A DNA stretch of 64,000 nucleotides from an uncultured Pelagibacteraceae bacterium (GTDB lineage Bacteria > Pseudomonadota > Alphaproteobacteria > Pelagibacterales > Pelagibacteraceae). Both the position numbers and the translations under genes were made by a program. The DNA is taken from assembly GCA_902583645.1 (NCBI GenBank), contig CACHWQ010000001.1, positions 1 through 64,000 on the forward strand, written 5' to 3'. Shown here in pieces: positions 1 through 64,000 of the stretch. A model generated the notes under the pieces. It searched no databases. It had not been told where the DNA came from and saw nothing but the letters and a program-made list of their open reading frames with translations. The stretch's first letter is position 1. Every line of letters begins with the position of its first letter.

Positions 1-1249
1 TGTAAACGGTAAATTTTTTTGAACCCATTTTTAAATCTATAGTTACATCTATCTTCTCATTTTTCATAATTTCTTTTAGTAATATTTCGTTATAATCAAG
101 AGATAATTCCCCTTTTTCAATAACTTTAATATCTCCAATATTTATACTAAGTTTATTTAAATTAATTTGAATTTGGGATTTTCCAATTGCCATTATTATT
201 CTTCCCCAGTTTGGATCTTCACCAGCAAAAGCTGTCTTTACTAAAGGAGAATTTGCAATAGAAAAAGCAATTTTTTTTGCATCACTTTCATTTTTTGCAT
301 TTTCAACTGATATTGAAATAAATTTTGAGGCCCCCTCACCATCAGCAGTAACTCTCTTTGCTAAGTTAAGTAAAATACTATTTAAGCTTTTTTCAAAATT
401 AACTAATCTCTCATCATTAAAATTATTAATTATTGAATTTTTTGCAGCTCCTGTTGCAAAAATACTTACCATATCATTTGTGCTGGTATCTCCATCACAA
501 CTAATAGCATTAAACGTTGATTCAATATGTTTCTTGAGTAATTTTTTTAAAACTTTAGATGAAATTTTTGCATCGGTAAAAATATACCCCAATGTTGTAG
601 CCATGTTGGGAAAAATCATTCCTGATCCTTTTGCTACACCATAAATTTTTATATTGGTATTTCCAATTTTACATTCCTCCATTGCAAGTTTCGGTACAAG
701 ATCGGTAGTCATCATTCCCATAGCTGCCTTGACCCAAATATATTTATTTTGGTTATATTTAATTTTATTAATTAGTTCTGGTATACATTTTTTAATTTTC
801 TCACATGGAAAATTTTCACCTATAGTTCCCGTACATCCAAAAAGAATTTCATTAGACTTAATTTTTTCTAAAATTTCATCGTCATCTTTTCTCTTTATCG
901 AAAGTTGTACTGAAAGTTCATCTGCAATCTCTTTCAAGCCTTGATAGCCATTTTTCCCCGTAAATGCATTTGCATTTCTGGTGTTGACCAATAGAGCTCT
1001 TATTTTTTTACTTTTAATTTCTCTATTCCACTTTATATTTTCTGAGACAATGCTTGATTGTGTATATACAGATGCAAAATTAGCATTTTCTCTAAAATAA
1101 AATAATACAACATCATCTCTTGGTGGATTATATAATTTTGCATTTACTACCGATATTGCCACTCCATCGAGGTGTTCTAAATCTTGAAAGTCACTGATTT
1201 TAGAGTGTTTATTTTTAATTTTTAAAAAACTACTTAAATTTATAACCAT
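1..1249 (-). CDS. argJ: Arginine biosynthesis bifunctional protein ArgJ (3' end beyond window)
   Basis: Translated by eye from the minus strand, this open frame starts at the ATG ending at 1249 and is still open at base 1, so roughly the last 20 residues are missing. It carries the ArgJ hallmark GMIFPNMATTLGYIFTDA, with the Ala-Thr autocleavage site and nucleophilic Thr kept (the family usually has ATML, here ATTL). SFNAISCDGDTSTNDM follows and is also typical. ArgJ transfers the acetyl group from N-acetylornithine to glutamate and can also acetylate glutamate with acetyl-CoA, in cytoplasmic arginine synthesis. It is divergent from secA with 64 bp between start codons. argF, argD and argB lie elsewhere in the window. 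Confidence 0.93.
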   Translation of the reverse strand, partial: MVINLSSFLKIKNKHSKISDFQDLEHLDGVAISVVNAKLYNPPRDDVVLFYFRENANFASVYTQSSIVSENIKWNREIKSKKIRALLVNTRNANAFTGKNGYQGLKEIADELSVQLSIKRKDDDEILEKIKSNEILFGCTGTIGENFPCEKIKKCIPELINKIKYNQNKYIWVKAAMGMMTTDLVPKLAMEECKIGNTNIKIYGVAKGSGMIFPNMATTLGYIFTDAKISSKVLKKLLKKHIESTFNAISCDGDTSTNDMVSIFATGAAKNSIINNFNDERLVNFEKSLNSILLNLAKRVTADGEGASKFISISVENAKNESDAKKIAFSIANSPLVKTAFAGEDPNWGRIIMAIGKSQIQINLNKLSINIGDIKVIEKGELSLDYNEILLKEIMKNEKIDVTIDLKMGSKKFTVY

Positions 1250-1313
1250 ACTATTTAAAATTTTTATTTAATCCTTATATAATTAACAATATTTAATATA
1301 TAAACCTATAAAA

Positions 1314-3866
1314 ATGCTGAATCCATTAAACATTTTATCAAAGTTTATTAAATCTAGTAATCAGAAAAGCTTAGAAAAACTTAAATCAGTTGTGAATAAT
1401 GTAAATTCCCTAGAAAATGAAATATCGAATTTAAAAAATGAGGATTTTCCAAAAAGAACACTCTTACTAAAAGAGAAAATTAGAAATAGTGAAAAAATCG
1501 ACAAAATAATACCTGAGGCTTTTGCATTAGTAAGGGAAGCATCAAAGAGAACACGAGGTGAAAGACATTTTGATGTTCAAATAATGGGAGGATTAGTTTT
1601 ACATGGTGGCAGTATTGCTGAGATGAAGACCGGAGAAGGCAAAACTTTAACAATAGTATTGGCGGCTTATTTAAATGCACTTCATGAAAAAGGGGTTCAT
1701 ATTGTTACTGTGAATGATTATTTGGCAAAAAGAGACTGTAATAATATGGGCACGATATACAATTTTTTAGGTCTTAGTTCTGGCTATATCAACAATGATC
1801 AAAATGATGATGAAAGAAAAAAGAATTACAATTGTGATATTACCTATGCAACTAATAGTGAGCTAGGTTTTGATTATTTAAGAGATAATATGAAATTTCA
1901 TTCTAAAGACCTTGTGCAGAGAGGGCATAAATTTGCTATCGTGGATGAAATTGACTCTTGTTTAATTGATGAAGCTAGAACGCCCCTTGTGATTTCTGGT
2001 GCTGCAGAAAATAGAGAAGATCAATATTTATCAATTGATAAGTTAATTAAAAAGTTAAATCCATCTGATTTTGAGATTGATGAAAAAGATAAAAATATCT
2101 TTTTAACAAACGAGGGAATTTCTAATGTAGAAAAAATATTTAACTCCGCAGGTATTTTAAAAAATAATAATTTTTACGATCCAAGTAATTTATCCCTTGT
2201 TCACTTTGTAAACCAATCATTAAGAGCTAATCACCTATTTGAAAAAGGTAAAGATTATATTGTCAAGGATGGTCAACTTAAAATAATTGATGAATTAACT
2301 GGAAGAATTCTTGAGGGCAGAAGATATGGAGATGGACTGCATCAAGCTTTAGAAGCAAAAGAAAAAATAGATATTCAAGTAGAAAATCAAACGTTGGCAT
2401 CAATTACTTACCAAAACTATTTTAAAATGTATGAAAAATTATCAGGATGTACAGGTACCGCACTAACTGAAGCTGAAGAGTTTAGAGAAATTTATGATCT
2501 TGACGTAACAGTAATACCAACAAATAAAAAAATGATCAGAAAAGACTGGAATGATCAAATTTTTAGAACAGAAGACGAAAAAAATAAAGCGATATTAAAA
2601 AAAATTAAGGAATGTTATTCTAATGGTCAGCCAATGCTAGTGTTCACATCTAGTATAAATAAATCTGAAATTTATTCTGATCTTTTAAAAAAAGAAAAGA
2701 TACCTCATACAGTTCTAAATGCAAAAAACCATGAAAAAGAAGCTGAAATAATTACTGATGCAGGTAAATTAAAATCTATAATAATAACAACTAGCATATC
2801 TGGAAGAGGGGTAGATATAAAACTAGGAGGAAAATCGGACAATAAAAAAGAGAATGAGTGGCTAAAAGAAAAAAATAAAATAAAATCTTTAGGTGGATTA
2901 TTCGTTCTAGGAACAGAAAGAATGGAGTCAAGGAGAGTAGATAATCAAGCGAGAGGAAGATCGGGAAGACAGGGGGATGAGGGAAATTCTATATTTTATG
3001 TTAGTCTTGAGGATGATTTGATGAGAATTTTTGGTTCAGAATCAATGACAAATATTTTAGAAAAACTTGGCTTAAAAGACGGAGAAAGTATAGATCACCC
3101 ATGGATTAATAAAGCACTTGAGAGAGCGCAACAAAAGGTCGAAGCGAGGAATTTTGATATTAGAAAAACACTTTTAAAATTTGATAATGTGCTTAATGAC
3201 CAAAGACATGTAATTTTTAGTCAACGAAACGACGTTATTAATTCTAAGAAAATTTTTGAATATTCTGACGAGTTTCTCAAAGAAACAATTTTTGAGATAA
3301 TAAAATTTAAAGATAGTAAAGATTATGAGAGTCAAATAAAAGCAAAATTGGGTAAATGTTTTACTGATGAGGAATATAAAAAATTAATTGTAAGTGATGA
3401 AAAAAATTTTGAGGCTATGATTAAAGATAAATTTTCAGAAAAAAGAAATGAAAGAATAAAAATAATTGGAGAAAATCAAGTAATGGAGTTAGAGAAAAGG
3501 ATTGTTTTACAATCAATAGATGTTAACTGGAAACTCCATATTCAATATTTAGAGCAACTCAGACAGGTAATTGGATTAAGATCGTATGGTCAAAGAGATC
3601 CTCTTATAGAATATAAAAAAGAAGCTTTTGAATTATTTGAAAACTTATTATTAAAGTTAAAAAATGATCTAATTAAAATATTGATGAATCTTACTATTGT
3701 TGAAGAAAAAAATGAAAAAAATGAAAAAAATAATATGGAAAAAAGGACAAATCAAATAAATAATCCAAAATGTTTATTGGTATTAAATAAAGGTCAAAAA
3801 ATATCTCGAAATGATAGATGTGAAGCAACCGGTAAAAAGTATAAGAATTGTTGCGGAAGACTTTGA
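1314..3866 (+). CDS. secA: Preprotein translocase ATPase SecA
   Basis: This 850-residue protein is the ATPase motor that pushes unfolded preproteins through SecYEG. The Walker A motif MKTGEGKT is at about 104-111. The DEAD-type Walker B motif VDEIDSCLIDEARTP is near 211. The helicase motif QARGRSGRQGDEG is near 545. Length is slightly under the family norm of about 850-900. The C-terminal tail ends in NDRCEATGKKYKNCCGRL, where the usual zinc motif CPCGSGKKYKxCH/C has lost its second cysteine and one residue (only C836, C846 and C847 remain). The gene is divergent from argJ and convergent with accA; the two stop codons are only 5 bp apart. Confidence 0.97.
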   Translation: MLNPLNILSKFIKSSNQKSLEKLKSVVNNVNSLENEISNLKNEDFPKRTLLLKEKIRNSEKIDKIIPEAFALVREASKRTRGERHFDVQIMGGLVLHGGSIAEMKTGEGKTLTIVLAAYLNALHEKGVHIVTVNDYLAKRDCNNMGTIYNFLGLSSGYINNDQNDDERKKNYNCDITYATNSELGFDYLRDNMKFHSKDLVQRGHKFAIVDEIDSCLIDEARTPLVISGAAENREDQYLSIDKLIKKLNPSDFEIDEKDKNIFLTNEGISNVEKIFNSAGILKNNNFYDPSNLSLVHFVNQSLRANHLFEKGKDYIVKDGQLKIIDELTGRILEGRRYGDGLHQALEAKEKIDIQVENQTLASITYQNYFKMYEKLSGCTGTALTEAEEFREIYDLDVTVIPTNKKMIRKDWNDQIFRTEDEKNKAILKKIKECYSNGQPMLVFTSSINKSEIYSDLLKKEKIPHTVLNAKNHEKEAEIITDAGKLKSIIITTSISGRGVDIKLGGKSDNKKENEWLKEKNKIKSLGGLFVLGTERMESRRVDNQARGRSGRQGDEGNSIFYVSLEDDLMRIFGSESMTNILEKLGLKDGESIDHPWINKALERAQQKVEARNFDIRKTLLKFDNVLNDQRHVIFSQRNDVINSKKIFEYSDEFLKETIFEIIKFKDSKDYESQIKAKLGKCFTDEEYKKLIVSDEKNFEAMIKDKFSEKRNERIKIIGENQVMELEKRIVLQSIDVNWKLHIQYLEQLRQVIGLRSYGQRDPLIEYKKEAFELFENLLLKLKNDLIKILMNLTIVEEKNEKNEKNNMEKRTNQINNPKCLLVLNKGQKISRNDRCEATGKKYKNCCGRL

Positions 3867-3871
3867 TTAAT

Positions 3872-4978
3872 TCAAATCAAAAAAAATGTAAATATTAAAA
3901 TCACAAAGATTAAAAATACAAAAATAGAAAGTTTTTTATTATATTTAACTTTTTGTATAAGTTTATTAAAGTTATTTATTTGTAAAATTAATTTATCTTT
4001 GTTTGCACTACTTGAATAAAGGCCTTTAGTTCTTCCCATTGATAAAAATTTATTTTTTCTATTTTCTCGAATTTCATCACGATTTAAATCGGAGAATTCA
4101 ACTAAACTTTTTTCAATAGATTTTTTAACATTTTTTAATATCTCTTCTTTATCTCTATGGGCTCCTCCGGCAGGTTCTGCAATAATCTCATCTATAATTT
4201 TTAATTCTAATAAATCCCTTGATGAAAGTTTCATTGCCGTAGCAGCTTCTAATGTTTTCTTTGGATCTCTCCACAAAATTGAGGCACACCCTTCAGGAGA
4301 TATTACAGAATAAATAGCATTTTCTAACATTAAAACTTTACTTGATGATGCTAGTGCAATTGCTCCACCAGACCCACCTTCACCAATAATTATGGATATT
4401 GTTGGTACCTTTAATTGCATACAGCATTCAATTGACTTGGCAATCGCCTCTGCTTGTCCTCTTTCCTCTGCTCCTACCCCTGGATATGCACCAGGTGTAT
4501 CTATAAATAAAATAATCGGCAAATTAAATTTGTCTGCAAGCTTCATAAGTCTCACTGATTTTCTGTATCCCTCAGGCTTCATCATCCCAAAATTTCTCTC
4601 TATCCTGGTTTCTAGACTATCTCCTTTTTGCTGACCAATTACTAATACTGAAAGATTTTTAAATTTTGCAAATCCAGTTATTACTGATTTATCTTCTCCA
4701 TAATATCTATCTCCACTCAATGGAATAAAGTCAGAAAATATATTTTCAATAAAATATTTAGACTTAGGTCTATCCTCGTGTCTTGCTACCATTGTTTTTT
4801 GCCATGGATCAAGATTTGCATAAATATGCTTGAGCTTGTCATCTATTTCTTCCTGCAATTTAGAGATTTTATTTGTATCTACCTCGGAGAGACCTTCTTT
4901 ATTGTAAGGATCTTTTAAATTTTCTAACTCTGCCTCAAGTTCTTTAATATTTGTTTCAAAATTTAAGTAATTTTTCAT
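3872..4978 (-). CDS. accA: Acetyl-CoA carboxylase carboxyltransferase subunit alpha, with C-terminal membrane segment
   Basis: AccA pairs with AccD (also in this window at 27.3 kb) to transfer carboxyl from carboxybiotin to acetyl-CoA, giving malonyl-CoA for fatty acid synthesis. Family motifs include DTPGAYPGVGAEERGQ, the oxyanion region IIGEGGSGGA and SVISPEGCASILW. The usual AccA is about 315-320 residues and ends near the KFLSMG motif. This one has 368 residues: about 45 extra, ending in an uninterrupted hydrophobic run (roughly 350-368, LSIFVFLIFVILIFTFFLI) after a lysine-rich stretch. That looks like a C-terminal tail anchor. The ATG start gives the normal N-terminal coiled region (NFETNIKELEAELENL). 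Confidence 0.95.
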   Translation of the reverse strand: MKNYLNFETNIKELEAELENLKDPYNKEGLSEVDTNKISKLQEEIDDKLKHIYANLDPWQKTMVARHEDRPKSKYFIENIFSDFIPLSGDRYYGEDKSVITGFAKFKNLSVLVIGQQKGDSLETRIERNFGMMKPEGYRKSVRLMKLADKFNLPIILFIDTPGAYPGVGAEERGQAEAIAKSIECCMQLKVPTISIIIGEGGSGGAIALASSSKVLMLENAIYSVISPEGCASILWRDPKKTLEAATAMKLSSRDLLELKIIDEIIAEPAGGAHRDKEEILKNVKKSIEKSLVEFSDLNRDEIRENRKNKFLSMGRTKGLYSSSANKDKLILQINNFNKLIQKVKYNKKLSIFVFLIFVILIFTFFLI

Positions 4979-5060
4979 AATTTTCTAATATATTTCTTTA
5001 TCAATTTTCAATAGGCAATAAAATACTAAAAATAAAAAATCTAAAAATATTGATTAGAAT

Positions 5061-7247
5061 ATGAAAAAACAAGAAAAATTTGTAAAAATATTTGAATTGT
5101 CGGTATCAAAGATATTATATGATTTTATAAACAGTGAAATTTTGCGCGGGACAAATATTTCAAACAAAAGGTTCTGGAGTGGATTTAATAAAGCTGTTCA
5201 TGAACTTGTCCCTATTAATAAAAAGTTACTACTCGCTAGACATAAAATACAAAGATCTCTTGATAATTACCACTTATCAAGAAAGAACAAAAGGTTCAAA
5301 AAAAATGATTATAAAAAATTTCTTAAAAAAATTGGGTATTTAAAAAAAAACGGTCCAAATTTTAAAATACAAACAAAAAATGTAGATAAGGAAATTTCGA
5401 GCATTTGTGGACCACAGTTAGTTTGTCCAGTTTCAAATTCAAGATTTTTACTTAATGCAGCAAATGCAAGATGGGTAAGTCTTTACGATAGCTTATATGG
5501 TTCAGATATAATTCCTGAAACAAGGGGTGCGCTTAAAGGGAATACTTATAACCCAATAAGAGGTAAAGAGGTCATTTTATTTTGTAGAAACCTTTTAGAT
5601 AAGATGGTTCCTTTAAAAAATAAAAGCTGGAAAGATCTTAATGAAATTCCAAAAATTTTGAATAATAAACTTAAATTGGACTTATTAAATCAAAATCAAT
5701 TTGTTGGATATTCTAAAGTTGCTAATAAAATATCTTCAATATTGTTCAAAAATAATAACTTGCATATTGATATAATATTTGACCAAACAGGAAAAATGGA
5801 AGTTAATAATCCGGAAGGAAATCAAGATCCATTGAAAATTCATGATATTTTCTTAGAGTCTGCAATAACAACAATCTGTGATCATGAGGATAGTGTCGCT
5901 GCAGTAGATGCTGAGGATAAGGTTCTTGGTTATAAAAATTGGTTATTACTAATGAAAGGTAAATTAAAATCATCATTTATTAAAAATGGGAAAAAAACTT
6001 TAAGAAAATTAAATAAAGATAGAAATTATATTTCAAGTGATGGTTCTAAGTATAGATTACATGGAAGATCACTCCTATTAAACAGAAATGTAGGCCATTT
6101 GATGACTACTCCAAGTATTTTATTAAGAGATGGCTCAGAATGCCCCGAAGGAATATTGGATGCTTTTGTTACTTCGGCTAGCTGTTTGCATGACTTTAAA
6201 ATAAAAGGAAATTCTAGAAAGAATGCTATTTATATTGTAAAACCAAAAATGCATGGGCCAGAGGAGTGTTTGTTTACAGACTTAATTTTCAAAAAAGTAG
6301 AAAAAGTTTTAAAACTTAGAAATAACCAAATTCTTTGTGGAATAATGGATGAAGAAAGACGGACTTCTGTGAATTTAAAAGAATGTATTAGAGTATTAAA
6401 AAAAAGAGTATTTTTTATAAATACAGGGTTCTTAGATAGGACTGGTGATGAAATACATACATCTATGGAACTTGGACCAATGATTTTAAAAGGTGATATG
6501 AAGTCTTCAAGATGGATACAAGCATATGAAAATAATAATGTGGACATTGGATTATCCTGTGGATTTTCTGGTAAAGCACAGATCGGTAAAGGAATGTGGG
6601 CAATGCCAGACCTATTGCACGACATGATGAAACAAAAAATTGCCCATCCGGAGTCTGGGGCTAATTGTGCATGGGTTCCATCACCAACTGCCGCTGCAAT
6701 ACATAGTTTGCATTATCATCAAGTTGATGTTTTTTCTAAACAAAACGAGATAATGAAAAGGAAAAAAGCAAAATTAGATGATTTGTTAGAAATTCCAATT
6801 AATTCTTTAAAAAACAAGTGGTCAAAATCACAAATATCAAATGAGCTTAAAAATAATACACAAGGCATTTTGGGATATGTAGTCAGATGGATTGATCAAT
6901 CTGTAGGGTGTTCAAAAGTTCCAGATATAAATGGTGTAGGATTAATGGAGGATAGAGCTACATGCAGAATAAGTAGCCAACATATAGCAAATTGGTTGCA
7001 CCACGGGGTATGTAGTAAAAAACAAGTGTTAGAAATTATGAAAAAGATGGCCAAAATTGTAGATAATCAAAATCTTAAAGATAAAAGTATGAAGGGGCAA
7101 GCCCCATATCAATCGATGGGGACAAATTATCATCAATCTATTGCTTTTAAAACTGCTTGTGACTTAGTTTTTCACGGCAAAAGTCAGCCATCAGGTTATA
7201 CTGAACCTTTGCTTCATTTTAACAGAATTATGAAAAAATCAATCTGA
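5061..7247 (+). CDS. glcB: Malate synthase G
   Basis: The 728-residue length matches the large monomeric malate synthase G, which condenses glyoxylate with acetyl-CoA to malate. Motifs include NARWVSLYDSLYGSDIIPE, KPKMHGPEE, GIMDEERRTSVNLKECI (active-site arginine and acid region), DRTGDEIHTSMELGPM and the C-terminal HHGVCSKKQ region. In SAR11 this gene has been described under a glycine riboswitch. Here only 82 bp separate it from the divergent accA start, and I see no glycine-aptamer-like structure in it. The 3' end overlaps recR, on the opposite strand, by 9 bp. Confidence 0.97.
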   Translation: MKKQEKFVKIFELSVSKILYDFINSEILRGTNISNKRFWSGFNKAVHELVPINKKLLLARHKIQRSLDNYHLSRKNKRFKKNDYKKFLKKIGYLKKNGPNFKIQTKNVDKEISSICGPQLVCPVSNSRFLLNAANARWVSLYDSLYGSDIIPETRGALKGNTYNPIRGKEVILFCRNLLDKMVPLKNKSWKDLNEIPKILNNKLKLDLLNQNQFVGYSKVANKISSILFKNNNLHIDIIFDQTGKMEVNNPEGNQDPLKIHDIFLESAITTICDHEDSVAAVDAEDKVLGYKNWLLLMKGKLKSSFIKNGKKTLRKLNKDRNYISSDGSKYRLHGRSLLLNRNVGHLMTTPSILLRDGSECPEGILDAFVTSASCLHDFKIKGNSRKNAIYIVKPKMHGPEECLFTDLIFKKVEKVLKLRNNQILCGIMDEERRTSVNLKECIRVLKKRVFFINTGFLDRTGDEIHTSMELGPMILKGDMKSSRWIQAYENNNVDIGLSCGFSGKAQIGKGMWAMPDLLHDMMKQKIAHPESGANCAWVPSPTAAAIHSLHYHQVDVFSKQNEIMKRKKAKLDDLLEIPINSLKNKWSKSQISNELKNNTQGILGYVVRWIDQSVGCSKVPDINGVGLMEDRATCRISSQHIANWLHHGVCSKKQVLEIMKKMAKIVDNQNLKDKSMKGQAPYQSMGTNYHQSIAFKTACDLVFHGKSQPSGYTEPLLHFNRIMKKSI

Positions 7248-7856
7248 GTCTGCATCTAATCCGGTTCTATTTTTAAAAGCTAAATGAAGTGTACCGTCAT
7301 CAAGATTTTCAATTTCACCCCCGATAGGAAGACCTTGTCCTAACTTTGAAATTTTTACCTTCGAATTTTTAAGACTATCCCTAATATAGTATGCCGTTGT
7401 TTGACCTTCAACTGTAGCACTGGTTGCTAATATCACTTCATCAATCCTATCTTTGTTTACTCTTTCTATTAAAGAATTAATTAATAAATCCTCTTTTTTT
7501 TGTCCTACAGACGATATTGTCCCTCCTAATATATGAAAGTATCCTTCAAATATATTTGAACTTTCTATACTCCATTGATCAGCGATACTTTCTACTACAC
7601 ATATACTATTATATTTTTTTTTAACTACTTCACATTTATTGAAATTGCATTGAATCGAGCTCGGTTTTAACGAGCCACAAATATTGCATCTTGTAATATT
7701 TTTACATACTTCGGATAGTGCTTTTGCCATTGGTTTTGCGAGTTTCTCGTTGTTATTTATTAGTTTTAAGACAATTCGTTTTGCTGATTTTGGTCCTAAA
7801 CCTGGTAATTTTGAAATAAGTTTAATTAGATTTTCTATTTCATCAATATTTTGCAT
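7239..7856 (-). CDS. recR: Recombination protein RecR
   Basis: RecR (205 aa) acts with RecO and RecF to load RecA at gaps. Visible features are the N-terminal helix-hairpin-helix LPGLGPKSAKRIVLKL, a cysteine cluster, the Toprim domain (ICVVES near 88; EVILATSATVEGQTTAYYI) and the C-terminal GQGLPIGGEIENLD. The cysteines C57, C60, C70 and C75 have spacing C-x2-C-x9-C-x4-C, whereas the family usually shows C-x2-C-x8-C-x2-C, so the zinc finger is altered. It is the last gene of dnaX-ybaB-recR, a common bacterial order, with 3 bp between ybaB and recR. Confidence 0.95.
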   Translation of the reverse strand: MQNIDEIENLIKLISKLPGLGPKSAKRIVLKLINNNEKLAKPMAKALSEVCKNITRCNICGSLKPSSIQCNFNKCEVVKKKYNSICVVESIADQWSIESSNIFEGYFHILGGTISSVGQKKEDLLINSLIERVNKDRIDEVILATSATVEGQTTAYYIRDSLKNSKVKISKLGQGLPIGGEIENLDDGTLHLAFKNRTGLDADSD

Positions 7857-7859
7857 GTT

Positions 7860-8189
7860 TTACAGTGGCCACTTAAAACCAGGTATACCAAAACCGCCAG
7901 CTGCTTTTGATATTTCTTCAGAGGTTTTAGACTTGAGTTTTTCTTTTGCATTATTATGAGCAGCAATAATTAAATCTTCGATAATAGATTTTTTTTCTTT
8001 TAAAGTTTCTGGAGAAATGTAAATTTGTATCATCTCACCATCCCCGTTAAGTGTAACTTTAACAGACTCAGATCCCGATTTACCCTCAACTGAAATTTTT
8101 TTTAAATTTTCTTGACTCTCTTTCATTTTTTTTTCAAGATCTTTTGCTTTATTAATTATATCTGAAAAATCAGTCATTTTTTTTCTCAA
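7860..8189 (-). CDS. ybaB: YbaB/EbfC family nucleoid-associated protein
   Basis: A small 109-residue protein with an N-terminal amphipathic helix (DIINKAKDLEKKMKESQENL), a central beta region VKVTLNGDGEMIQIYISPE and the C-terminal motif KTSEEISKAAGGFGIPGF, all typical of YbaB/EbfC. Members are dimeric DNA-binding proteins encoded between dnaX and recR. The start overlaps the end of dnaX by 20 bp, suggesting translational coupling. The exact cellular role of the family is not settled. Confidence 0.94.
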   Translation of the reverse strand: MRKKMTDFSDIINKAKDLEKKMKESQENLKKISVEGKSGSESVKVTLNGDGEMIQIYISPETLKEKKSIIEDLIIAAHNNAKEKLKSKTSEEISKAAGGFGIPGFKWPL

Positions 8190-9825
8190 TTTCCACTAGT
8201 TCTGCATCAGAAAATTTTTCTATTACTTTTTTAAATGTTTCTGTTTTTTTTGCATATTCTATAAGGTTTTTTTTGCTTTCTATTTTAACGTCTTTAAAAG
8301 ATTTACCACCTTTTTCTTTGGTTAGACTTATTAACCATCTAATATTGGTCCAGTCTAGAAGTTTAGACGTAAGTAATTTTATAAACTCTTTATCTAATTT
8401 CTCGTTAAAAGATATTTCAATTCTTCCATATTCAAAACTAACGAGATTTACATTGGTTTCTAGTTCATATTTTAATTTCGCTTCTTTTTTTAAATAGCAT
8501 AAATTAATTAAATCATTTAAATTTTTAATTTCGATATCTTTGTCATCATTATTTTTAATCTTAGGTTTATTAATACTTTTTTCTTGAGTAATATTTTTAA
8601 TTTGATTTATTGCATCATTGTTAATAGAGTCTTTTTTTATTTGTATTGCATTTTCCACAGACTTTGTCACTTTATTGATTAAACTTGAATTATTTTTAAA
8701 CGATTTTACATGTAATAGTCTTATTAAAAACATTTCAATCGATATATTCTGATCTGAAACTATTTCTAACTCTTCGAGTGTTTTGAGAGTGAACTGCCAA
8801 AATAAAATTAATGTTTTGTTATCTAATTTACTTTTTAAATTTTTTATTAATTCAAATTGCTCATCATTTAAATCAAAGCTAATTGATTCACTCGATAAAT
8901 GTTCAATATTTTTAAAGTAATATAACAACTCAAGAAAATCATTTAAGAAAACTTTGGGTTCAACACCTTGATCATATATTTGTTTATAAATATTTAACAA
9001 TTTTTCCTGATCTCCTTTAAAAATAGCTTGAAAAAGAGTAATTAAATTTGATTTATCAAAACATCCAAATATTTTTTGCGCATCTTCTAATTCTAGAACT
9101 TTAGTTTTATCATTTGATAGAAGCGCTCTATCAAGTAAGGATAGCGAGTCTCTTACTGATCCTTCAGAAATTTTAACAATTAACTTAAGTGCATTGTCTG
9201 ATATATTACCATTTTCTAACTTATTTATTTTTTTTAAATAATTAAATAATTTACTGGATTTCACTCTTGATAAATCAAATCTTTGGCATCTTGACAACAC
9301 TGTAACAGGAATTTTTTTTATTTCTGTTGTAGCGAATATAAATTTAAGCGCTCCTCCATTTTTATATTCAGGTGGCTCCTCTAAAGTTTTTAATAATGCA
9401 TTGAAAGCTTGTTTACTTAACATATGAACTTCATCAATAATAAATATTTTGTACTTTGATGATGTTGGGCCATATCTTGAAAACTCAATTAAGTCTCTAA
9501 CATCTTCGACTCCAGTCTTGCTAGCAGCATCCATTTCCAAAACATCTATATGATTTGATCTCGCAATTGCTTTGCAATGACAATTTTCACAAGAGCTTTG
9601 ATTACCAATATTATCTATTCCATTTTTACAATTAAGAGCTTTAGCGACTAATCTTGCAAAGGTTGTTTTACCTACACCTCTTATTCCAGTAAACAAGTAT
9701 GCATTTGGAATTTTATTCTGTTTAATAGAATTAAATATTGTTTCGCTTACAATTTCTTGACCAACAACATCTTCAAAAACAACTGGTCTATATTTAAGTG
9801 CTAATACTTTTGAATTAGTGCTCAT
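8170..9825 (-). CDS. dnaX: DNA polymerase III subunit gamma/tau
   Basis: The clamp-loader ATPase (551 aa). Walker A GIRGVGKTT is at 47-55, the DEAD-like Walker B IFIIDEVHMLS near 130 and the sensor 1 region FIFATTEIKKIPVTVLSRCQRF after it. The zinc module has C66, C79, C82 and C84: the last three cysteines read CENCHC rather than the usual C-x2-C-x2-C, so one residue is missing. The lysine- and asparagine-rich C-terminal half is tau-like and poorly conserved. I cannot tell whether a separate gamma form is made. The SRP RNA gene lies directly upstream, as in other alphaproteobacteria. Confidence 0.96.
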   Translation of the reverse strand: MSTNSKVLALKYRPVVFEDVVGQEIVSETIFNSIKQNKIPNAYLFTGIRGVGKTTFARLVAKALNCKNGIDNIGNQSSCENCHCKAIARSNHIDVLEMDAASKTGVEDVRDLIEFSRYGPTSSKYKIFIIDEVHMLSKQAFNALLKTLEEPPEYKNGGALKFIFATTEIKKIPVTVLSRCQRFDLSRVKSSKLFNYLKKINKLENGNISDNALKLIVKISEGSVRDSLSLLDRALLSNDKTKVLELEDAQKIFGCFDKSNLITLFQAIFKGDQEKLLNIYKQIYDQGVEPKVFLNDFLELLYYFKNIEHLSSESISFDLNDEQFELIKNLKSKLDNKTLILFWQFTLKTLEELEIVSDQNISIEMFLIRLLHVKSFKNNSSLINKVTKSVENAIQIKKDSINNDAINQIKNITQEKSINKPKIKNNDDKDIEIKNLNDLINLCYLKKEAKLKYELETNVNLVSFEYGRIEISFNEKLDKEFIKLLTSKLLDWTNIRWLISLTKEKGGKSFKDVKIESKKNLIEYAKKTETFKKVIEKFSDAELVEIEKKND

Positions 9826-9836
9826 ATTTTTGTCTA

Positions 9837-9920
9837 GGAGACTAGAACCTGAAAAACTGTCTTTACGACTGCTTCTGTTAAGATCTGATCGGGTTCAAGC
9901 AGAATTCACCTCTAGCCTCC
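9837..9920 (-). ncRNA. ffs: Signal recognition particle RNA, small bacterial type
   Basis: The minus strand between dnaX and pheA reads GAACCCGATCAGATCTTAAC followed by AGAAGCAGTCGTAAAGAC. This matches the conserved SRP helix 8 (GGUCAGGUCC-GGAA-GGAAGCAGCC) with substitutions. Ten perfectly paired positions close the molecule (GGAGGCTAGA at 9920-9911 with TCTAGTCTCC at 9846-9837, one G-U). The apical tetraloop is UAAC at 9880-9877 instead of GGAA/GNRA; UMAC loops are known to fold like GNRA. Position beside dnaX fits alphaproteobacteria. Ends are approximate, since a few more base pairs are possible outside the closing stem. Confidence 0.88.
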
Positions 9921-9974
9921 AAGACTATTATATCAGCAATAAAATTCAATCTACAACTATCAAAATTTAGTTAT

Positions 9975-10808
9975 TTACAAGTTTCTAAATGCACTTGCTT
10001 TGTATACCCCAAGTATTTCGAGGTTTATGGTGTGAAAACCTAATTCCTCTAAGGATTTTTGAACTTTAGGATCCTCTATATGTCCTACAATATCACACAA
10101 AAATAAGTATTGTTCAAAACTACTTTGATCAGAAAAGCTCTCGAGCTTACTTAATGATACATCGTTCGTAGCAAATCCACCCAGGCATTTGTACAATGCT
10201 GCTGGTTTGTCTTTTACTTTGAAAATACAACTAGTAATGAATTTTTCATTTTTTTTAAAATCTGGATGTTCAATTTTTTTCCCCATAAAAAGAAACCGCG
10301 TTACATTTTTTTTATCATCTTCTATATTGCTTTTTAGCACATCCAAATTATAAATTTTAGCAGCTAATGTTGACGCTATTGCAGCCTCGTCATCAAGAGA
10401 ATTTTCACTAATATACTTAGCACTACCTGCCGTATCAGCTGCAATTATTGGCTCTAATCTATATTGGTTTATTAGTTTTTGACATTGTGAAATAGCTTGT
10501 GAATGTGATCTAACAGATTTTAAATCTTTAATTTTTACACCGGGTTTTGCTATTAAATTATGAGAAACTCTATGAAAGTGTTCAGCGTAGATTTGTAGTT
10601 TATATTTATTCATCAAATACTGAATATCAGCAACCCTACCAGCAATTGAATTTTCAATTGGGATTATTGCTCTCAAGCTTTCATCATTTGTACATTTTTG
10701 AAAACAATCCTCGAAAGTTTTACAAGAAATTAAATTTGCTTTTGGAAAAATTTCAACAGCGGCCAATTGAGAATATGCTCCTTCATTACCTTGATATAAA
10801 ATTTCCAT
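9975..10808 (-). CDS. pheA: Prephenate dehydratase
   Basis: A monofunctional PheA of 277 aa converting prephenate to phenylpyruvate for phenylalanine. The catalytic domain has NEGAYSQLAA at the N-terminus, IPIENSIAGRVADIQYL, and NVTRFLFMGK (the TRF motif) near 175. The C-terminal ACT domain (about 190-270, KDKPAALYKCLGGFATNDVSLSKLES) is the usual phenylalanine-binding feedback module. The start codon follows the kdsB stop directly (TAAATG), so the two are probably translationally coupled. Confidence 0.95.
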   Translation of the reverse strand: MEILYQGNEGAYSQLAAVEIFPKANLISCKTFEDCFQKCTNDESLRAIIPIENSIAGRVADIQYLMNKYKLQIYAEHFHRVSHNLIAKPGVKIKDLKSVRSHSQAISQCQKLINQYRLEPIIAADTAGSAKYISENSLDDEAAIASTLAAKIYNLDVLKSNIEDDKKNVTRFLFMGKKIEHPDFKKNEKFITSCIFKVKDKPAALYKCLGGFATNDVSLSKLESFSDQSSFEQYLFLCDIVGHIEDPKVQKSLEELGFHTINLEILGVYKASAFRNL

Positions 10809-11546
10809 TTAAGTTTTATATTCTAAAATTTTTTTTAATTCTATATAATCTTCTCTGGTATCAATGCCTACCACGTTTTTTTTAGCCAAAATAACATTTA
10901 TAGGTATTTTATTATCTAGCGCTCTTAATTGTTCTAGTCTGTATCTTTTTTCATTTTTAGTTCTTTTTAAATAAAAAAACTTTTTAAGTACAGAAACTTT
11001 ATACTGGTATATACCAATATGTTGATAAAGGTTTTTATATTTTTTATTTGAAATTCTATAAAATTTTTTCGCCTTGCAAGGTTGTTTATAATTTATTTTT
11101 TTTTCTGTAACAACTTTAACTATATTTTTGTTATTAAGTACTTTTTTACTTTTGATTTTAATGGCTAAAGTTGAAATATCTAATTTATTTTTTTTTACAA
11201 TTTCATTTAAATTTCTAACATCATTTGTATCTATTAATGGCTCATCTCCCTGAAGATTTATAATGTATTTTATTTTTTTATCCCTTAGCTTTTGAAAAGC
11301 TTCCCAAATTCTATCTGTGCCAGACTTATGTTTTTTTGAAGTAAGTATTGCTTTAAATCCGTTTTTTTTAACCTCATTTGCAATCACCTTATCTTCTGTT
11401 GCAGCCATAACATTTCCAATTTTACAATCTTTTGCTTTATTTAAAACATGAATGATTATTGATTTTCCATTTATTTTTAACAGTGGTTTGCCAGGCAGTC
11501 TTTTAGCAGACATCCTAGATGGTATAATTATTAAAGTGTTACTCAT
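10809..11546 (-). CDS. kdsB: 3-deoxy-manno-octulosonate cytidylyltransferase
   Basis: KdsB (245 aa) activates Kdo as CMP-Kdo for lipopolysaccharide core synthesis. The nucleotide-binding start is IIIPSRMSAKRLPGKPL, followed by MAATEDKVI, SGTDRIWEA, INLQGDEPLI and QHIGIYQYKVSVLKKF, all KdsB landmarks. Together with kdsD, lptC and lptB in this window it shows that the cell makes a Kdo-containing lipopolysaccharide. It is the first gene of a kdsB-pheA pair, divergent from the cytochrome c gene; the 102-bp gap holds a perfect small hairpin. Confidence 0.94.
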   Translation of the reverse strand: MSNTLIIIPSRMSAKRLPGKPLLKINGKSIIIHVLNKAKDCKIGNVMAATEDKVIANEVKKNGFKAILTSKKHKSGTDRIWEAFQKLRDKKIKYIINLQGDEPLIDTNDVRNLNEIVKKNKLDISTLAIKIKSKKVLNNKNIVKVVTEKKINYKQPCKAKKFYRISNKKYKNLYQHIGIYQYKVSVLKKFFYLKRTKNEKRYRLEQLRALDNKIPINVILAKKNVVGIDTREDYIELKKILEYKT

Positions 11547-11561
11547 AATTTACATTATTTA

Positions 11562-11578
11562 TGCGTCTAACAGACGCA
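11562..11578. repeat. Perfect 7-bp inverted repeat between kdsB and the cytochrome c gene
   Basis: TGCGTCT-AAC-AGACGCA is a perfect 7-bp stem with a 3-nt loop, relatively GC-rich against an AT-rich gap. It lies 15 bp upstream of the kdsB start codon and about 70 bp before the cytochrome c gene. It could be an operator, a 5'-UTR hairpin of kdsB or chance; no U-tract follows on either strand. Confidence 0.5.
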
Positions 11579-11648
11579 AAATTACTAATTAAAAAATTAG
11601 GTAATTTCTTTAATTGCATGTTATACGTTCAAACATTAGAAATACAAT

Positions 11649-12182
11649 ATGGATTCATTTGAAATTAACAAAATAATAGCTGCAGTTATAATTACAGTAT
11701 TAATTGTTTTGGGTATTGGTAAAGTATCTGATTTTATGTTCAATGTAGAGAAACCTTCAGTAGCAGCCTATAAAGTTGAGCCAACAAACGATGATGGAAA
11801 AGTAAATTTAGCCAGTACTGAAAGCGATACAGATATATCGGCGCTTCTCTCACTTGGTAGCGTAGATCACGGTCAAAAAGTTTTTAAAAAGTGCAAAGCT
11901 TGTCATAGCATAAAACAAGGTGGTGGTAACAACATAGGACCAAAACTGTGGAATGTGATGTTTAGACCTGTGGGAGCTATATCTGATTACAAATATTCAA
12001 AAGCGCTATCAGACTATAAAAAAGAATGGAGCTGGGAAGAAATGAATGGATTTTTAATAAAACCTTCAAAGTGGATAAAGGGGAATAAGATGGGTTTCGC
12101 AGGACTTAAAGATGAAAAAGATAGAGCTTCTGTAATGTTATATTTAAATCAAAATAGTGACCTGCCAAAAAATCTACCTTAG
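11649..12182 (+). CDS. Membrane-anchored class I cytochrome c (c552/CycM type)
   Basis: A 177-residue protein with an N-terminal transmembrane segment (about 8-28, IIAAVIITVLIVLGIGKV), a flexible linker of about 45 residues, then a cytochrome c2-like domain. The haem attachment motif is CKACH at 82-86, followed by GPKLW and a C-terminal part whose KMGFAGL holds the likely axial methionine. This matches the membrane-bound cytochromes c of alphaproteobacteria that carry electrons from the bc1 complex to terminal oxidase. It has its own transcription unit and is convergent with argF, with a 9-bp overlap of the ends. Confidence 0.92.
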   Translation: MDSFEINKIIAAVIITVLIVLGIGKVSDFMFNVEKPSVAAYKVEPTNDDGKVNLASTESDTDISALLSLGSVDHGQKVFKKCKACHSIKQGGGNNIGPKLWNVMFRPVGAISDYKYSKALSDYKKEWSWEEMNGFLIKPSKWIKGNKMGFAGLKDEKDRASVMLYLNQNSDLPKNLP

Positions 12183-13100
12183 TTTATCAAAACAATACAT
12201 TAAAATACTTTTTTGAACATGAACACGATTGAAAGCTTGTTGCCAAATATGAGATTTTTTTCCTAGAAATACTTTTTCCGAAACTTCATTTCCCCTTGGA
12301 AGGCAGTGAAGAAATATACTCTTGGGAGCTAATTTTAATAGCTTTTCGTTGATATGAAATTTTTTAAAATCTTTTATTTTCTTTTTAACGTTCACTTTAT
12401 CGTTTAATGAAATAACCTTATCCGAAAATATAACATCCACATTTTTTATTGCTCTTTTTGGGTCGTGAAAAATATTAACTTTCTTCTTATTTTTTTTAAC
12501 CCAATCTAATATGAGTTTTTTTGGTTTATAATTTTTTGGGCAAGCAATATTTAGTTTAAATGAAAACTTAACTGAAGCAGTGATTAAGCTGTTTAGCACA
12601 TTATTAGAATCTCCTATCCAGCAAATATTCAATTTTGATATTGGTTTTTTTTTTATTTCCTCAACAGTAAATATATCTGAAAGAACCTGTGTTGGATGTG
12701 ATGACGGACTTAAGCCATTAATCAAAGGAATTTTTAGATATTTTATAAATTCACTAATTTTTTTATCACTATCTGTTCTTAACATAAAACCATCGCCATA
12801 AGTTGAAAGGATTTTTGCTGTGTCGGCAAGACTTTCTCCTCCTTTGCCAAGGTGCAGCTCATTAGATCTTAACGTTATTGTGCCCCCTCCTAACTGTCTA
12901 ATTGCTAAGTAAAAGCTAAGTCTAGTTCTCAGACTTGGCTTCTCAAACATTTGTATAAGAATTTTTCCTTTTAGTGGAGCGCCTTTGTCTGCATCTAGAG
13001 TACCAAGATTTTTTCTATTATATTTTCTTTTTTTTGCATCCTTTAAAATTTTTTTAAGATCGTTTATTTTGACATCTTTTAAATTTATAAAATGTTTCAT
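12174..13100 (-). CDS. argF: Ornithine carbamoyltransferase
   Basis: ArgF (308 aa) makes citrulline from ornithine and carbamoyl phosphate. The carbamoyl-phosphate motif is FEKPSLRTRLSF (S-x-R-T-R), then SSHPTQVLSDIFT, the ornithine-side WIGDSNNVLNSLI, and HCLPRGNEV with the active-site cysteine. It sits 2 bp downstream of argD on the same strand, the standard alphaproteobacterial argD-argF pair. Confidence 0.96.
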   Translation of the reverse strand: MKHFINLKDVKINDLKKILKDAKKRKYNRKNLGTLDADKGAPLKGKILIQMFEKPSLRTRLSFYLAIRQLGGGTITLRSNELHLGKGGESLADTAKILSTYGDGFMLRTDSDKKISEFIKYLKIPLINGLSPSSHPTQVLSDIFTVEEIKKKPISKLNICWIGDSNNVLNSLITASVKFSFKLNIACPKNYKPKKLILDWVKKNKKKVNIFHDPKRAIKNVDVIFSDKVISLNDKVNVKKKIKDFKKFHINEKLLKLAPKSIFLHCLPRGNEVSEKVFLGKKSHIWQQAFNRVHVQKSILMYCFDKLR

Positions 13101-13102
13101 AT

Positions 13103-14269
13103 TTATTTATACTCTTTACAAACTTTTTTAATAATTTTGATAGACATATCGATCTCTAATTTTTTAACATTTAAAGGTGGTAGTATTCTGATAACATTAT
13201 CGGCAGCTCTAATCGTCAGTAGTTTATTTTGTTCAAGCTTTTCAATAAACTTGGTTTGGTTTTTGTACAACTGAAGACCAAGTAATAGTCCTATTCCTCT
13301 TACCTCTTTAATAATTCCTGGATATTCGATTTTAATTTTATTCAATTCATTTAAAAAATATTTTGAAATTTTTTGAACGTTTTTTAAAAATTTTTTATTC
13401 AATATTTTATCTAAAACCGCATTTCCTATTTCCATAGCCAGCGGGTTTCCACCAAATGTTGAGCCATGTGTTCCTGGTGTCATGCCTGTTGCAACTTTTT
13501 TATTCATAAGAACTGCTCCAAGAGGAAATCCACCCCCTATACCTTTTGCTATTGGTACAATATCTGGCTTTATTCCTGAATATTCGAAGGCAAAAAACTT
13601 ACCTGATCTTCCTATGCCACATTGAACTTCATCGCAAATAAGTAATATTTTTTTTTGATCACATATTTTTCTTAAACCTTTTAAACACCATTTTGGTATC
13701 ACTTTAATACCACCCTCTCCTAAAACCGGCTCTATCATAATCGCAGCTGTTTTTTTTGTTATTGATTTTTTTAAAGATTCGTGGTCACCAAATGTAAAAT
13801 GATCAAACCCTGGAATTTTTGGGCCAAAACCTTCGGTCATTTTTTTTGAACCACTAGCATGAATTGCGGCAAGTGTTCTTCCATGAAAAGAATTTTTTAT
13901 ACATAGAATTCTATTTTTATAAGGTTTATTTTTTAAATAAAAAAATCTTCTAGCAGCCTTTATTGCGGCTTCTGTAGCTTCTGCTCCAGAGTTTTGAAAT
14001 ATTACATAATTTGCAAACGTTTTTTTTGTAAGTCTTCTTGCAAGCTTCTCTCCCTCTGGAATCTGGAATGCATTTGAAACATGCCAAAGTTGTTTTGACT
14101 GATTAGCTAACGCTTTGTTTAAATATGTATTTGAATGACCTAAAGAATTTACTGCAATTCCTTGAATGAAATCTAAATATTTTACACCTTTTGTTGAATA
14201 TAGAAAACTTCCCTTTCCTCTTTTAAAGGAAATATTTCTACGATTATAATTATTTGCTAGTGAAGACAT
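13103..14269 (-). CDS. argD: Acetylornithine aminotransferase
   Basis: A class III PLP aminotransferase of 388 aa. The domain signatures are QNSGAEATEAAIKAAR near 93, HGRTLAAIHASG, ICDEVQCGIGRSGKFFA with the cofactor aspartate, and PIAKGIGGGFPLGA with the PLP lysine. ArgD converts N-acetylglutamate semialdehyde to N-acetylornithine and may also act as DapC in the lysine pathway, since dapD and dapE are present at 46 kb and no separate dapC is seen here. It ends 2 bp before argF and follows the ABC permease by 1 bp. Confidence 0.95.
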   Translation of the reverse strand: MSSLANNYNRRNISFKRGKGSFLYSTKGVKYLDFIQGIAVNSLGHSNTYLNKALANQSKQLWHVSNAFQIPEGEKLARRLTKKTFANYVIFQNSGAEATEAAIKAARRFFYLKNKPYKNRILCIKNSFHGRTLAAIHASGSKKMTEGFGPKIPGFDHFTFGDHESLKKSITKKTAAIMIEPVLGEGGIKVIPKWCLKGLRKICDQKKILLICDEVQCGIGRSGKFFAFEYSGIKPDIVPIAKGIGGGFPLGAVLMNKKVATGMTPGTHGSTFGGNPLAMEIGNAVLDKILNKKFLKNVQKISKYFLNELNKIKIEYPGIIKEVRGIGLLLGLQLYKNQTKFIEKLEQNKLLTIRAADNVIRILPPLNVKKLEIDMSIKIIKKVCKEYK

Positions 14270-14270
14270 T

Positions 14271-15083
14271 TTATGTTTTTATTTTATAGCCATTTTTATA
14301 AAGTATATATGCAACAAACCATGCTATTAAGGAAAGTATCGGCAGATAAACTATTCCAAAAAACATATCTCCATCTGATACACCTAGAAATCCATATCTA
14401 AAAATATTTATTATATGAAAAAAAGGATTAAAATAACTAATAGATTGAAAAATAAACGGCAACTTATCAATTGTATAAAATACACCTGACAAAAAAGCTA
14501 ATGGTGTTATTATAAAGTTTGTAATGGTTGCAGTATGATCAAATTTTGTAGCCCACAAACCAGTTATAAATCCTAAGCTACCAATAAAAAATGAGCCAAA
14601 GAATGCTGAATAAAAAATGAATATGAGATTGGTAATTTTTAAGTCTACAATAAAAAAGAAAACTGACGTAGATACAATTCCTATTATAATACTTCTAGTT
14701 ACTGCTGCCAAAATAATTGAAATTGAAACTTCTAGTGCAGATAGTGGTGCATATAATATATCTACAATATTACCTTGCATTTTTGAGATCATCAAAGAAC
14801 TAGTTGAATGCGAAAAACTCTGAAGCATCATTGATTGAATAATCAAACCTGGAGCTAAAAAAACTATAAATGAATTGCCTAAAACTTCCCCTCTTTCATC
14901 GCCAAGTGCTAGGCTTAATACAGATAGAAAAAGCAAGCTGGAAACTAAAGGTGAAAGAAGTGTTTGGGCCCAAACGATAAAAAATCTACTACACTCGCGT
15001 AGATAAAGCGAAATAAACCCTGTGAAATTTATTACTCCAAATCTTTTAACGTTAATTTTATACTTTTTTTGTATTTCAACCAT
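14271..15083 (-). CDS. ABC-2 type transporter permease
   Basis: A 270-residue integral membrane protein with about six hydrophobic segments and the ABC-2 family signature region near the end (PLAFLSGVFYTIDKLPFIFQSISYFNPF, positions about 190-217). Such permeases export lipids, polysaccharides or drugs with a separate ATPase. No ATP-binding partner is adjacent, so the substrate cannot be inferred. It precedes argD by 1 bp, so co-transcription with the arginine genes looks positional rather than functional. Confidence 0.85.
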   Translation of the reverse strand: MVEIQKKYKINVKRFGVINFTGFISLYLRECSRFFIVWAQTLLSPLVSSLLFLSVLSLALGDERGEVLGNSFIVFLAPGLIIQSMMLQSFSHSTSSLMISKMQGNIVDILYAPLSALEVSISIILAAVTRSIIIGIVSTSVFFFIVDLKITNLIFIFYSAFFGSFFIGSLGFITGLWATKFDHTATITNFIITPLAFLSGVFYTIDKLPFIFQSISYFNPFFHIINIFRYGFLGVSDGDMFFGIVYLPILSLIAWFVAYILYKNGYKIKT

Positions 15084-15211
15084 AGATGAATACTCTTAAC
15101 CATTTTTTTTTTAATTTGTTGAAAAAATGAAATTAAAACTTGTTTTTTATTTATTATTATGTGTATTTATATGGTATATTTATATTTAATTAACACAACA
15201 TATGGTATGTT
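15084..15211. promoter_or_regulatory. Divergent promoter region between ABC permease and gcrA
   Basis: This 128-bp AT-rich gap separates two divergent start codons and must hold both promoters or leaders. It contains TATA-like stretches (around 15165-15195) and short palindromic bits such as TTAATTAA. I see no clear CtrA full site or GANTC methylation site. No open frame of note. Confidence 0.4.
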
Positions 15212-15715
15212 ATGTGGACAGAGGATAAAGTAAAAATTTTAAAAGATCTATGGGGAAAAGGAAAGACTGCTAGCCAGATTGCTGAGATAATTGGAGGTAT
15301 ATCTAGGAATGCGGTAATAGGAAAAGCGCACAGATTAAATTTATCTGCCAAAATAAAAAATAAAATATTTAATGGCCCAAATACCAAAAATACAGACGGA
15401 AATGGTTCAGAAAGCAAAAATACGGGAAAGCGTAGATTGTCAAGATCGAGGTTTAAATCATTGCTTATTGAAAAAGATTTTGAACCTGAAAATCCTAAAC
15501 AACTTGAGGAGCTTGATGATAATTCATGCAAATGGCCTATTGGACATCCAAACGAAAGTTCATTTTATTTTTGTGGAAGAAAATCACTAAAAGATTTCTC
15601 TTATTGTAAGTTGCATTTATTGTATGCTTTCCAGCCAAAAGGGAAGAAAGATGATTTAGTTGACAAGGAAGATGAAGTTCCAAAATTTATAGAAAAAAAA
15701 ATTAAGTCTGCTTAA
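15212..15715 (+). CDS. gcrA: Cell-cycle transcriptional regulator GcrA
   Basis: GcrA (167 aa) is an alphaproteobacterial sigma70-associated activator that reads CcrM methylation at promoters. The N-terminus MWTEDKVKILKDLWGKGKTA with SQIAEIIGG and RNAVIGKAHRLNL is the DNA-binding domain. The C-terminal sigma-interacting part has CKWPIGHPN, FCGRKSL and YCKLH with conserved cysteines and histidine. The middle is a charged linker. Whether a CcrM methylase is present cannot be judged from this window. The stop codon overlaps the stop of the downstream convergent gene. Confidence 0.93.
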   Translation: MWTEDKVKILKDLWGKGKTASQIAEIIGGISRNAVIGKAHRLNLSAKIKNKIFNGPNTKNTDGNGSESKNTGKRRLSRSRFKSLLIEKDFEPENPKQLEELDDNSCKWPIGHPNESSFYFCGRKSLKDFSYCKLHLLYAFQPKGKKDDLVDKEDEVPKFIEKKIKSA

Positions 15716-15945
15716 TCATTTAAAATTCTACTTTTTGCTTTTTCAAACTCAAGTTTAGTTATAGCTTTTTTTCTGTATAGTTGATTTAATTTTTCTAATT
15801 CTTTAGTTATTCTTTTTTTTTCAAACTTTTTAACAATTTTTTTATTTTTTTTTGCCGCTATTCCAATATTTACTGCTCTAAGACCTAAAATTAAAACGTA
15901 AATTAATATTAGAAAAATTAGAAAATATATAAAGTATATAAACAT
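15712..15945 (-). CDS. Small membrane protein with SHOCT-like C-terminus
   Basis: A 77-residue protein with one hydrophobic N-terminal segment (about 2-25, FIYFIYFLIFLILIYVLILG), a basic stretch, and a C-terminal helix pair LEKLNQLYRKKAITKLEFEKAKSRIL. The last part resembles the SHOCT motif (a short oligomerisation domain). Function unknown. It is 2 bp downstream of the NDUFA9-like gene and probably in the same transcript. Confidence 0.7.
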   Translation of the reverse strand: MFIYFIYFLIFLILIYVLILGLRAVNIGIAAKKNKKIVKKFEKKRITKELEKLNQLYRKKAITKLEFEKAKSRILND

Positions 15946-15947
15946 TC

Positions 15948-16907
15948 TTATTTATTTGTTTCTGTATCTATATTAGAAAATTGCCCACCATCTCTCCAGT
16001 TAAATGCATATTTCATAACCGTTTTTTTAAAATAAAGCTCACTGGGGCATCCAATGTCAAAATTTGAAATGCCTCTGTCGGATTTTATATTATCATATTT
16101 TAATAACCTTAATTGATCAGAAGTAATAATTGGATTTGGAAGTTTTTCCATAAAAAAACTTGATAATTTTGCGAAAATTATTGGAATAGGTATAAGAATT
16201 CTTTTTTTATTAATACATGTCGACAAAATATTTAAAATTTCTTTGAAATTTATAACTTCAGGACCTATTGCTTCAATATCCTTAGAATAAATTTCATTTG
16301 AAATAATAAAAAATATAAGCTCTGCTAAATCAGATACATGAATCGGAGTAAACTTTGTTTTTCCATTGTAGTATAAAGGGAAAAATGGAAAAATATTCAA
16401 AATACTCATAAATTTTGTGGTGAAATCGTCATCAACACTGTAAACTAAAGATGGTTTTACGATAGTCGCTTCTGACAAGATTTCTCTTATATTTTTTTCT
16501 CCTAGAATTTTACTAGATGCATATTTAGAATCGTAAGCCTTATTTAATCCTAAAGCTGATACATGTAAAAATTTGACTCTTCTTTGTTTACAGATTTGCG
16601 CCAATCTTTGTGGAAATTTTGAATGAATATCTTCGAATTTATTATTTTTTGTTTCAAATAATATACCTACTAAATTTAAACAAATATCAGCTTTAGAAAT
16701 AAGCTCGTTTATTTTATTGTCATCAAAAATACTTGCTTCAACAATATCAAGATAACCTATGGGTGCTTGAGTTTTGAGCTTATATCCCTTTTTATGTATA
16801 TTTCTTGTTACTGCTGTTACTTTATAATTGTTTTTTACCAACCTTCTTATGCAATATCTGCCGACTTGCCCACTAGCTCCAAATATGAGTACTTTTTTTG
16901 TTATCAT
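15948..16907 (-). CDS. NAD(P)-binding protein of the complex I NDUFA9 / atypical SDR family
   Basis: A 319-residue protein with an N-terminal Rossmann motif GASGQVGRYCIRRL (GxxGxxG at 10-16), HVSALGLNKAYDSKYASSK around 110-130 in place of a classical YxxxK site, and the KFTPIHVSDLAELI segment. This pattern fits the NDUFA9-like relatives of complex I accessory subunits common in alphaproteobacteria, which bind NAD(P)H and may act in lipid or quinone metabolism. The exact substrate is unknown. Confidence 0.85.
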   Translation of the reverse strand: MITKKVLIFGASGQVGRYCIRRLVKNNYKVTAVTRNIHKKGYKLKTQAPIGYLDIVEASIFDDNKINELISKADICLNLVGILFETKNNKFEDIHSKFPQRLAQICKQRRVKFLHVSALGLNKAYDSKYASSKILGEKNIREILSEATIVKPSLVYSVDDDFTTKFMSILNIFPFFPLYYNGKTKFTPIHVSDLAELIFFIISNEIYSKDIEAIGPEVINFKEILNILSTCINKKRILIPIPIIFAKLSSFFMEKLPNPIITSDQLRLLKYDNIKSDRGISNFDIGCPSELYFKKTVMKYAFNWRDGGQFSNIDTETNK

Positions 16908-16957
16908 ATATCAAAAAATAGACAATTTTGTTTTGTCTTTATATATATAATTAAAAT

Positions 16958-17572
16958 ATGAATAACATCAAAATTTTTGAAAATGACTTACCAGATATAG
17001 ATTTATCTGGGGAAAAAACGGTAAGTCTAGACTGTGAGGCATTAGGCTTAGTTTTAGGTAGAGACCCGTTAACACTTGTTCAAATTGGTTTGGAAAGCAA
17101 AAAATATTTTTTAATTAAATTAAATAGAGATACATATAAAGCACCAAATCTTATAAAATTTTTATCAAATCCAAACACACAATTTATTATGCACTATGCA
17201 CGTCAAGATTTATTGTGGTTGAGTTATCATTTAAATGTGAGACCAAAAAATATTTTTTGCACAAAACTAGCCTCAAAGATTGCACGGACAGCAAGTTCTT
17301 ATCATGGATATAAAGACTTAGTAAAGGAACTGTGCGGAAAAGATATATCAAAAAAAGAACAGCAAAGTGATTGGGGTAACCCAAATCTTTCTGAGAAACA
17401 GATATCTTACGCTGCTCAAGACACAGAATATCTTTTTGAAATAAAAAATAAACTTTTAAAAATGTTAATTAGAGAAAAAAGACAACATTTATTTGAAAAA
17501 TGTTTAAAAGTTGTACCTATTTTGGTTGATATTGAGATAGCAGGATTTAAATTAAATGTTTTCGAACATTAA
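16958..17572 (+). CDS. rnd: Ribonuclease D-like 3'-5' exonuclease
   Basis: At 204 residues this is the short alphaproteobacterial RNase D form, with the DEDD exonuclease domain only and no HRDC domains. Exo I DCEALGLVLGRDPLTLVQIG has D and E metal ligands near 25-27, Exo II is MHYARQDLLWL, and Exo III is ISYAAQDTEYLFEI with the Y-x3-D pair. It probably trims 3' ends of tRNA precursors or other RNAs. It is 8 bp upstream of kdsD. The symbol is by family similarity; full RNase D is longer. Confidence 0.87.
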   Translation: MNNIKIFENDLPDIDLSGEKTVSLDCEALGLVLGRDPLTLVQIGLESKKYFLIKLNRDTYKAPNLIKFLSNPNTQFIMHYARQDLLWLSYHLNVRPKNIFCTKLASKIARTASSYHGYKDLVKELCGKDISKKEQQSDWGNPNLSEKQISYAAQDTEYLFEIKNKLLKMLIREKRQHLFEKCLKVVPILVDIEIAGFKLNVFEH

Positions 17573-17580
17573 GAATTTTT

Positions 17581-18552
17581 ATGAAGGTAAATAATTACAA
17601 AGTAATTGCAAAAAATGTAATAGATTTAGAAATTCAGGCATTAAAAAAATTAAAATCCTCAATTAATAAATCTTTTGATCAAGCAGTAAATGCAATTGTA
17701 AAATGTCAGTCCAAGATTGTTTTGTGTGGAGTTGGCAAAAGCTACTTAATAGCATCAAAAATAGCAGCAACGTTATCGTCAGTTGGATGTCCCTCATTTT
17801 CTCTTTCAGCAAATGACTGTTCTCACGGAGACCTTGGCAGCATATCGAAAAAGGATTTATTAATTCTAATTAGTAATTCTGGAGAAACACAAGAACTTAG
17901 GCCTGTTATAAAGTATGCAAACAGAAATAAAATTAATTTAATTGGCATTGTTTCTAAAAAAAATTCGCTTCTACATAAAGCTTCAGATATAAAATTAATC
18001 ATACCTGAAGTCAAAGAGGCGGGTTTGGGAATAGTCCCTACTAGTAGTACATGTGAACAATTAGCAATAGGGGATTGTTTGGCAGTAGCAGCACTAAATA
18101 AAAAAAGATTTAGTAAACAAAACTTTAAAGAATTCCATCCTAGTGGTTCTCTAGGAGCTAAATTAAAAACAGTCGAAGATTTAATGATTACAGGAAAAAA
18201 AATACCATTTATAAATGAAGATTCTAGCATGAAAAAAGCCTTGAGTTTAATCACAAAAAAAAAGTTAGGTATTTTAATCGCAATTAATAAAAAAAAATTG
18301 ACCACTGGTATAATCACTGATGGACAAATTAGAAGGAGTACCCAAAAAAATAATTCGTTAATTTCATTGTCTGTCAAAAAAGTAATGACAAAAAATCCAA
18401 TTAGCGTAGACAAAGACATGTTGGCAGTAAAGAGTCTTTCAATTATGTCCGAAAAAAAAATAACAAGCTTGTGCGTTCATAAAAAAAATAAAATAAAAAA
18501 AACAATTGGAGTGTTACATATTCATTATTTGCTTGATGGGAATATTTCTTAA
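17581..18552 (+). CDS. kdsD: Arabinose-5-phosphate isomerase (KpsF/GutQ family)
   Basis: A 323-residue protein with an N-terminal SIS sugar-isomerase domain (CGVGKSYLIASKIAATLSS, NDCSHGDLG, ISNSGETQE, IVPTSSTCEQLAIGD) and two C-terminal CBS domains (about 205-320). It interconverts ribulose-5-phosphate and arabinose-5-phosphate, the first step to Kdo. It is followed without a gap by lptC and lptB, an LPS synthesis and export operon. Confidence 0.94.
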   Translation: MKVNNYKVIAKNVIDLEIQALKKLKSSINKSFDQAVNAIVKCQSKIVLCGVGKSYLIASKIAATLSSVGCPSFSLSANDCSHGDLGSISKKDLLILISNSGETQELRPVIKYANRNKINLIGIVSKKNSLLHKASDIKLIIPEVKEAGLGIVPTSSTCEQLAIGDCLAVAALNKKRFSKQNFKEFHPSGSLGAKLKTVEDLMITGKKIPFINEDSSMKKALSLITKKKLGILIAINKKKLTTGIITDGQIRRSTQKNNSLISLSVKKVMTKNPISVDKDMLAVKSLSIMSEKKITSLCVHKKNKIKKTIGVLHIHYLLDGNIS

Positions 18553-19149
18553 ATGAAAAAAGCTCAAATGTTACAGATTTCAATTTTAGTTTTAATTTTA
18601 ATAATCAGCTATTTTACCTACAATTATCTCAATTATAATAGAGCATATGAAGTTACGAAAACAGAGAATGAAATTAATAGCTCTAAAAAAGTTGAAGAAG
18701 TTGAATTAAAAAACTCTAATGTAATTGAGGAATTATCTTATAAATCCTTAGATGATAGTGGAAATATTTATGAGATCAATTCAGTTTCTGGGACTATTTT
18801 TGAAGAAAATGAAAATATACTTTTGCTGAAAAAAGTAAGTGCAAAAATTTTAATTATAGGCCATGGTACTGTTTATATTTCTTCGAATGAAGCAAAATAC
18901 GACAGAGTAAATTTAGATACACATTTTTTCGGAGATTCTAGTTTAGTATATCATGATCATAATGTGGCAAGTGATGATATTTTTTTAAAGTATACAGAGA
19001 AAGAAGTAGAGATATCAAATAACGTAAAATATATCTTTAAAAATAATAATCTAGCAGCTGATATTATGAACTTTGACTTGATTAAAAAAGTATCGAAAAT
19101 TTACATGACAAATAAAAAAGATAAAGTAAAAGTAAAAATTAAAAATTAA
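18553..19149 (+). CDS. lptC: LPS export protein LptC
   Basis: A 198-residue protein with one N-terminal membrane anchor (about 5-27, ISILVLILIISYFTYNYL) and a periplasmic beta-rich domain of OstA/LptC type (DDSGNIYEINSVSGTIFEE onwards). LptC sits in the inner membrane and passes lipopolysaccharide from LptBFG to LptA. It starts directly after kdsD and ends directly before lptB. LptA, normally encoded between lptC and lptB, is absent here; only one OstA-like domain is visible in this protein. The call depends on topology and position as much as on motifs. Confidence 0.82.
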   Translation: MKKAQMLQISILVLILIISYFTYNYLNYNRAYEVTKTENEINSSKKVEEVELKNSNVIEELSYKSLDDSGNIYEINSVSGTIFEENENILLLKKVSAKILIIGHGTVYISSNEAKYDRVNLDTHFFGDSSLVYHDHNVASDDIFLKYTEKEVEISNNVKYIFKNNNLAADIMNFDLIKKVSKIYMTNKKDKVKVKIKN

Positions 19150-19926
19150 ATGGCTATTATTAAAAAATTTAGGATAAAATCATTTAAAAATATTGAGCCT
19201 TTGTTAGAAGTAAAAAATATTTCTATTTCTTTTGAAGAAAGAAAGATATTAGATAACATATCATTTAAAATAAGCCCTGGCGAAATATTGGGATTATTAG
19301 GTCCAAATGGAGCTGGAAAATCTACAATTTTTAATTTAATTACTGGAATTTTAAAACCTGACTTTGGTAAAATTTATTTTGGAAGTAAGGATGCTACAAA
19401 TTTTCCGATATATACAAGAACAAGAGAATTTAAGATTGGTTACGTTCCGCAGTATGGTGGTTTTTTTGGAGATTTAACTACCTATCAAAATTTAAAAGCT
19501 GTAGCAGAAATTTTGATAAAAGATATAAATCAACAAGCTTCTCGAATTGAATACTTAATATCAAAATTCGAACTTGATTATCTAAGAAATATTAAAGCAT
19601 CAGTTTTGTCAGGAGGTCAAAAACGTAAATTAGCTATTGCTCTCTCTTTGTTAGGAGATCCTAAATTACTATTGTTAGATGAAGTTTTTGCTGCCTTAGA
19701 TGTTATGACAATTCAAATGCTTCAGCAAATAATAGTAAACTTACAGAGTGAGGAGAGGATTGGAATAATAATTTGTGATCACCAAGCCTCGAGCCTTCTA
19801 AGCGTTTGTGATGTAGCTATGATCTTATCAAACTGTAAGATTATTGCAAAAGGAACACCAAAAGATCTTATTAATAATCCTACTGCTCAAAATGCGTATT
19901 TTGGAAAAACGTTTAAAATTAATTAA
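19150..19926 (+). CDS. lptB: LPS export ABC transporter ATP-binding protein LptB
   Basis: This 258-residue ATPase has Walker A GPNGAGKST at 51-59, a Q-loop region GYVPQYGG, the signature LSGGQKRKLAIA, Walker B LLLLDEVFAALD and the H-loop IIICDHQ. LptB powers extraction of lipopolysaccharide with LptF and LptG (not in this window). The Walker B follow-on DEVFAALD differs from the usual DEPFAGVDP in LptB. There is an N-terminal extension of about 18 lysine-rich residues. Position after kdsD-lptC supports the assignment over other ABC ATPases. Confidence 0.9.
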   Translation: MAIIKKFRIKSFKNIEPLLEVKNISISFEERKILDNISFKISPGEILGLLGPNGAGKSTIFNLITGILKPDFGKIYFGSKDATNFPIYTRTREFKIGYVPQYGGFFGDLTTYQNLKAVAEILIKDINQQASRIEYLISKFELDYLRNIKASVLSGGQKRKLAIALSLLGDPKLLLLDEVFAALDVMTIQMLQQIIVNLQSEERIGIIICDHQASSLLSVCDVAMILSNCKIIAKGTPKDLINNPTAQNAYFGKTFKIN

Positions 19927-19931
19927 TTTTT

Positions 19932-21266
19932 ATGAGCGCTAAATATTTATTAATAAAAGAAAAAATTAAAAAGTTTAAAAAAAAAATTAAAATTGATGGA
20001 GATAAGAGTATATCAATTAGATCTTTATTACTTGCTTCACAAGCTGTTGGGGTATCTAAAGCTAAAAATTTATTAAAATCCGAAGATGTTTTTAGCGCTA
20101 TTAATTGTTTAAGGACTCTTGGTATAAAAATTATATTAAAAAATAATACCTGTTTTATTGAAGGAAGAGGCATAAATGGCTTTAGATTTAGAAAAAACAT
20201 AACTCTTGATGCTGGAAATTCAGGGACAGTAGGAAGATTAATTTTACCATTAATAATAAAATCACCCTATAAAATTAAAATAAAAGGCGACAAAAGTCTC
20301 TCAAGGAGAGACTTTTCAAGAGTAACTCAACCTCTAAATAATATTGGAATTAATTTTTTTCCAACTAAAAAAAAAAATCTTCCACTGTACTTAAAGGGAA
20401 GTAATTTTCTTAGACCAATAAAATATATAGAAAGACTTGGATCTGCACAGTGTAAAACTTGTATCATGCTTGCATGTTTAAATACCCCGGGAGAAATTGA
20501 AATATTTGCAAAAAAATCAAGAAATCATACAGAGTTAATGTATAAGAGTCTTAATATTCCAATCAGTATAAAAGTTGGAAAAAAATTTGATCTAATAAAA
20601 GTATCTAGCCCAAAAAAAATAAATAGTTTTAAAATAAATATTCCTGGAGATATAAGCTCTAGTGCATTTTTTATCGTTTTAACTATTCTAACAAATGATT
20701 CATATCTTATATTAAGTCATATAAATTTAAACTCATCAAGATTAGGAATTATCAAAATTTTAAATAAAATGGGGGCAAATATTAAATTAAAAAATATTAA
20801 AAATTATAATGGAGAAAGGTGTGGAGATATACATGTCAAAAGTACTAAGAATTTAAAAAGTATAAATTGTCCAACATCACTAAATAGTAGCGCTATTGAT
20901 GAATTTTTAATAATTTTTTTAGTTGCCGCAAAAGCAAATGGTGTATCTTTCTTTAAAAATTTATCTGAGTTAAATCAAAAAGAAAGTCCAAGACTGAAAC
21001 TTGGTTCAAAAATACTCAATATGATGGGTGTAAAAACTAAATTAACTAAAAATTCTATTAAAATTTATGGAAATCCAAATTTAAGTTTAAAAAAAAAATA
21101 TGAACTTAAGAACTATTATAAAGATCATAGAGTAATGGCTTTGTGTACAATAGCAGCACTAACATTAGGGGGAGAATGGAAGGTATATAATCCAGATTCC
21201 ATTAAAACATCTTTTCCATCATTTTTAAAAATATTAAAAAAAAATTTAGGAGCAAAAATTCATTGA
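19932..21266 (+). CDS. aroA: 3-phosphoshikimate 1-carboxyvinyltransferase (EPSP synthase)
   Basis: AroA (444 aa) joins shikimate-3-phosphate and PEP in the chorismate pathway. Motifs are GDKSISIRSLLLASQA (usual DKSISHRAL), LDAGNSGTVGRLI, the KSLSRRDFSR segment, GSAQCKTCIMLA, RNHTELM, SSAIDEFLIIFLVAA, KESPRLK and YKDHRVMALC. The sequence is divergent but all expected landmarks are in order. Its end overlaps the TTG start of cmk. A perfect 11-bp hairpin lies inside the gene at 20292-20316. Confidence 0.94.
   Translation: MSAKYLLIKEKIKKFKKKIKIDGDKSISIRSLLLASQAVGVSKAKNLLKSEDVFSAINCLRTLGIKIILKNNTCFIEGRGINGFRFRKNITLDAGNSGTVGRLILPLIIKSPYKIKIKGDKSLSRRDFSRVTQPLNNIGINFFPTKKKNLPLYLKGSNFLRPIKYIERLGSAQCKTCIMLACLNTPGEIEIFAKKSRNHTELMYKSLNIPISIKVGKKFDLIKVSSPKKINSFKINIPGDISSSAFFIVLTILTNDSYLILSHINLNSSRLGIIKILNKMGANIKLKNIKNYNGERCGDIHVKSTKNLKSINCPTSLNSSAIDEFLIIFLVAAKANGVSFFKNLSELNQKESPRLKLGSKILNMMGVKTKLTKNSIKIYGNPNLSLKKKYELKNYYKDHRVMALCTIAALTLGGEWKVYNPDSIKTSFPSFLKILKKNLGAKIH
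20292..20316. repeat. Perfect 11-bp inverted repeat inside aroA
   Basis: AAAAGTCTCTC (20292-20302), loop AAG, GAGAGACTTTT (20306-20316). It encodes the conserved KSLSRRDF segment of AroA, so codon choice must satisfy both protein and hairpin. It could affect mRNA stability or translation; it may also be chance. Confidence 0.6.
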
Positions 21267-21931
21267 TTAAAAAAACAAAAATTATCACTGTTGCTATTGA
21301 CTCTCCAGCTGCAGCTGGTGCGGGAACACAGGCTAAATTAATTGCCAAACATTATAATCTTCTTCATCTTGATACAGGCCGCATTTATAGATTGATTGGA
21401 AAGATATATTTGGACAATCCTAAAAAATTTAATTTTACATTAATAAAAAATAAATTGAGAAATTTAAAAATTTATGATTTAAAAAAAAAAAGTTTATTGA
21501 CTGATGAGGTTGCAACATCAGCTTCTGTTTTAGCAAAAAGAAAACAAATAAGATCTTTGGTACATAGGTTTCAACAAAAATGTGCATATTCACCTCCCAA
21601 TTTTTATTCAGGTTCAGTGCTAGATGGAAGAGATATAACAAGTATTCAAATGAGAGATGCTATGTTTAAGTTTTATATAACTGCCAATGTTAAAGTAAGA
21701 GCGATGAGAAGATTTAAAGAATATAAATCCTTAAAAAAAAAAGTGAGTTTCAGTGATGTTCTAAAAAGCCTTAAAAAACGTGATAAATCAGACAAAAATA
21801 GAAAATATGGTCCATTAAAAAAAACTAAAGATTCAATATTGATTAATACTACTAAACTTAGTAGAAAACGATGCTTTAAAAAAATAAAAGCAATTATGGA
21901 TAGGAAACTAAAATTTAATGGAAATTTATAA
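21263..21931 (+). CDS. cmk: Cytidylate kinase with altered P-loop
   Basis: Cmk (222 aa) phosphorylates CMP and dCMP. It starts with TTG inside the aroA stop (TTGA). Position between aroA and rpsA is the classical aroA-cmk-rpsA order. Family motifs are LDTGRIYR, LDGRDI, and the arginine-rich RDKSDKNRKYGPL. The P-loop, normally GPxxxGKGT, reads SPAAAGAGT at 14-22: the first glycine is serine and the phosphate-binding lysine is alanine (A20). The remaining sites look intact, so the gene does not look like a pseudogene. Confidence 0.92.
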   Translation: MIKKTKIITVAIDSPAAAGAGTQAKLIAKHYNLLHLDTGRIYRLIGKIYLDNPKKFNFTLIKNKLRNLKIYDLKKKSLLTDEVATSASVLAKRKQIRSLVHRFQQKCAYSPPNFYSGSVLDGRDITSIQMRDAMFKFYITANVKVRAMRRFKEYKSLKKKVSFSDVLKSLKKRDKSDKNRKYGPLKKTKDSILINTTKLSRKRCFKKIKAIMDRKLKFNGNL

Positions 21932-23654
21932 CAGTTTAGAAAGTAAAGCCTCTAAAGAATTTCAAGAACTTTTAAAAAGTCAACTTTCAAAAACAAAAAA
22001 CCTCGCAGAAGGTAAAATTATAGAAGGTAAAATTACTAAAATCACAGAAAAATTTGTTTTTTTATTTATTGAAGGTTTAAAATCAGAACCAGTTATTGAT
22101 ATTAATGAATTAAAAACCTTAGGTTTAAAAGAAACAATTAAAGTCGGTAATAAAGTATCTGTGCTGCTAGAACGTATTGAAGATAGAAATGGGGAAGTTG
22201 TAGTATCAGCATCAAAAGCACTTAAGATAAAAGGATGGGATCGTTTGGTTGACGCTTATGAAAAAAATGAACCAATAGTGGGTAAGATCACATCGAAGTG
22301 TAAAGGAGGTGTAATTGTTGAACATGTTGATACAGGGTCTTTAATGTTTTGCCCAGGCTCACAAATATCAGACAAACCAATGAAAGATATATCCCATTTA
22401 ATGAATGAGCCACAAAAATTTGCTTTAATAAAACTCGATCGTATACGAGGAAACGCTTGTGTTTCAAGAAGACAAATTATTTCTTCAAGTAAAAAAGAGG
22501 ATAAAGCTAAAATCATTGAAAAGTATAAAGTTGGAGATGTAATCAAAAATGCAATTGTAAAAGGATATAGTTCCTTCGGTTGTTTTTTTGACGTAAACTC
22601 TGAGCTAGATGTATTAGTACATCTACAAGAAATAAGTTATTCAAGAGTAAATCACCCTGAAGAAATTTTTAATATTGGCGAAAAACATGATTTGTTAGTC
22701 ATTACTGTTGATAAAGAAAAACAACAAGTAGGTTGTTCAATAAAGCAACTTTCGCCGGATCCATTTGAACACATTTCTAACTATGAGTTAAATAAAAAAT
22801 ATAATGTTAAAGTGGTAAAACTAATGGACTTTGGCGCTTTTTGTGAATTAGAGCCAGGGCTAACAACGCTTTTGCACTCTAGTGAATTATCCTGGACTAA
22901 AAAAAATCCATCAGCAAAGAAAATGTTTAAAATTGGGGACGAGATAATGTGTATTATCACTGAGATCGATAAGGAAAAAAGAAGAGTTTCAATTTCCCAT
23001 AGATTAACACAAGAAAATCCTTATATAGCACTTCAGAATAAGCATCCCGTTGATAGTTTGGTTGAGGGTACAATTACGACAATAAATGACTACGCTATTT
23101 ATGTAAAAATAGATGGATTTGATATAGATGGTTTTCTGCACGCAAATGATTTAACTTACGATAAAAAACCTGAGGAAGAGTTAAAAAAATTTAAGAAAGA
23201 TCAGAAAATTAAAGTTAAAATACTTGAAATTAAGGCGGAACAACAAAAAGTGAGGGTTGGATACAAACAGACGCAAAGTGATCCATTTGATTGGTTTAAA
23301 GATAAAAAAGTGAACGAGGCTTTAACAGTAAAAATTATTGAGACTGATAGCAAAGGTTTAACTGTGCAGCCTGAAGGAGCTAAAATTGAATTACTTATCA
23401 AAAAGTCTCAAATTGCAATTAATGCAGCGGATGCAAGACCCAATCGTTTTATTAAGGGCGATAGAATTGATGCGGCAATTCAAGAACTGGATACAAAAAA
23501 AAGGAAGGTTTCATTAAGTATAAAGCTTTTAGAAGAACTTCAAAATAAAGAGGCTGTATCTAAATTCAGTTCTCCATTGTCGGGTAAGAATCTACCTTTT
23601 TCTTCTTTATCAGACAAACTTGAGAAAAAAGAGAAAAAGAAAAAGAAAGAATGA
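21918..23654 (+). CDS. rpsA: 30S ribosomal protein S1
   Basis: The 578-residue protein contains six S1/OB-fold repeats in order; clear ones begin near GKIIEGKITKITEKFVF, GDVIKNAIVKGYSSFGCFF, KYNVKVVKLMDFGAFCELE and SLVEGTITTINDYAIYVKI. S1 brings mRNA to the 30S subunit, which matters in a genome where Shine-Dalgarno sequences look weak. The first 14 bp overlap the end of cmk. The lysine-rich C-terminal tail EKKEKKKKKE is unusual but plausible. ihfB follows after 6 bp. Confidence 0.96.
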   Translation: MEIYNSLESKASKEFQELLKSQLSKTKNLAEGKIIEGKITKITEKFVFLFIEGLKSEPVIDINELKTLGLKETIKVGNKVSVLLERIEDRNGEVVVSASKALKIKGWDRLVDAYEKNEPIVGKITSKCKGGVIVEHVDTGSLMFCPGSQISDKPMKDISHLMNEPQKFALIKLDRIRGNACVSRRQIISSSKKEDKAKIIEKYKVGDVIKNAIVKGYSSFGCFFDVNSELDVLVHLQEISYSRVNHPEEIFNIGEKHDLLVITVDKEKQQVGCSIKQLSPDPFEHISNYELNKKYNVKVVKLMDFGAFCELEPGLTTLLHSSELSWTKKNPSAKKMFKIGDEIMCIITEIDKEKRRVSISHRLTQENPYIALQNKHPVDSLVEGTITTINDYAIYVKIDGFDIDGFLHANDLTYDKKPEEELKKFKKDQKIKVKILEIKAEQQKVRVGYKQTQSDPFDWFKDKKVNEALTVKIIETDSKGLTVQPEGAKIELLIKKSQIAINAADARPNRFIKGDRIDAAIQELDTKKRKVSLSIKLLEELQNKEAVSKFSSPLSGKNLPFSSLSDKLEKKEKKKKKE

Positions 23655-23660
23655 TATAAA

Positions 23661-23954
23661 TTGGCTATTGTAAAATCAAAGCTTCTTAAAAAAATATATA
23701 AAAATTACCCAAACTTTTATAAAAAAAATATAGATAGGTTTTTTGATATTATCTTAAAAGAAATCAAAGACTCACTAAAAAGAGGTAATAGAGTTGAATT
23801 TAGGGGCTTTGGCACCTGGTCAACAAATACCCAGAAAGCTCGTATATCAAGAAACCCGAAAACTGGTGAAAAAGTGAATACCCCTGAAAAAAAAACAATT
23901 AACTTTAAAATGTCTAAAGATTTGTTTAAAAAAATAAACAATGAAGAAGAATAA
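23661..23954 (+). CDS. ihfB: Integration host factor subunit beta
   Basis: A 97-residue HU/IHF-family DNA-bending protein. Landmarks are RVEFRGFGTWSTNTQKAR and SRNPKTGEKVNTPEKKTINF, the beta-arm containing the intercalating proline. The rpsA-ihfB order is the standard one for the beta subunit. The start is TTG at 23661, 6 bp after rpsA; no ATG exists that would give the full N-terminal helix. It overlaps pyrF by 14 bp. Confidence 0.94.
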   Translation: MAIVKSKLLKKIYKNYPNFYKKNIDRFFDIILKEIKDSLKRGNRVEFRGFGTWSTNTQKARISRNPKTGEKVNTPEKKTINFKMSKDLFKKINNEEE

Positions 23955-24615
23955 AATATTTGTTGCTTGTGATACTACAAATATTAAAAAAATAAATAAT
24001 ATAATAAATCAAACAAAAAATTCGAAAGTTGTAATTGGTTACAAATTTGGACTACAATTTCTCAATTCAAAAAATGGAAGAGATTTTATATCAAAATTAA
24101 AAAATAAAATAGTTTTTGCTGATTATAAAATTCATGATATACCAAATACTTGTGCTTCAGCTATTAAAGCAATTAAAGATTTAAATATAAATTATTTAAC
24201 AATTCATATTAGCTCTGGTCTTGAGGCACTTAAAGCGGCAAAAAAGGTCTCAGGAAAAATCAAGCTTGTTGGCGTAAGTGTGCTTACATCTTTGGATAAT
24301 AAATCGGTGAAACAGATTGGTTTTAATAAAAAAGTTAAAGATATTGTTAAGGGCCAAGCAAAATTAGCTTCTAAAGCAAAATTAGATGCAATAGTATGTA
24401 GCCCACTTGAAGTTAAACTAGTAAAAAAAATATTTAAAAAAGAAATTATAACTCCTGGTATTAGATTTGAGTCAAGGCTGGATGATCAAAAAAGAGTAAT
24501 GAGTCCCAAAAAAGCTTTTAAAAATGGAAGCAACTGGCTAGTAATTGGAAGACCAATAACTCAAGGCAACATTAAAAATAATTTAAAAAAGTTAAACGAT
24601 CATCTAAAAAAATGA
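23941..24615 (+). CDS. pyrF: Orotidine 5'-phosphate decarboxylase
   Basis: PyrF (224 aa) makes UMP from OMP. The catalytic motif FADYKIHDIPNTC has the D-x-K-x-x-D arrangement near 60-68. VCSPLEVKLVKK, TPGIRF and NWLVIGRPITQ form the phosphate-binding end of the barrel. The protein is a compact group I type. It is embedded between ihfB and trpF with overlaps on both sides (14 bp and 4 bp). Confidence 0.94.
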   Translation: MKKNKIFVACDTTNIKKINNIINQTKNSKVVIGYKFGLQFLNSKNGRDFISKLKNKIVFADYKIHDIPNTCASAIKAIKDLNINYLTIHISSGLEALKAAKKVSGKIKLVGVSVLTSLDNKSVKQIGFNKKVKDIVKGQAKLASKAKLDAIVCSPLEVKLVKKIFKKEIITPGIRFESRLDDQKRVMSPKKAFKNGSNWLVIGRPITQGNIKNNLKKLNDHLKK

Positions 24616-25229
24616 CACTTGAATGTAAAATATGTGGAGTTTCTGACTCTAAAATTTTAAACTTTATTGTAAATCATAAATTTTCACCACAATTTATTGG
24701 TTTCATTGTAAATTACCCAAAATCAAAACGTTATGTCAAATTAGATAAACTAAAAGAATTAATTAACATTGATAAAAGAAATTCACAATATGTAGCTGTT
24801 TTGGTTAAACCAAACGAAGATATATTAGAAAAAATAAAAGATTTAAAATTTGATTATTATCAAATCTATGACACCAGCCCGGAACAAATTAAGTCTATAA
24901 AAAGTAAATATAATAAAAAAATAATTTCTGCTATTACAGTAGAAACTAAAACGGATATAGAGAAATATAAAGAATTATTACCCTTTTCTGAAATAATATT
25001 ATTTGACTCAAAAGGATATGAAAAGTCTATAGGGTTCGATCATAGTATGTTAGAAAATATACCAGATAATTTTAAAAAAATGATTGCTGGGAATATTCAA
25101 ATCGATGATATTTTTAATTATAAAAATAAAAAATATATAATTGATGTTAGTGGAAGCCTTGAAGATACTAGTGGAAAAAAAAATATAGATAAAATTGATA
25201 AATTTTTGTCTGAAATAAATAAGGTATGA
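24612..25229 (+). CDS. trpF: Phosphoribosylanthranilate isomerase, divergent
   Basis: A 205-residue (beta/alpha)8 barrel protein at the trpF position before trpB and trpA. The catalytic cysteine motif KICGV is at 6-10 and the acid ILFDSK near 128-133, followed by MIAGNI and the C-terminal phosphate loop IDVSGSLEDTSGKKN (usual DVSSGVExxxGxKD). Sequence is otherwise far from typical TrpF, but both catalytic residues are kept. The ATGA overlaps with pyrF and trpB suggest coupled translation. Confidence 0.88.
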   Translation: MTLECKICGVSDSKILNFIVNHKFSPQFIGFIVNYPKSKRYVKLDKLKELINIDKRNSQYVAVLVKPNEDILEKIKDLKFDYYQIYDTSPEQIKSIKSKYNKKIISAITVETKTDIEKYKELLPFSEIILFDSKGYEKSIGFDHSMLENIPDNFKKMIAGNIQIDDIFNYKNKKYIIDVSGSLEDTSGKKNIDKIDKFLSEINKV

Positions 25230-26458
25230 AATTAAAAAAAAAAATATCTGTTTTAGACCAACATGATAAATTTGGTTTTTGGGGTGGTAAATTTGGTGGA
25301 AATTTTGTTCCTGAAACTCTAAAAAAACCTATTTATGATCTTGAATTATTATTTGATAAGTTGAAAAAGGATAAAATATTTTTGAGAGAGAGAGATAAAT
25401 ATTTTTATAATTGGGTTGGGGCGCCTACAAGATTTATTAAATTAAATAATCTAACTAATTTTATAGGGGGTGCTCAAATTTGGTCTAAAGTTGTATCTGA
25501 TGCAAATGGTGGTGCTCATAAAATTTACAATGCTACAGTTCATTGTTTATTGGCAAAAAGGTCAGGAAAAAAAGTAATCTGTGGAGACACAGGTGCAGGA
25601 TATGCGGGCAAGATGCTAAGTATGGCTGCGAAGAAATTTGGACTCAAATGTAAAATTTTTATGGGTGCAAAAGATATGGAGCGACAACAACCAAATGTAA
25701 AAGCAATGAAAAAGAATGGAGCAGAGGTCGTCCCAGTTTATACAGGTAGTCAAACCTTGGTTGATGCGGTTTCTGAATGTATGAGATTCTGGGTAGCAAA
25801 TTGTGATACAACTGCTATGTGCGTAGGTTCAACAGTAGGGCCAAATATTTTTGTTAGAATATGCGGATGGTCAACCAGTCAAATTTCGAGAGAACTTAAA
25901 GCACAAATTTTAGAAGAATTTGGAAACATTCCAAAAAAATTGAAGCTTTACAATTGCGTTGGGGGAGGAAGTTCGAGTTTTGGTTTTTGGAATGAGTTTA
26001 TGGATTATGACAAAAAGCAGGTAGAGTTTATCGGTGTTGAAGCGGGAGGACCAGCTAAAAGTAAAAAGCATGCGGCACCACTAACTTATGGTTCTAAAAT
26101 TGGAGTACTTCATGGCGCAGCTCAATATGTTAATCAAAATTCTGATGGTCAAATTGAGGAAACAGAATCAATTTCTGCTGGTTTAGATTATCCAGGAGTA
26201 TCACCACTTCATTGTTTTCTAAAAGATACCAAACGCGCAAGATACACCGCAGCAAGTGACGAAGATGCCTTGCTAGCTTTTAAAATAGTTTCAAAATATG
26301 AAAACTTAAGGCCATCCTTGGAACCCAGCCATGCATTTTCTGTGGCTATTACTGAGGCCAAAAAACTTTCTAGGGATACTATTGTTGTGGTTAATAGTTG
26401 TGGAGATGCATATAAAGACAGGAAAATATTGAAAAAAAGATTAGGTATTTCATTATGA
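25226..26458 (+). CDS. trpB: Tryptophan synthase beta chain, strongly divergent active site
   Basis: This 410-residue fold-type II PLP protein aligns over its whole length with TrpB, which joins indole and serine. GGAHKIYNA has the PLP lysine (K99), CVGGGSSSFGFW the phosphate loop, and ISAGLDYPGVSP the aspartate loop. Usual TrpB motifs are changed: ETGAGQHG is DTGAGYAG at 121-128 (the catalytic glutamate becomes aspartate), HTGAHK is ANGGAHK, GSVVGPHPYP is GSTVGPNIFV, and NLSGRGDKD is NSCGDAYKD at 390-398. Synteny trpF-trpB-trpA-accD-folC supports tryptophan synthase, but changed substrate use is possible. Confidence 0.87.
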   Translation: MKLKKKISVLDQHDKFGFWGGKFGGNFVPETLKKPIYDLELLFDKLKKDKIFLRERDKYFYNWVGAPTRFIKLNNLTNFIGGAQIWSKVVSDANGGAHKIYNATVHCLLAKRSGKKVICGDTGAGYAGKMLSMAAKKFGLKCKIFMGAKDMERQQPNVKAMKKNGAEVVPVYTGSQTLVDAVSECMRFWVANCDTTAMCVGSTVGPNIFVRICGWSTSQISRELKAQILEEFGNIPKKLKLYNCVGGGSSSFGFWNEFMDYDKKQVEFIGVEAGGPAKSKKHAAPLTYGSKIGVLHGAAQYVNQNSDGQIEETESISAGLDYPGVSPLHCFLKDTKRARYTAASDEDALLAFKIVSKYENLRPSLEPSHAFSVAITEAKKLSRDTIVVVNSCGDAYKDRKILKKRLGISL

Positions 26459-27255
26459 TTAGTCCAATAAGTAGAGCATTTAATATTGCGAAAAAACAAA
26501 ACAGGCCCGCGTTATTAACTTATACAGTTGCAGGAGATTATACAAAAAAAAAATCTTTTGAAATATTAAGTTCAATTTCAAGACATGTTGATATTTGCGA
26601 GTTAGGATTTGCACATAATACACCCATAGCAGATGGTGGACAAATCCAAACAAGTGCTTATAGAGCAATAAAAAATGATACAAAAATAAAAGATGTTTTT
26701 CAAATAGTTAAGAAATTTAAAAAAACTAAATTTCCTAAACCAATTATTCTTATGGGTTATTTTAATATGATATTGCAATATGGAGAAAATAAATTTTTAA
26801 ATCATTGCAAGAAAAATAAAGTAGATGGTTTAATTATAGTAGATTTGCCTTGGCCAGAAAATAAAAATTTTGCAAAGAAATGTAAACGTAGATCTATTTG
26901 TTATATTCAACTTCTTTCACCAACAACTTCATCCAAAAGACTTAGATCTATAGTAAAAGACTCTCATGAAATGATTTATTATATTTCAATGCTTTCAACA
27001 ACAGGTGGGAAGTTAAAAGTTTCGCCATCTAAGATCATAGCAAATTACAAAAAAATAAAAAAAATCAATCCAAGTAAAAACTGTGTTATTGGTTTTGGAA
27101 TTACAGAAAATACTATTTCAAAATTAAAATCAGCTGATGGACTAGTAGTTGGAAGCGCAATATGTAAAGAAATTACCAAAAGTTTGCAAAAAAGACAAAA
27201 TCCTGTCACAAAAGTAGACAATATGGTAAAAAAGCTTAAATCTAAAATAATATGA
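26455..27255 (+). CDS. trpA: Tryptophan synthase alpha chain, divergent
   Basis: A 266-residue barrel protein splitting indole-glycerol phosphate. E49 and D60, the two catalytic acids, are retained at the standard numbering, as is Y175. The loop between them is altered: the usual PFSDP is AHNTP at 53-57, so D56, which contacts the beta subunit in known structures, is threonine. SRAGVTG is SMLSTTG at 178-184. Phosphate-binding GFGI and VVGSAIC are present. It overlaps trpB by 4 bp (ATGA). The changes in TrpA and TrpB look like co-variation. Confidence 0.9.
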   Translation: MISPISRAFNIAKKQNRPALLTYTVAGDYTKKKSFEILSSISRHVDICELGFAHNTPIADGGQIQTSAYRAIKNDTKIKDVFQIVKKFKKTKFPKPIILMGYFNMILQYGENKFLNHCKKNKVDGLIIVDLPWPENKNFAKKCKRRSICYIQLLSPTTSSKRLRSIVKDSHEMIYYISMLSTTGGKLKVSPSKIIANYKKIKKINPSKNCVIGFGITENTISKLKSADGLVVGSAICKEITKSLQKRQNPVTKVDNMVKKLKSKII

Positions 27256-28190
27256 ATTGGATAAAAAAAACTCTTCGAATTGGTGAAAAAATAAAAAGAC
27301 TTATCAATAAGCACAGGCCAACAAAAGAAGAGATGGAAAAAAGTGATTGGGCATCTTGCTGTAAGGGTCCTATTTTAAAGAAAGATCTAGAAGAAAATTT
27401 ATGGGTGTGTCCAGGTCCATGTAGTAAACATTTTAGAATAAGTTCAAACCAAAGATTTGATGTTTTCTTTGGAAAAGAAAATTACGAAATTCTTAAAACA
27501 CCGATGCCAATCGATGACCCAATTTCATGGAAAGATACAAAACCTTATACAAAGAGACTGAAAGATGCCAGAAAGAAAAATGATCAAGAGTGTGGTGTAT
27601 TAATTGCCAAAGGAAAAATAAATAATATTGAATTAGTTTGTGCAGCTATGAACTTTAATTTTATTGGTGGTTCAATGGGTACTGCTGAAGGAGAAGCAAT
27701 TATATCAGGCATACAACACTCAATTGATAACTCAATTCCATTTGTAATTTTTACTTCAACTGGTGGAGCACGGATGATGGAGTCTGGTTTAAGCTTGATG
27801 CAAATGACAAGAACAGTATTGGCAGTTAATGAACTTAAAAATAAAAAATTACCTTATATTGTGTGTATGTGCTCACCCACTAGTGGTGGAGTCACTGCTT
27901 CGTTTGCAATGCTTGGCGATATTCAAATAGCAGAACCTGGAGCAGAAATAATTTTTGCTGGCCGTCGTGTAATAGAATCTACAATCAAAGAGGAATTGCC
28001 AGAAAACTTCCAAACTGCTGAACATACAATGAAATGTGGGTTTGTTGATACGATTATAGCAAGAAAGGATTTACCTGAAAAAATAGGGATATTATTATCA
28101 ATATTGCTTAACAAAAATTCTGAGGTAAATTCTTCTTCAGAAAATGAAACTTCAGAAAATACTCAGCAACTTTCAAAAGTTGCATCCTAA
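27252..28190 (+). CDS. accD: Acetyl-CoA carboxylase carboxyltransferase subunit beta
   Basis: AccD (312 aa) partners AccA. The crotonase-like domain has GGSMGTAEGEAI, FTSTGGARMMESGLSLMQM and SPTSGGVTASFAMLGD. The N-terminal zinc ribbon normally reads CPSC...CPKCGHHF; here it is CCKG...CPGPCSKHF with cysteines 36, 37, 53 and 57. The first pair is adjacent and the second pair is spaced by three residues. The following DLEENLWVC and HFRIS segments are normal, so alignment around the change is secure. The gene follows trpA and overlaps folC by 47 bp. Confidence 0.95.
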   Translation: MNWIKKTLRIGEKIKRLINKHRPTKEEMEKSDWASCCKGPILKKDLEENLWVCPGPCSKHFRISSNQRFDVFFGKENYEILKTPMPIDDPISWKDTKPYTKRLKDARKKNDQECGVLIAKGKINNIELVCAAMNFNFIGGSMGTAEGEAIISGIQHSIDNSIPFVIFTSTGGARMMESGLSLMQMTRTVLAVNELKNKKLPYIVCMCSPTSGGVTASFAMLGDIQIAEPGAEIIFAGRRVIESTIKEELPENFQTAEHTMKCGFVDTIIARKDLPEKIGILLSILLNKNSEVNSSSENETSENTQQLSKVAS

Positions 28191-29412
28191 AGAAATTGAT
28201 CTTAGCTTAGATCGTATAAAAAACCTCTGCGAAAAATTAGGGAGTCCTCATAACGATATAAAATGTATTCAAGTTTGTGGAACCAACGGAAAAGGAAGCA
28301 CAATTTCTTTTTTACATTCGATACTTAAGGAGGCTAAAATAAAATGTAATGTTTATACTTCGCCTCATGTAAGGTCAATTAATGAAAGATTTATTTATAA
28401 TGATGAAATTATAAACGATGACGAACTTGCAGAATTATTGGAGGAAGTGGAGGATATAAATGATGGCCAACCTCTTACATATTTTGAGGCTCTTACAGCT
28501 GCTTTTTTTTATGGATGTCGAAAATATAAAGATAATATCGTTCTTGCAGAATTTGGTCTTTTTGGAAGGGGAGATGCAGTTAATATCTTAAACAAAAATC
28601 TTTGTAATATTGTGACATCAATTAGCGAAGATCATTTAGATTGGTTGCCAGAAAATGAACGAAATATAGAAAGAATTATTTTTGAAAAGACTTCATCATT
28701 ACTTGAGTCGAATATAATAATTGCAAAACAATCTTCTAGAGAAATTACTGAAAGTATTAAAAAAAATATTTCAAAAAATAGAGCAAATAAATATTTTTTT
28801 AACGAAGATTATAATTTTGTTATGAAAAAAAACGATTTTTTTTATTACGAGGATAAGTATGGAGGTTTAAAAATACCAAAACCAAGTATGAAAGGTCAAT
28901 TTCAGTTAGAAAATGCATCTTCAGCAATTGCATCATTGCGAGTTTTAGAAAATTTAAATATCAAAGATAATCACATAATAAATGGGGTCAAAAAAGCCTA
29001 TAATTCAGCTAGGCTTGAGGAAATTAAATCTGGCAAACTTAAAAATTTAGTAAGAGATAATATCCTAATTGTTGACTCTTCTCATAATCCTGGAGGATCC
29101 AAATCTTTAAATGAGTATCTTCAAACTTTAAATTGCAATAAACATGTTATTATTGGAATGATGGAAAACAAAGATCATGAAAAATTCATAAGTTATTTTA
29201 AAAATATTTCATCTTTGACTGTGATAGATATACCCAATCAAGTAAATGCAATAAGTGGAAAAAAGCTAAAAGAGAAATTTAAAAATTTTTCAAATTTAAG
29301 TTTTAGTGAAAACATTGAGCAAGCTTTGAAAGATTTAAGGTTAAATCAAGATGATATTGTTATAATAACTGGATCTATTTATTTAACAGGAGAAGTGCTT
29401 AATCTAAATTAA
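28144..29412 (+). CDS. folC: Folylpolyglutamate / dihydrofolate synthase
   Basis: A 422-residue Mur-ligase-family protein. The ATP loop is VCGTNGKGSTISFLHSIL near 44-60, then TSPHVRSINERF, EDHLDWLPEN and DSSHNPGGSKSL (the C-terminal domain motif). It adds glutamate to dihydropteroate or folates. The start lies 47 bp inside accD; the next in-frame ATG would remove the conserved N-terminal helix. It ends 3 bp into the convergent trxA gene. Confidence 0.94.
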   Translation: MKLQKILSNFQKLHPKEIDLSLDRIKNLCEKLGSPHNDIKCIQVCGTNGKGSTISFLHSILKEAKIKCNVYTSPHVRSINERFIYNDEIINDDELAELLEEVEDINDGQPLTYFEALTAAFFYGCRKYKDNIVLAEFGLFGRGDAVNILNKNLCNIVTSISEDHLDWLPENERNIERIIFEKTSSLLESNIIIAKQSSREITESIKKNISKNRANKYFFNEDYNFVMKKNDFFYYEDKYGGLKIPKPSMKGQFQLENASSAIASLRVLENLNIKDNHIINGVKKAYNSARLEEIKSGKLKNLVRDNILIVDSSHNPGGSKSLNEYLQTLNCNKHVIIGMMENKDHEKFISYFKNISSLTVIDIPNQVNAISGKKLKEKFKNFSNLSFSENIEQALKDLRLNQDDIVIITGSIYLTGEVLNLN

Positions 29413-29726
29413 AGATTTTCTTGTAAAAAATCTCGCATTTGTTGTTCGGGTAATCCACCAACTTTTCTCGCAACTTCGACACCTTTTTTATAGACGACTA
29501 CTGTAGGTACACCTCGCACTGCAGCAGCAGATGCTGAATTAATTGCTTTCTCATCTATATCTGCATAGTAAAAATTTGCTTTGTCTTTAAACTCATCTGA
29601 AAGCTTTTCCATAATCGGTTTTAGAACTTTACAAGGGCCGCACCAAGAAGCTGAAAATTGAAGAATTGAAACATCTTCGTTTTTTACCTTACTTTCAAAG
29701 TCACTGTCTAAAAAATCTATAAGCAT
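29409..29726 (-). CDS. trxA: Thioredoxin
   Basis: A 105-residue thioredoxin with the redox site SASWCGPCKVLKPIM, cis-proline motif VRGVPTVVVYKKG and C-terminal helix. It reduces protein disulfides in the cytoplasm. In many alphaproteobacteria trxA lies between folC and addA; here the order folC-trxA is kept, but the next gene is an exonuclease I homologue rather than addA. Confidence 0.96.
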   Translation of the reverse strand: MLIDFLDSDFESKVKNEDVSILQFSASWCGPCKVLKPIMEKLSDEFKDKANFYYADIDEKAINSASAAAVRGVPTVVVYKKGVEVARKVGGLPEQQMRDFLQENL

Positions 29727-29760
29727 TTAATTTATTTAAATTATTATGATGTAAAGTCAA

Positions 29761-31194
29761 CTAGGCATTTTCATATTTTTGTTGAACCGACATAACGTAA
29801 CTGTTGATAGTTTCTAAAGTTTTAAGTGTTTCTGCATCGTTTTCATTGTCATACTGATCTCTAAGTGTATCAATTTCTGAAAAACACATATTAACCGTCC
29901 ACCATCTTTCTTTTTTTTCACTCAGGATCCTTTTAGCTATTCCTCTTTTTACAGAGTTAAAAATATCTTTTGGTAAAGTGTCTGGCGATTCTTGATATAT
30001 GATCTTTTTTCCAAAAGCTCTCATTCTTTCATCATCAAATTTGTCAAGTAGATTAAGTTTATCTTTCCAAGATGCGCTGTGCCAGGCAGGAAACAAGGCT
30101 GTATCTTTGTTTGAAGTAAATTTTGTATATATACTTTCCTCAGCATAAATATCCTCCTGGGATTTAGTTTGTTCTTTTTCCTCAGCATTTTCTCTTAAAG
30201 CGATTAGGATATTTTGAGAAAATTTTTCATTGGTTCTTATCAGCTCTGCTCTTTTTTTTAATAAATCCGTTGTCATTACATTATATGGTTCAAACTTCAT
30301 ACCTTCTTCAGCATCTAAAATCACTGGCGCTTTATTAGATCTAATTGTCCTTAAAAATTTAGGTGATTTTTTCATTTCAATCTTAAGCTCATTTATTGAC
30401 ATATTAAGTAATGGAACTGGATCAACTCTTAAGTCTACAGCTTGACCCCACTGATAAACTGGATGAATACAATATTTAGGATGTAAAGGTGCACATAAAT
30501 GAAATTTATTTTTTCCATAGTAGTATTCTACCAAAGTAATCATTTGCTCCTTTTTAAAAATTGTCTCTGTATCTGCTTTACTGTAGGTTCTTAAAAGTGA
30601 TGGCCATAGTTCTGGTTTACTTTTTTCTTTCACAAGTTTTAGAATTTTATAGGTATTAATTGCATCCACTTGGGCCGTATGGGCAGCTGATACATCAAAG
30701 CCTTGGAGCCTGCTAAGAGATTCAAGCTTCATACTGACGTTGCCTTTTTCATTGAGCTCTGTTTTCAATATTTTAGGATTAATACCATATGCAGCCCTTA
30801 TAATATTCAAGGCATCATGACGTTTATTAGGTGAAGCATTAGTTATGTATGGATACCTGAGATTTTTAAAGAAAGACTTTCTTATAAGTTCACAATCGAA
30901 ATTTATATTGGAAAAGCCCATAAAAATTGCAGGCGACCACTTCTTAAAAATCTTTTCGACTTGATCAAGCAACATATAGTTTGAAAGATTTGATTTAGTT
31001 AATTGATCAATTGTAGTTCCATTTACTAATAAGGCTTTAGCTTGTGGGATTTCTCCCTCGGGAATCCTTCCCCTTAAATTAAATCTGTCAATTTCATTAA
31101 AATTTTCATCAATTAGAACTCCACCTATTTCAATTATTGAGGACCATTCTGTAATGGCTCCAGTGGATTCTATATCGTATATTGCTATCTTCAT
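29761..31194 (-). CDS. sbcB: Exodeoxyribonuclease I (SbcB family)
   Basis: A 477-residue 3'-5' single-strand DNA exonuclease of the ExoI type. The DEDDh catalytic set is visible: YDIESTGA (D7, E9), MGFSNINFDCELIRKSFF, and AAHTAQVDAINTYKIL with H-x4-D. The SH3-like and helical C-terminal regions follow (LRTIRSNKAPVILDAE, then FPAWHSASWKDKL). SbcB is best known from gammaproteobacteria. Here it leads sbcB-family genes directly upstream of trxA, where addA is expected in alphaproteobacteria. The 116-bp upstream gap holds an inverted repeat. Confidence 0.9.
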   Translation of the reverse strand: MKIAIYDIESTGAITEWSSIIEIGGVLIDENFNEIDRFNLRGRIPEGEIPQAKALLVNGTTIDQLTKSNLSNYMLLDQVEKIFKKWSPAIFMGFSNINFDCELIRKSFFKNLRYPYITNASPNKRHDALNIIRAAYGINPKILKTELNEKGNVSMKLESLSRLQGFDVSAAHTAQVDAINTYKILKLVKEKSKPELWPSLLRTYSKADTETIFKKEQMITLVEYYYGKNKFHLCAPLHPKYCIHPVYQWGQAVDLRVDPVPLLNMSINELKIEMKKSPKFLRTIRSNKAPVILDAEEGMKFEPYNVMTTDLLKKRAELIRTNEKFSQNILIALRENAEEKEQTKSQEDIYAEESIYTKFTSNKDTALFPAWHSASWKDKLNLLDKFDDERMRAFGKKIIYQESPDTLPKDIFNSVKRGIAKRILSEKKERWWTVNMCFSEIDTLRDQYDNENDAETLKTLETINSYVMSVQQKYENA

Positions 31195-31309
31195 AATTTT
31201 TTCTAGAAGTTTTTGATATTTTTAGGATTGTAAAAAGAATTTAACTTTTTGCATCTAAACAAGTAGCTTCTAGTTAACTTAAATACTTCTATAACTTGAT
31301 TGAATAAAG

Positions 31310-31996
31310 TCAAGAAATATTGCTTATTTCATAGAACTTTTTTACTCTTCCTAAAAATAGGTTTTGATACATTTCTAATTCTGCTCCTTCAATTTTAAAT
31401 TCTTGATACAAGTTATCCACAGTACATAATAGGATTACTCCTGCTTTCATTTTTGTTCCGTGAACAATATCGTGGGCCAGCGTGTATGCACCAAGTTGTA
31501 AAAAGTAATCCTGAATATAGTCTGATTTTTTTGGTTTATTACTTTGCTTGAAGTCAATACATACTTCTTGACCCATAAATTTTCCAATTAGGTCAGCTGT
31601 TCCGGCATATTTTTTTGGATAAAAAACAGTTTCTTCAATTCCATAAATTTCTTCCAATTTCCCCTTAATTCCTTTCTCAATTATTTCTCTAGCCATAATT
31701 TTGTATTGCTCGTTACTTTCAAAAAAACTTTCATTCACCCTGCCCTTTAAATAATCTTCAATATATGAATGCATAGATGAGCCTCTTGAAGATGCTTCGG
31801 TTTTAATTCTATTTGCTTCTTTATAACCAACTCGCTGTTTCCACAATTCAAGTGATGCTTTATCCTCTTCTGATTTAGTAGCCGAAAGTATAGATGTCAC
31901 GCTTGGGAGTTTATCGTCTCCAAATAAGTATTTTCTAAAACCACCTTCATTTGATCTTGAGGATTTCGGATAATTAAACTTATTATTCCACTTCAT
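31310..31996 (-). CDS. PD-(D/E)XK exonuclease, phage-like
   Basis: A 228-residue nuclease. PSVTSILSATKSEEDKASL near the start, SSRGSSMHSYIEDYLKG (histidine and glutamate before the core), YAGTADLIG with the first catalytic aspartate, and CIDFKQSNKPKK with D-x-K fit the PD-(D/E)XK fold. DYFLQLGAYTLAHDI follows. The pattern resembles exonucleases carried by marine cyanophages and pelagiphages, from memory of those proteins. It lies 13 bp after rmuC on the same strand and before sbcB, suggesting a DNA end-processing unit. Role in the cell unknown; no other phage genes are near. Confidence 0.83.
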   Translation of the reverse strand: MKWNNKFNYPKSSRSNEGGFRKYLFGDDKLPSVTSILSATKSEEDKASLELWKQRVGYKEANRIKTEASSRGSSMHSYIEDYLKGRVNESFFESNEQYKIMAREIIEKGIKGKLEEIYGIEETVFYPKKYAGTADLIGKFMGQEVCIDFKQSNKPKKSDYIQDYFLQLGAYTLAHDIVHGTKMKAGVILLCTVDNLYQEFKIEGAELEMYQNLFLGRVKKFYEISNIS

Positions 31997-32009
31997 CCTT
32001 AATATTTTA

Positions 32010-33068
32010 TCAGGATATTTTTCTTTTATCTACTTGTGCATATGCACTTACCGGTGACGGTGTATCTGGATCCGGATCATCATCTTCATCTTTATTTTTT
32101 ATGTTTTCTAGTGATCTATAAATTGATCGTGCATCTTTTCCAAAACTATCAACTACCGACATAGATTCCTCTAATTTTTTTCTTAATATAATTACATTAT
32201 CAAAATGTCTTGAAAATCGAGTAGAGATAGTATTAAGGTCTTTAAAAATTTGTGTAGCATTTTTCTGTAATTTTAAACTTGTGAACCCTAAATGAAATGA
32301 TTGGATAAGTGCACATATCGTATTAGGACCGGCAATCGTAACTTTATATTTTTTTCTTAATTCCTCAATTAGCAGTTCCTTTGTTTTAGGATCCCTATAA
32401 CTCACAAGTTCTGCATATAAACCCTCTGTAGGTACAAAAATAATTGCAAAATCACATGTTACTGGAGGATTAATATATTTCTGGTTAACAGTTTTTGATT
32501 TGGATCTAAATGCTGATGCAAGATCGTGCCGCGCAGATGAAAGAGCCTCTTTATCTTTATTTTGAAATGCTTCATCAACCGCTTTATATTTTTCAATTGG
32601 CCAATGACTATCAATAGGACAAAGGACATCATTTTGAAGTTTTACTGCAAACTCCACTAGATCTCTTGTTTCATCAGGTTTCATTTTTGCATTGGCTATA
32701 TATTGAGATGCCGGGAGTAAGTCTTGCAGTAGCGTGGCTAAGCTAAACTCACTTAACCCACCATATTGTTTTACTCCAGCAAGAATTCTACTAAAATTAT
32801 TTTGACTTGTTTGTATGTCTTCAACTTGTTTATTAAAGGAGGCCACTTTTTCATCTACCCTTGATAAAGTTCCCGTCATATCTTTTGCAACTTCTTTGCT
32901 CATATTACTAAAAGACTCGTTAAGTGAAACTTTTAATCCTGTGATGTCATCCTTAATTTTTGACAGTTCTGTAAAATCTTCTTTATTAGAGTGTTTTTGA
33001 AGTTTAAAAAATAAGTAAACGTTAAAAAACAATACAGCCACTAATAAAATAATTATTAATATATCCAT
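32010..33068 (-). CDS. rmuC: DNA recombination protein RmuC
   Basis: RmuC family, 352 aa. An N-terminal membrane segment (about 3-23, ILIIILLVAVLFFNVYLFF) precedes a coiled coil and the PD-(D/E)XK-related core with ARHDLASAFRSKSKTV, DFAIIFVPTEGLYAEL and AGPNTICALIQSFHLGF. The family limits inversions at short repeats and is thought to be nuclease-like. It starts a minus-strand run rmuC-PDDEXK-sbcB. The end DEDDDPDPDTP is acidic and low complexity. Confidence 0.92.
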   Translation of the reverse strand: MDILIIILLVAVLFFNVYLFFKLQKHSNKEDFTELSKIKDDITGLKVSLNESFSNMSKEVAKDMTGTLSRVDEKVASFNKQVEDIQTSQNNFSRILAGVKQYGGLSEFSLATLLQDLLPASQYIANAKMKPDETRDLVEFAVKLQNDVLCPIDSHWPIEKYKAVDEAFQNKDKEALSSARHDLASAFRSKSKTVNQKYINPPVTCDFAIIFVPTEGLYAELVSYRDPKTKELLIEELRKKYKVTIAGPNTICALIQSFHLGFTSLKLQKNATQIFKDLNTISTRFSRHFDNVIILRKKLEESMSVVDSFGKDARSIYRSLENIKNKDEDDDPDPDTPSPVSAYAQVDKRKIS

Positions 33069-33099
33069 GATTCTATTATATGAGATAATATAGAATAAA

Positions 33100-33225
33100 A
33101 TGGAATTAGTAATTAAATTATTTGTGTTAATAAGTTTAATATTAGCTTTATATGTATTGATACGTAATTTTGATGTCTTAAAAATAATATTAATATATTT
33201 TAAAGACTTATTGTTTAGAAAATAA
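33100..33225 (+). CDS. Possible 41-aa single-pass membrane protein
   Basis: An open frame too short for usual gene finders starts with ATG at 33100 and ends at TAA 33225. The product is mostly one hydrophobic segment (MELVIKLFVLISLILALYVL) followed by a basic end (YFKDLLFRK). It starts 31 bp from the divergent rmuC start and overlaps the convergent hisG end by 18 bp. It is the only content of the rmuC-hisG gap. Coding is not proven, since AT-rich DNA yields such runs by chance. Confidence 0.4.
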   Translation: MELVIKLFVLISLILALYVLIRNFDVLKIILIYFKDLLFRK

Positions 33226-33900
33226 CTTTATTAAACCCTGTAACCCTTTTTTACTTTTTGATTTTTTTGAGCTAATTAAGCAAGCTTGTGACTTAAGTAT
33301 TTCACCATCACTTAAAGGTCTAAGGTGATTTTTTTTCATTGTAGTTCCTGTACTGGAAATATCGCTTACTAACATAGCAGTATCCATTGCGGGCATTAAT
33401 TCTGTACTTCCTAAAGACTTTACAATAGTGAAATTTGTTACTCCTCGCTTATACAAAGCATCACGTGTAAGATTTGGATACTTCGTACCAATACGAATTA
33501 GTTTTTTGTTTTTTTTTCTATAATCTTCTGCAACTTCATCTAAATCTAAAGTTGTGAAAACATCGATAAATTCTTTTCGAACAGCTAGCTGCAAAGTAGC
33601 AAAGCCAAATTTAAGTTTCTTTTCAACTCTTATATTTTTTTGAATATTTATCTCAGACTCCATCAGTAGATCAAAACCACTTATTCCTAAATCAATATTT
33701 CCTAAAGATAATTGATCAATAATTTCTCTAGCATGAAGAAATAATACTCTTATATTTTTTCTACCCTTAACTTTGGCTACCAACCCTCTTTCACCATCTT
33801 CTGTATAAATTTTTAAATTATTTTTTCTGAAAATTTTTTCAGACTCTTCTTTAAGTCTTCCTTTTGAAACAATACCTATATTAATAATATCTTTATTCAT
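33208..33900 (-). CDS. hisG: ATP phosphoribosyltransferase, short form
   Basis: HisG (230 aa) catalyses the first step of histidine synthesis. Its length marks the short HisG(S) type that lacks the C-terminal regulatory domain and needs HisZ, which is directly upstream. Motifs include GIVSKGRLKEES, LGISGFDLLMES, RIGTKYPNLTRDALYKRG and DISSTGTTMKKNHLRPL (the phosphoribosyl loop). It overlaps hisZ by 8 bp. Confidence 0.95.
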   Translation of the reverse strand: MNKDIINIGIVSKGRLKEESEKIFRKNNLKIYTEDGERGLVAKVKGRKNIRVLFLHAREIIDQLSLGNIDLGISGFDLLMESEINIQKNIRVEKKLKFGFATLQLAVRKEFIDVFTTLDLDEVAEDYRKKNKKLIRIGTKYPNLTRDALYKRGVTNFTIVKSLGSTELMPAMDTAMLVSDISSTGTTMKKNHLRPLSDGEILKSQACLISSKKSKSKKGLQGLIKLFSKQ

Positions 33901-34954
33901 AAACTCCTAAATTTACTGCCGCTCCAACTGCTGGTATTTTTCTAAGACCTAAATTTTTTGAGGACAATTCGTTATATCTTCCGCCTGCAATAAATGTTTT
34001 TGTCTTACCTTTTATTTTTACATCTATTGAAAATATAAACGAACTGTAAAACTCTACTTCTCTACCTCTGCCGCTAGATGTCGAAAATTCAAATTTAAGA
34101 TCTTTTTGGTTGGGTGTTGAAATAGGAAAAAATTCCTTTGAAACAGAAATGTTTAAATTATATTTTTTATAAAAAGCGTTTAGTTTTTTTGGTGCATCTT
34201 TTAAAGAACACTTAATTTTTAAAAATTCTTTAATTATCTTCGAACTTGTTTTTCCTGTTTTTGTCAATCTTGGATCGTTGATTTTTCTTTCATATCGTTC
34301 AATTATTTCCTCATATGTTCTTCCAGCAATCATTTTTTTTGGATATTCCTTTTTCATTTTCAAATATGTTTTGTGATCTCCAGCAACAATGAAGGGGTCT
34401 ATATCTGAATTACTATCTAACCTTTTTAGTAACTGTGAAAAATATTCTTTATTCCAATAAAATTTGATAAGACGATCCTTCCATCTTTGGGGTATAGAAA
34501 GTTTTTGAATTAATAATTCGAATAGCTTGAAATTACCAATTTCAACCTTAGCTTTTTTAAAACCTGTTTTTTTTAAAACTTTTATAGATGTATCTATTAT
34601 TTCTCTATCATCTTTATTTTCATCTTTAGATGAAAAAATTTCCATTCCTATTTGTTTTATTAAAATATTTTTCTTGTTATAAGATTTTCTAAATGCACTG
34701 CCCATATAAAACACTTTTTCCTTATTAAATCTGTTTCCTTGAGCATATCGCAATACTGAGGAAATTGTTAAATCTGGTCTTAAACATAACTCATCGCCGT
34801 TTGAGTTATAAAATGAAAATAGATACTTTCTAAAATTTTCCCCCGATCTTTGCAAAATGTATTTGGTTTCCAAAACAGAGTCGAGTTCAATTTTGTTAAA
34901 TCCCTGCGATTTAATTAATGCAAGGATTTTGTTAGACGAATTTTTTGATTTCAT
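33893..34954 (-). CDS. hisZ: ATP phosphoribosyltransferase regulatory subunit
   Basis: HisZ is a catalytically inactive histidyl-tRNA synthetase paralogue that activates short HisG. Class II core elements appear: ELCLRPDLTISSVLRY (motif 2-like) and FIAGGRYNELS. I choose the ATG at 34954 (353 aa, starting MKSKNSSNKILALIKSQG), which overlaps hisS by 23 bp. A longer frame from 35008 would add 18 basic residues read inside hisS and seems less likely. The order hisS-hisZ-hisG is kept in related alphaproteobacteria. Confidence 0.9.
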   Translation of the reverse strand: MKSKNSSNKILALIKSQGFNKIELDSVLETKYILQRSGENFRKYLFSFYNSNGDELCLRPDLTISSVLRYAQGNRFNKEKVFYMGSAFRKSYNKKNILIKQIGMEIFSSKDENKDDREIIDTSIKVLKKTGFKKAKVEIGNFKLFELLIQKLSIPQRWKDRLIKFYWNKEYFSQLLKRLDSNSDIDPFIVAGDHKTYLKMKKEYPKKMIAGRTYEEIIERYERKINDPRLTKTGKTSSKIIKEFLKIKCSLKDAPKKLNAFYKKYNLNISVSKEFFPISTPNQKDLKFEFSTSSGRGREVEFYSSFIFSIDVKIKGKTKTFIAGGRYNELSSKNLGLRKIPAVGAAVNLGVYE

Positions 34955-36329
34955 TGATAAAGTTTTCTTTTGGGATTGTAATTTGATTGTTTTCCCCTTT
35001 TGCGCCAAGCAAATTTTTTAGTGTAATAGTATTCTCTTTAAACTCGTTTTCTCCACAAATTACCGCTACCGGACATCCTCTTTTATTTGCATAAGTTAGT
35101 TGCTTTCCAAGATTTTTTTCACTATCTAAAAAAATTTCAGAGTTTATTCCGTTATCTCTGAGAATTTTGAGTATTTCATAATAGTTCTTGAGGTATTTTT
35201 TATCCATTACGCAAACAATTGCTGGTTTCTTTCTATCTACTTCTATTTGTCCTAGCTGCAAAATTGCAAATAATAATCTATCTACTCCAACGCTAAATCC
35301 AGTGCCTGGAATGTCTACCCCTTTAAACCTTGATATTAGCTTGTTGTACTGACCACCTGAACAAATGCTGCCGATATCAACCTCCTTGCCCTTATTATTA
35401 GTAATTTTAAATTTCAGATTAGTTTCAACACAGAATCCGTCATAATATGCGAGACCTCTTACAATTGTGAAATTAGTTTTTACTTGATCGATATAATCTC
35501 CATAACTTAAAATCTCGTATAATTGCTCAATTTCGTTGATGCCCTCTAAGGTGAGTGAACTTTGAAAATTTTTCTTTAGTTCTTTAAGGTCTTTAATTTT
35601 TAAGAAATCGATTATTTGAGATGCTTGATCATCGCTTAAATTTGCACCTTTTGTAACTGCACCGCTTTTATCTTTTCTTTCTTTTTTCAATAAATCCTCA
35701 ACACCTTTTAATCCAAAACCTGGTTTATCAAGCTTATCTATTGCTCTCATAACTTTAACTTGTTTTTCCTCTGGAATTTTTAAGTCTTGTATTAAACCCT
35801 GGATTATTTTTCTATTACTCACGTTAATGATAAATTGATCTTTTTTAAGCCCACAATTTATTAAAGTGCTTGCTATTAAATTGCATAATTCTGCATTTGA
35901 TTGTGCTGAATTTACGTTTCCTACTATATCGCAATCTGCTTGAGTAAATTCCCTATAACGAGCGTTGCCAGCTTTTTCGTTTCTAAAAACATTTTGAATA
36001 GCATAACGTTTATAAGGTAGGGGAAGTTGTTGATTGTTCTGCGCAACAAATCTCGCTAGAGGACTTGATAAGTCATATCTAAGTGTAATATTTCTTTCTC
36101 CATCGTTAAAAGTAAATACATCAGACATAGGATTGCTATCATCATCTGCAAGAAATGATCCGATGTTTTCACTAATTTCAAAAGATGGTGTTTCCAATGG
36201 TTCAAAACCATATTTTATAAAATTTTCCTCAATTAACCTAAGAAGTTTCTTTTTGAGGTATAATCTTTTGTCCCATCTATCTTCAAAACCTGAAGGTAGT
36301 CCAGGTATGAGTTTTTTGTTTTTTTCCAT
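34932..36329 (-). CDS. hisS: Histidyl-tRNA synthetase
   Basis: HisRS, 465 aa from the ATG at 36329 (MEKNKKLIPGLPSGFEDRW). An upstream ATG at 36377 lies inside the tRNA-His gene and is rejected. Motif 2 is ITLRYDLSSPLARFVAQN with FRNEKAGNARYREFTQADCD. The histidine loops are VRGLAYYDGF and SGGQYNKLI, and the ATP-side motif is GTGFSVGVDRLL. A C-terminal anticodon-binding domain follows. Only 4 nt separate the start codon from the CCA of tRNA-His, so there is no room for a ribosome-binding site after tRNA processing. Confidence 0.95.
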   Translation of the reverse strand: MEKNKKLIPGLPSGFEDRWDKRLYLKKKLLRLIEENFIKYGFEPLETPSFEISENIGSFLADDDSNPMSDVFTFNDGERNITLRYDLSSPLARFVAQNNQQLPLPYKRYAIQNVFRNEKAGNARYREFTQADCDIVGNVNSAQSNAELCNLIASTLINCGLKKDQFIINVSNRKIIQGLIQDLKIPEEKQVKVMRAIDKLDKPGFGLKGVEDLLKKERKDKSGAVTKGANLSDDQASQIIDFLKIKDLKELKKNFQSSLTLEGINEIEQLYEILSYGDYIDQVKTNFTIVRGLAYYDGFCVETNLKFKITNNKGKEVDIGSICSGGQYNKLISRFKGVDIPGTGFSVGVDRLLFAILQLGQIEVDRKKPAIVCVMDKKYLKNYYEILKILRDNGINSEIFLDSEKNLGKQLTYANKRGCPVAVICGENEFKENTITLKNLLGAKGENNQITIPKENFINEIKKFV

Positions 36330-36333
36330 TTTT

Positions 36334-36408
36334 TGGTACCCTGGCTTGGGATCGAACCAAAAACTAAAGTTCCACAAACTTTCGTGATAACCATTTCACC
36401 ACCAGGGC
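36334..36408 (-). tRNA. tRNA-His (GUG)
   Basis: A cloverleaf of 75 nt including encoded CCA. The acceptor stem GCCCTGG pairs with CCAGGGT. The anticodon stem AAAGT/ACTTT encloses TTGTGGA, giving anticodon GTG. The T-loop TTCGATC is normal. The discriminator is A73 and the first pair is G1-U72, which is the alphaproteobacterial tRNA-His variant rather than the canonical C73. The base before G1 in the DNA is also G. It sits directly upstream of hisS on the same strand. Confidence 0.93.
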
Positions 36409-36449
36409 CTTTCTTTATTTTATACTATTTTAGTTAATTTTAAATTTAT

Positions 36450-36534
36450 AATATGATTAAATTGCTAGCGTGCAGCCAGCATGGAAATGATGTCTGTGTG
36501 TATTTGCGATTTTGTAAATCGTATTAATCATATT
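36450..36534. ncRNA. Candidate structured RNA, multibranched, between cspA and tRNA-His
   Basis: An 11-bp perfect closing stem (AATATGATTAA at 36450-36460 with TTAATCATATT at 36524-36534) encloses two further hairpins: GCTAGC-GTGCA-GCCAGC (one mismatch) and CGATTT-TGT-AAATCG (36507-36521, perfect). The interior is more GC-rich than its surroundings. No tRNA consensus (no TTCRA loop) and no convincing open frame. Strand undetermined; flanking genes are on the minus strand. Identity unknown. Confidence 0.45.
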
Positions 36535-36572
36535 TGAGTTAATTACCTGAAAAAACTTTAAATGCAACAATT

Positions 36573-36618
36573 AATTGTATAGGGATATGGAATTTAACCA
36601 CTCATCCCTATTACAATT
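36573..36618. ncRNA. Long hairpin downstream of cspA
   Basis: AATTGTA-TAGGGAT (36573-36586) pairs with ATCCCTA-T-TACAATT (36604-36618): fourteen base pairs with one bulged base and a 17-nt loop. It starts 18 bases beyond the cspA stop codon on the cspA transcript. No U-tract follows on either strand, so it is not a standard intrinsic terminator. It may protect the cspA 3' end or be part of an RNA with the neighbouring structure. Confidence 0.5.
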
Positions 36619-36635
36619 ATTGATATTCTAGAAAA

Positions 36636-36848
36636 TTAAGATTTCTTTTGAAGTTTAACAGCCGAAGGTCCTTTAGGTCCATCTTCTATTTCAAATTGTA
36701 GTTCGTCACCTTCATTTAGGAAACGAAGTCCTGCATCTCTGACTGCGCTTGCATGAACAAACACATCTTTTTCTTTGTCTTCTCTTTCAATAAAGCCGTA
36801 GCCCTTTTTACCGTTGAACCACTTGACCTTCCCGTTTAATGTACTCAT
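36636..36848 (-). CDS. cspA: Cold-shock domain protein
   Basis: A 70-residue single cold-shock domain with RNP1-like [10 protein letters not shown] (usual KGFGFI) and RNP2-like VFVHASAV. Such proteins bind single-stranded RNA and melt structure. The start [18 protein letters not shown] is canonical. It stands as a single gene with about 105 bp upstream to tRNA-Phe. The symbol denotes the family, not a specific E. coli paralogue. Confidence 0.94.
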
Positions 36849-36955
36849 ACTTATTTTACTCTTTCTTCTTATTGTTTACTTATAGCTAAATTAGCTGAAG
36901 ACTAATTATTAGATTTTAAAATTTAATGCAAGTGTTTAATTATTATTATTTAAGG

Positions 36956-37028
36956 TGGGTCCCCCTGGAAACGAACCAGGTCCTAACGCTTTTCAGGCGT
37001 TCGTGCGCACCAGCTACACCAGAGACCC
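36956..37028 (-). tRNA. tRNA-Phe (GAA) with unusual T-loop
   Basis: The acceptor GGGTCTC pairs with GGGACCC (one G-U). The anticodon stem AACGC/GCGTT encloses CTGAAAA, giving anticodon GAA. The T-stem CCTGG/CCAGG encloses TTCGTTT: position 58, almost always A, is T. The discriminator is A; the next bases are CCT, so CCA is not encoded and must be added. The 5' end is only 5 nt after the infA stop codon, so the tRNA is probably cut from the infA transcript. Confidence 0.92.
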
Positions 37029-37033
37029 ATAGA

Positions 37034-37249
37034 TTAAAATCTAAAAATTATTCTTCCCTTAGTTAGATCGTAAGGTGTGACCTCTACAGTTACATTATCA
37101 CCTTGAAGAACTCTAATTCGGTTTTTCCTAAGCTTGCCGGCCGTGTGAGCTGTGACTATATGATTGTTCTCTAGCTTAACTCTGAACATAGCATTTGGAA
37201 GCAGGTCAATAACTTTTCCTTTAAATTCCAACAAATCTTGTTTTGACAA
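37034..37249 (-). CDS. infA: Translation initiation factor IF-1
   Basis: A 71-residue OB-fold protein binding the 30S A-site. Motifs are [40 protein letters not shown] and the C-terminal TKGRIIFRF. Length and start match the family. It follows hisD by 2 bp and is followed by tRNA-Phe, the end of a minus-strand operon that begins near 41.0 kb. Confidence 0.97.
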
Positions 37250-37251
37250 AC

Positions 37252-38526
37252 TTAGTTTCTCCTTATTCTAGATTTTATACTTTGAGTATGACCATGTAAT
37301 TGTTCAAACTCGGAAAGAGTTATAGCTGGATTTGCAATTTTTTCTACCCCTAATTTACTCAAAGTTACAATTGATATTTTTTTAGTAAATTCATTTAAAT
37401 TTAAACCTGAGCTAAATTTTGAAGACCCCGCAGTTGGCAAAACATGATTGGTTCCAACTGTATAGTCTGATGCGCTCATTGGAGTATTTGGTCCATTACA
37501 AATACTTCCAGCATTTTTAATCTTGTTTTCATACTTTTTAAAATTTTTTACGTTAAGCTCAAGATGTTCTGGGGCTATTTCATTTATTGTTTCGATTATC
37601 TGTCTATCGTTCTGCACTAGAACAAATAAACCATTTTTTTTTAATGACTTTGAGGCTATTATTTTTCTTGGTAGGTTAGTTAAAATTTTTTTTATTTCTA
37701 TAAAAACTTTCTTTATCAAATTTTTGTCTTTAGTGACTAGTATACATTGACTATCTGGGTCATGTTCCGCTTGAGAAACTAAAGATGTTGCAACTTGATA
37801 TAAATCTGAATTTTTATCAGCAAGAACGCATATTTCAGATGCTCCAGCATACATTGTTTCTGTACCCAAGATCTTTCCAGATAATTGCCTTTTAGCTTCT
37901 GCTACATACTTGTTACCTGGTCCAACAACTTTATTTACCTTTTGAATAAATGCTAAACTCGCAATCGCTTGCGCTCCACCCATTGATAAAATTTCTTTGA
38001 TACCTAATTTTTTTGCAGCATAAAGAACTGCAGGGTTTATTTTATTATTTATTTTTGGGGTCGCTAAGACTATTCTTCTTACGCCTGCTATTTTGGCAGG
38101 AATACAATTCATTAATAAGGTTGAAGGTAAGTTTCCAGGAACGTACACTCCAATTGAATCAATCGGAACAGATTTATATTCCAATTTATTATTGTATTTA
38201 TCTACAAATTTTATCTTTTTAGAATTTTTGACTTGAAGTTTATGAAATTTAAAAATTCTTTCGTAAGCATAATCGATTGCTTTTTTAACATCTTTGTCTA
38301 AATGTTTTATTGAATTAATAATTTTTTTTTTTGAAAGGTTAATCTCCTTATTCTCTGAAAATTTATTCTCATATTTTTTGAGAGCTTTAAACTTATTTTT
38401 TTTTACATCATTAATAATCTTATTAACAAGATCAACATCAGTATTATTAGAATTTCTCCTTTGATCTAGAAAACTAATCAATTTATTATGTCCTGATCTA
38501 TTACTATATTTTATAATTTTAATCAT
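37252..38526 (-). CDS. hisD: Histidinol dehydrogenase
   Basis: HisD (424 aa) oxidises histidinol to histidine in two NAD-dependent steps. Motifs are [47 protein letters not shown]-like [24 protein letters not shown] (zinc and substrate side), PEHLEL and [16 protein letters not shown]. It overlaps the DUF2948 gene by 8 bp. The murA-DUF2948-hisD order is typical of alphaproteobacteria. Confidence 0.95.
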
Positions 38527-38917
38527 TTATTTTATTTTGATCCTCTAATACTGCCTCAACTATTTCTGCACTTAATGTTATAATTCCATTATTTGAAAAT
38601 AATAGTGTTATTTCATAATTTTTATTATTTTTAAAAAGGTTGATTGCAGCTAATTCCACATAAGAGTCAACTTTACTTCGATCAATATTTTTTGATTTTG
38701 ATTTTTCTATATATTCAAATTTAACTATACTTTTTACCTTTTCCTTTGAATTTTCTTTTTCTCTTGCAATTCTTTCAACTAAAAACAAAAAAATTTTATT
38801 TTTGGGTAAATATTTAATTTCATTAATTTTTACTTTTCCCCCCGCACAACATGCTGAAATCACTTGTAAATCTTGTGGTGATTGGGCAATAATTTTTTTA
38901 AGATATTTTTTAACCAT
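38519..38917 (-). CDS. DUF2948 family protein
   Basis: A 132-residue protein found between murA and hisD across alphaproteobacteria. The N-terminal IIAQSPQDLQVISACCAGGKVKI and the C-terminal IITLSAEIVEAVLEDQ agree with the family pattern. No catalytic motif is apparent. Its stop codon overlaps hisD and its start overlaps the end of murA by one base, so it is likely translated with both. Function unknown. Confidence 0.85.
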   Translation of the reverse strand: MVKKYLKKIIAQSPQDLQVISACCAGGKVKINEIKYLPKNKIFLFLVERIAREKENSKEKVKSIVKFEYIEKSKSKNIDRSKVDSYVELAAINLFKNNKNYEITLLFSNNGIITLSAEIVEAVLEDQNKIND

Positions 38918-40179
38918 TAAGATAGTCTTTTGATATTAGCGCCTACTTTTTTAAGTTTATTTTCTATATGTTCATAACCTCTATCTAGATGGTATATCCT
39001 ATTAATAATTGAATTTCCTTTTGCAACAATCGCAGCTATGACTAATGCCACGGAAGCTCTTAGATCACTAGACATTAGCTCAGCGCCTTCAAAATTTGAA
39101 TTTCCTTTAATTATAGCTTTATTTTTTATAATTGATATTTTGGCTCCTAGCCTTTTTAGCTCTCCAATATGAGTAAATCTATTTTCAAATATTTTTTCTT
39201 GGATAACTGATTTTCCATTGGCTTTACATAATAACGCCATAAATTGTGCTTGAAGGTCAGTTGGAAATCCATCGTATTCTTTGGTTTCTAAAAATTTTAT
39301 ATTTTTTATTTTCTTTGGTCCTTTAATGAAAATAGATTCATCAAAGGTTTTTATTTTTGCTCCAATTTTTTTCAAAAGGTTTATTTCTGTTCTAATTATT
39401 TTTGGGTTTAAACCATTTATTTTAAGTTCTCCTTTTGATATTGCGGCTATAACACAAAAAGTACCACATTCTATTCGATCTGCCATAACTGAATAGCTAA
39501 CACTTTTTAATTTTTTTACTCCTTCAATTTCAACAGATCTTTTTCCTACCCATTTAATTTTTGCACCAGCTTTGTTTAAAAAATTTGTTAGATCAATCTT
39601 AATTTCTGGTTCGATTGCACAATTTTTTAATATTGTTTTTCCCTCGGCTAATGTTGCTGCAAGAATCGCATTTTCTGTCGCACCTACTGAAATTTGCGGA
39701 AACTTAATTACTGATCCTTTTAAACCTTTTTTCGCGTTTGCATAAATATATCCTTTTTTAATCTTATGTTTCATTCCAAGTTTTCCTAAAGCATTTAAAT
39801 GAAAATTAACTGGTCTAGCTCCAATTAAACAACCCCCAGGGAGAGAAGTGATTGCTTTTCTGTATTTAGATATAAGAGGACCAAGAACCAGAATTCCAGC
39901 TCTCATAGTTTTTACAAGAGAATAAGAGGCAATTGTTTTAATATTTTTTTTTTTTATTATTACAGAATTTTTAACTTTATTTTTTTTAATACTAAAACCA
40001 AGAGATTTTATTAAATCTAACATTGTTGAGATATCTTTTACGTTGGGTAAATTTTCAATTTCTACAGGCTCATCAAAAAGAATTGTGGCTGCTAAAATTG
40101 GCAGTGAAGCATTCTTGCTTCCCGAAAGCTTTACCGTTCCCTTAATTTTGCAGGGACCATTTATAAAAAATCTGTCCAT
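38917..40179 (-). CDS. murA: UDP-N-acetylglucosamine 1-carboxyvinyltransferase
   Basis: MurA (420 aa) makes the first committed step of peptidoglycan synthesis. Motifs are KLSGSKNASLPILAATIL with the catalytic lysine region, MRAGILVLGPLISKYRKAITSLPGGCLIGARPVN compressed around LPGGC with the PEP-binding cysteine, and EYDGFPTDLQAQFMAL near the C-terminal part. It ends one base into DUF2948 and starts 2 bp after dcd. Confidence 0.96.
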   Translation of the reverse strand: MDRFFINGPCKIKGTVKLSGSKNASLPILAATILFDEPVEIENLPNVKDISTMLDLIKSLGFSIKKNKVKNSVIIKKKNIKTIASYSLVKTMRAGILVLGPLISKYRKAITSLPGGCLIGARPVNFHLNALGKLGMKHKIKKGYIYANAKKGLKGSVIKFPQISVGATENAILAATLAEGKTILKNCAIEPEIKIDLTNFLNKAGAKIKWVGKRSVEIEGVKKLKSVSYSVMADRIECGTFCVIAAISKGELKINGLNPKIIRTEINLLKKIGAKIKTFDESIFIKGPKKIKNIKFLETKEYDGFPTDLQAQFMALLCKANGKSVIQEKIFENRFTHIGELKRLGAKISIIKNKAIIKGNSNFEGAELMSSDLRASVALVIAAIVAKGNSIINRIYHLDRGYEHIENKLKKVGANIKRLS

Positions 40180-40181
40180 AA

Positions 40182-40736
40182 CTAGACTTTAGGTAAAGTA
40201 ACTCCTTTTTGATCCATATATTTACCCTCACGGTCTGAGTAGGTGGTCTCAGGTTTTTCATTTCCCTTTAAAAAGATAAATTGGCATGCCCCTTCATCAG
40301 CATAAATCTTTGCTGGTAAAGGTGTTGTGTTCGAAAATTCTAGAGTAACATTTCCACACCAGGATGGTTCTAGGGGTGTTACATTTACTATTATTCCACA
40401 TCTAGCATATGTCGATTTTCCTAGACAAATCACCAAAACATCATTGGGAATTCTAAAATATTCTACTGTACTAGCAAGAACAAAAGAGTTTGGTGGAATT
40501 ATACACTCAGTACCCTTTTTTGTAACAAAACTAGTTGCTTTGAAATTTTTTGGATCAACAATTTCTGTATTTACATTTGTAAATATTTTAAATTCATTTC
40601 CCACACGTGCATCATAACCATATGATGATACACCATAAGATATACTGTTACCTCTTACTTGTTTATCTTCAAATGGTTCAATCATTTTATGATCTATTGC
40701 CATTTTTTTAATCCACTTATCAGACTGGACTGGCAT
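40182..40736 (-). CDS. dcd: dCTP deaminase
   Basis: A 184-residue trimeric deaminase forming dUTP from dCTP. Landmarks are [56 protein letters not shown] with the catalytic glutamate, and [11 protein letters not shown]. Its start codon overlaps the stop of a 33-aa reading frame (TAATG). Confidence 0.96.
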
Positions 40737-40837
40737 TATTTACTTTTTTTTTTTATTTTTTTTTGAAAAAGCTTTCTTTTTTTTAGATTTTTTTTAAGTG
40801 CTTGTTCAAGTTTAAGAAATTTATATTTTTTGATCAT
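40736..40837 (-). CDS. 33-aa basic microprotein between the 67-aa gene and dcd
   Basis: A short frame found by eye. It begins with ATG at 40837 inside the stop of the upstream 67-aa gene (ATGA) and ends in a TAA sharing its last A with the dcd start (TAATG). It reads [20 protein letters not shown] and continues with lysines and arginine: 33 residues, strongly positive, helical in appearance. Fusion by both codons to its neighbours argues for real translation. Poly-A-rich DNA can mimic lysine runs, so comparison with relatives would decide. Possible RNA- or ribosome-binding peptide; not recognised. Confidence 0.6.
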
Positions 40838-41037
40838 TTGTCTTTTTTAGGATTCGTTAGGTCTTCAAGAGTAATCGTTTTAGAGATGTCATGCATTTTT
40901 GTCTCTTCTTTCTCTTTAATCAATCCATCTTTGGCAGCTCTTTTTGCTCTTCGCTCTGCAAGTTTTTTCTCTCTTTTAGCTTGCTTTTCCATAGCCTTCG
41001 CGCCTCTTGTAGATTTATAATCGTAGTGAATTCCCAT
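40834..41037 (-). CDS. Small highly charged protein, 67 aa
   Basis: Begins MGIHYDYKSTRGAKAMEKQ, then a long basic helix rich in KREKKLAERRAKRAAK, and an acidic C-terminal third ending in LTNPKKDK. No known domain is recognised by me, though similar small proteins seem to recur in SAR11-type genomes (memory, not checked). It is the first gene of the run 67-aa, 33-aa, dcd, murA, DUF2948, hisD, infA. The 95 bp upstream must hold the promoter. Confidence 0.7.
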   Translation of the reverse strand: MGIHYDYKSTRGAKAMEKQAKREKKLAERRAKRAAKDGLIKEKEETKMHDISKTITLEDLTNPKKDK

Positions 41038-41132
41038 GACATTACCTGTATTTAAATATAACTTATTTTCAGAAAAAATTAAGGCAATAATTTGAAAAAA
41101 ATTTATTTATACACTATTTATAATTGTGTAAT

Positions 41133-41208
41133 GCCCCTTTAACTCAGGTAGTAGAGTATTTCAATGGTAATGAAAAAGTCGTCCGTGCAAGTCGGGCAAG
41201 GGGCACCA
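41133..41208 (+). tRNA. tRNA-Thr (GGU) with unusual T-loop
   Basis: The acceptor GCCCCTT pairs with AAGGGGC, discriminator A, encoded CCA. The D-stem ACTC/GAGT and the anticodon stem TTTCA/TGAAA enclose ATGGTAA, anticodon GGT at 41166-41168. The T-stem GTCCG/CGGGC encloses TGCAAGT: position 55, the site of pseudouridine in nearly all tRNAs, is G. It is convergent with the TVP38-type gene, 3 bp beyond its stop. Confidence 0.92.
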
Positions 41209-41211
41209 TAC

Positions 41212-41934
41212 TTACTTTTTATAAAATATTCTTCTTAAAAAAATTGTAGTAATTATCAAAATAAAAAAAGCACCTAAAGGAAAATAAATTTCAGGAGAGA
41301 ATATAATGTCCATTACTCCAGGTGGTTTTAAATTTTGACCAATAATTGTTTCTAAACCACTTCCTATAGAGACGACTAGAAACACTTGTGGAATAATACC
41401 TATTAAGGTTGCTATAAAAAAATTTGTTACTTTTACGTTAAATAAGGTTGGCAATACACAGCTTAATTGCCATGGAATGCCTCCAATAAACCTATATATT
41501 AAAAGATAAACAAATTCGGATTTTTTAAACTTTTCATCTAAATTTTCAAATTTATTTAAAAATTTTTCTCTAACAAAATCTTTTAAAAAAAAATTTGCAA
41601 AAATATACAGAAAGGATGCACCAACACTTAAACCTATAACAACAACAAGTGAACCAACCCATTTTCCTAAAATGAATCCTGCTAATAAAGCAACAGGAGA
41701 CCCAAATCCTAAGAATGGAAAAACCCATAATATTGTGAAGATCAAAAAAAATAGAGATAATAAAAATATGTTTTTTGTTTTTATTTTTGAAAAATATTCA
41801 ATATTTTCTTTTATAAATTCATAGGAAGAAAGATCTTGCAAACTAAATTTAGAAAATAGGTAATATAGAAATATTCCTACCACGGTCAAATAAAATAAAC
41901 CAATATATATTTTAATTTTTTTTACTTTTTCCAT
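41212..41934 (-). CDS. TVP38/TMEM64 family (VTT domain) membrane protein
   Basis: A 240-residue polytopic protein with about six hydrophobic segments. The VTT/SNARE-associated core shows PFLGFGSPVALLAGFILGKW (re-entrant loop region), GASFLYIFANFF, YRFIGGIPWQLSCVLPTLFNV and a final TM. Relatives in the DedA superfamily are linked to lipid scrambling or transport and membrane homeostasis. Substrate unknown. It stands alone on the minus strand next to rpmH. Confidence 0.87.
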   Translation of the reverse strand: MEKVKKIKIYIGLFYLTVVGIFLYYLFSKFSLQDLSSYEFIKENIEYFSKIKTKNIFLLSLFFLIFTILWVFPFLGFGSPVALLAGFILGKWVGSLVVVIGLSVGASFLYIFANFFLKDFVREKFLNKFENLDEKFKKSEFVYLLIYRFIGGIPWQLSCVLPTLFNVKVTNFFIATLIGIIPQVFLVVSIGSGLETIIGQNLKPPGVMDIIFSPEIYFPLGAFFILIITTIFLRRIFYKK

Positions 41935-42028
41935 AAATTTTAATCGTAATTGTAAAATGTTCTATTTGCTATTTATATATTTAATTATTATAAAGGGCGA
42001 AATTTATTAGAAAATTAAACCATATTTT

Positions 42029-42163
42029 ATGAAAAGAACATATCAGCCAAGTAGACTAGTTAGAAAAAGACGTCACGGATTTAGATCAAAAATGAAAACC
42101 GGAGGTGGAAGAAAGTTACTTGCAAGAAGAAGAGCAAAAGGGAGAAAGAAACTTACAGTTTAA
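42029..42163 (+). CDS. rpmH: 50S ribosomal protein L34
   Basis: A 44-residue, highly basic protein ([20 protein letters not shown], then [20 protein letters not shown]) with the full L34 pattern. Too short for usual size cutoffs but certain. Its TAA stop shares the A of the rnpA start (TAATG). First gene of the conserved rpmH-rnpA-yidD-yidC cluster. Confidence 0.98.
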
Positions 42164-42504
42164 TGAAGTTAAGAATTAGCTCATTATCTAAAAATGAGGA
42201 TTTCAGATCTATTCTTAATGGAAAAAAAATAAACAACAAATATTCTACAATTTTTTTCAAAAAATTAGATCATTTGAATTCAAAAAAATTAAATTTGAGT
42301 GTTATTGCAAAGAAAAAATTAGGTAACGCAATCATTAGGAATAAAATAAAAAGAAGAATTAAGAATATTATGCGCTATGTAGCTCAAAATGTAAAAATAA
42401 ATAGTGAATATTCCTACTTAATTATTGCAAAAAAAAATGTTTTTAATGATAGATTTGAAGATATAAAGACTGAGTTATTTTTAAATTTTAAAAAAATTAA
42501 ATAA
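42163..42504 (+). CDS. rnpA: Ribonuclease P protein component
   Basis: A 113-residue basic protein supporting the RNase P RNA in 5' processing of tRNA. The hallmark is KKLGNAIIRNKIKRRIKNIM, containing the RNR motif. KNEDFRSILNGKKI at the N-terminus is typical. It is coupled to rpmH by the shared TAATG. Confidence 0.95.
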   Translation: MKLRISSLSKNEDFRSILNGKKINNKYSTIFFKKLDHLNSKKLNLSVIAKKKLGNAIIRNKIKRRIKNIMRYVAQNVKINSEYSYLIIAKKNVFNDRFEDIKTELFLNFKKIK

Positions 42505-42507
42505 TTA

Positions 42508-42744
42508 ATGAAAAGTATCTTAATATTCATAATAAAAATTTATAAACGCTTATTATCGCCATACTTAGGAAATAGTTGTAGATATTTACCAACATGCTCA
42601 GATTACTTTATAGACAGCTTAAATGAGTACGGGATATTTAAGGGAAGCTTAATGGGTATAAAAAGAATTTTATCGTGTCATCCAATAAAATTTCTAGGTG
42701 GTGGTGATGGGTTTGATCCAGTTTTAAAAAAAAAGGATAAATAG
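42508..42744 (+). CDS. yidD: Membrane protein insertion efficiency factor YidD
   Basis: A 78-residue protein with the conserved cysteine motif YLPTCSDYFIDSLNEYG, an amphipathic N-terminal part (IKIYKRLLSPYLG) and GGGDGFDPVLKKK near the end. YidD assists YidC-dependent insertion. It lies 3 bp after rnpA and 4 bp before yidC. Confidence 0.95.
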   Translation: MKSILIFIIKIYKRLLSPYLGNSCRYLPTCSDYFIDSLNEYGIFKGSLMGIKRILSCHPIKFLGGGDGFDPVLKKKDK

Positions 42745-42748
42745 AAAC

Positions 42749-44419
42749 ATGGATACCAAGAATGTAATTGCAGCTATATCATTAAGCGCAGCAGTAATAA
42801 TATTATATGGTTTATTTTTTGCACCACCGCCAAAAGAAATAAATAATTTAAATCAAGAAAAGACTGTTTTAAACTCAGAGGCACCAGAACTTGATAGTAG
42901 TGATAAATTTATAGAAATTTCAAGAGAAGAGGCAGTTAAAGAAAGTGAAAGAGTAAAATTTGAAAATGAAAATATTAAAGGTTCAATTTCCTTATTAGGT
43001 GGAACAATCGATGATTTAGTTTTTAAAAATTACACAGAAACTTTAGACGGTAAAAATAAAATCACACTACTGCATCCAAAAAAATTTGGTCAAGGTTACT
43101 ATGTTGAAACAGGATGGGTCAGTAGTAGTAAAAATATTGATTTGCCGAGTTCTCAAACTGTTTGGAAAGTTGAAGGCAATGAAAAACTTGCTCCTAATCA
43201 ACCAGTAACCTTAACTTGGAGCAACAAACAAGGTATTAATTTTAAAAAAAAAATTAAAATAGATGAAAAATTTTTATTTTCTATTGATCAAACAGTTATT
43301 AACAAAACTGATAAATCTTATGATTTTTATTCTTACGGTCAGATTATTCGTAATAAAGCACCTGAAATAACTAATTTTTATATTCTTCATGAGGGACTTA
43401 TCGGTGTTTTTGACGAACAATTAGTGGAAGAAGATTATGAAGATATTAAGGAAAAAAAATTCTCTAAAAACGCAAACACTGGTTGGCTTGGAATCACAGA
43501 TAAGTACTGGATAACAACGCTTATTCCAGATGAGAATAAGTCTTTTAGAGCAGATTTCGATTTCAAAGATAAATTTAGGGCGAACTTTATTGAGACGAAA
43601 CCTCTTGAACTGAGTCCAAATGCAACTGTTTCAAGTAATGTAAGAGTTATAGTTGCAGCAAAAGAAGTAGATGTAATTGATGGATATGCGGAAAGTTCAA
43701 ACATTGCAAAATTTGACCTGGCGATTGACTGGGGCTGGTTTTATTTTTTCACAAAAAACTTTTTCTTTGCAATAGATTATTTTTTTAAACTTACTGGAAA
43801 CTTTGGAATTGCTATAATTTTAATTACAATTTGTATAAGAATATTATTTTTTCCATTAGCAAATTATTCTTTTAGATCCATGGCTAAAATGAAAGTTTTG
43901 CAACCTGAAATGACAAGACTTAAAGAATTGCACAAGGATGACAAAATGAAACTACAGCAAGAGATGATGGCATTATATAAAAAAGAAAAAGTAAACCCAG
44001 TCTCTGGTTGTTTGCCAATTTTTATACAAATACCATTCTTCTTTGCAATTTATAAAGTTCTTTTCGTCACTTTAGAAATGAGACACCAACCATTTTATGG
44101 TTGGATTGAGGATTTGTCAGAAAGAGATCCAACATCAATTTTTAATCTTTTTGGTTTAATACCCTGGGATCCTCCATCATTTTTGATTATTGGTGTTTGG
44201 CCTTGTCTTATGGGTTTGACAATGTATTTACAACAAAAATTAAATCCTACGCCACCAGATCCAATACAGCAAAAAATCTTTATGTTTTTTCCTTTATTTT
44301 TAACAATTATCTTGGCGCCGTTTCCATCTGGTCTAGTTATCTATTGGACAATAAACAACGTATTAACTATGGCTCAACAAGTTGTGATCATGAAGCAGAC
44401 TAAAGTAAAAACTACCTAG
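42749..44419 (+). CDS. yidC: Membrane protein insertase YidC
   Basis: YidC/Oxa1, 556 aa. An N-terminal signal-anchor (about 5-24, VIAAISLSAAVIILYGLFFA) is followed by a large periplasmic beta domain (about 60-330) and the conserved five-TM core: FFKLTGNFGIAIILITI, the cytoplasmic hairpin MKVLQPEMTRLKELHKDDKM, NPVSGCLPIFIQIPFFFAIY, and PSGLVIYWTINNVLTMAQQ. The gene engB/yihA that often follows is absent; argB comes next. Confidence 0.97.
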   Translation: MDTKNVIAAISLSAAVIILYGLFFAPPPKEINNLNQEKTVLNSEAPELDSSDKFIEISREEAVKESERVKFENENIKGSISLLGGTIDDLVFKNYTETLDGKNKITLLHPKKFGQGYYVETGWVSSSKNIDLPSSQTVWKVEGNEKLAPNQPVTLTWSNKQGINFKKKIKIDEKFLFSIDQTVINKTDKSYDFYSYGQIIRNKAPEITNFYILHEGLIGVFDEQLVEEDYEDIKEKKFSKNANTGWLGITDKYWITTLIPDENKSFRADFDFKDKFRANFIETKPLELSPNATVSSNVRVIVAAKEVDVIDGYAESSNIAKFDLAIDWGWFYFFTKNFFFAIDYFFKLTGNFGIAIILITICIRILFFPLANYSFRSMAKMKVLQPEMTRLKELHKDDKMKLQQEMMALYKKEKVNPVSGCLPIFIQIPFFFAIYKVLFVTLEMRHQPFYGWIEDLSERDPTSIFNLFGLIPWDPPSFLIIGVWPCLMGLTMYLQQKLNPTPPDPIQQKIFMFFPLFLTIILAPFPSGLVIYWTINNVLTMAQQVVIMKQTKVKTT

Positions 44420-44424
44420 AATTG

Positions 44425-45270
44425 ATGGACCTTAAAAAAATTTTACCTGAAAATGGTCCGCCAATAGATCAGGTTTCTAAATATATTGAAAAATATAAAA
44501 ATGATTTGATAGTTATTAAATACGGAGGAAATGTTTTTATTGATAGAAATATTTTTAATAATTTTATCGAAGACATTAGTATTTTAAATAAGTTAGGTTT
44601 ATCAATTGTAGTAATCCATGGTGGTGGTCCTCGAATTAAAAGGGAGCTGGATAAATCAAATATAACTTCTAAGTTTATCAGGGGTTTGCGTGTTACAGAT
44701 GCAAAAGTAATAAATATTGTTGAAAAAGTATTAATCGAATTTAATGAAGATATAGTTTCCTCTTTAAAAGAAAAAGGTGTTAAAGCTATATCTTTAAATA
44801 CAAAGCAGAACTGTGTAATTGAAATAATTCCAGAGGATAAGGAGCTGGGATTTGTTGGAATACCAGACAAAATTAATGTTCATATAATTAAGGACAAAAT
44901 TGAAAATAATTTAATTCCAATAGTATCTCCACTTGGACTTGGAACTAATAACCAAGCATATAATATAAATGGGGATAATGCTGCTGGGGCTATAGCAAAG
45001 TCTCTTAAGTCACGAAGGTTATTGTTAATGACAAATGTTGAAGGAGTATTGGATAAAAATAAAAAACTGATACAAGAAATATCCACATCTGAAATTTTAG
45101 AAATGATTAAAAATGGAACTATCACTGAAGGCATGATACCTAAAATAAATACATGTTTAGATGCAATAAATAATGGTGTTACTGCTGTTGCTATTATTGA
45201 TGGAAGAAAAAAGCACTCCGTTCTATTTGAAATTTTCTCAGATAAAGGTTCAGGAACTTTAATTAGATAA
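44425..45270 (+). CDS. argB: Acetylglutamate kinase
   Basis: ArgB, 281 aa from the ATG at 44425 (a TTG one codon earlier is possible). Amino-acid kinase motifs are IVIKYGGNVF, VVIHGGGPRIK, NINGDNAAGAIAKSL, LMTNVEGVLD and EGMIPKINTCLDAINNGV. It phosphorylates N-acetylglutamate and is the usual arginine feedback point. It starts 5 bp after yidC and begins a run to the SET gene at 49.3 kb. Confidence 0.96.
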   Translation: MDLKKILPENGPPIDQVSKYIEKYKNDLIVIKYGGNVFIDRNIFNNFIEDISILNKLGLSIVVIHGGGPRIKRELDKSNITSKFIRGLRVTDAKVINIVEKVLIEFNEDIVSSLKEKGVKAISLNTKQNCVIEIIPEDKELGFVGIPDKINVHIIKDKIENNLIPIVSPLGLGTNNQAYNINGDNAAGAIAKSLKSRRLLLMTNVEGVLDKNKKLIQEISTSEILEMIKNGTITEGMIPKINTCLDAINNGVTAVAIIDGRKKHSVLFEIFSDKGSGTLIR

Positions 45271-45279
45271 TTATTTAAA

Positions 45280-45951
45280 ATGGAAGAGCTTAAAACTAAA
45301 AAAAATTTATTATTAGATTTAGATGGGACTGTTTATCAAGATTTAGAGGCTGTTTTTGGACAGGTTTCTAGATTAATGACAAAATATATTTCTGAAAAAT
45401 TAAATATAGACTTAACTAAAGCCAAAGAATTACAAACCAATTATTTTTACAAATATAATACTAGTCTCAATGGATTGATGATACATCACGATATTCCGCC
45501 AAAAGAATTCCTAAAATATGTTCATAATATAGATCTTTCCTTTATGAAGAAAGATACAGTTTTAAGAGAACAATTAGAGAATTTAGATATGAGAAAGTTA
45601 ATTTTTACAAATGGAAGTACTGATCATGCAAAAAATGTGCTTAGCCATTTGGGTATTGAAGATTTATTTGAGGGAATATTTGATATCAGCGATGCAGAAT
45701 ATAGACCTAAACCCGAACCGAAAGCATTTGATTTGATGGTAAAAAAATTTGGGATAGATCCAAATAATACAATTTATGTAGAAGATATTGCTAAAAACTT
45801 ATCAATAGGCAAAGAAAGAGGTTGCACAACTGTTTGGTTAATAAATGATGAGCAGTGGGGTAAAATGGAGTCCGATAAGGATTACATTGATTATAAAATT
45901 GAAAATCTATCTTTATTTTTAAAAGAAATAAGGTTATTAAAAAGTAAATAA
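45280..45951 (+). CDS. HAD-family pyrimidine 5'-nucleotidase-like hydrolase
   Basis: A 223-residue HAD phosphatase: motif I LLDLDGTVYQ with nucleophile and acid/base aspartates, motif II IFTNGSTDHA, lysine in DAEYRPKPEPKAF, and motif IV TIYVEDIAKNL. The helical cap (about 20-90) fits the SDT1-type pyrimidine 5'-nucleotidases, often found beside argB in alphaproteobacteria. In vivo substrate not established. Confidence 0.87.
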   Translation: MEELKTKKNLLLDLDGTVYQDLEAVFGQVSRLMTKYISEKLNIDLTKAKELQTNYFYKYNTSLNGLMIHHDIPPKEFLKYVHNIDLSFMKKDTVLREQLENLDMRKLIFTNGSTDHAKNVLSHLGIEDLFEGIFDISDAEYRPKPEPKAFDLMVKKFGIDPNNTIYVEDIAKNLSIGKERGCTTVWLINDEQWGKMESDKDYIDYKIENLSLFLKEIRLLKSK

Positions 45952-45954
45952 AAT

Positions 45955-46782
45955 ATGACTATTGAAAAAATTATAAATGAAGCTTGGGAAAATAAAGATC
46001 AAGTAAATCAAGATTCAGATCAATCTTTAAAAGATGCAATTAACCAGGTTATAAGTGATTTAGATAGTGGTAAATCTCGTGTTGCAGAAAAGATTAATGG
46101 TGAATGGAAAACTCATCAACATCTTAAAAAAGCAATTATGTTGAGTTTCAAGATTTATCCCATGGAAAATTTAAATGGTCCATACAGTAGTTGGTATGAT
46201 AAAGCTCATTTATTAAAAGGTAAAACTGCAGGCTGGACAAAAGAGCAACATGAAGCTGCGGGCTTTCGTATGACGCCAAATAGTCCCGTACGTCCTGGGT
46301 CTTTTATTGGAAAGAATGCCGTTCTTATGCCTTGTTATGTAAACATAGGTGCGTACGTTGGAGCAGGAACAATGATGGATACCTTCAGCCGTGCTGGGAG
46401 CTGCTGTCAGATTGGAGAACATTGTCATATATCAGCTGGATCAGGTATTGGTGGAGTTTTAGAACCAGCTCAAGCTCTTCCAACTATAATTGAAGATAAC
46501 GTTTTTGTTGGAGCAATGTCTGAGGTTGTTGAAGGTGTAATAGTTGGAGAAGGATCAGTTTTAAGTATGGGAATGTATATAGGTCAATCAACAAAAATTG
46601 TTAATAGAAAAACTGGTGAAATATCTTATGGAAAAATTCCTCCTTATTCTGTAGTTGTTCCTGGATCTTTACCTGATAAGAATAATCCAACTGCACCATC
46701 ACTAAGTTGTGCGGTAATAATTAAACAAGTTGATGAAAAAACTAGATCAAAAACATCAATTAATGATCTTTTAAGAGAGTAA
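45955..46782 (+). CDS. dapD: Tetrahydrodipicolinate N-succinyltransferase
   Basis: DapD (275 aa), the succinylase step to meso-diaminopimelate and lysine. The N-terminal helical domain is followed by left-handed hexapeptide repeats (about 105-235; GKNAVLMPCYVNIGAYVGAG, GSCCQIGEHCHISAGSGIGG, EDNVFVGAMSEVVEGVIVGE). PVRPGSFIGKNAV and the C-terminal IIKQVDEKTRSKTSIN are family features. dapE follows after 2 bp. Confidence 0.96.
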   Translation: MTIEKIINEAWENKDQVNQDSDQSLKDAINQVISDLDSGKSRVAEKINGEWKTHQHLKKAIMLSFKIYPMENLNGPYSSWYDKAHLLKGKTAGWTKEQHEAAGFRMTPNSPVRPGSFIGKNAVLMPCYVNIGAYVGAGTMMDTFSRAGSCCQIGEHCHISAGSGIGGVLEPAQALPTIIEDNVFVGAMSEVVEGVIVGEGSVLSMGMYIGQSTKIVNRKTGEISYGKIPPYSVVVPGSLPDKNNPTAPSLSCAVIIKQVDEKTRSKTSINDLLRE

Positions 46783-46784
46783 AA

Positions 46785-47942
46785 ATGCAAAAAATTAATG
46801 AGCTTCAATTAGCTAAAGAGCTAATAAGGTTTCCATCTATAACACCAACGGATGCTGGTGTGATGAGATTTTTAGAAAAGAAATTAAAAAAACTTGGTTT
46901 TAGAACAAAAATATTAGAATTTAGAGAAAAGAAATCTAAACCAGTAAAAAATTTATATGCCAGGTTGGGAAATAAAACTCCAAATTTTTGCTTTGCAGGA
47001 CATTTAGATATTGTGCCTCCAGGTAATATTAAAGACTGGACTGTTAATCCTTTTAGGCCATCGATTAAAGCAGGTCATCTTATCGGCAGAGGTGCAAATG
47101 ATATGAAAAGTTCTGTTGCAGCTTTTGTTTCTGCTGTGAGTATATTTTTAAATAATAAAAAAAAGTTTAAAGGATCAATTAGTTTTTTAATTACTGGGGA
47201 CGAGGAAGGTGATGCAATTAATGGAACAAAAAAAGTTATAGACTATCTTAAAAAGAAAAAGGAAAAAATTAATTTTTGTTTAGTGGGTGAGCCTACTAAT
47301 CCAAATAGATTAGGTCAAATGATTAAAATAGGTCGTAGAGGTAGTTTAACTGGGATACTCACAATACTTGGTATTCAAGGACATGTTGCTTATCCACATA
47401 GAGCAAATAATCCTTCAACAACATTAATAAAAATTTTAAATGAATTAAAAAATATTAGATTTGATAAAGGTACAAAAAATTTTCAACCATCAAACTTAGA
47501 AGTTACGAAAATAAATATAAATAATCATGCTGACAATGTTATTCCAGGGCAAGCTGAAGCAACTTTTAATATTAGATATAATGATAAACATTCATCAAGT
47601 TCTTTGAAAAAAAAACTTAATAAAATCTTCTATAAAATTAGTAAAAAAAATAAATCTAAATTTAAAATACAATATAGAGTATCTGGCGAAGCATTTTTAA
47701 CAAAACCAAACGCTACAACATTTATGATTCAAAATATTGTAAAAAAAATAACCAAAATAAAACCAAAACTTTCTACGACTGGTGGAACTTCAGATGCAAG
47801 ATTCATAAAAAGTATATCTCCATGTTTAGAATTTGGATTAGTTGGAAAGACTATGCACAAAGTTGATGAAGCAGTATCTTTAAGTGATTTGAAAAAATTA
47901 ACAAAAATTTATTCTTTAATTTTAGATAAGTATTTTTTGTGA
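46785..47942 (+). CDS. dapE: Succinyl-diaminopimelate desuccinylase
   Basis: An M20 metallopeptidase-family hydrolase of 385 aa. Zinc ligands appear in CFAGHLDIVPPG, GRGANDMKSSVAAF, TGDEEGDAINGT (catalytic glutamate plus ligand) and LVGEPTN; the last histidine is in KTMHKVDEAV, with TGGTSDARF before it. It releases succinate to give LL-diaminopimelate. Its TGA stop overlaps the GTG start of the deacetylase gene. Confidence 0.96.
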   Translation: MQKINELQLAKELIRFPSITPTDAGVMRFLEKKLKKLGFRTKILEFREKKSKPVKNLYARLGNKTPNFCFAGHLDIVPPGNIKDWTVNPFRPSIKAGHLIGRGANDMKSSVAAFVSAVSIFLNNKKKFKGSISFLITGDEEGDAINGTKKVIDYLKKKKEKINFCLVGEPTNPNRLGQMIKIGRRGSLTGILTILGIQGHVAYPHRANNPSTTLIKILNELKNIRFDKGTKNFQPSNLEVTKININNHADNVIPGQAEATFNIRYNDKHSSSSLKKKLNKIFYKISKKNKSKFKIQYRVSGEAFLTKPNATTFMIQNIVKKITKIKPKLSTTGGTSDARFIKSISPCLEFGLVGKTMHKVDEAVSLSDLKKLTKIYSLILDKYFL

Positions 47943-48865
47943 AAACTGCAATAATTTCATCAGACACGTCTATAAATCATTTAACAGGTGATGGTCATCC
48001 AGAGCAACCAAAAAGAGTTTTGGCAATCACTGAAAAACTAAAAAAACAAAAAAATTTAATTTGGGATACGCCAAGTAATTTTAATCATAATATTTTAAAA
48101 AAAGCTCATGATGAAAATTATATCAATATGATTCAAAAAAGCTTCCCAAGTGAGGGAATTAAATTTTTAGATGGTGATACAATTATCTCCCCGGGAAGTA
48201 AAGATGCTACAATAGATGCTGTAGGATCTGTAATTAAAGCAATTGATGGTGTTGAAACTAAAAAATTTAAAAATGCTTTTTGTGCAGTACGTCCTCCAGG
48301 TCATCATGCAGAAAAAGATAAAGCGATGGGTTTTTGCATTTATAATAATTGTGCAGTTGCAGCACATTATCTTATTGAGAAATTTAATTATAAAAGAATA
48401 GCTATATTTGACCCAGATGTTCATCATGGAAACGGAACACAAGATATTTTTTATGATAATAAAAATGTTTTATACTTATCAACTCACCAATATCCATTTT
48501 ACCCTGGAACCGGTAGCGACAAAGAAAAAGGAAATCATAATAATATTTTTAATGTTCCTCTACCAGCCGGAACTAATAGCGAGAAGTACATGAATGCATT
48601 AGATAAAGTTTTGGATAAATTAGTAAAATTTAAGCCAGAATTTTTAATTTTTAGTATGGGTTTTGATGCAAATATTGCTGATCCACTTGCTCAATTTGAA
48701 TTACAATCTGAGGATTTTTATGAAATAACAAAAAGAACTCTTAAAGCAACCAATGAATTTACAAATGGTAAAGTAATATCAGTATTAGAAGGTGGATATG
48801 ACCTTAATGCTCTTGCAGAAAGTGCCTTTAATCATGTAAACGCTTTAACTGAAAATAAAACATGA
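47939..48865 (+). CDS. Histone deacetylase superfamily protein
   Basis: A 308-residue arginase/deacetylase-fold enzyme, GTG start overlapping the dapE stop. Landmarks: GDGHPEQPKR, VRPPGHHAEKDKAMGFCIYN with the paired histidines, IAIFDPDVHHGNGTQDIFYD with zinc ligands (usual DWDVHHGNGT), STHQYPFYPGTGS, SMGFDANIADPL with the last ligand and VLEGGYDLNALAES. Bacterial members deacetylate acetyl-lysine, polyamines or other amides. Joined to a SET-domain gene by an ATGA overlap. Confidence 0.92.
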   Translation: MKTAIISSDTSINHLTGDGHPEQPKRVLAITEKLKKQKNLIWDTPSNFNHNILKKAHDENYINMIQKSFPSEGIKFLDGDTIISPGSKDATIDAVGSVIKAIDGVETKKFKNAFCAVRPPGHHAEKDKAMGFCIYNNCAVAAHYLIEKFNYKRIAIFDPDVHHGNGTQDIFYDNKNVLYLSTHQYPFYPGTGSDKEKGNHNNIFNVPLPAGTNSEKYMNALDKVLDKLVKFKPEFLIFSMGFDANIADPLAQFELQSEDFYEITKRTLKATNEFTNGKVISVLEGGYDLNALAESAFNHVNALTENKT

Positions 48866-49332
48866 AGTTATATAAAATAAAAAAATCAAATATTGATAAA
48901 AAAGGTCTTTACGCTACGAAAAATATTAAAGCTGGTACTAGAATAATTCAATATAAAGGAAAAATTATAACTAATAGTGAAGTTGAGCGAAACCCTAAAT
49001 ACGATAATGACAAAGATATATATTTATTTGATATTAATAAAAGATATTCACTAGATGGGGATTATTCTTGGAATGTGGCTAAAAATATTAATCATAGTTG
49101 CAATCCAAACTGTGAGGTTGATGGTACAGGATATAAAATCTATATAACTTCAATTAAAGATATTAAAAAAAGTGAAGAACTTACTTATGATTATGGATTT
49201 TCATATGACGAGGATTATAAACAGTTTCCGTGCAAATGTCGCGCAAAAAATTGTTGTGGTTATATAGTTCGATCAGAAAGTCGATGGAGAATAAATAAAA
49301 AATTTAGAAAAACCTTTAGAATTAATAAATAA
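48862..49332 (+). CDS. SET-domain protein lysine methyltransferase
   Basis: A 156-residue protein that is nearly only a SET domain: KKGLYATKNIKAGTRIIQY (SET-N), NINHSCNPNCEVDG at 75-88 (S-adenosylmethionine/knot motif NHSC), EELTYDYGF at 105-113 with the catalytic tyrosine, and a post-SET cysteine cluster CKCRAKNCCGYI (usual CxCG; here R follows). SET proteins methylate lysines. The gene overlaps the deacetylase gene by 4 bp and ends 11 bp into the convergent truA. Target unknown: ribosomal proteins, translation factors or IHF-type proteins are all possible. Confidence 0.9.
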   Translation: MKLYKIKKSNIDKKGLYATKNIKAGTRIIQYKGKIITNSEVERNPKYDNDKDIYLFDINKRYSLDGDYSWNVAKNINHSCNPNCEVDGTGYKIYITSIKDIKKSEELTYDYGFSYDEDYKQFPCKCRAKNCCGYIVRSESRWRINKKFRKTFRINK

Positions 49333-50062
49333 CCTTTTTGAGAAATAAACCATAAGGTGGTGCTGGGGGAGCACATAATGCTCTTTTTTTTGATAAAGTT
49401 ATATCTTTAAATTTCTTAAAATCCCATTTTCCTTCTCCTAGATATTTAAGACAACCCACCATTGATCTGACCTGAGTTTGAAGAAATGATTTAGATTTAA
49501 ATTCGATAGATATTTGATTTTTTTTTTTTAATATATTTACCTTCTCTAAAGTTCTTATAGGGCTTTTTGCCGAACATGATGAGGCTCTAAAAGTTGAAAA
49601 ATCTCTTTTTCCCATTAAAAATTTTGCACCTTTTTTAACATTTTCTAAATTAATTTTTTTTTTTATATGCCAACCTCTATTTTTGTTAATAATTGGTATG
49701 CTTTCTCTATTAAAAATTATATATTGATAAATTCTAGCTTTAGCTGAAAATCTAGAATGAAAATTTTCATTTCTTTTTTTTATATTTAATATGGAAATAA
49801 AATTTTTATTTAGCAAAAAATTTAATCTGTTTAGGAATTTATTAATATCTAATATTTTATATTTCGTATCAAAGTGAGCAGACTGTGAAATTGCATGAAC
49901 ACCAGCATCTAATCTTCCTTGACCTACAACAAATATTTTTTCTTCCAGGATTTTTTTTAAGGAATTTTCAATGGTTTTCTGAACTGATTTACCTTTTGGT
50001 TGAGATTGCCAACCAATAAAACCTGTTCCAACATACTCAATAAGAATCTGATATCTAAACAT
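49322..50062 (-). CDS. truA: tRNA pseudouridine synthase A
   Basis: TruA (246 aa) modifies positions 38-40 of the anticodon stem. Motifs are IEYVGTGFIGWQSQP, GQGRLDAGVHAISQSAHFD with the catalytic aspartate, FHSRFSAKARIYQYIIFN and FLQTQVRSMVGCL near the C-terminus. It overlaps fmt by 8 bp. The def-fmt-truA order is typical of alphaproteobacteria. Confidence 0.96.
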   Translation of the reverse strand: MFRYQILIEYVGTGFIGWQSQPKGKSVQKTIENSLKKILEEKIFVVGQGRLDAGVHAISQSAHFDTKYKILDINKFLNRLNFLLNKNFISILNIKKRNENFHSRFSAKARIYQYIIFNRESIPIINKNRGWHIKKKINLENVKKGAKFLMGKRDFSTFRASSCSAKSPIRTLEKVNILKKKNQISIEFKSKSFLQTQVRSMVGCLKYLGEGKWDFKKFKDITLSKKRALCAPPAPPYGLFLKKVIY

Positions 50063-50984
50063 TATTTAGATTTGACCCTTTTAAAATTTTAGATCCAAGT
50101 AAAAATTCTCTTATTTTTTGAACTTTTTTTCCCTCTCTCTGAATTTCAACTATTTTTAATGATCTTTCCTTACATCCTATCTCTAGATTTTGGCTTAAAA
50201 CAGTTCCTGGCTCACCCTTTGAATTTCCTATCTCAGCTTTAAGAATTTTATATCTTTCTCCTTTATAGATAAACCATGCTCCTGGTGTTGGAAATAGCCC
50301 GTTTACTAATCCTAATATTTCATCTGCACTAAGACTCCAATTTATCATTCCCTCCGCCTTTTCAATTTTTTTTGCATAAGTTGCTTTGTTATGTTCTTGT
50401 TCAACAAAGTTTGCTTTATCATCAATTATATCATCTATATCATCAAGTATTTTTTCTGAAGCTATTAGTGACAGTCTTTCAGATATGACCTCAGCATTGT
50501 CTTGTTTTTTGATATCAGTTTCATACCTTTTAGTTACGGGACCAGCATCTAGCTTATTAATTATTTTCATAATACTTATTCCAGTTTTGTTATCTAGGTT
50601 CATTAAAGCTCTCTGAATTGGTGCAGCACCTCTCCACTTAGGCAAAAGAGATGCATGAATATTTATAAATCCTTTTTTCGTTAAACTCAGAAAATTTTCA
50701 GGTAATATCTTCCCGTAGGCAACTACAATTGCAAGATCTGCATTTAATTCCTCGATAAAATTATATTCTACTAAATTACCTTTTAAAGTTTCAGGTGTTC
50801 TAACTTCGATATTTAAAGTCTCGGCCATAAGATGAACAGGTGATTTTTGAATTCTCATTCCCCTATTAGATTTCTTTGGAGGCTGAGTGTAAACGACAGA
50901 TACTGGATATCCATTTTGATACAAAGATTTTAAAATGGGAACAGCAAAGATTGGGGATCCCATAAATAAAATTTTTTTTAACAT
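50055..50984 (-). CDS. fmt: Methionyl-tRNA formyltransferase
   Basis: Fmt (309 aa) formylates initiator Met-tRNA. Landmarks are FMGSPIFAVPILKSL, the folate/catalytic region NIHASLLPKWRGAAPIQRAL, and DAGPVTKRYE (DxGP...). The C-terminal OB domain begins near 205. It follows def with no gap. Together with def it completes the formyl cycle of initiation. Confidence 0.97.
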   Translation of the reverse strand: MLKKILFMGSPIFAVPILKSLYQNGYPVSVVYTQPPKKSNRGMRIQKSPVHLMAETLNIEVRTPETLKGNLVEYNFIEELNADLAIVVAYGKILPENFLSLTKKGFINIHASLLPKWRGAAPIQRALMNLDNKTGISIMKIINKLDAGPVTKRYETDIKKQDNAEVISERLSLIASEKILDDIDDIIDDKANFVEQEHNKATYAKKIEKAEGMINWSLSADEILGLVNGLFPTPGAWFIYKGERYKILKAEIGNSKGEPGTVLSQNLEIGCKERSLKIVEIQREGKKVQKIREFLLGSKILKGSNLNNV

Positions 50985-51509
50985 TTAAACTACAATTCTA
51001 TCCGTATTTTGTCTTGTTTTTGAAAGTTTTTTTATAATAAGGTCTTTTTTTAATTTTGATAAAAAATCTATAATTAATTTTCCATCTAGATGATTGATCT
51101 CATGCTGAATACATGTAGACAGAAGATTATCACAATTCATATTTTTTTTTTTTCCGTCAATGTCTATGTATTCAATAAGACATGTTTTTGGTCGCTCAAT
51201 CTCAATAAATGTATTAGGTATAGATAGACAACCTTCTTCATATTTAGATTTTTCATTACTTAAATTTTTAATTACTGGGTTGATAAAACATAATGGTTTT
51301 CTCTGATCATCTTTTTGCATAACATCCAATACAATAATTCTTTTTGGTATACCTATTTGAATAGCAGCTAACCCTATTCCTTTATGATGGTACATTGTTT
51401 CAAATAAATTTTGAATTAATTTTTTTTCTTCTCTACCAATCTTTTGAATATCTTGAGATTTTTTTCGTAGTGCTTCATCTGGAACTGTAATTAATTTTTT
51501 GACTGTCAT
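50985..51509 (-). CDS. def: Peptide deformylase
   Basis: A 174-residue deformylase with all three motifs: GIGLAAIQIG (motif 1 GxGLAAxQ), EEGCLSIP (motif 2 EGCLS, metal cysteine) and QHEINHLDGKL (motif 3 HExxH). It removes formyl groups from nascent chains. It begins 12 bp downstream of the secreted 584-aa gene. Confidence 0.97.
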   Translation of the reverse strand: MTVKKLITVPDEALRKKSQDIQKIGREEKKLIQNLFETMYHHKGIGLAAIQIGIPKRIIVLDVMQKDDQRKPLCFINPVIKNLSNEKSKYEEGCLSIPNTFIEIERPKTCLIEYIDIDGKKKNMNCDNLLSTCIQHEINHLDGKLIIDFLSKLKKDLIIKKLSKTRQNTDRIVV

Positions 51510-51521
51510 GATTTAAGATTA

Positions 51522-53276
51522 TTATACTTTTACAGGAATAACTTGAAGAATAATATCATTTCTAATTTTATCAATATTTAACTTATTTAAGGTACTTATG
51601 ATAAAATATAATGTTTCCGTGCCAAGATCTTTTAAATTATCCTCGCCAATAATCTCAACTAATCTAAGTAAAATCATAGCGATTTCCCGGTCATTTATCA
51701 TTACTTCTATGTCAGTAGGTATATTTGATTTATTTAACTCCAGCATGCTCTCATATTTTTCGGAAACCTTAATGCCGTCAGAGATCAAAGACTCTATTAA
51801 AATATTGTCCTTGATTGAAAAGAAATATTTCTTATTTTTTTTTATTTTTTTTAACATTTTATCCAAATCTTTTTCAGTTTTTTCTTTAGAAATTTCTCCA
51901 TAGAAATAATTTATCAATTTAGATTGATGTAAGATTTTATTATTATATTTAATTTTAAGTTTCTCACCTCCTGATTTAGCTAATTGCAGCTCATAAAATT
52001 CAGAATATTTAGAGGAAATTTTATCTTCATCAATGGTTTGTACTAGTCTACTAAGCTCTTTATCAAAAGCATTGTTTAAATTATCGTCATCAAATTCTTT
52101 TTTTAGTATTTCAAGTAGTTTAATTTGGTTATCTGGGTCTTTAGAAACTAAGAAAGCTTGATATATTAGTGCTCTTGCCTCATAATTGGGTAAAAGTTTA
52201 TATGCGTCAGTAGCTGATATTATTTGATAAATATTGAATTGGAATCTGGTATATAAATCTAATAAATCAGTCTCTTTATAACTCCCATCATTAGTAGCTT
52301 TTTCAAATGATTTTATTTTTTCTCGATCTTCTAAATCAATATCACTTACCTTTGTTAAAAGATTATTCGATGAAAGGTACCGCCAAATTATTTTTTTTGT
52401 GTTTTTGTCTGGTTCGAACAAAAAATCTTTTATTGATAAATATGACAGGTGAAAATTTAACATACTTTGCTCGGATATAGTTATCTCTGGATCATCAGTA
52501 TATCCCATTAAATAATTGAAACTTTTATCAAAAAAATCATCCTTGAAGCCACTTTCTTTAAGTAGATCATATTGGAGTTGGGCTATTTCTTTCTGATCTT
52601 TATGTATTAAACAATAAATTTTATACTTTAAAATATAATCGATGTTTGGAACAATTTTCATGATAGAAAATAATTCACAAGACTTATTAATTTTTCCAAG
52701 AGATAAGTTCTTATCTAAGTAGTATTCAGCAAGTTTATTGTTAAATTCTCCTGTGTTATTTTTAATAATAAAATCTTTAATTAGATTTAAATCATCATTT
52801 TTAATTAACCATTTGATTTTTAAATCAATAAATTCACCAGTGTCAATATTATTTGACGGAGGGAAAGCATTTGTGAGTATCAGCTTTTTATAAATATTTT
52901 TAGCATCATTGGATAATTTAATTTTATGAATTTTTTCAATAAGCTTAATTATTTTATCACCATCAGAGAGCTCCCACATATTAAGATTCAAATCATTATC
53001 AGCTGGATCGTAAAGACCAACTAACTTCAAATCATAAGCTTCTAATTTTTCCTCCTCTTCTACATAAAGTAAATTTGGAGTATCGTTTTTGATATTTGAT
53101 AATTTATTATTATTTTCTTTAATTAATTTATTTTCTTTTTCAATTTTATCTTTATTCTTTATATTCTCTAAGTCCCAAATATCAATTGGCTCATCTGAAT
53201 ATGAGCTATTAGAAATAAATAAGACAAATAAAAATAAATTAAGTAACTTTTTATTTGATAACTTTAAAAGTCTCAT
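51522..53276 (-). CDS. Secreted protein of unknown function, helical repeats
   Basis: A 584-residue protein with a signal peptide (about 1-28, KLLNLFLFVLFISNSSYSDE) followed by a charged linker and then helix after helix, resembling a TPR/SEL1-like or alpha-solenoid architecture. About 50 residues are lysine- or asparagine-rich at the N-terminal side. I recognise no family motif. It lies between a 61-aa membrane protein, which it overlaps by 26 bp, and def. Likely periplasmic and probably works with the small upstream protein. Function open. Confidence 0.75.
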   Translation of the reverse strand: MRLLKLSNKKLLNLFLFVLFISNSSYSDEPIDIWDLENIKNKDKIEKENKLIKENNNKLSNIKNDTPNLLYVEEEEKLEAYDLKLVGLYDPADNDLNLNMWELSDGDKIIKLIEKIHKIKLSNDAKNIYKKLILTNAFPPSNNIDTGEFIDLKIKWLIKNDDLNLIKDFIIKNNTGEFNNKLAEYYLDKNLSLGKINKSCELFSIMKIVPNIDYILKYKIYCLIHKDQKEIAQLQYDLLKESGFKDDFFDKSFNYLMGYTDDPEITISEQSMLNFHLSYLSIKDFLFEPDKNTKKIIWRYLSSNNLLTKVSDIDLEDREKIKSFEKATNDGSYKETDLLDLYTRFQFNIYQIISATDAYKLLPNYEARALIYQAFLVSKDPDNQIKLLEILKKEFDDDNLNNAFDKELSRLVQTIDEDKISSKYSEFYELQLAKSGGEKLKIKYNNKILHQSKLINYFYGEISKEKTEKDLDKMLKKIKKNKKYFFSIKDNILIESLISDGIKVSEKYESMLELNKSNIPTDIEVMINDREIAMILLRLVEIIGEDNLKDLGTETLYFIISTLNKLNIDKIRNDIILQVIPVKV

Positions 53277-53436
53277 TAGGTATTAATTTTTCAATTTTTT
53301 TATTTGGTGCAGGAAAATTAATTTGATCTAACATTATTAATATAAGACAAAAAACTAAAAAAAATAAAATAACTTTAATTGATAATTTAATATAATTATT
53401 AGACTTGCCAATACTTGTTTTTTTATAAAAATGCAT
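53251..53436 (-). CDS. Small single-pass membrane protein, 61 aa
   Basis: MHFYKKTSIGKSNNYIKLSI leads into one membrane segment (about 19-38, SIKVILFFLVFCLILIMLDQ) and a short periplasmic tail with PAPNKKIEKLIPNETFKVIK. It overlaps the start of the 584-aa secreted gene by 26 bp and is 61 bp from the divergent aroK start, so it likely begins a small operon. Overlap and topology support coding; family unknown. Confidence 0.65.
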   Translation of the reverse strand: MHFYKKTSIGKSNNYIKLSIKVILFFLVFCLILIMLDQINFPAPNKKIEKLIPNETFKVIK

Positions 53437-53497
53437 ATAACGTTTATTAATTTCAAATTAAGACAAATTTGTGTTTTTTCAACACTGAAATTATACT

Positions 53498-54016
53498 ATG
53501 AAAAAAAACCTAGTATTAATAGGAATGATGGGTTCCGGTAAATCAACAATAGGAAAAGAAATTTCCAAAAAAAGCACCCTTAAATTCAAAGATACTGATC
53601 AATTAATAGAAAATAATCAAAAAATGAAGATAAGAGATATTTTTGATGAGAAGGGAGAGTTTTTTTTTAGGTCTATTGAAGAAAAAATAGTTTTAAAAAC
53701 TTTGAAATTGACTGATCAAGTAATCGCTCTTGGGGGTGGTTCATTTTTAAATAAAAAAATAAGATTGGAAGTTTTGAGAAACAATATTTCAATTTGGTTA
53801 AATTGGAAAAATGATATTATTTTGCAAAGAATAATGAAAAGTAAAAAAAGACCGAAATTGGACTTTTTAAGTAATAAAGACATTTTGAGATTAATTAATT
53901 TTAGATCAAAGATATATTTTAAAGCGGATTTTAAAGTTAATTGTGATAATTTAAATAAATTTCAAATATCAAGAAAAGTTTTAAAAATTTATGAAAACAA
54001 AAAAAATAACGATTAG
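53498..54016 (+). CDS. aroK: Shikimate kinase
   Basis: A 172-residue P-loop kinase. Walker A GMMGSGKST is at 9-17 (normal lysine present), DTDQLIEN is the shikimate-binding DxD region, FRSIEEKIV has the substrate arginine, ALGGGSFLN gives the GGG loop, and RPKLD supplies the lid arginine. It overlaps aroB by 26 bp, the normal aroK-aroB pair. Confidence 0.95.
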   Translation: MKKNLVLIGMMGSGKSTIGKEISKKSTLKFKDTDQLIENNQKMKIRDIFDEKGEFFFRSIEEKIVLKTLKLTDQVIALGGGSFLNKKIRLEVLRNNISIWLNWKNDIILQRIMKSKKRPKLDFLSNKDILRLINFRSKIYFKADFKVNCDNLNKFQISRKVLKIYENKKNND

Positions 54017-55097
54017 TACTTTCGAGGGAAAATACCCAATATTAATTGGAAAAAATATTAGCTCAAACACTGGAAATCTTTTAAAAAAAAATAAGATTTT
54101 TTCATCAAAAGTTTTGTTGGTTGTTGATAAAAAAGTTCCACTTGAGATGATAAAAAAAATAAAAAAATCAATAAAAGAAAAAAAAAACTTAATATATTTA
54201 AAATCTAATGAAAAAAATAAATCACAGAGTAACGTTGATAAGATTTTAAGTGTACTATTAAAAGAAAATTTTAATCGAAATGATTGTCTAATATCAATAG
54301 GTGGTGGGATTATAGGAGATCTATCAGCATTTAGTGCAAGCATATTCAAAAGGGGACTTATTTATGTAAACATACCAACCACATTGCTTGCTCAAGTAGA
54401 CTCTTCTATCGGAGGCAAAACCGGAATTAACTCAAAATTTGGAAAAAATCTTATTGGTACTTTTTATCAACCCAAGCTTGTTATATCAGATATTTCTTTT
54501 CTTAAATCGCTACCAAAAAGAGAAATTATTTGTGGTTATGCGGAGATTTTCAAACATTCATTAATTTCAAATAGATCTTTTTTTAATTTTTTGAACAAAA
54601 ATATTAAAGAGATTTTAAAATTTAAAAGTCCTTATATTGAAAAATCAATTTATAAAAGTTGTATAATTAAAAAAAAGATAGTTGAGAAAGATTTTAAAGA
54701 AAAGAACTTAAGAAAAATTTTAAATTTTGGTCATACGTTTGGGCATGCTTACGAAGCTTCCTTGGGATATTCATCGAAACTTAATCATGGCGAGGCGGTG
54801 ATACTAGGTATATCTAGTGCAGCTACGTTTAGCCAGGATAACAAAATTTTAAATAATAATGATGCTAAATTAATTTTTAAACATATTGATAGAATAAGTA
54901 GTAAATTTTCTTTGAGAAATTTTTTTAAAAAAACAAATATAAAAAAAATAGTAAAATTTATGGCCACTGATAAAAAAAACTTTGATGATAAAATTAACTT
55001 AATCTTAATTAAAAAAATTGGAAATGTAAATTTTAAGTATAAATTTAGCTTAAAAAAAATAGAAAAGTTTTTTCTTAATTATTTTAGAACAATTTGA
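53991..55097 (+). CDS. aroB: 3-dehydroquinate synthase
   Basis: AroB (368 aa) builds the carbocycle in the shikimate pathway. GGGIIGDLSAFSASIFKRG is the NAD-binding glycine motif, then IPTTLLAQVDSSIGGKTGIN, CGYAEIFKHSLI, and zinc ligands in NFGHTFGHAYEAS and LNHGEAVILGI. The 3' end overlaps the convergent bolA by 19 bp. Confidence 0.96.
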   Translation: MKTKKITISTFEGKYPILIGKNISSNTGNLLKKNKIFSSKVLLVVDKKVPLEMIKKIKKSIKEKKNLIYLKSNEKNKSQSNVDKILSVLLKENFNRNDCLISIGGGIIGDLSAFSASIFKRGLIYVNIPTTLLAQVDSSIGGKTGINSKFGKNLIGTFYQPKLVISDISFLKSLPKREIICGYAEIFKHSLISNRSFFNFLNKNIKEILKFKSPYIEKSIYKSCIIKKKIVEKDFKEKNLRKILNFGHTFGHAYEASLGYSSKLNHGEAVILGISSAATFSQDNKILNNNDAKLIFKHIDRISSKFSLRNFFKKTNIKKIVKFMATDKKNFDDKINLILIKKIGNVNFKYKFSLKKIEKFFLNYFRTI

Positions 55098-55339
55098 ATA
55101 GAATGAATATAGTTTTTCAATTCCAATTCTAAAATCTTATAAATTGTTTTAGTTGAATTGATTTTACTCATGTTAGTAAGTTCTTTTGATTTAATAAAAA
55201 GCTTAAGATGAAATTTATTTTTTTGGAAATTTTTATGTTTTAAATGTAAATAAGTTTCGTCCTCAATAACTATTTCATCTATTGCTAAACGAGATGAAAT
55301 TTTTTTTTTAATTGTGTCATTAAGTTTATTTATATTCAT
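55079..55339 (-). CDS. bolA: BolA family protein
   Basis: An 86-residue BolA-fold protein. The core resembles EDETYLHLKHKN and FHLKLFIKSKELTNMSKINS, then TKTIYKILELELKNYIHSI, in the order of the family. BolA proteins pair with monothiol glutaredoxins in iron-sulfur handling. A bolA gene divergent from J-protein/cobS/cobT is standard in alphaproteobacteria. Only 8-23 bp separate it from the J-protein start. Confidence 0.87.
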   Translation of the reverse strand: MNINKLNDTIKKKISSRLAIDEIVIEDETYLHLKHKNFQKNKFHLKLFIKSKELTNMSKINSTKTIYKILELELKNYIHSIQIVLK

Positions 55340-55362
55340 AAAAATATATGTATTATTATATC

Positions 55363-55890
55363 ATGAAAACTATATGCGATTGGAACAATTGTTTTGAGCC
55401 TGGAGAATACCGTGCTCCTATAGAAAAAGATAATTCCAAAAACTATAGACTTCTTTGTCTTAAGCATGTCAAAGAGTTTAATCGAAATTGGAACTATTTT
55501 GCAGGAATGTCGGATACCGAGGTAATAGATTTTTTAAAATCTGACATGACATGGCATAAAAAAACTCAAAGTTTTAGTTCATCAGATAACTTTTTTAAGG
55601 TTTTATGGAATAATGTATTAAATGATGGGATAGAAAAAACAAGTCTAAAAGATCAATTTATTAAAAATAACAAAATTAATTTTAACCATAACGATATCAA
55701 AGCCTTTGGTATTTTAGGAGTTAAAGTGGGATTAAAATGGGATAAAATTCAAGAAAAGTTTAAAAAACTTGTCAAAAAATTTCACCCTGATATTAATGCT
55801 GGAGACAAAAGCTTTGAAGAAAAATTAAAGTTAATTACTCTGGCTTACACGCAATTAAAAAACACATATAGGCAAAAAATTGGAAAATAA
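55363..55890 (+). CDS. J-domain protein linked to cobS/cobT
   Basis: A DnaJ-like co-chaperone of 175 aa from the ATG at 55363; an in-frame ATG at 55348 adds five residues. The N-terminal cysteine/histidine module CDWNNCFEPGEYRAP...LLCLKHVKEFNRNWNYFAGM is specific to the alphaproteobacterial protein. The C-terminal J domain shows DIKAFGILGV and KKFHPDINAGDKSFEE with the HPD motif. It likely brings Hsp70 to the CobS/CobT complex next to it; this is inference from linkage. Confidence 0.88.
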   Translation: MKTICDWNNCFEPGEYRAPIEKDNSKNYRLLCLKHVKEFNRNWNYFAGMSDTEVIDFLKSDMTWHKKTQSFSSSDNFFKVLWNNVLNDGIEKTSLKDQFIKNNKINFNHNDIKAFGILGVKVGLKWDKIQEKFKKLVKKFHPDINAGDKSFEEKLKLITLAYTQLKNTYRQKIGK

Positions 55891-56854
55891 TTTAAATATA
55901 AAACCAGATATAAAAATATCAGTAAATCAAACTTTTGGGATTGATAGTGATATGGAAATAGAGGCGTTTTCAAAAAGAAATGATTATGTTCCCGAAATAG
56001 ATAAAAATTATATATTTGATAAAGATACAACCTTGGCAATTTTATCTGGCTTTGCATTTAATAAGCGAGTTTTAATTCAAGGATACCACGGGACTGGAAA
56101 ATCAACTCATATCGAACAAATAGCAGCCAGATTGAATTGGCCATGTGTAAGAATAAATTTAGATAGTCATGTAAGTAGAATTGATCTAATCGGAAAAGAT
56201 GCAATCACACTTAAAGATGGAAAACAGATAACAGAGTTTAAAGAAGGTATATTGCCTTGGGCTATTCAAAACTCAATTGCTCTAGTATTTGATGAATATG
56301 ACGCTGGTAGACCAGATGTGATGTTTGTAATTCAAAGAGTATTAGAAGCAGATGGAAATTTTACCCTACTTGATAAAAATAAAGTTATTAAACAAAATAA
56401 ATATTTTAGACTTTTTGCTACCACAAATACTGTTGGTCTAGGTGACACAACAGGTCTATATCATGGTACTCAACAAATTAACCAAGGCCAAATGGATAGA
56501 TGGAATATAGTAAGCACTTTGAATTATTTAAGTTTAGAAAAAGAAATGGAAATAGTTCTAGCAAAAAATAAAAATCTTAATAACAGCAAGGGAAAAGAAA
56601 AAATAGCAAACATGATTAAAGTAGCGTCACTTACAAGAAAAGGGTTTGTTGCAGGAGATATCTCTACAGTTATGAGCCCTAGAACGGTGCTGCATTGGGT
56701 TGAAAATACAGATATTTTTAAAGATGTTGGTTATGCATTTAGAGTTACGTTTCTTAATAAATGTGACGAGGTTGAGAAGAACATTATATCTGAGTACTAC
56801 CAAAGATGTTTCGGTGAAGAATTGCCTGAATCTCTGGTTAATATTCATACCTGA
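55880..56854 (+). CDS. cobS: CobS-type AAA+ ATPase
   Basis: A 324-residue AAA+ protein. The TTG start at 55880 gives the conserved N-terminus before [17 protein letters not shown]. Walker A is [20 protein letters not shown] near 68, [13 protein letters not shown] follows, and Walker B is [15 protein letters not shown]. In cobalt-chelating cells CobS works with CobT and CobN. No cobN is seen here, and in SAR11-type genomes CobST occur without cobalamin synthesis, so another MoxR-like remodelling role is likely. It overlaps the J-protein gene by 11 bp. Confidence 0.92.
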
Positions 56855-58653
56855 TGAGTAAAGAAAATAACATTAAAGAAAAATTCAAAATTGCATTGGC
56901 CTCGACAGAAAAAGCAATTTCTGATGATTATTTAAAAAAAACTCTTAAAAACAAAAAAGTCTCAAAAGATTTAAATTATTTTGAAATTGATACGTTAAAT
57001 ACTAAGGAAGAATTTATTAAATACAGAGCTGAGAGTGATAGCAGGGCCTTATTAAAAAAATTTTCTGATGAAGATATTTTAAATTTAAATTATCCAAGAA
57101 ATTCATCATGTAGATCACTATACGAATTTTCAGAAAAAATTCGATGTGAATTACTTGGTTCTGAAATGCTTAGAGGGACCAAATTAAATTTTTTGGAAAA
57201 CTATGAAAATTACTTATCAAAAGTAAAAGCTGAATATGTTCAAAATAAAGAGGATGTAAAAATATCTGACGCTTTTGAGATTTACATGCTAAAGAATCTT
57301 TTTGAGCTAAAATTGAGTAAAAATTCTGAAAAAATTTTAAGCTTTTGGGATAAAGATTTAAAGTTAGCTTTCGATAAATATATTCAGTTTTTTAAAGAAA
57401 ATTTAAATAACCAGAAAAAATACAATTTAAAAATATCTGAAATTCTTAAAGATATGGATCTCTTCGATAATAGTGATGAAACTCAAAATAATGCTGATAA
57501 TCAAGATAATGAGCAGAAATCGGAGAATAATAATGATAGTCAGGAACAAAATTCAGATCAGGATCAAAATTCTCATGAAGATCAAGCGGATAGCCAGGGT
57601 AAAGATACTGAGTATGATTTTACGGAACATCAGCTTGAGGAAAATTTGGTGGACACAGATAGTGAAAAAGAAAATTCTGAGAATTTAATGCAAAAGATGA
57701 AAAGTGAAAATTCAGACTTAGAATATAAAATTTTTACTTCAAAATTTGACGAGATTGCAAAAGCAGAAAATCTCGAGAATTTAGATGAAATTATAAAATT
57801 AAGAAAAAATTTAGATCAGCAACTAGTAAGTTTTCAAGATTTGATAACGAAATTAGCAAATAAGTTGCAAAGACAATTGCTTGCCAGTCAAAAGAGGGCA
57901 TGGGAGTTTGATCTTGAAGAGGGTTTATTGGATACATCTAAGCTTACAAGGGTGATAATAGATCCATATAGCTCTTTATCATTTAAAAAAGAAAAGGATT
58001 ATGAATTTAAAGATACTGTTGTAACTTTACTAATTGATAATTCTGGTTCAATGAGGGGGAGACCAATTACAATTGCAGCTTTATGTGCAGATATTTTATC
58101 AAGAACTTTAGAAAGATGCTCTGTAAAAGTGGAAATTTTAGGTTTTACAACAAAAAATTGGAAAGGTGGTCAATCTAGAGAGTATTGGAACAGAAATAAA
58201 AAACCTAAATCACCTGGGAGACTAAACGACCTTAGACATATAATTTATAAAAGTGCTGATATACAGTGGAGAATAAGTAAAAATAATTTAGGACTTATGT
58301 TAAAAGAAGGATTGCTCAAAGAAAATATAGACGGCGAAGCCATAAACTGGGCTTTTAATAGATTGAAAAAAAGAAGAGAAGAAAGAAAAATTTTAATGGT
58401 TATTTCTGATGGTGCACCAGTAGATGACTCAACATTGTCTGTAAATTCTGGGGATTTTCTGGAAAAACATCTTAAAAAAACTGTAAAATATATAGAGACG
58501 AAAAGTGATATAGAAATTTTAGCAATTGGAATAGGTCATGATGTATCTAGATATTACTCTAAAGCAATTAAGATAAGTGATGTACAGGAGTTAGGAGATG
58601 TTATGATAGAACAACTTAGTGGATTATTCATAAATAAAAATACAATACACTGA
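56854..58653 (+). CDS. cobT: CobT-type VWA-domain protein
   Basis: A 599-residue partner of CobS, following it with a 1-bp overlap. The middle (about 200-290) is an acidic, Q/D/N-rich linker ([20 protein letters not shown]). The C-terminal VWA domain has the MIDAS motif [13 protein letters not shown] near 390, then [25 protein letters not shown] and [12 protein letters not shown]. CobT normally bridges CobN and CobS. Without cobN here the role is probably metal-dependent remodelling of another target. Confidence 0.92.
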
Positions 58654-59940
58654 TTAAATTTTTTTTAGATCTTTATTTTTCCATTCAATAACAACTTTTG
58701 CTCCTCCAAGAAATTGTGAATTTTTAAATTTTACCAATGCAAAATTTTTTTCTAGTAAAGTTTTTCCTATAAAAGTGCCCAATCCTAGTCCTTGTTTTGA
58801 AGAATTCGCAGTATCTAAAGTCCTTATGTACGGTTCACCCAGTTTGTCTTTATCGATCAAATCTTTCGGAAATCCATCTCCATCATCTGCAATTACTATT
58901 TTTGTTTTACCTTCAGTGTTTGCAACAGAAATATGAATTTTTTTTCTAGAAAACTTATTTGCATTACCAATGAAATTTCTTAAACCATAAATTATTTCAA
59001 TGGACTTACTAAAAATTATTTTATCACTAAATTTTTCTAAATTTACTTCAAATTTTTTATTACTAATTTTTTCGAAAGATCTAACTATTTCATTAATGTA
59101 ATCACCAATATTTAAATTGGTATTTAAAAATTCATCTTCAACTTTTGGATTTAAAGATAATTTTTTTAATATTTCACGACATCTTATACTTTGTGAGATT
59201 AATAAATCTAAATCCTTTTTAATTTTTTTATTATCCTTAAAATCTTTTTGCATTTCTTTAACAGTCAAAAGGATTGTTGATAAAGGAGTTCCTAATGAAT
59301 GTGCTGCAGCTGCAGCTTGTCCTCCCAAAGATAATAACTCGTTTTCCTTAGACATAATTTGTTGTAATTTGTCAAAAGCCTTTTTTCTTTTTCTATTTTG
59401 TTCTCCAAACTGGACAGCAAAATATACTAAAAATAATAATCCTATTAAAATCGAAATTGGTATCGCGTATAAATAATAATTTGGAACATGAAAATGAATT
59501 TCACCTGGATGGGGAAGCTTGAAGTGAAAAAAGGTTAATATAGTTAACAGAGTAATTGTTAAAAAAACTAAAACTACTGAACTTTTTATTTTAAGATATT
59601 GAGATGAAAATACTGCTGGAATTATTATTAAAAAAATGAAAGGATTTGTTATTCCTCCAGTCAAATAAAATAAAAAACCAAGCTGCAAAATATCGTATAT
59701 CAAATAAATTAATGATAAATTATTACTTATCTGATTTTGTTTTACTTTAAACTGTAAGAATATATTTGTTAAAACACCAATACAAATAATACTAAGACAA
59801 GGGAGATAATTAAATTTAAAATTTAAAATGAATTGTACTATAAAAATTGACAAAATTTGACCAATAAATGCTATCCACCTTAGATTTACATATGTAGATT
59901 TATTTAATGTATAAATTTCAGAATTATCAAAAAATTTCAT
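58654..59940 (-). CDS. regB: RegB/PrrB-type redox sensor histidine kinase
   Basis: A 428-residue kinase: six membrane segments within about 20-180, containing the RegB quinone-site motif YLTGGITNPF at 92-101, then the H-box AAAAAHSLGTPLSTILL with H214 (the usual RegB reads HELGTPL), SQSIRCREILKKLS with a cysteine like the RegB redox cysteine, and N, G1 (DDGDGFP) and G2 (GLGLGTFI) ATP-binding boxes. The partner RegA is not in this window. It starts 2 bp after gyrB and is cotranscribed with it. Confidence 0.9.
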   Translation of the reverse strand: MKFFDNSEIYTLNKSTYVNLRWIAFIGQILSIFIVQFILNFKFNYLPCLSIICIGVLTNIFLQFKVKQNQISNNLSLIYLIYDILQLGFLFYLTGGITNPFIFLIIIPAVFSSQYLKIKSSVVLVFLTITLLTILTFFHFKLPHPGEIHFHVPNYYLYAIPISILIGLLFLVYFAVQFGEQNRKRKKAFDKLQQIMSKENELLSLGGQAAAAAHSLGTPLSTILLTVKEMQKDFKDNKKIKKDLDLLISQSIRCREILKKLSLNPKVEDEFLNTNLNIGDYINEIVRSFEKISNKKFEVNLEKFSDKIIFSKSIEIIYGLRNFIGNANKFSRKKIHISVANTEGKTKIVIADDGDGFPKDLIDKDKLGEPYIRTLDTANSSKQGLGLGTFIGKTLLEKNFALVKFKNSQFLGGAKVVIEWKNKDLKKI

Positions 59941-59942
59941 TA

Positions 59943-62162
<2,220 letters not shown>

Positions 62163-62252
62163 TGGCGGAGAGAGTGGGATTCGAACCCACGAAAGAGTTG
62201 CCCCTTAACACGCTTTCCAAGCGTGCGCCTTAAACCGCTCGGCCATCTCTCC
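62163..62252 (-). tRNA. tRNA-Ser (GGA)
   Basis: A 90-nt tRNA with encoded CCA. The acceptor GGAGAGA pairs with TCTCTCC, discriminator G. The anticodon stem CACGC/GCGTG encloses TTGGAAA, anticodon GGA. A long variable arm (TTAAGGGGCAACTCTTT region) marks it as serine. The T-loop TTCGAAT is normal. Surface-glycan genes lie immediately upstream of it on the same strand. Confidence 0.96.
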
Positions 62253-62265
62253 AGTAGATAAAGTA

Positions 62266-63363
62266 TTAATTTCCAAAATTTAATTTATCTATTATCTCAG
62301 CTACACATTTATATAATCTTCTATATCCCTTTCTATTGGGGTGTCCATCATATTTATAGAATAAATTCGGATTATTTTCGAAGCCACAATGAAAATGTTT
62401 ATCCGTTAAACCAGTGATAAATTTTTCTGCATAGACTGAATTATAATTTTTTCCTTTATTATGAATTTCATCCAATGTCTGTATCTGGATAAATATAATA
62501 TCTTTACCATATTTATTTACTAAATTTCTTATTGAATTGAAATTTTTAGTAATTTTTTCATTTTGTGATTTATAGAATTTGTTTTGTAAAAAATCTCTTG
62601 GAATTCTTATAATATAAAGATTTGCTAATGAATTTTTAATTTTTCTTCTTATTTTTTTCCATGTTAATTTGCTTTTTTTATCGTCTCTATATTTTTTTAA
62701 TTTTTTAAGAAAATTGGTTGGATCTTTTTCCTCTAGTGGAAAACCATAAAAATTTTCAGGTCCTTTGCAGTAGTTATGATTTTCTAAACATTTTAAATTT
62801 TGTTTAGAAAAATTAAATGGATCTCTGGTTATATCTCCACCTATATATAATACAATTACTTTTTCAATATCATAATGCTGATCTATATGTTTTTCTAAAA
62901 GTTCAAATTGTTGCGGACCTGTTCCGAAAATTCCACCGTTAATAACTTGGTAATTATTTACTTTACCTCCAAAATAATTTACCCAACTAGGTGCCCCCAT
63001 ACCTTCAGTAAATGAGTCACCTAAAAATAAAATTGAAGGTTTGCCTGAATAAATATCATTATCCTGTACTAATCCAAAGTTATTAGTCTTTATTTTGTAG
63101 GAATATTCTTTAATAAACTCATTATTTAAATCAAAAAAAACTTCATGCCTGACTGATAAATTAGGTTCAAATTTAAAGAAGTTATCTATATTTTTGAATA
63201 TTTTTCCTTGATCCCAAAGTCTATATATTACTTTGTAATATTTATTCACATAATGTTTTGGTAACATAAAACTTAAAGATATTTCCAAAACAACGAGTAT
63301 AAAAAATAAACTGGATACTACTAAAAGAAAATTTTTATTTTTTTTCATCAAATTTTTAATCAA
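62266..63363 (-). CDS. Membrane-anchored SGNH/GDSL hydrolase
   Basis: A 365-residue protein with one N-terminal membrane segment (about 13-33, LLVVSSLFFILVVLEISLSFM) and a periplasmic SGNH domain: block I FLGDSFTEGMGAP with the serine nucleophile, block II VINGGIFGTGPQ, block III YIGGDITRD (no typical GxND asparagine), and block V DGHPNRKGYR with the D-x-H pair. Relatives remove or add acyl groups on cell-surface polysaccharides. It overlaps the next gene upstream by 4 bp, suggesting one glycan operon. Confidence 0.8.
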   Translation of the reverse strand: MIKNLMKKNKNFLLVVSSLFFILVVLEISLSFMLPKHYVNKYYKVIYRLWDQGKIFKNIDNFFKFEPNLSVRHEVFFDLNNEFIKEYSYKIKTNNFGLVQDNDIYSGKPSILFLGDSFTEGMGAPSWVNYFGGKVNNYQVINGGIFGTGPQQFELLEKHIDQHYDIEKVIVLYIGGDITRDPFNFSKQNLKCLENHNYCKGPENFYGFPLEEKDPTNFLKKLKKYRDDKKSKLTWKKIRRKIKNSLANLYIIRIPRDFLQNKFYKSQNEKITKNFNSIRNLVNKYGKDIIFIQIQTLDEIHNKGKNYNSVYAEKFITGLTDKHFHCGFENNPNLFYKYDGHPNRKGYRRLYKCVAEIIDKLNFGN

Positions 63364-64000
63364 CTTATAATTTTTTTAATTTTACTTAATCGTCTTTTAA
63401 TATTTTTTTTTTGTTTATTAATGAACCTTTTAAATGGGTTATATTTTAAATCTCTCTTAGCTAAAATAGGACTATCTATATTATGTAACCAAGTTCTTTC
63501 ATTATTTAAGATTGCCCAATCACATTCATATGCGGATATGGAATCCAAGTTATGCTTTTTACACAACAGAGAAAAAACACTTTGATCATGTCTGTTTTCT
63601 ATAAATCCCTCTAAATTTTGAATTTTTGAGGGAGAATCATCTATTAACTCAAACTGATTATAAAATACTTCAAGCCATTCATTTAGGAAGTGTAGTGACT
63701 CATCAGTTTTTTTTATAAAAAAACATCCTGCCCAATACTGAGAAGATTTGATAATATTTCTATCATTTAAAAAATTATAATGTTTAAGTAAATCAGCTTT
63801 AGTATATTTTTGTTCTTCGCGAATTGGAAAATTTATATTCTCTAAATTGCATTTTAATTTTGAATGATATTGAAAAGGTAATAGCCATCGATCTTTTTGT
63901 TCGATCAATCTTATATAATTATTAAACTTCTTGATGTTTTTTTTTAAAATATGACAACCTACATCCATATAATTTATAACATCACCATAACTCATTTGAT
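63360..64000 (-). CDS. Glycosyltransferase-like protein (5' end beyond window)
   Basis: Only the C-terminal 210 or so residues are visible; the frame is open at the right edge, and the first ATG inside it (63995) is probably internal. MSYGDVINYMDVGCHILKKN resembles the DxD-region of sugar transferases (GD-x-Y-x-DxGC). KYTKADLLKHYNFL and ENRHDQSVFSLLCKKH follow, a pattern I associate with cell-surface polysaccharide glycosyltransferases. The basic C-terminus (KRFINKQKKNIKRRLSKIKK) may contact the membrane. Family is likely; donor and acceptor unknown. Confidence 0.65.
   Translation of the reverse strand, partial: QMSYGDVINYMDVGCHILKKNIKKFNNYIRLIEQKDRWLLPFQYHSKLKCNLENINFPIREEQKYTKADLLKHYNFLNDRNIIKSSQYWAGCFFIKKTDESLHFLNEWLEVFYNQFELIDDSPSKIQNLEGFIENRHDQSVFSLLCKKHNLDSISAYECDWAILNNERTWLHNIDSPILAKRDLKYNPFKRFINKQKKNIKRRLSKIKKIIS

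Follow-up and report, generated by a model that had tools for sequence, protein, structure and literature searches.

A predicted MGME1-like exonuclease gene beside sbcB at the former addAB site of a SAR11 genus

The interval between hisG and the trxA/folC pair in the SAR11 genome studied here is the ancestral addBA site, and we find it occupied by three nuclease genes: rmuC, a PD-(D/E)XK gene (PD) and sbcB. The reading we favour, with a probability of roughly 0.6, is that at this former addBA site SbcB and the MGME1-like enzyme encoded by PD take over the jobs of AddAB and, in a derived subclade, those of RecJ. The window, by which we mean the whole stretch of DNA that was analysed, is 64,000 nucleotides of one contig from an uncultured Pelagibacteraceae bacterium whose genome is 82% complete. 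The listing of its open reading frames confirms what an earlier note on this DNA had described, a nuclease trio on one strand with a 13-bp gap between rmuC and PD. The genes are as follows.

28144..29412, plus strand: folC, with Mur_ligase_M and Mur_ligase_C domains; retained, convergent neighbour and synteny anchor
29409..29726, minus strand: trxA (Pfam thioredoxin 3.1e-22); neighbour kept from the old locus, on its addA side
29761..31194, minus strand: sbcB, exonuclease I-type DEDDh 3'-5' exonuclease, 477 aa (Pfam; PADLOC RTasSbcB 9e-71)
31310..31996, minus strand: predicted MGME1-like PD-(D/E)XK exonuclease, 228 aa (phrog_298 1e-49)
32010..33068, minus strand: rmuC, RmuC family, 352 aa, the looser partner (Pfam RmuC 2.6e-45)
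33208..33900, minus strand: hisG (Pfam HisG 3.7e-32, and synteny); the other boundary of the interval within the genus

The minus-strand order is hisG-rmuC-PD-(D/E)XK-sbcB-trxA, convergent with folC, which we name from its two Mur ligase domains and the gene order. Reading runs from rmuC through PD and sbcB to trxA, with the trio upstream of trxA on the same strand.

We first consider what the site held before. Neither AddA nor AddB gives a match over cut-off in any of 121 genomes of the order, our own included (0/121 for each), and this search bears out the loss of AddAB that the earlier note had suspected; the weak AddA-profile match in our genome is a 678-aa UvrD/PcrA-type helicase. Sections of PMC12374537 report that RecBCD is absent in SAR11 Ic and IIa.A and that RecF is absent from some SAR11 subclades, with a RecOR route suggested. 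In the class as a whole, AddA is present in 98 of 115 genomes and its gene usually adjoins trxA. Among the best-scoring 20 of these 98 addA loci, trxA lies directly downstream of addA in 17, and folC lies on the opposite strand in all five addA loci whose short flank extends that far. These loci agree with the addA-trxA adjacency given in the earlier note. The trio is not read outward from trxA. One other lineage has addBA exactly replaced by sbcB: in G128, sbcB sits between TsaE/APH/nucleotidyltransferase genes and trxA, the position of addBA in other genomes (addB of G129 and G174 being named from position, size and mutual homology).

The same association appears in counts over the class. 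An sbcB gene is found in 6 of 17 AddA-less genomes versus 2 of 98 AddA-positive ones (Fisher p = 1e-4), in 5/16 versus 2/98 when our own genome is removed (p = 5e-4), and in 4/11 versus 1/80 among genomes with a completeness of 90% or more and a contamination of 5% or less, a filter that leaves out G220 at more than 5% contamination (p = 6e-4); kinship is ignored in all three tests. No sbcB match turns up in the other 11 of the 17 AddA-less genomes, and in two AddA-less class genomes (G143 and G150) sbcB is positioned away from the old addBA site. Within the order, sbcB and rmuC are found at the old site in both families, and the order-wide occupant of the site is sbcB with rmuC.

Judged from its sequence, SbcB is a divergent ExoI-type protein that is not filed as an equivalog. 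It carries the Pfam domains RNase_T and Exonuc_X-T_C, both over cut-off (a DEDDh domain and the ExoI C-terminal domain), and scores 141.2 bits on the NCBIfam ExoI equivalog NF008746, below the cut-off of 260 bits. Residues D7, E9, D100, H172 and D177, which we take to be catalytic, are invariant in the 13 rows of alignment A2, and the profile of this alignment matches E. coli ExoI structures at 1.5e-52. SbcB thus resembles E. coli exonuclease I (SbcB) in both domains, in the DEDDh residues and in this profile match, and differs from it in falling under the NCBIfam cut-off and in standing at the addAB site of an AddAB-less lineage. As a separate observation, sbcB matches phrog_19080 (5e-52) despite having no tblastn match at E<=1e-3 among 50,697 phage records.

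The second enzyme is, as its predicted structure and residues indicate, a homologue of human MGME1 (mitochondrial genome maintenance exonuclease 1), the nuclease by which mitochondrial DNA is trimmed, with its catalytic residues intact. The PD family profile matches MGME1 as the sole PDB sequences at E<=0.01, and the PD protein itself matches MGME1 at 5.5e-8 as a single sequence and at 1.3e-16 as a profile. Its AF2 model (pLDDT 92.6) matches the MGME1 fold at Z 22.1 over 188 residues and 2.2 A, against Z 13.6 for the next fold entry. Residues H76, E121, D135, D148 and K150, invariant in the 17 rows of alignment A1, align at five positions with H180, E223, D238, D251 and K253 of MGME1, which sections of PMC6237815 give as its catalytic residues; the abstract of PMC11551736 describes a metal-dependent, bidirectional ssDNA exonuclease activity for MGME1. 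The likeness thus covers fold, profile match and five catalytic positions, while the PD gene is bacterial, chromosomal and adjoins sbcB, with 21-24% identity to MGME1 and an activity that is predicted. The phage exonuclease family phrog_298 is matched near full length (1e-49). For the gene that the earlier note called phage-like, MGME1-like is the more precise name.

The PD gene might instead be a degenerate remnant of the nuclease domain of AddB or AddA, left at its own locus. It does lie at that locus, its PDDEXK_1 match (22.5 bits) is barely above the Pfam cut-off of 22, and AddAB structures are among its fold matches (Z 11.4). We nevertheless regard such a remnant as exceedingly improbable: MGME1 is a far better fold match, the phage family is matched near full length, a midpoint-rooted tree gathers the host genes into a single clade amid those of phages, and the sister family has no PD copy of its own that we could find. 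An AddB-type iron-sulphur cluster needs four cysteines, and the two of the PD protein are too few. For AddB in particular, we reject a remnant origin on the strength of fold, tree and distribution.

The PD gene is apparently a single, later, phage-derived addition to one SAR11 genus. The support for the host clade amid phage sequences is 100/99, in a midpoint-rooted tree for which the program warned of long branches and which was built on the 94 sequences that thinning at 93% identity had left of 134. Members of phrog_298 include the pelagiphages HTVC023P and HTVC027P and the marine phage 023Pt_psg01, as well as cyanophages and jumbo phages; from these phage genes the host genes differ in standing apart as one clade and in adjoining sbcB. 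Identity of PD to the three named phages is 38-45%, and 43-51% to 80 viral contigs, retained out of at least 575 found by an alignment-based scan (a single-sequence scan found none). The flanks fetched for these 80 viral loci contain neither sbcB nor rmuC. The nearest PD relatives in two marine phages sit between the genes for DNA polymerase A and terminase, which is a phage metabolic context. Plasmid matches to PD number 21 in 72,556 records, mostly from Thermus, with identities up to about 32% among the ten matches listed. A phage carrying the whole trio is not supported, with sbcB in none and rmuC in four of the 50,697 phage records, the four being unannotated faecal "Bacteriophage sp.".

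How tightly are the three genes held together? The PD gene is chromosomal in 57 of the 73 genomes of the genus. In all 57 it is on the same contig as sbcB (within 300 bp in 54), and it stands beside sbcB or is parted from it by rmuC alone, despite shuffling of the gene order. This synteny across relatives shows that we are not looking at the coincidence of a single strain, a possibility that the earlier note had raised. Of at least 440 loci, the best 80 were named, and 79 of them show the same arrangement, the remaining contig stopping after PD. One genome (G057), whose PD gene is on a contig judged phage-like from its neighbours (L069), figures neither among the 57 nor in the RecJ counts below. 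The other 15 genomes are without PD: eight also are without folC and sbcB, which we read as an unassembled region; three (G006, G007, G013) have the C-terminal part of sbcB only; and four (G022, G040, G066, G067) have sbcB and no RecJ match, with RecB-like nucleases of other kinds at the locus in three of them. The PD copies that are split in two (G036), interrupted by an in-frame TAA (G064) or incomplete (G030, and G071 at a contig end) may be assembly errors. The sister-family genome G117 is not counted as a PD carrier, since its contig C25, with a 54%-identical SbcB and a folC of the 64% identity class of the window's genus, is read as a contaminant; it is included in the sister-family sbcB and RecJ tallies.

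The rmuC gene is a looser partner than the PD/sbcB pair. The RmuC domain is clear (155 bits against a curated Pfam cut-off of 26) and the 352-aa gene is the single RmuC match in its genome. It adjoins PD on the same strand in 41 of the 57 PD genomes; in the others it lies apart from PD, has the reverse orientation, is on a different contig or gives no match. The trio as one module, as first proposed, accordingly does not survive, because sbcB and rmuC are present in both families and PD was added once, in one genus.

It could be argued that no functional link exists at all: streamlining took addBA, and unrelated nucleases with separate housekeeping tasks settled in a recombination-prone interval. 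The interval is indeed a hotspot with shuffled gene order, rmuC is gained and lost, flank identities are discordant, and in the class most genomes without AddA show no match to sbcB. We judge this the less probable of the two main alternatives, since PD keeps its place by sbcB in every one of the 57 genomes, sbcB is enriched in AddA-less genomes and G128 has swapped addBA for sbcB. PD and sbcB also covary in identity (rho 0.76 over 21 loci, versus 0.08-0.16 with other neighbours, where the flanking genes are mutually discordant, trxA versus hisG giving rho 0.11 over 15 loci, so that the PD-flank comparison is uninformative). In three pairs, dN/dS is 0.03-0.06, which indicates purifying selection.

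The second main alternative, unlikely in our view though somewhat less so, is that the nucleases lie in a defence hotspot and serve mainly against phages or other foreign DNA, degrading linear invading DNA with the help of RmuC and other cargo. On the trxA-hisG side, relatives carry a defence helicase of the PbeA type (2e-130, L060), type II methylases together with genes resembling restriction enzymes (L066, L074), and an AAA_15 ATPase that is matched by several defence models (L095); other cargo is presumably Hsp70, LRR and M48 proteins. SbcB scores 237 bits on PADLOC RTasSbcB versus 141 on the NCBI ExoI model, and RmuC weakly matches RTasRmuC (1.1e-4). However, DRT-associated SbcB/RmuC systems have a reverse transcriptase among their neighbours, and none is present among the genes from folC to hisS, all of which are assigned with Pfam; in this respect the locus does not fit that PADLOC system. 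Furthermore, PD and sbcB are in nearly all genus genomes with the region assembled and are under purifying selection, while the cargo is variable, and the two marine phages keep their nearest PD relatives in a metabolic setting.

We return to the substitute role. It is favoured because sbcB is enriched in AddA-less alphaproteobacteria and has replaced addBA in G128, and because RecJ goes unmatched in the genomes with PD closest to the window's. Mapped on PD identity, a RecJ match is seen in none of the 33 genomes whose PD shares at least 63% identity with that of the window, in 10 of the 24 where PD is more divergent, and in 41 of 48 sister-family genomes. Substitution is signalled by the sbcB of AddA-less genomes and perhaps also by the MGME1-like gene of those that are RecJ-less. 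In the mechanism we propose, a phage-type MGME1-like ssDNA exonuclease would have been inserted beside sbcB in the genus ancestor and retained. A UvrD-type helicase or replication would expose single-stranded tails; SbcB would trim 3' tails and the MGME1-like enzyme 5' (and 3') ssDNA ends and flaps, the two assuming the jobs of AddAB and, in the derived subclade, of RecJ; the trimmed ends would be used by RecA, or the fragments degraded. What we show are the gene content and its position, the missing matches to AddA, AddB and, in the window's own subclade, RecJ, the homologies, the intact catalytic residues, the co-conservation and the purifying selection; the enzymatic activities, the joint action and the replacement of AddAB or RecJ function are what we infer.

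Several points count against this role. E. coli ExoI counteracts RecF-pathway recombination, so ExoI is not an obvious stand-in for AddAB; the SbcB/PD pair supplies neither a helicase nor any known means of loading RecA; the sister family is AddAB-less yet without its own PD; some PD copies are damaged, perhaps through assembly error; and sbcB is unmatched in 11 of 17 AddA-less genomes. Because G022, G040, G066 and G067 do without both, neither PD nor RecJ is indispensable. The locus resembles AddAB/RecBCD in its position next to trxA-folC, in its proposed end-processing role and in part in its PD-(D/E)XK chemistry, and differs in that its proteins belong to different families, without a helicase domain or fused subunits. 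Of the earlier note's proposal of a substitute for lost AddAB, the absence of AddAB and the ancestral site hold up, and the single module with a tight rmuC does not.

Few cells in the sea are as abundant as SAR11 bacteria, which recombine heavily and are missing much of the standard repair set. The locus supplies named candidate enzymes for DNA-end processing at their former addAB site, and adds the loss of RecJ for the subclade nearest the window. Its components are known individually, and we found no description of the arrangement in the literature: the account of SAR11 recombination-gene loss in PMC12374537 reports the absence of RecBCD, its consulted sections name no replacement nuclease or such locus, and to these we add the loss of RecJ and the gene for the MGME1-like enzyme. 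A fuller history, which we offer tentatively and at less than even odds, is that a phage MGME1-type nuclease was captured once, came to lie beside ExoI where addAB had been, assumed the trimming of ssDNA ends and later allowed RecJ to be lost, giving an AddAB-less, RecJ-less system that parallels mitochondrial DNA handling by MGME1. If true, core DNA metabolism would here have taken in and domesticated a nuclease of phages, in a manner resembling mitochondria, and this may explain how broken DNA is handled in streamlined AddAB-less SAR11 cells.

On the plus strand the window reads trpF-trpB-trpA-accD-folC, and facing folC on the minus strand is hisS-hisZ-hisG-rmuC-PD-sbcB-trxA (folC, hisZ and hisS assigned by domains), where PD denotes a 228-residue MGME1-like PD-(D/E)XK gene. 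The cluster of three nuclease genes described in the earlier note is borne out by the window's reading frames, and profile matches agree with its family calls:

29761-31194, minus strand: sbcB, exonuclease I-type protein
31310-31996, minus strand: PD, small PD-(D/E)XK nuclease
32010-33068, minus strand: rmuC, RmuC protein

The intergenic gaps are 13 bp (rmuC-PD, as first described), 115 bp (PD-sbcB) and 34 bp (sbcB-trxA). The source assembly (1.06 Mb, 39 contigs) comes from a SAR11 lineage, to judge by its 80 best named relatives, which are filed as 'Pelagibacteraceae' or 'Pelagibacterales' and are for the most part single cells.

The order folC-trxA-addA-addB, given for many alphaproteobacteria in that note, proves right. 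In a class-wide draw, AddA is found in 98 of 115 genomes at E<=1e-100 (78 over the profile cut-off); among the 20 best-scoring of these 98 loci, trxA lies directly downstream of addA in 17, folC is on the opposite strand in all five flanks long enough to include it, and the longer stretches from genomes G129 and G174 read addB-addA-trxA><folC. The interval seen in the window is the former addBA site, on its trxA-folC side; on the other side hisG is a genus-specific neighbour. The suggested loss of AddAB was checked in profile searches of 121 genomes of the order, the window's own (82% complete) included: AddA (TIGR02784) exceeds the cut-off in none, and AddB (TIGR02786) has no match in any. 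Weak TIGR02784 matches below the cut-off occur in 92 of the 121, most of those listed being reading frames of ~650-755 residues; the one in the window's genome is a 678-residue protein that scores 755 and 611 bits with PcrA/UvrD models and 125 bits with AddA.

Does sbcB then appear where AddA is missing? This comparison gives a first sign of substitution. Only 8 of 115 class genomes hold an sbcB of the window's type, but these comprise 6 of 17 AddA-less versus 2 of 98 AddA-positive genomes (p = 1e-4), in statistics that ignore kinship (G000 and G218 are of the same family). The difference is similar with the window's genome excluded (5/16 versus 2/98, p = 5e-4) and when only genomes of >=90% completeness and <=5% contamination are counted (4/11 versus 1/80, p = 6e-4). 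In G128, a genome from outside the order, sbcB sits between TsaE-APH-nucleotidyltransferase genes and trxA, and in G169 between a TsaE homologue and trxA; TsaE and APH homologues precede addB in G129, and a nucleotidyltransferase homologue adjoins addB in G174. Against such a substitution, sbcB lies away from the addBA position in G143 and G150 and has no match in 11 of the 17 AddA-less class genomes.

Within the order, sbcB plus rmuC is the general state of the site, because both the sister family and G218, a complete genome from another genus of the window's family, carry the two genes. In the sister family the arrangement is folC><trxA-rmuC-sbcB in 12 of 13 mapped loci (the 13th, L083, has other genes between; a 14th, L092, ends at folC), and sbcB and rmuC are present in 43 and 42 of 48 genomes. 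G218 has rmuC-sbcB-trxA, a 183-residue gene, then folC, and no PD. RmuC at the site varies: several divergent types occur, in some cases encoded on the other strand (sister-family loci L080-L093; genus loci L061, L065, L071), which suggests repeated exchange.

PD has a narrower distribution: 59 of the 121 genomes, comprising 58 of the window's genus and a contig of G117 (C25, L094) that appears to be a contaminant from that genus. The wider class draw yields 2 of 289 genomes, both of the genus. With G057 left out, whose phage-like contig (C67, L069) carries a phage version of the gene, 57 of 73 genus genomes have PD outside a phage contig. Of the 15 without any PD match, eight also have no folC or sbcB, three have partial sbcB only and four have sbcB without PD. 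In all 57 PD carriers sbcB is on the same contig, at most 300 bp away in 54 and with rmuC between in three, and the strand is shared in 56; among the best 80 of at least 440 named loci, sbcB directly follows PD in 75, rmuC intervenes in four and one contig ends after PD. Coincidental adjacency in a single strain is thus refuted, and of the proposed three-gene unit the PD-sbcB pair stands; rmuC is a looser partner, being adjacent and on the same strand in 41 of 57 (in G009 it holds an in-frame TGA). In pairwise comparisons of loci, the identity of PD tracks that of sbcB (rho 0.76, 21 loci), but its correlation with rmuC (0.16, 11 loci) and with other neighbours (0.08-0.14) is slight. In G036, G064, G030 and G071, four of the 57 carriers, the PD copy is split, cut or interrupted by a stop. 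Allele replacement around the locus (window 25226-35008 and relatives) is probable, because folC is only ~45% identical to the window's in G004, G005 and G031, whose PD is 77-81% identical, and flanking-gene identities are uncorrelated.

Residues 6-222 of PD match a phage exonuclease family, and the only solved relative found by sequence is human MGME1 (5.5e-8 by single sequence, 1.3e-16 by profile). The AlphaFold model (pLDDT 92.6, pTM 0.88) superposes on MGME1 with Z 22.1 (2.2 A, 188 residues), ahead of RecE (13.6), AddAB (11.4) and lambda exonuclease (~9). H76, E121, D135, D148 and K150, invariant in 17 aligned family members, align with MGME1 H180, E223, D238, D251 and K253 (PMC6237815). 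Phages often carry this family (940 of 50,697 records), and its closest phage members are marine. In a midpoint-rooted tree of 94 sequences including phage homologues, a branch with support 100/99 separates the 23 host sequences from the rest, and they nest among viral ones, so PD was probably acquired once and then retained; dN/dS is 0.03-0.06 in three comparisons. The nearest phage relatives, from HTVC027P and 023Pt, are situated between the genes for DNA polymerase A and the large terminase, whereas PD in the window adjoins sbcB.

The main rival explanation is that the nucleases serve defence. In its favour, the window's SbcB gets a better score from a PADLOC model than from the ExoI model, and the interval is a hotspot in the genus. 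Between trxA and hisG, or adjoining hisG, relatives carry a PbeA-type defence helicase, type II methylases accompanied by restriction-enzyme-like genes, and an AAA_15 ATPase (L060, L066, L067, L074, L095). Further cargo there we take to be Hsp70-like, LRR and M48 proteins. An uncharacterised family of ~125-157 residues, none of whose four scanned members exceeds a Pfam cut-off, shares a gene row with sbcB in seven relatives; its members include:

L060:8033-8449
L061:12681-13136
L065:5272-5679
L067:13183-13614

Six relatives share another family, one member of which has an S24-peptidase domain.

On the preferred reading, the pair trims DNA without a helicase of its own: SbcB would act on 3' single strands, while single-stranded ends of either polarity (5' and 3') and flaps would fall to the MGME1-like enzyme. 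The two would work at forks or where a UvrD-type helicase has exposed ends, and RmuC would be an auxiliary. We infer these activities and the cooperation of the two proteins; MGME1 is called a bidirectional single-strand exonuclease in the abstract of PMC11551736. PMC12374537 reports that SAR11 Ic and IIa.A lack RecBCD and suggests a RecOR route, in a section that leaves the window's locus undiscussed. Full-text searches on SAR11 with sbcB, rmuC, AddAB or RecJ, and on alphaproteobacteria with AddAB and exonuclease I loss, in a body of literature with few subscription papers, brought up no account of the cluster. While each component is known, neither the arrangement nor the proposed MGME1-like substitution seems to have been described before.

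A second sign of substitution comes from RecJ, which is matched in 41 of 48 sister-family versus 14 of 73 genus genomes. PD gain appears to precede RecJ loss, because none of the 33 genomes with a PD of 63% or higher identity to that of the window has a RecJ match (their completeness averages 78-80%, and nine reach 90-96%), versus 10 of the 24 in which PD is more divergent. However, the four genus genomes with sbcB but no PD have no RecJ match either, which counts against PD as a condition for the loss. Three of them (L061:4128-7502 and 8024-8800; L062; L063) carry at the site a ~1,120-residue nuclease-helicase with RNase_H_2 and AAA_11/AAA_12 domains, along with a 254-258-residue nuclease of RecB/Cas4 type, as though PD had been replaced there by other nucleases. 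These four genomes slightly lower, to roughly one in three, the chance we give the full reading, in which a phage MGME1-type nuclease, captured once beside sbcB at the addAB site, would have taken over single-strand end trimming and allowed the later loss of RecJ.
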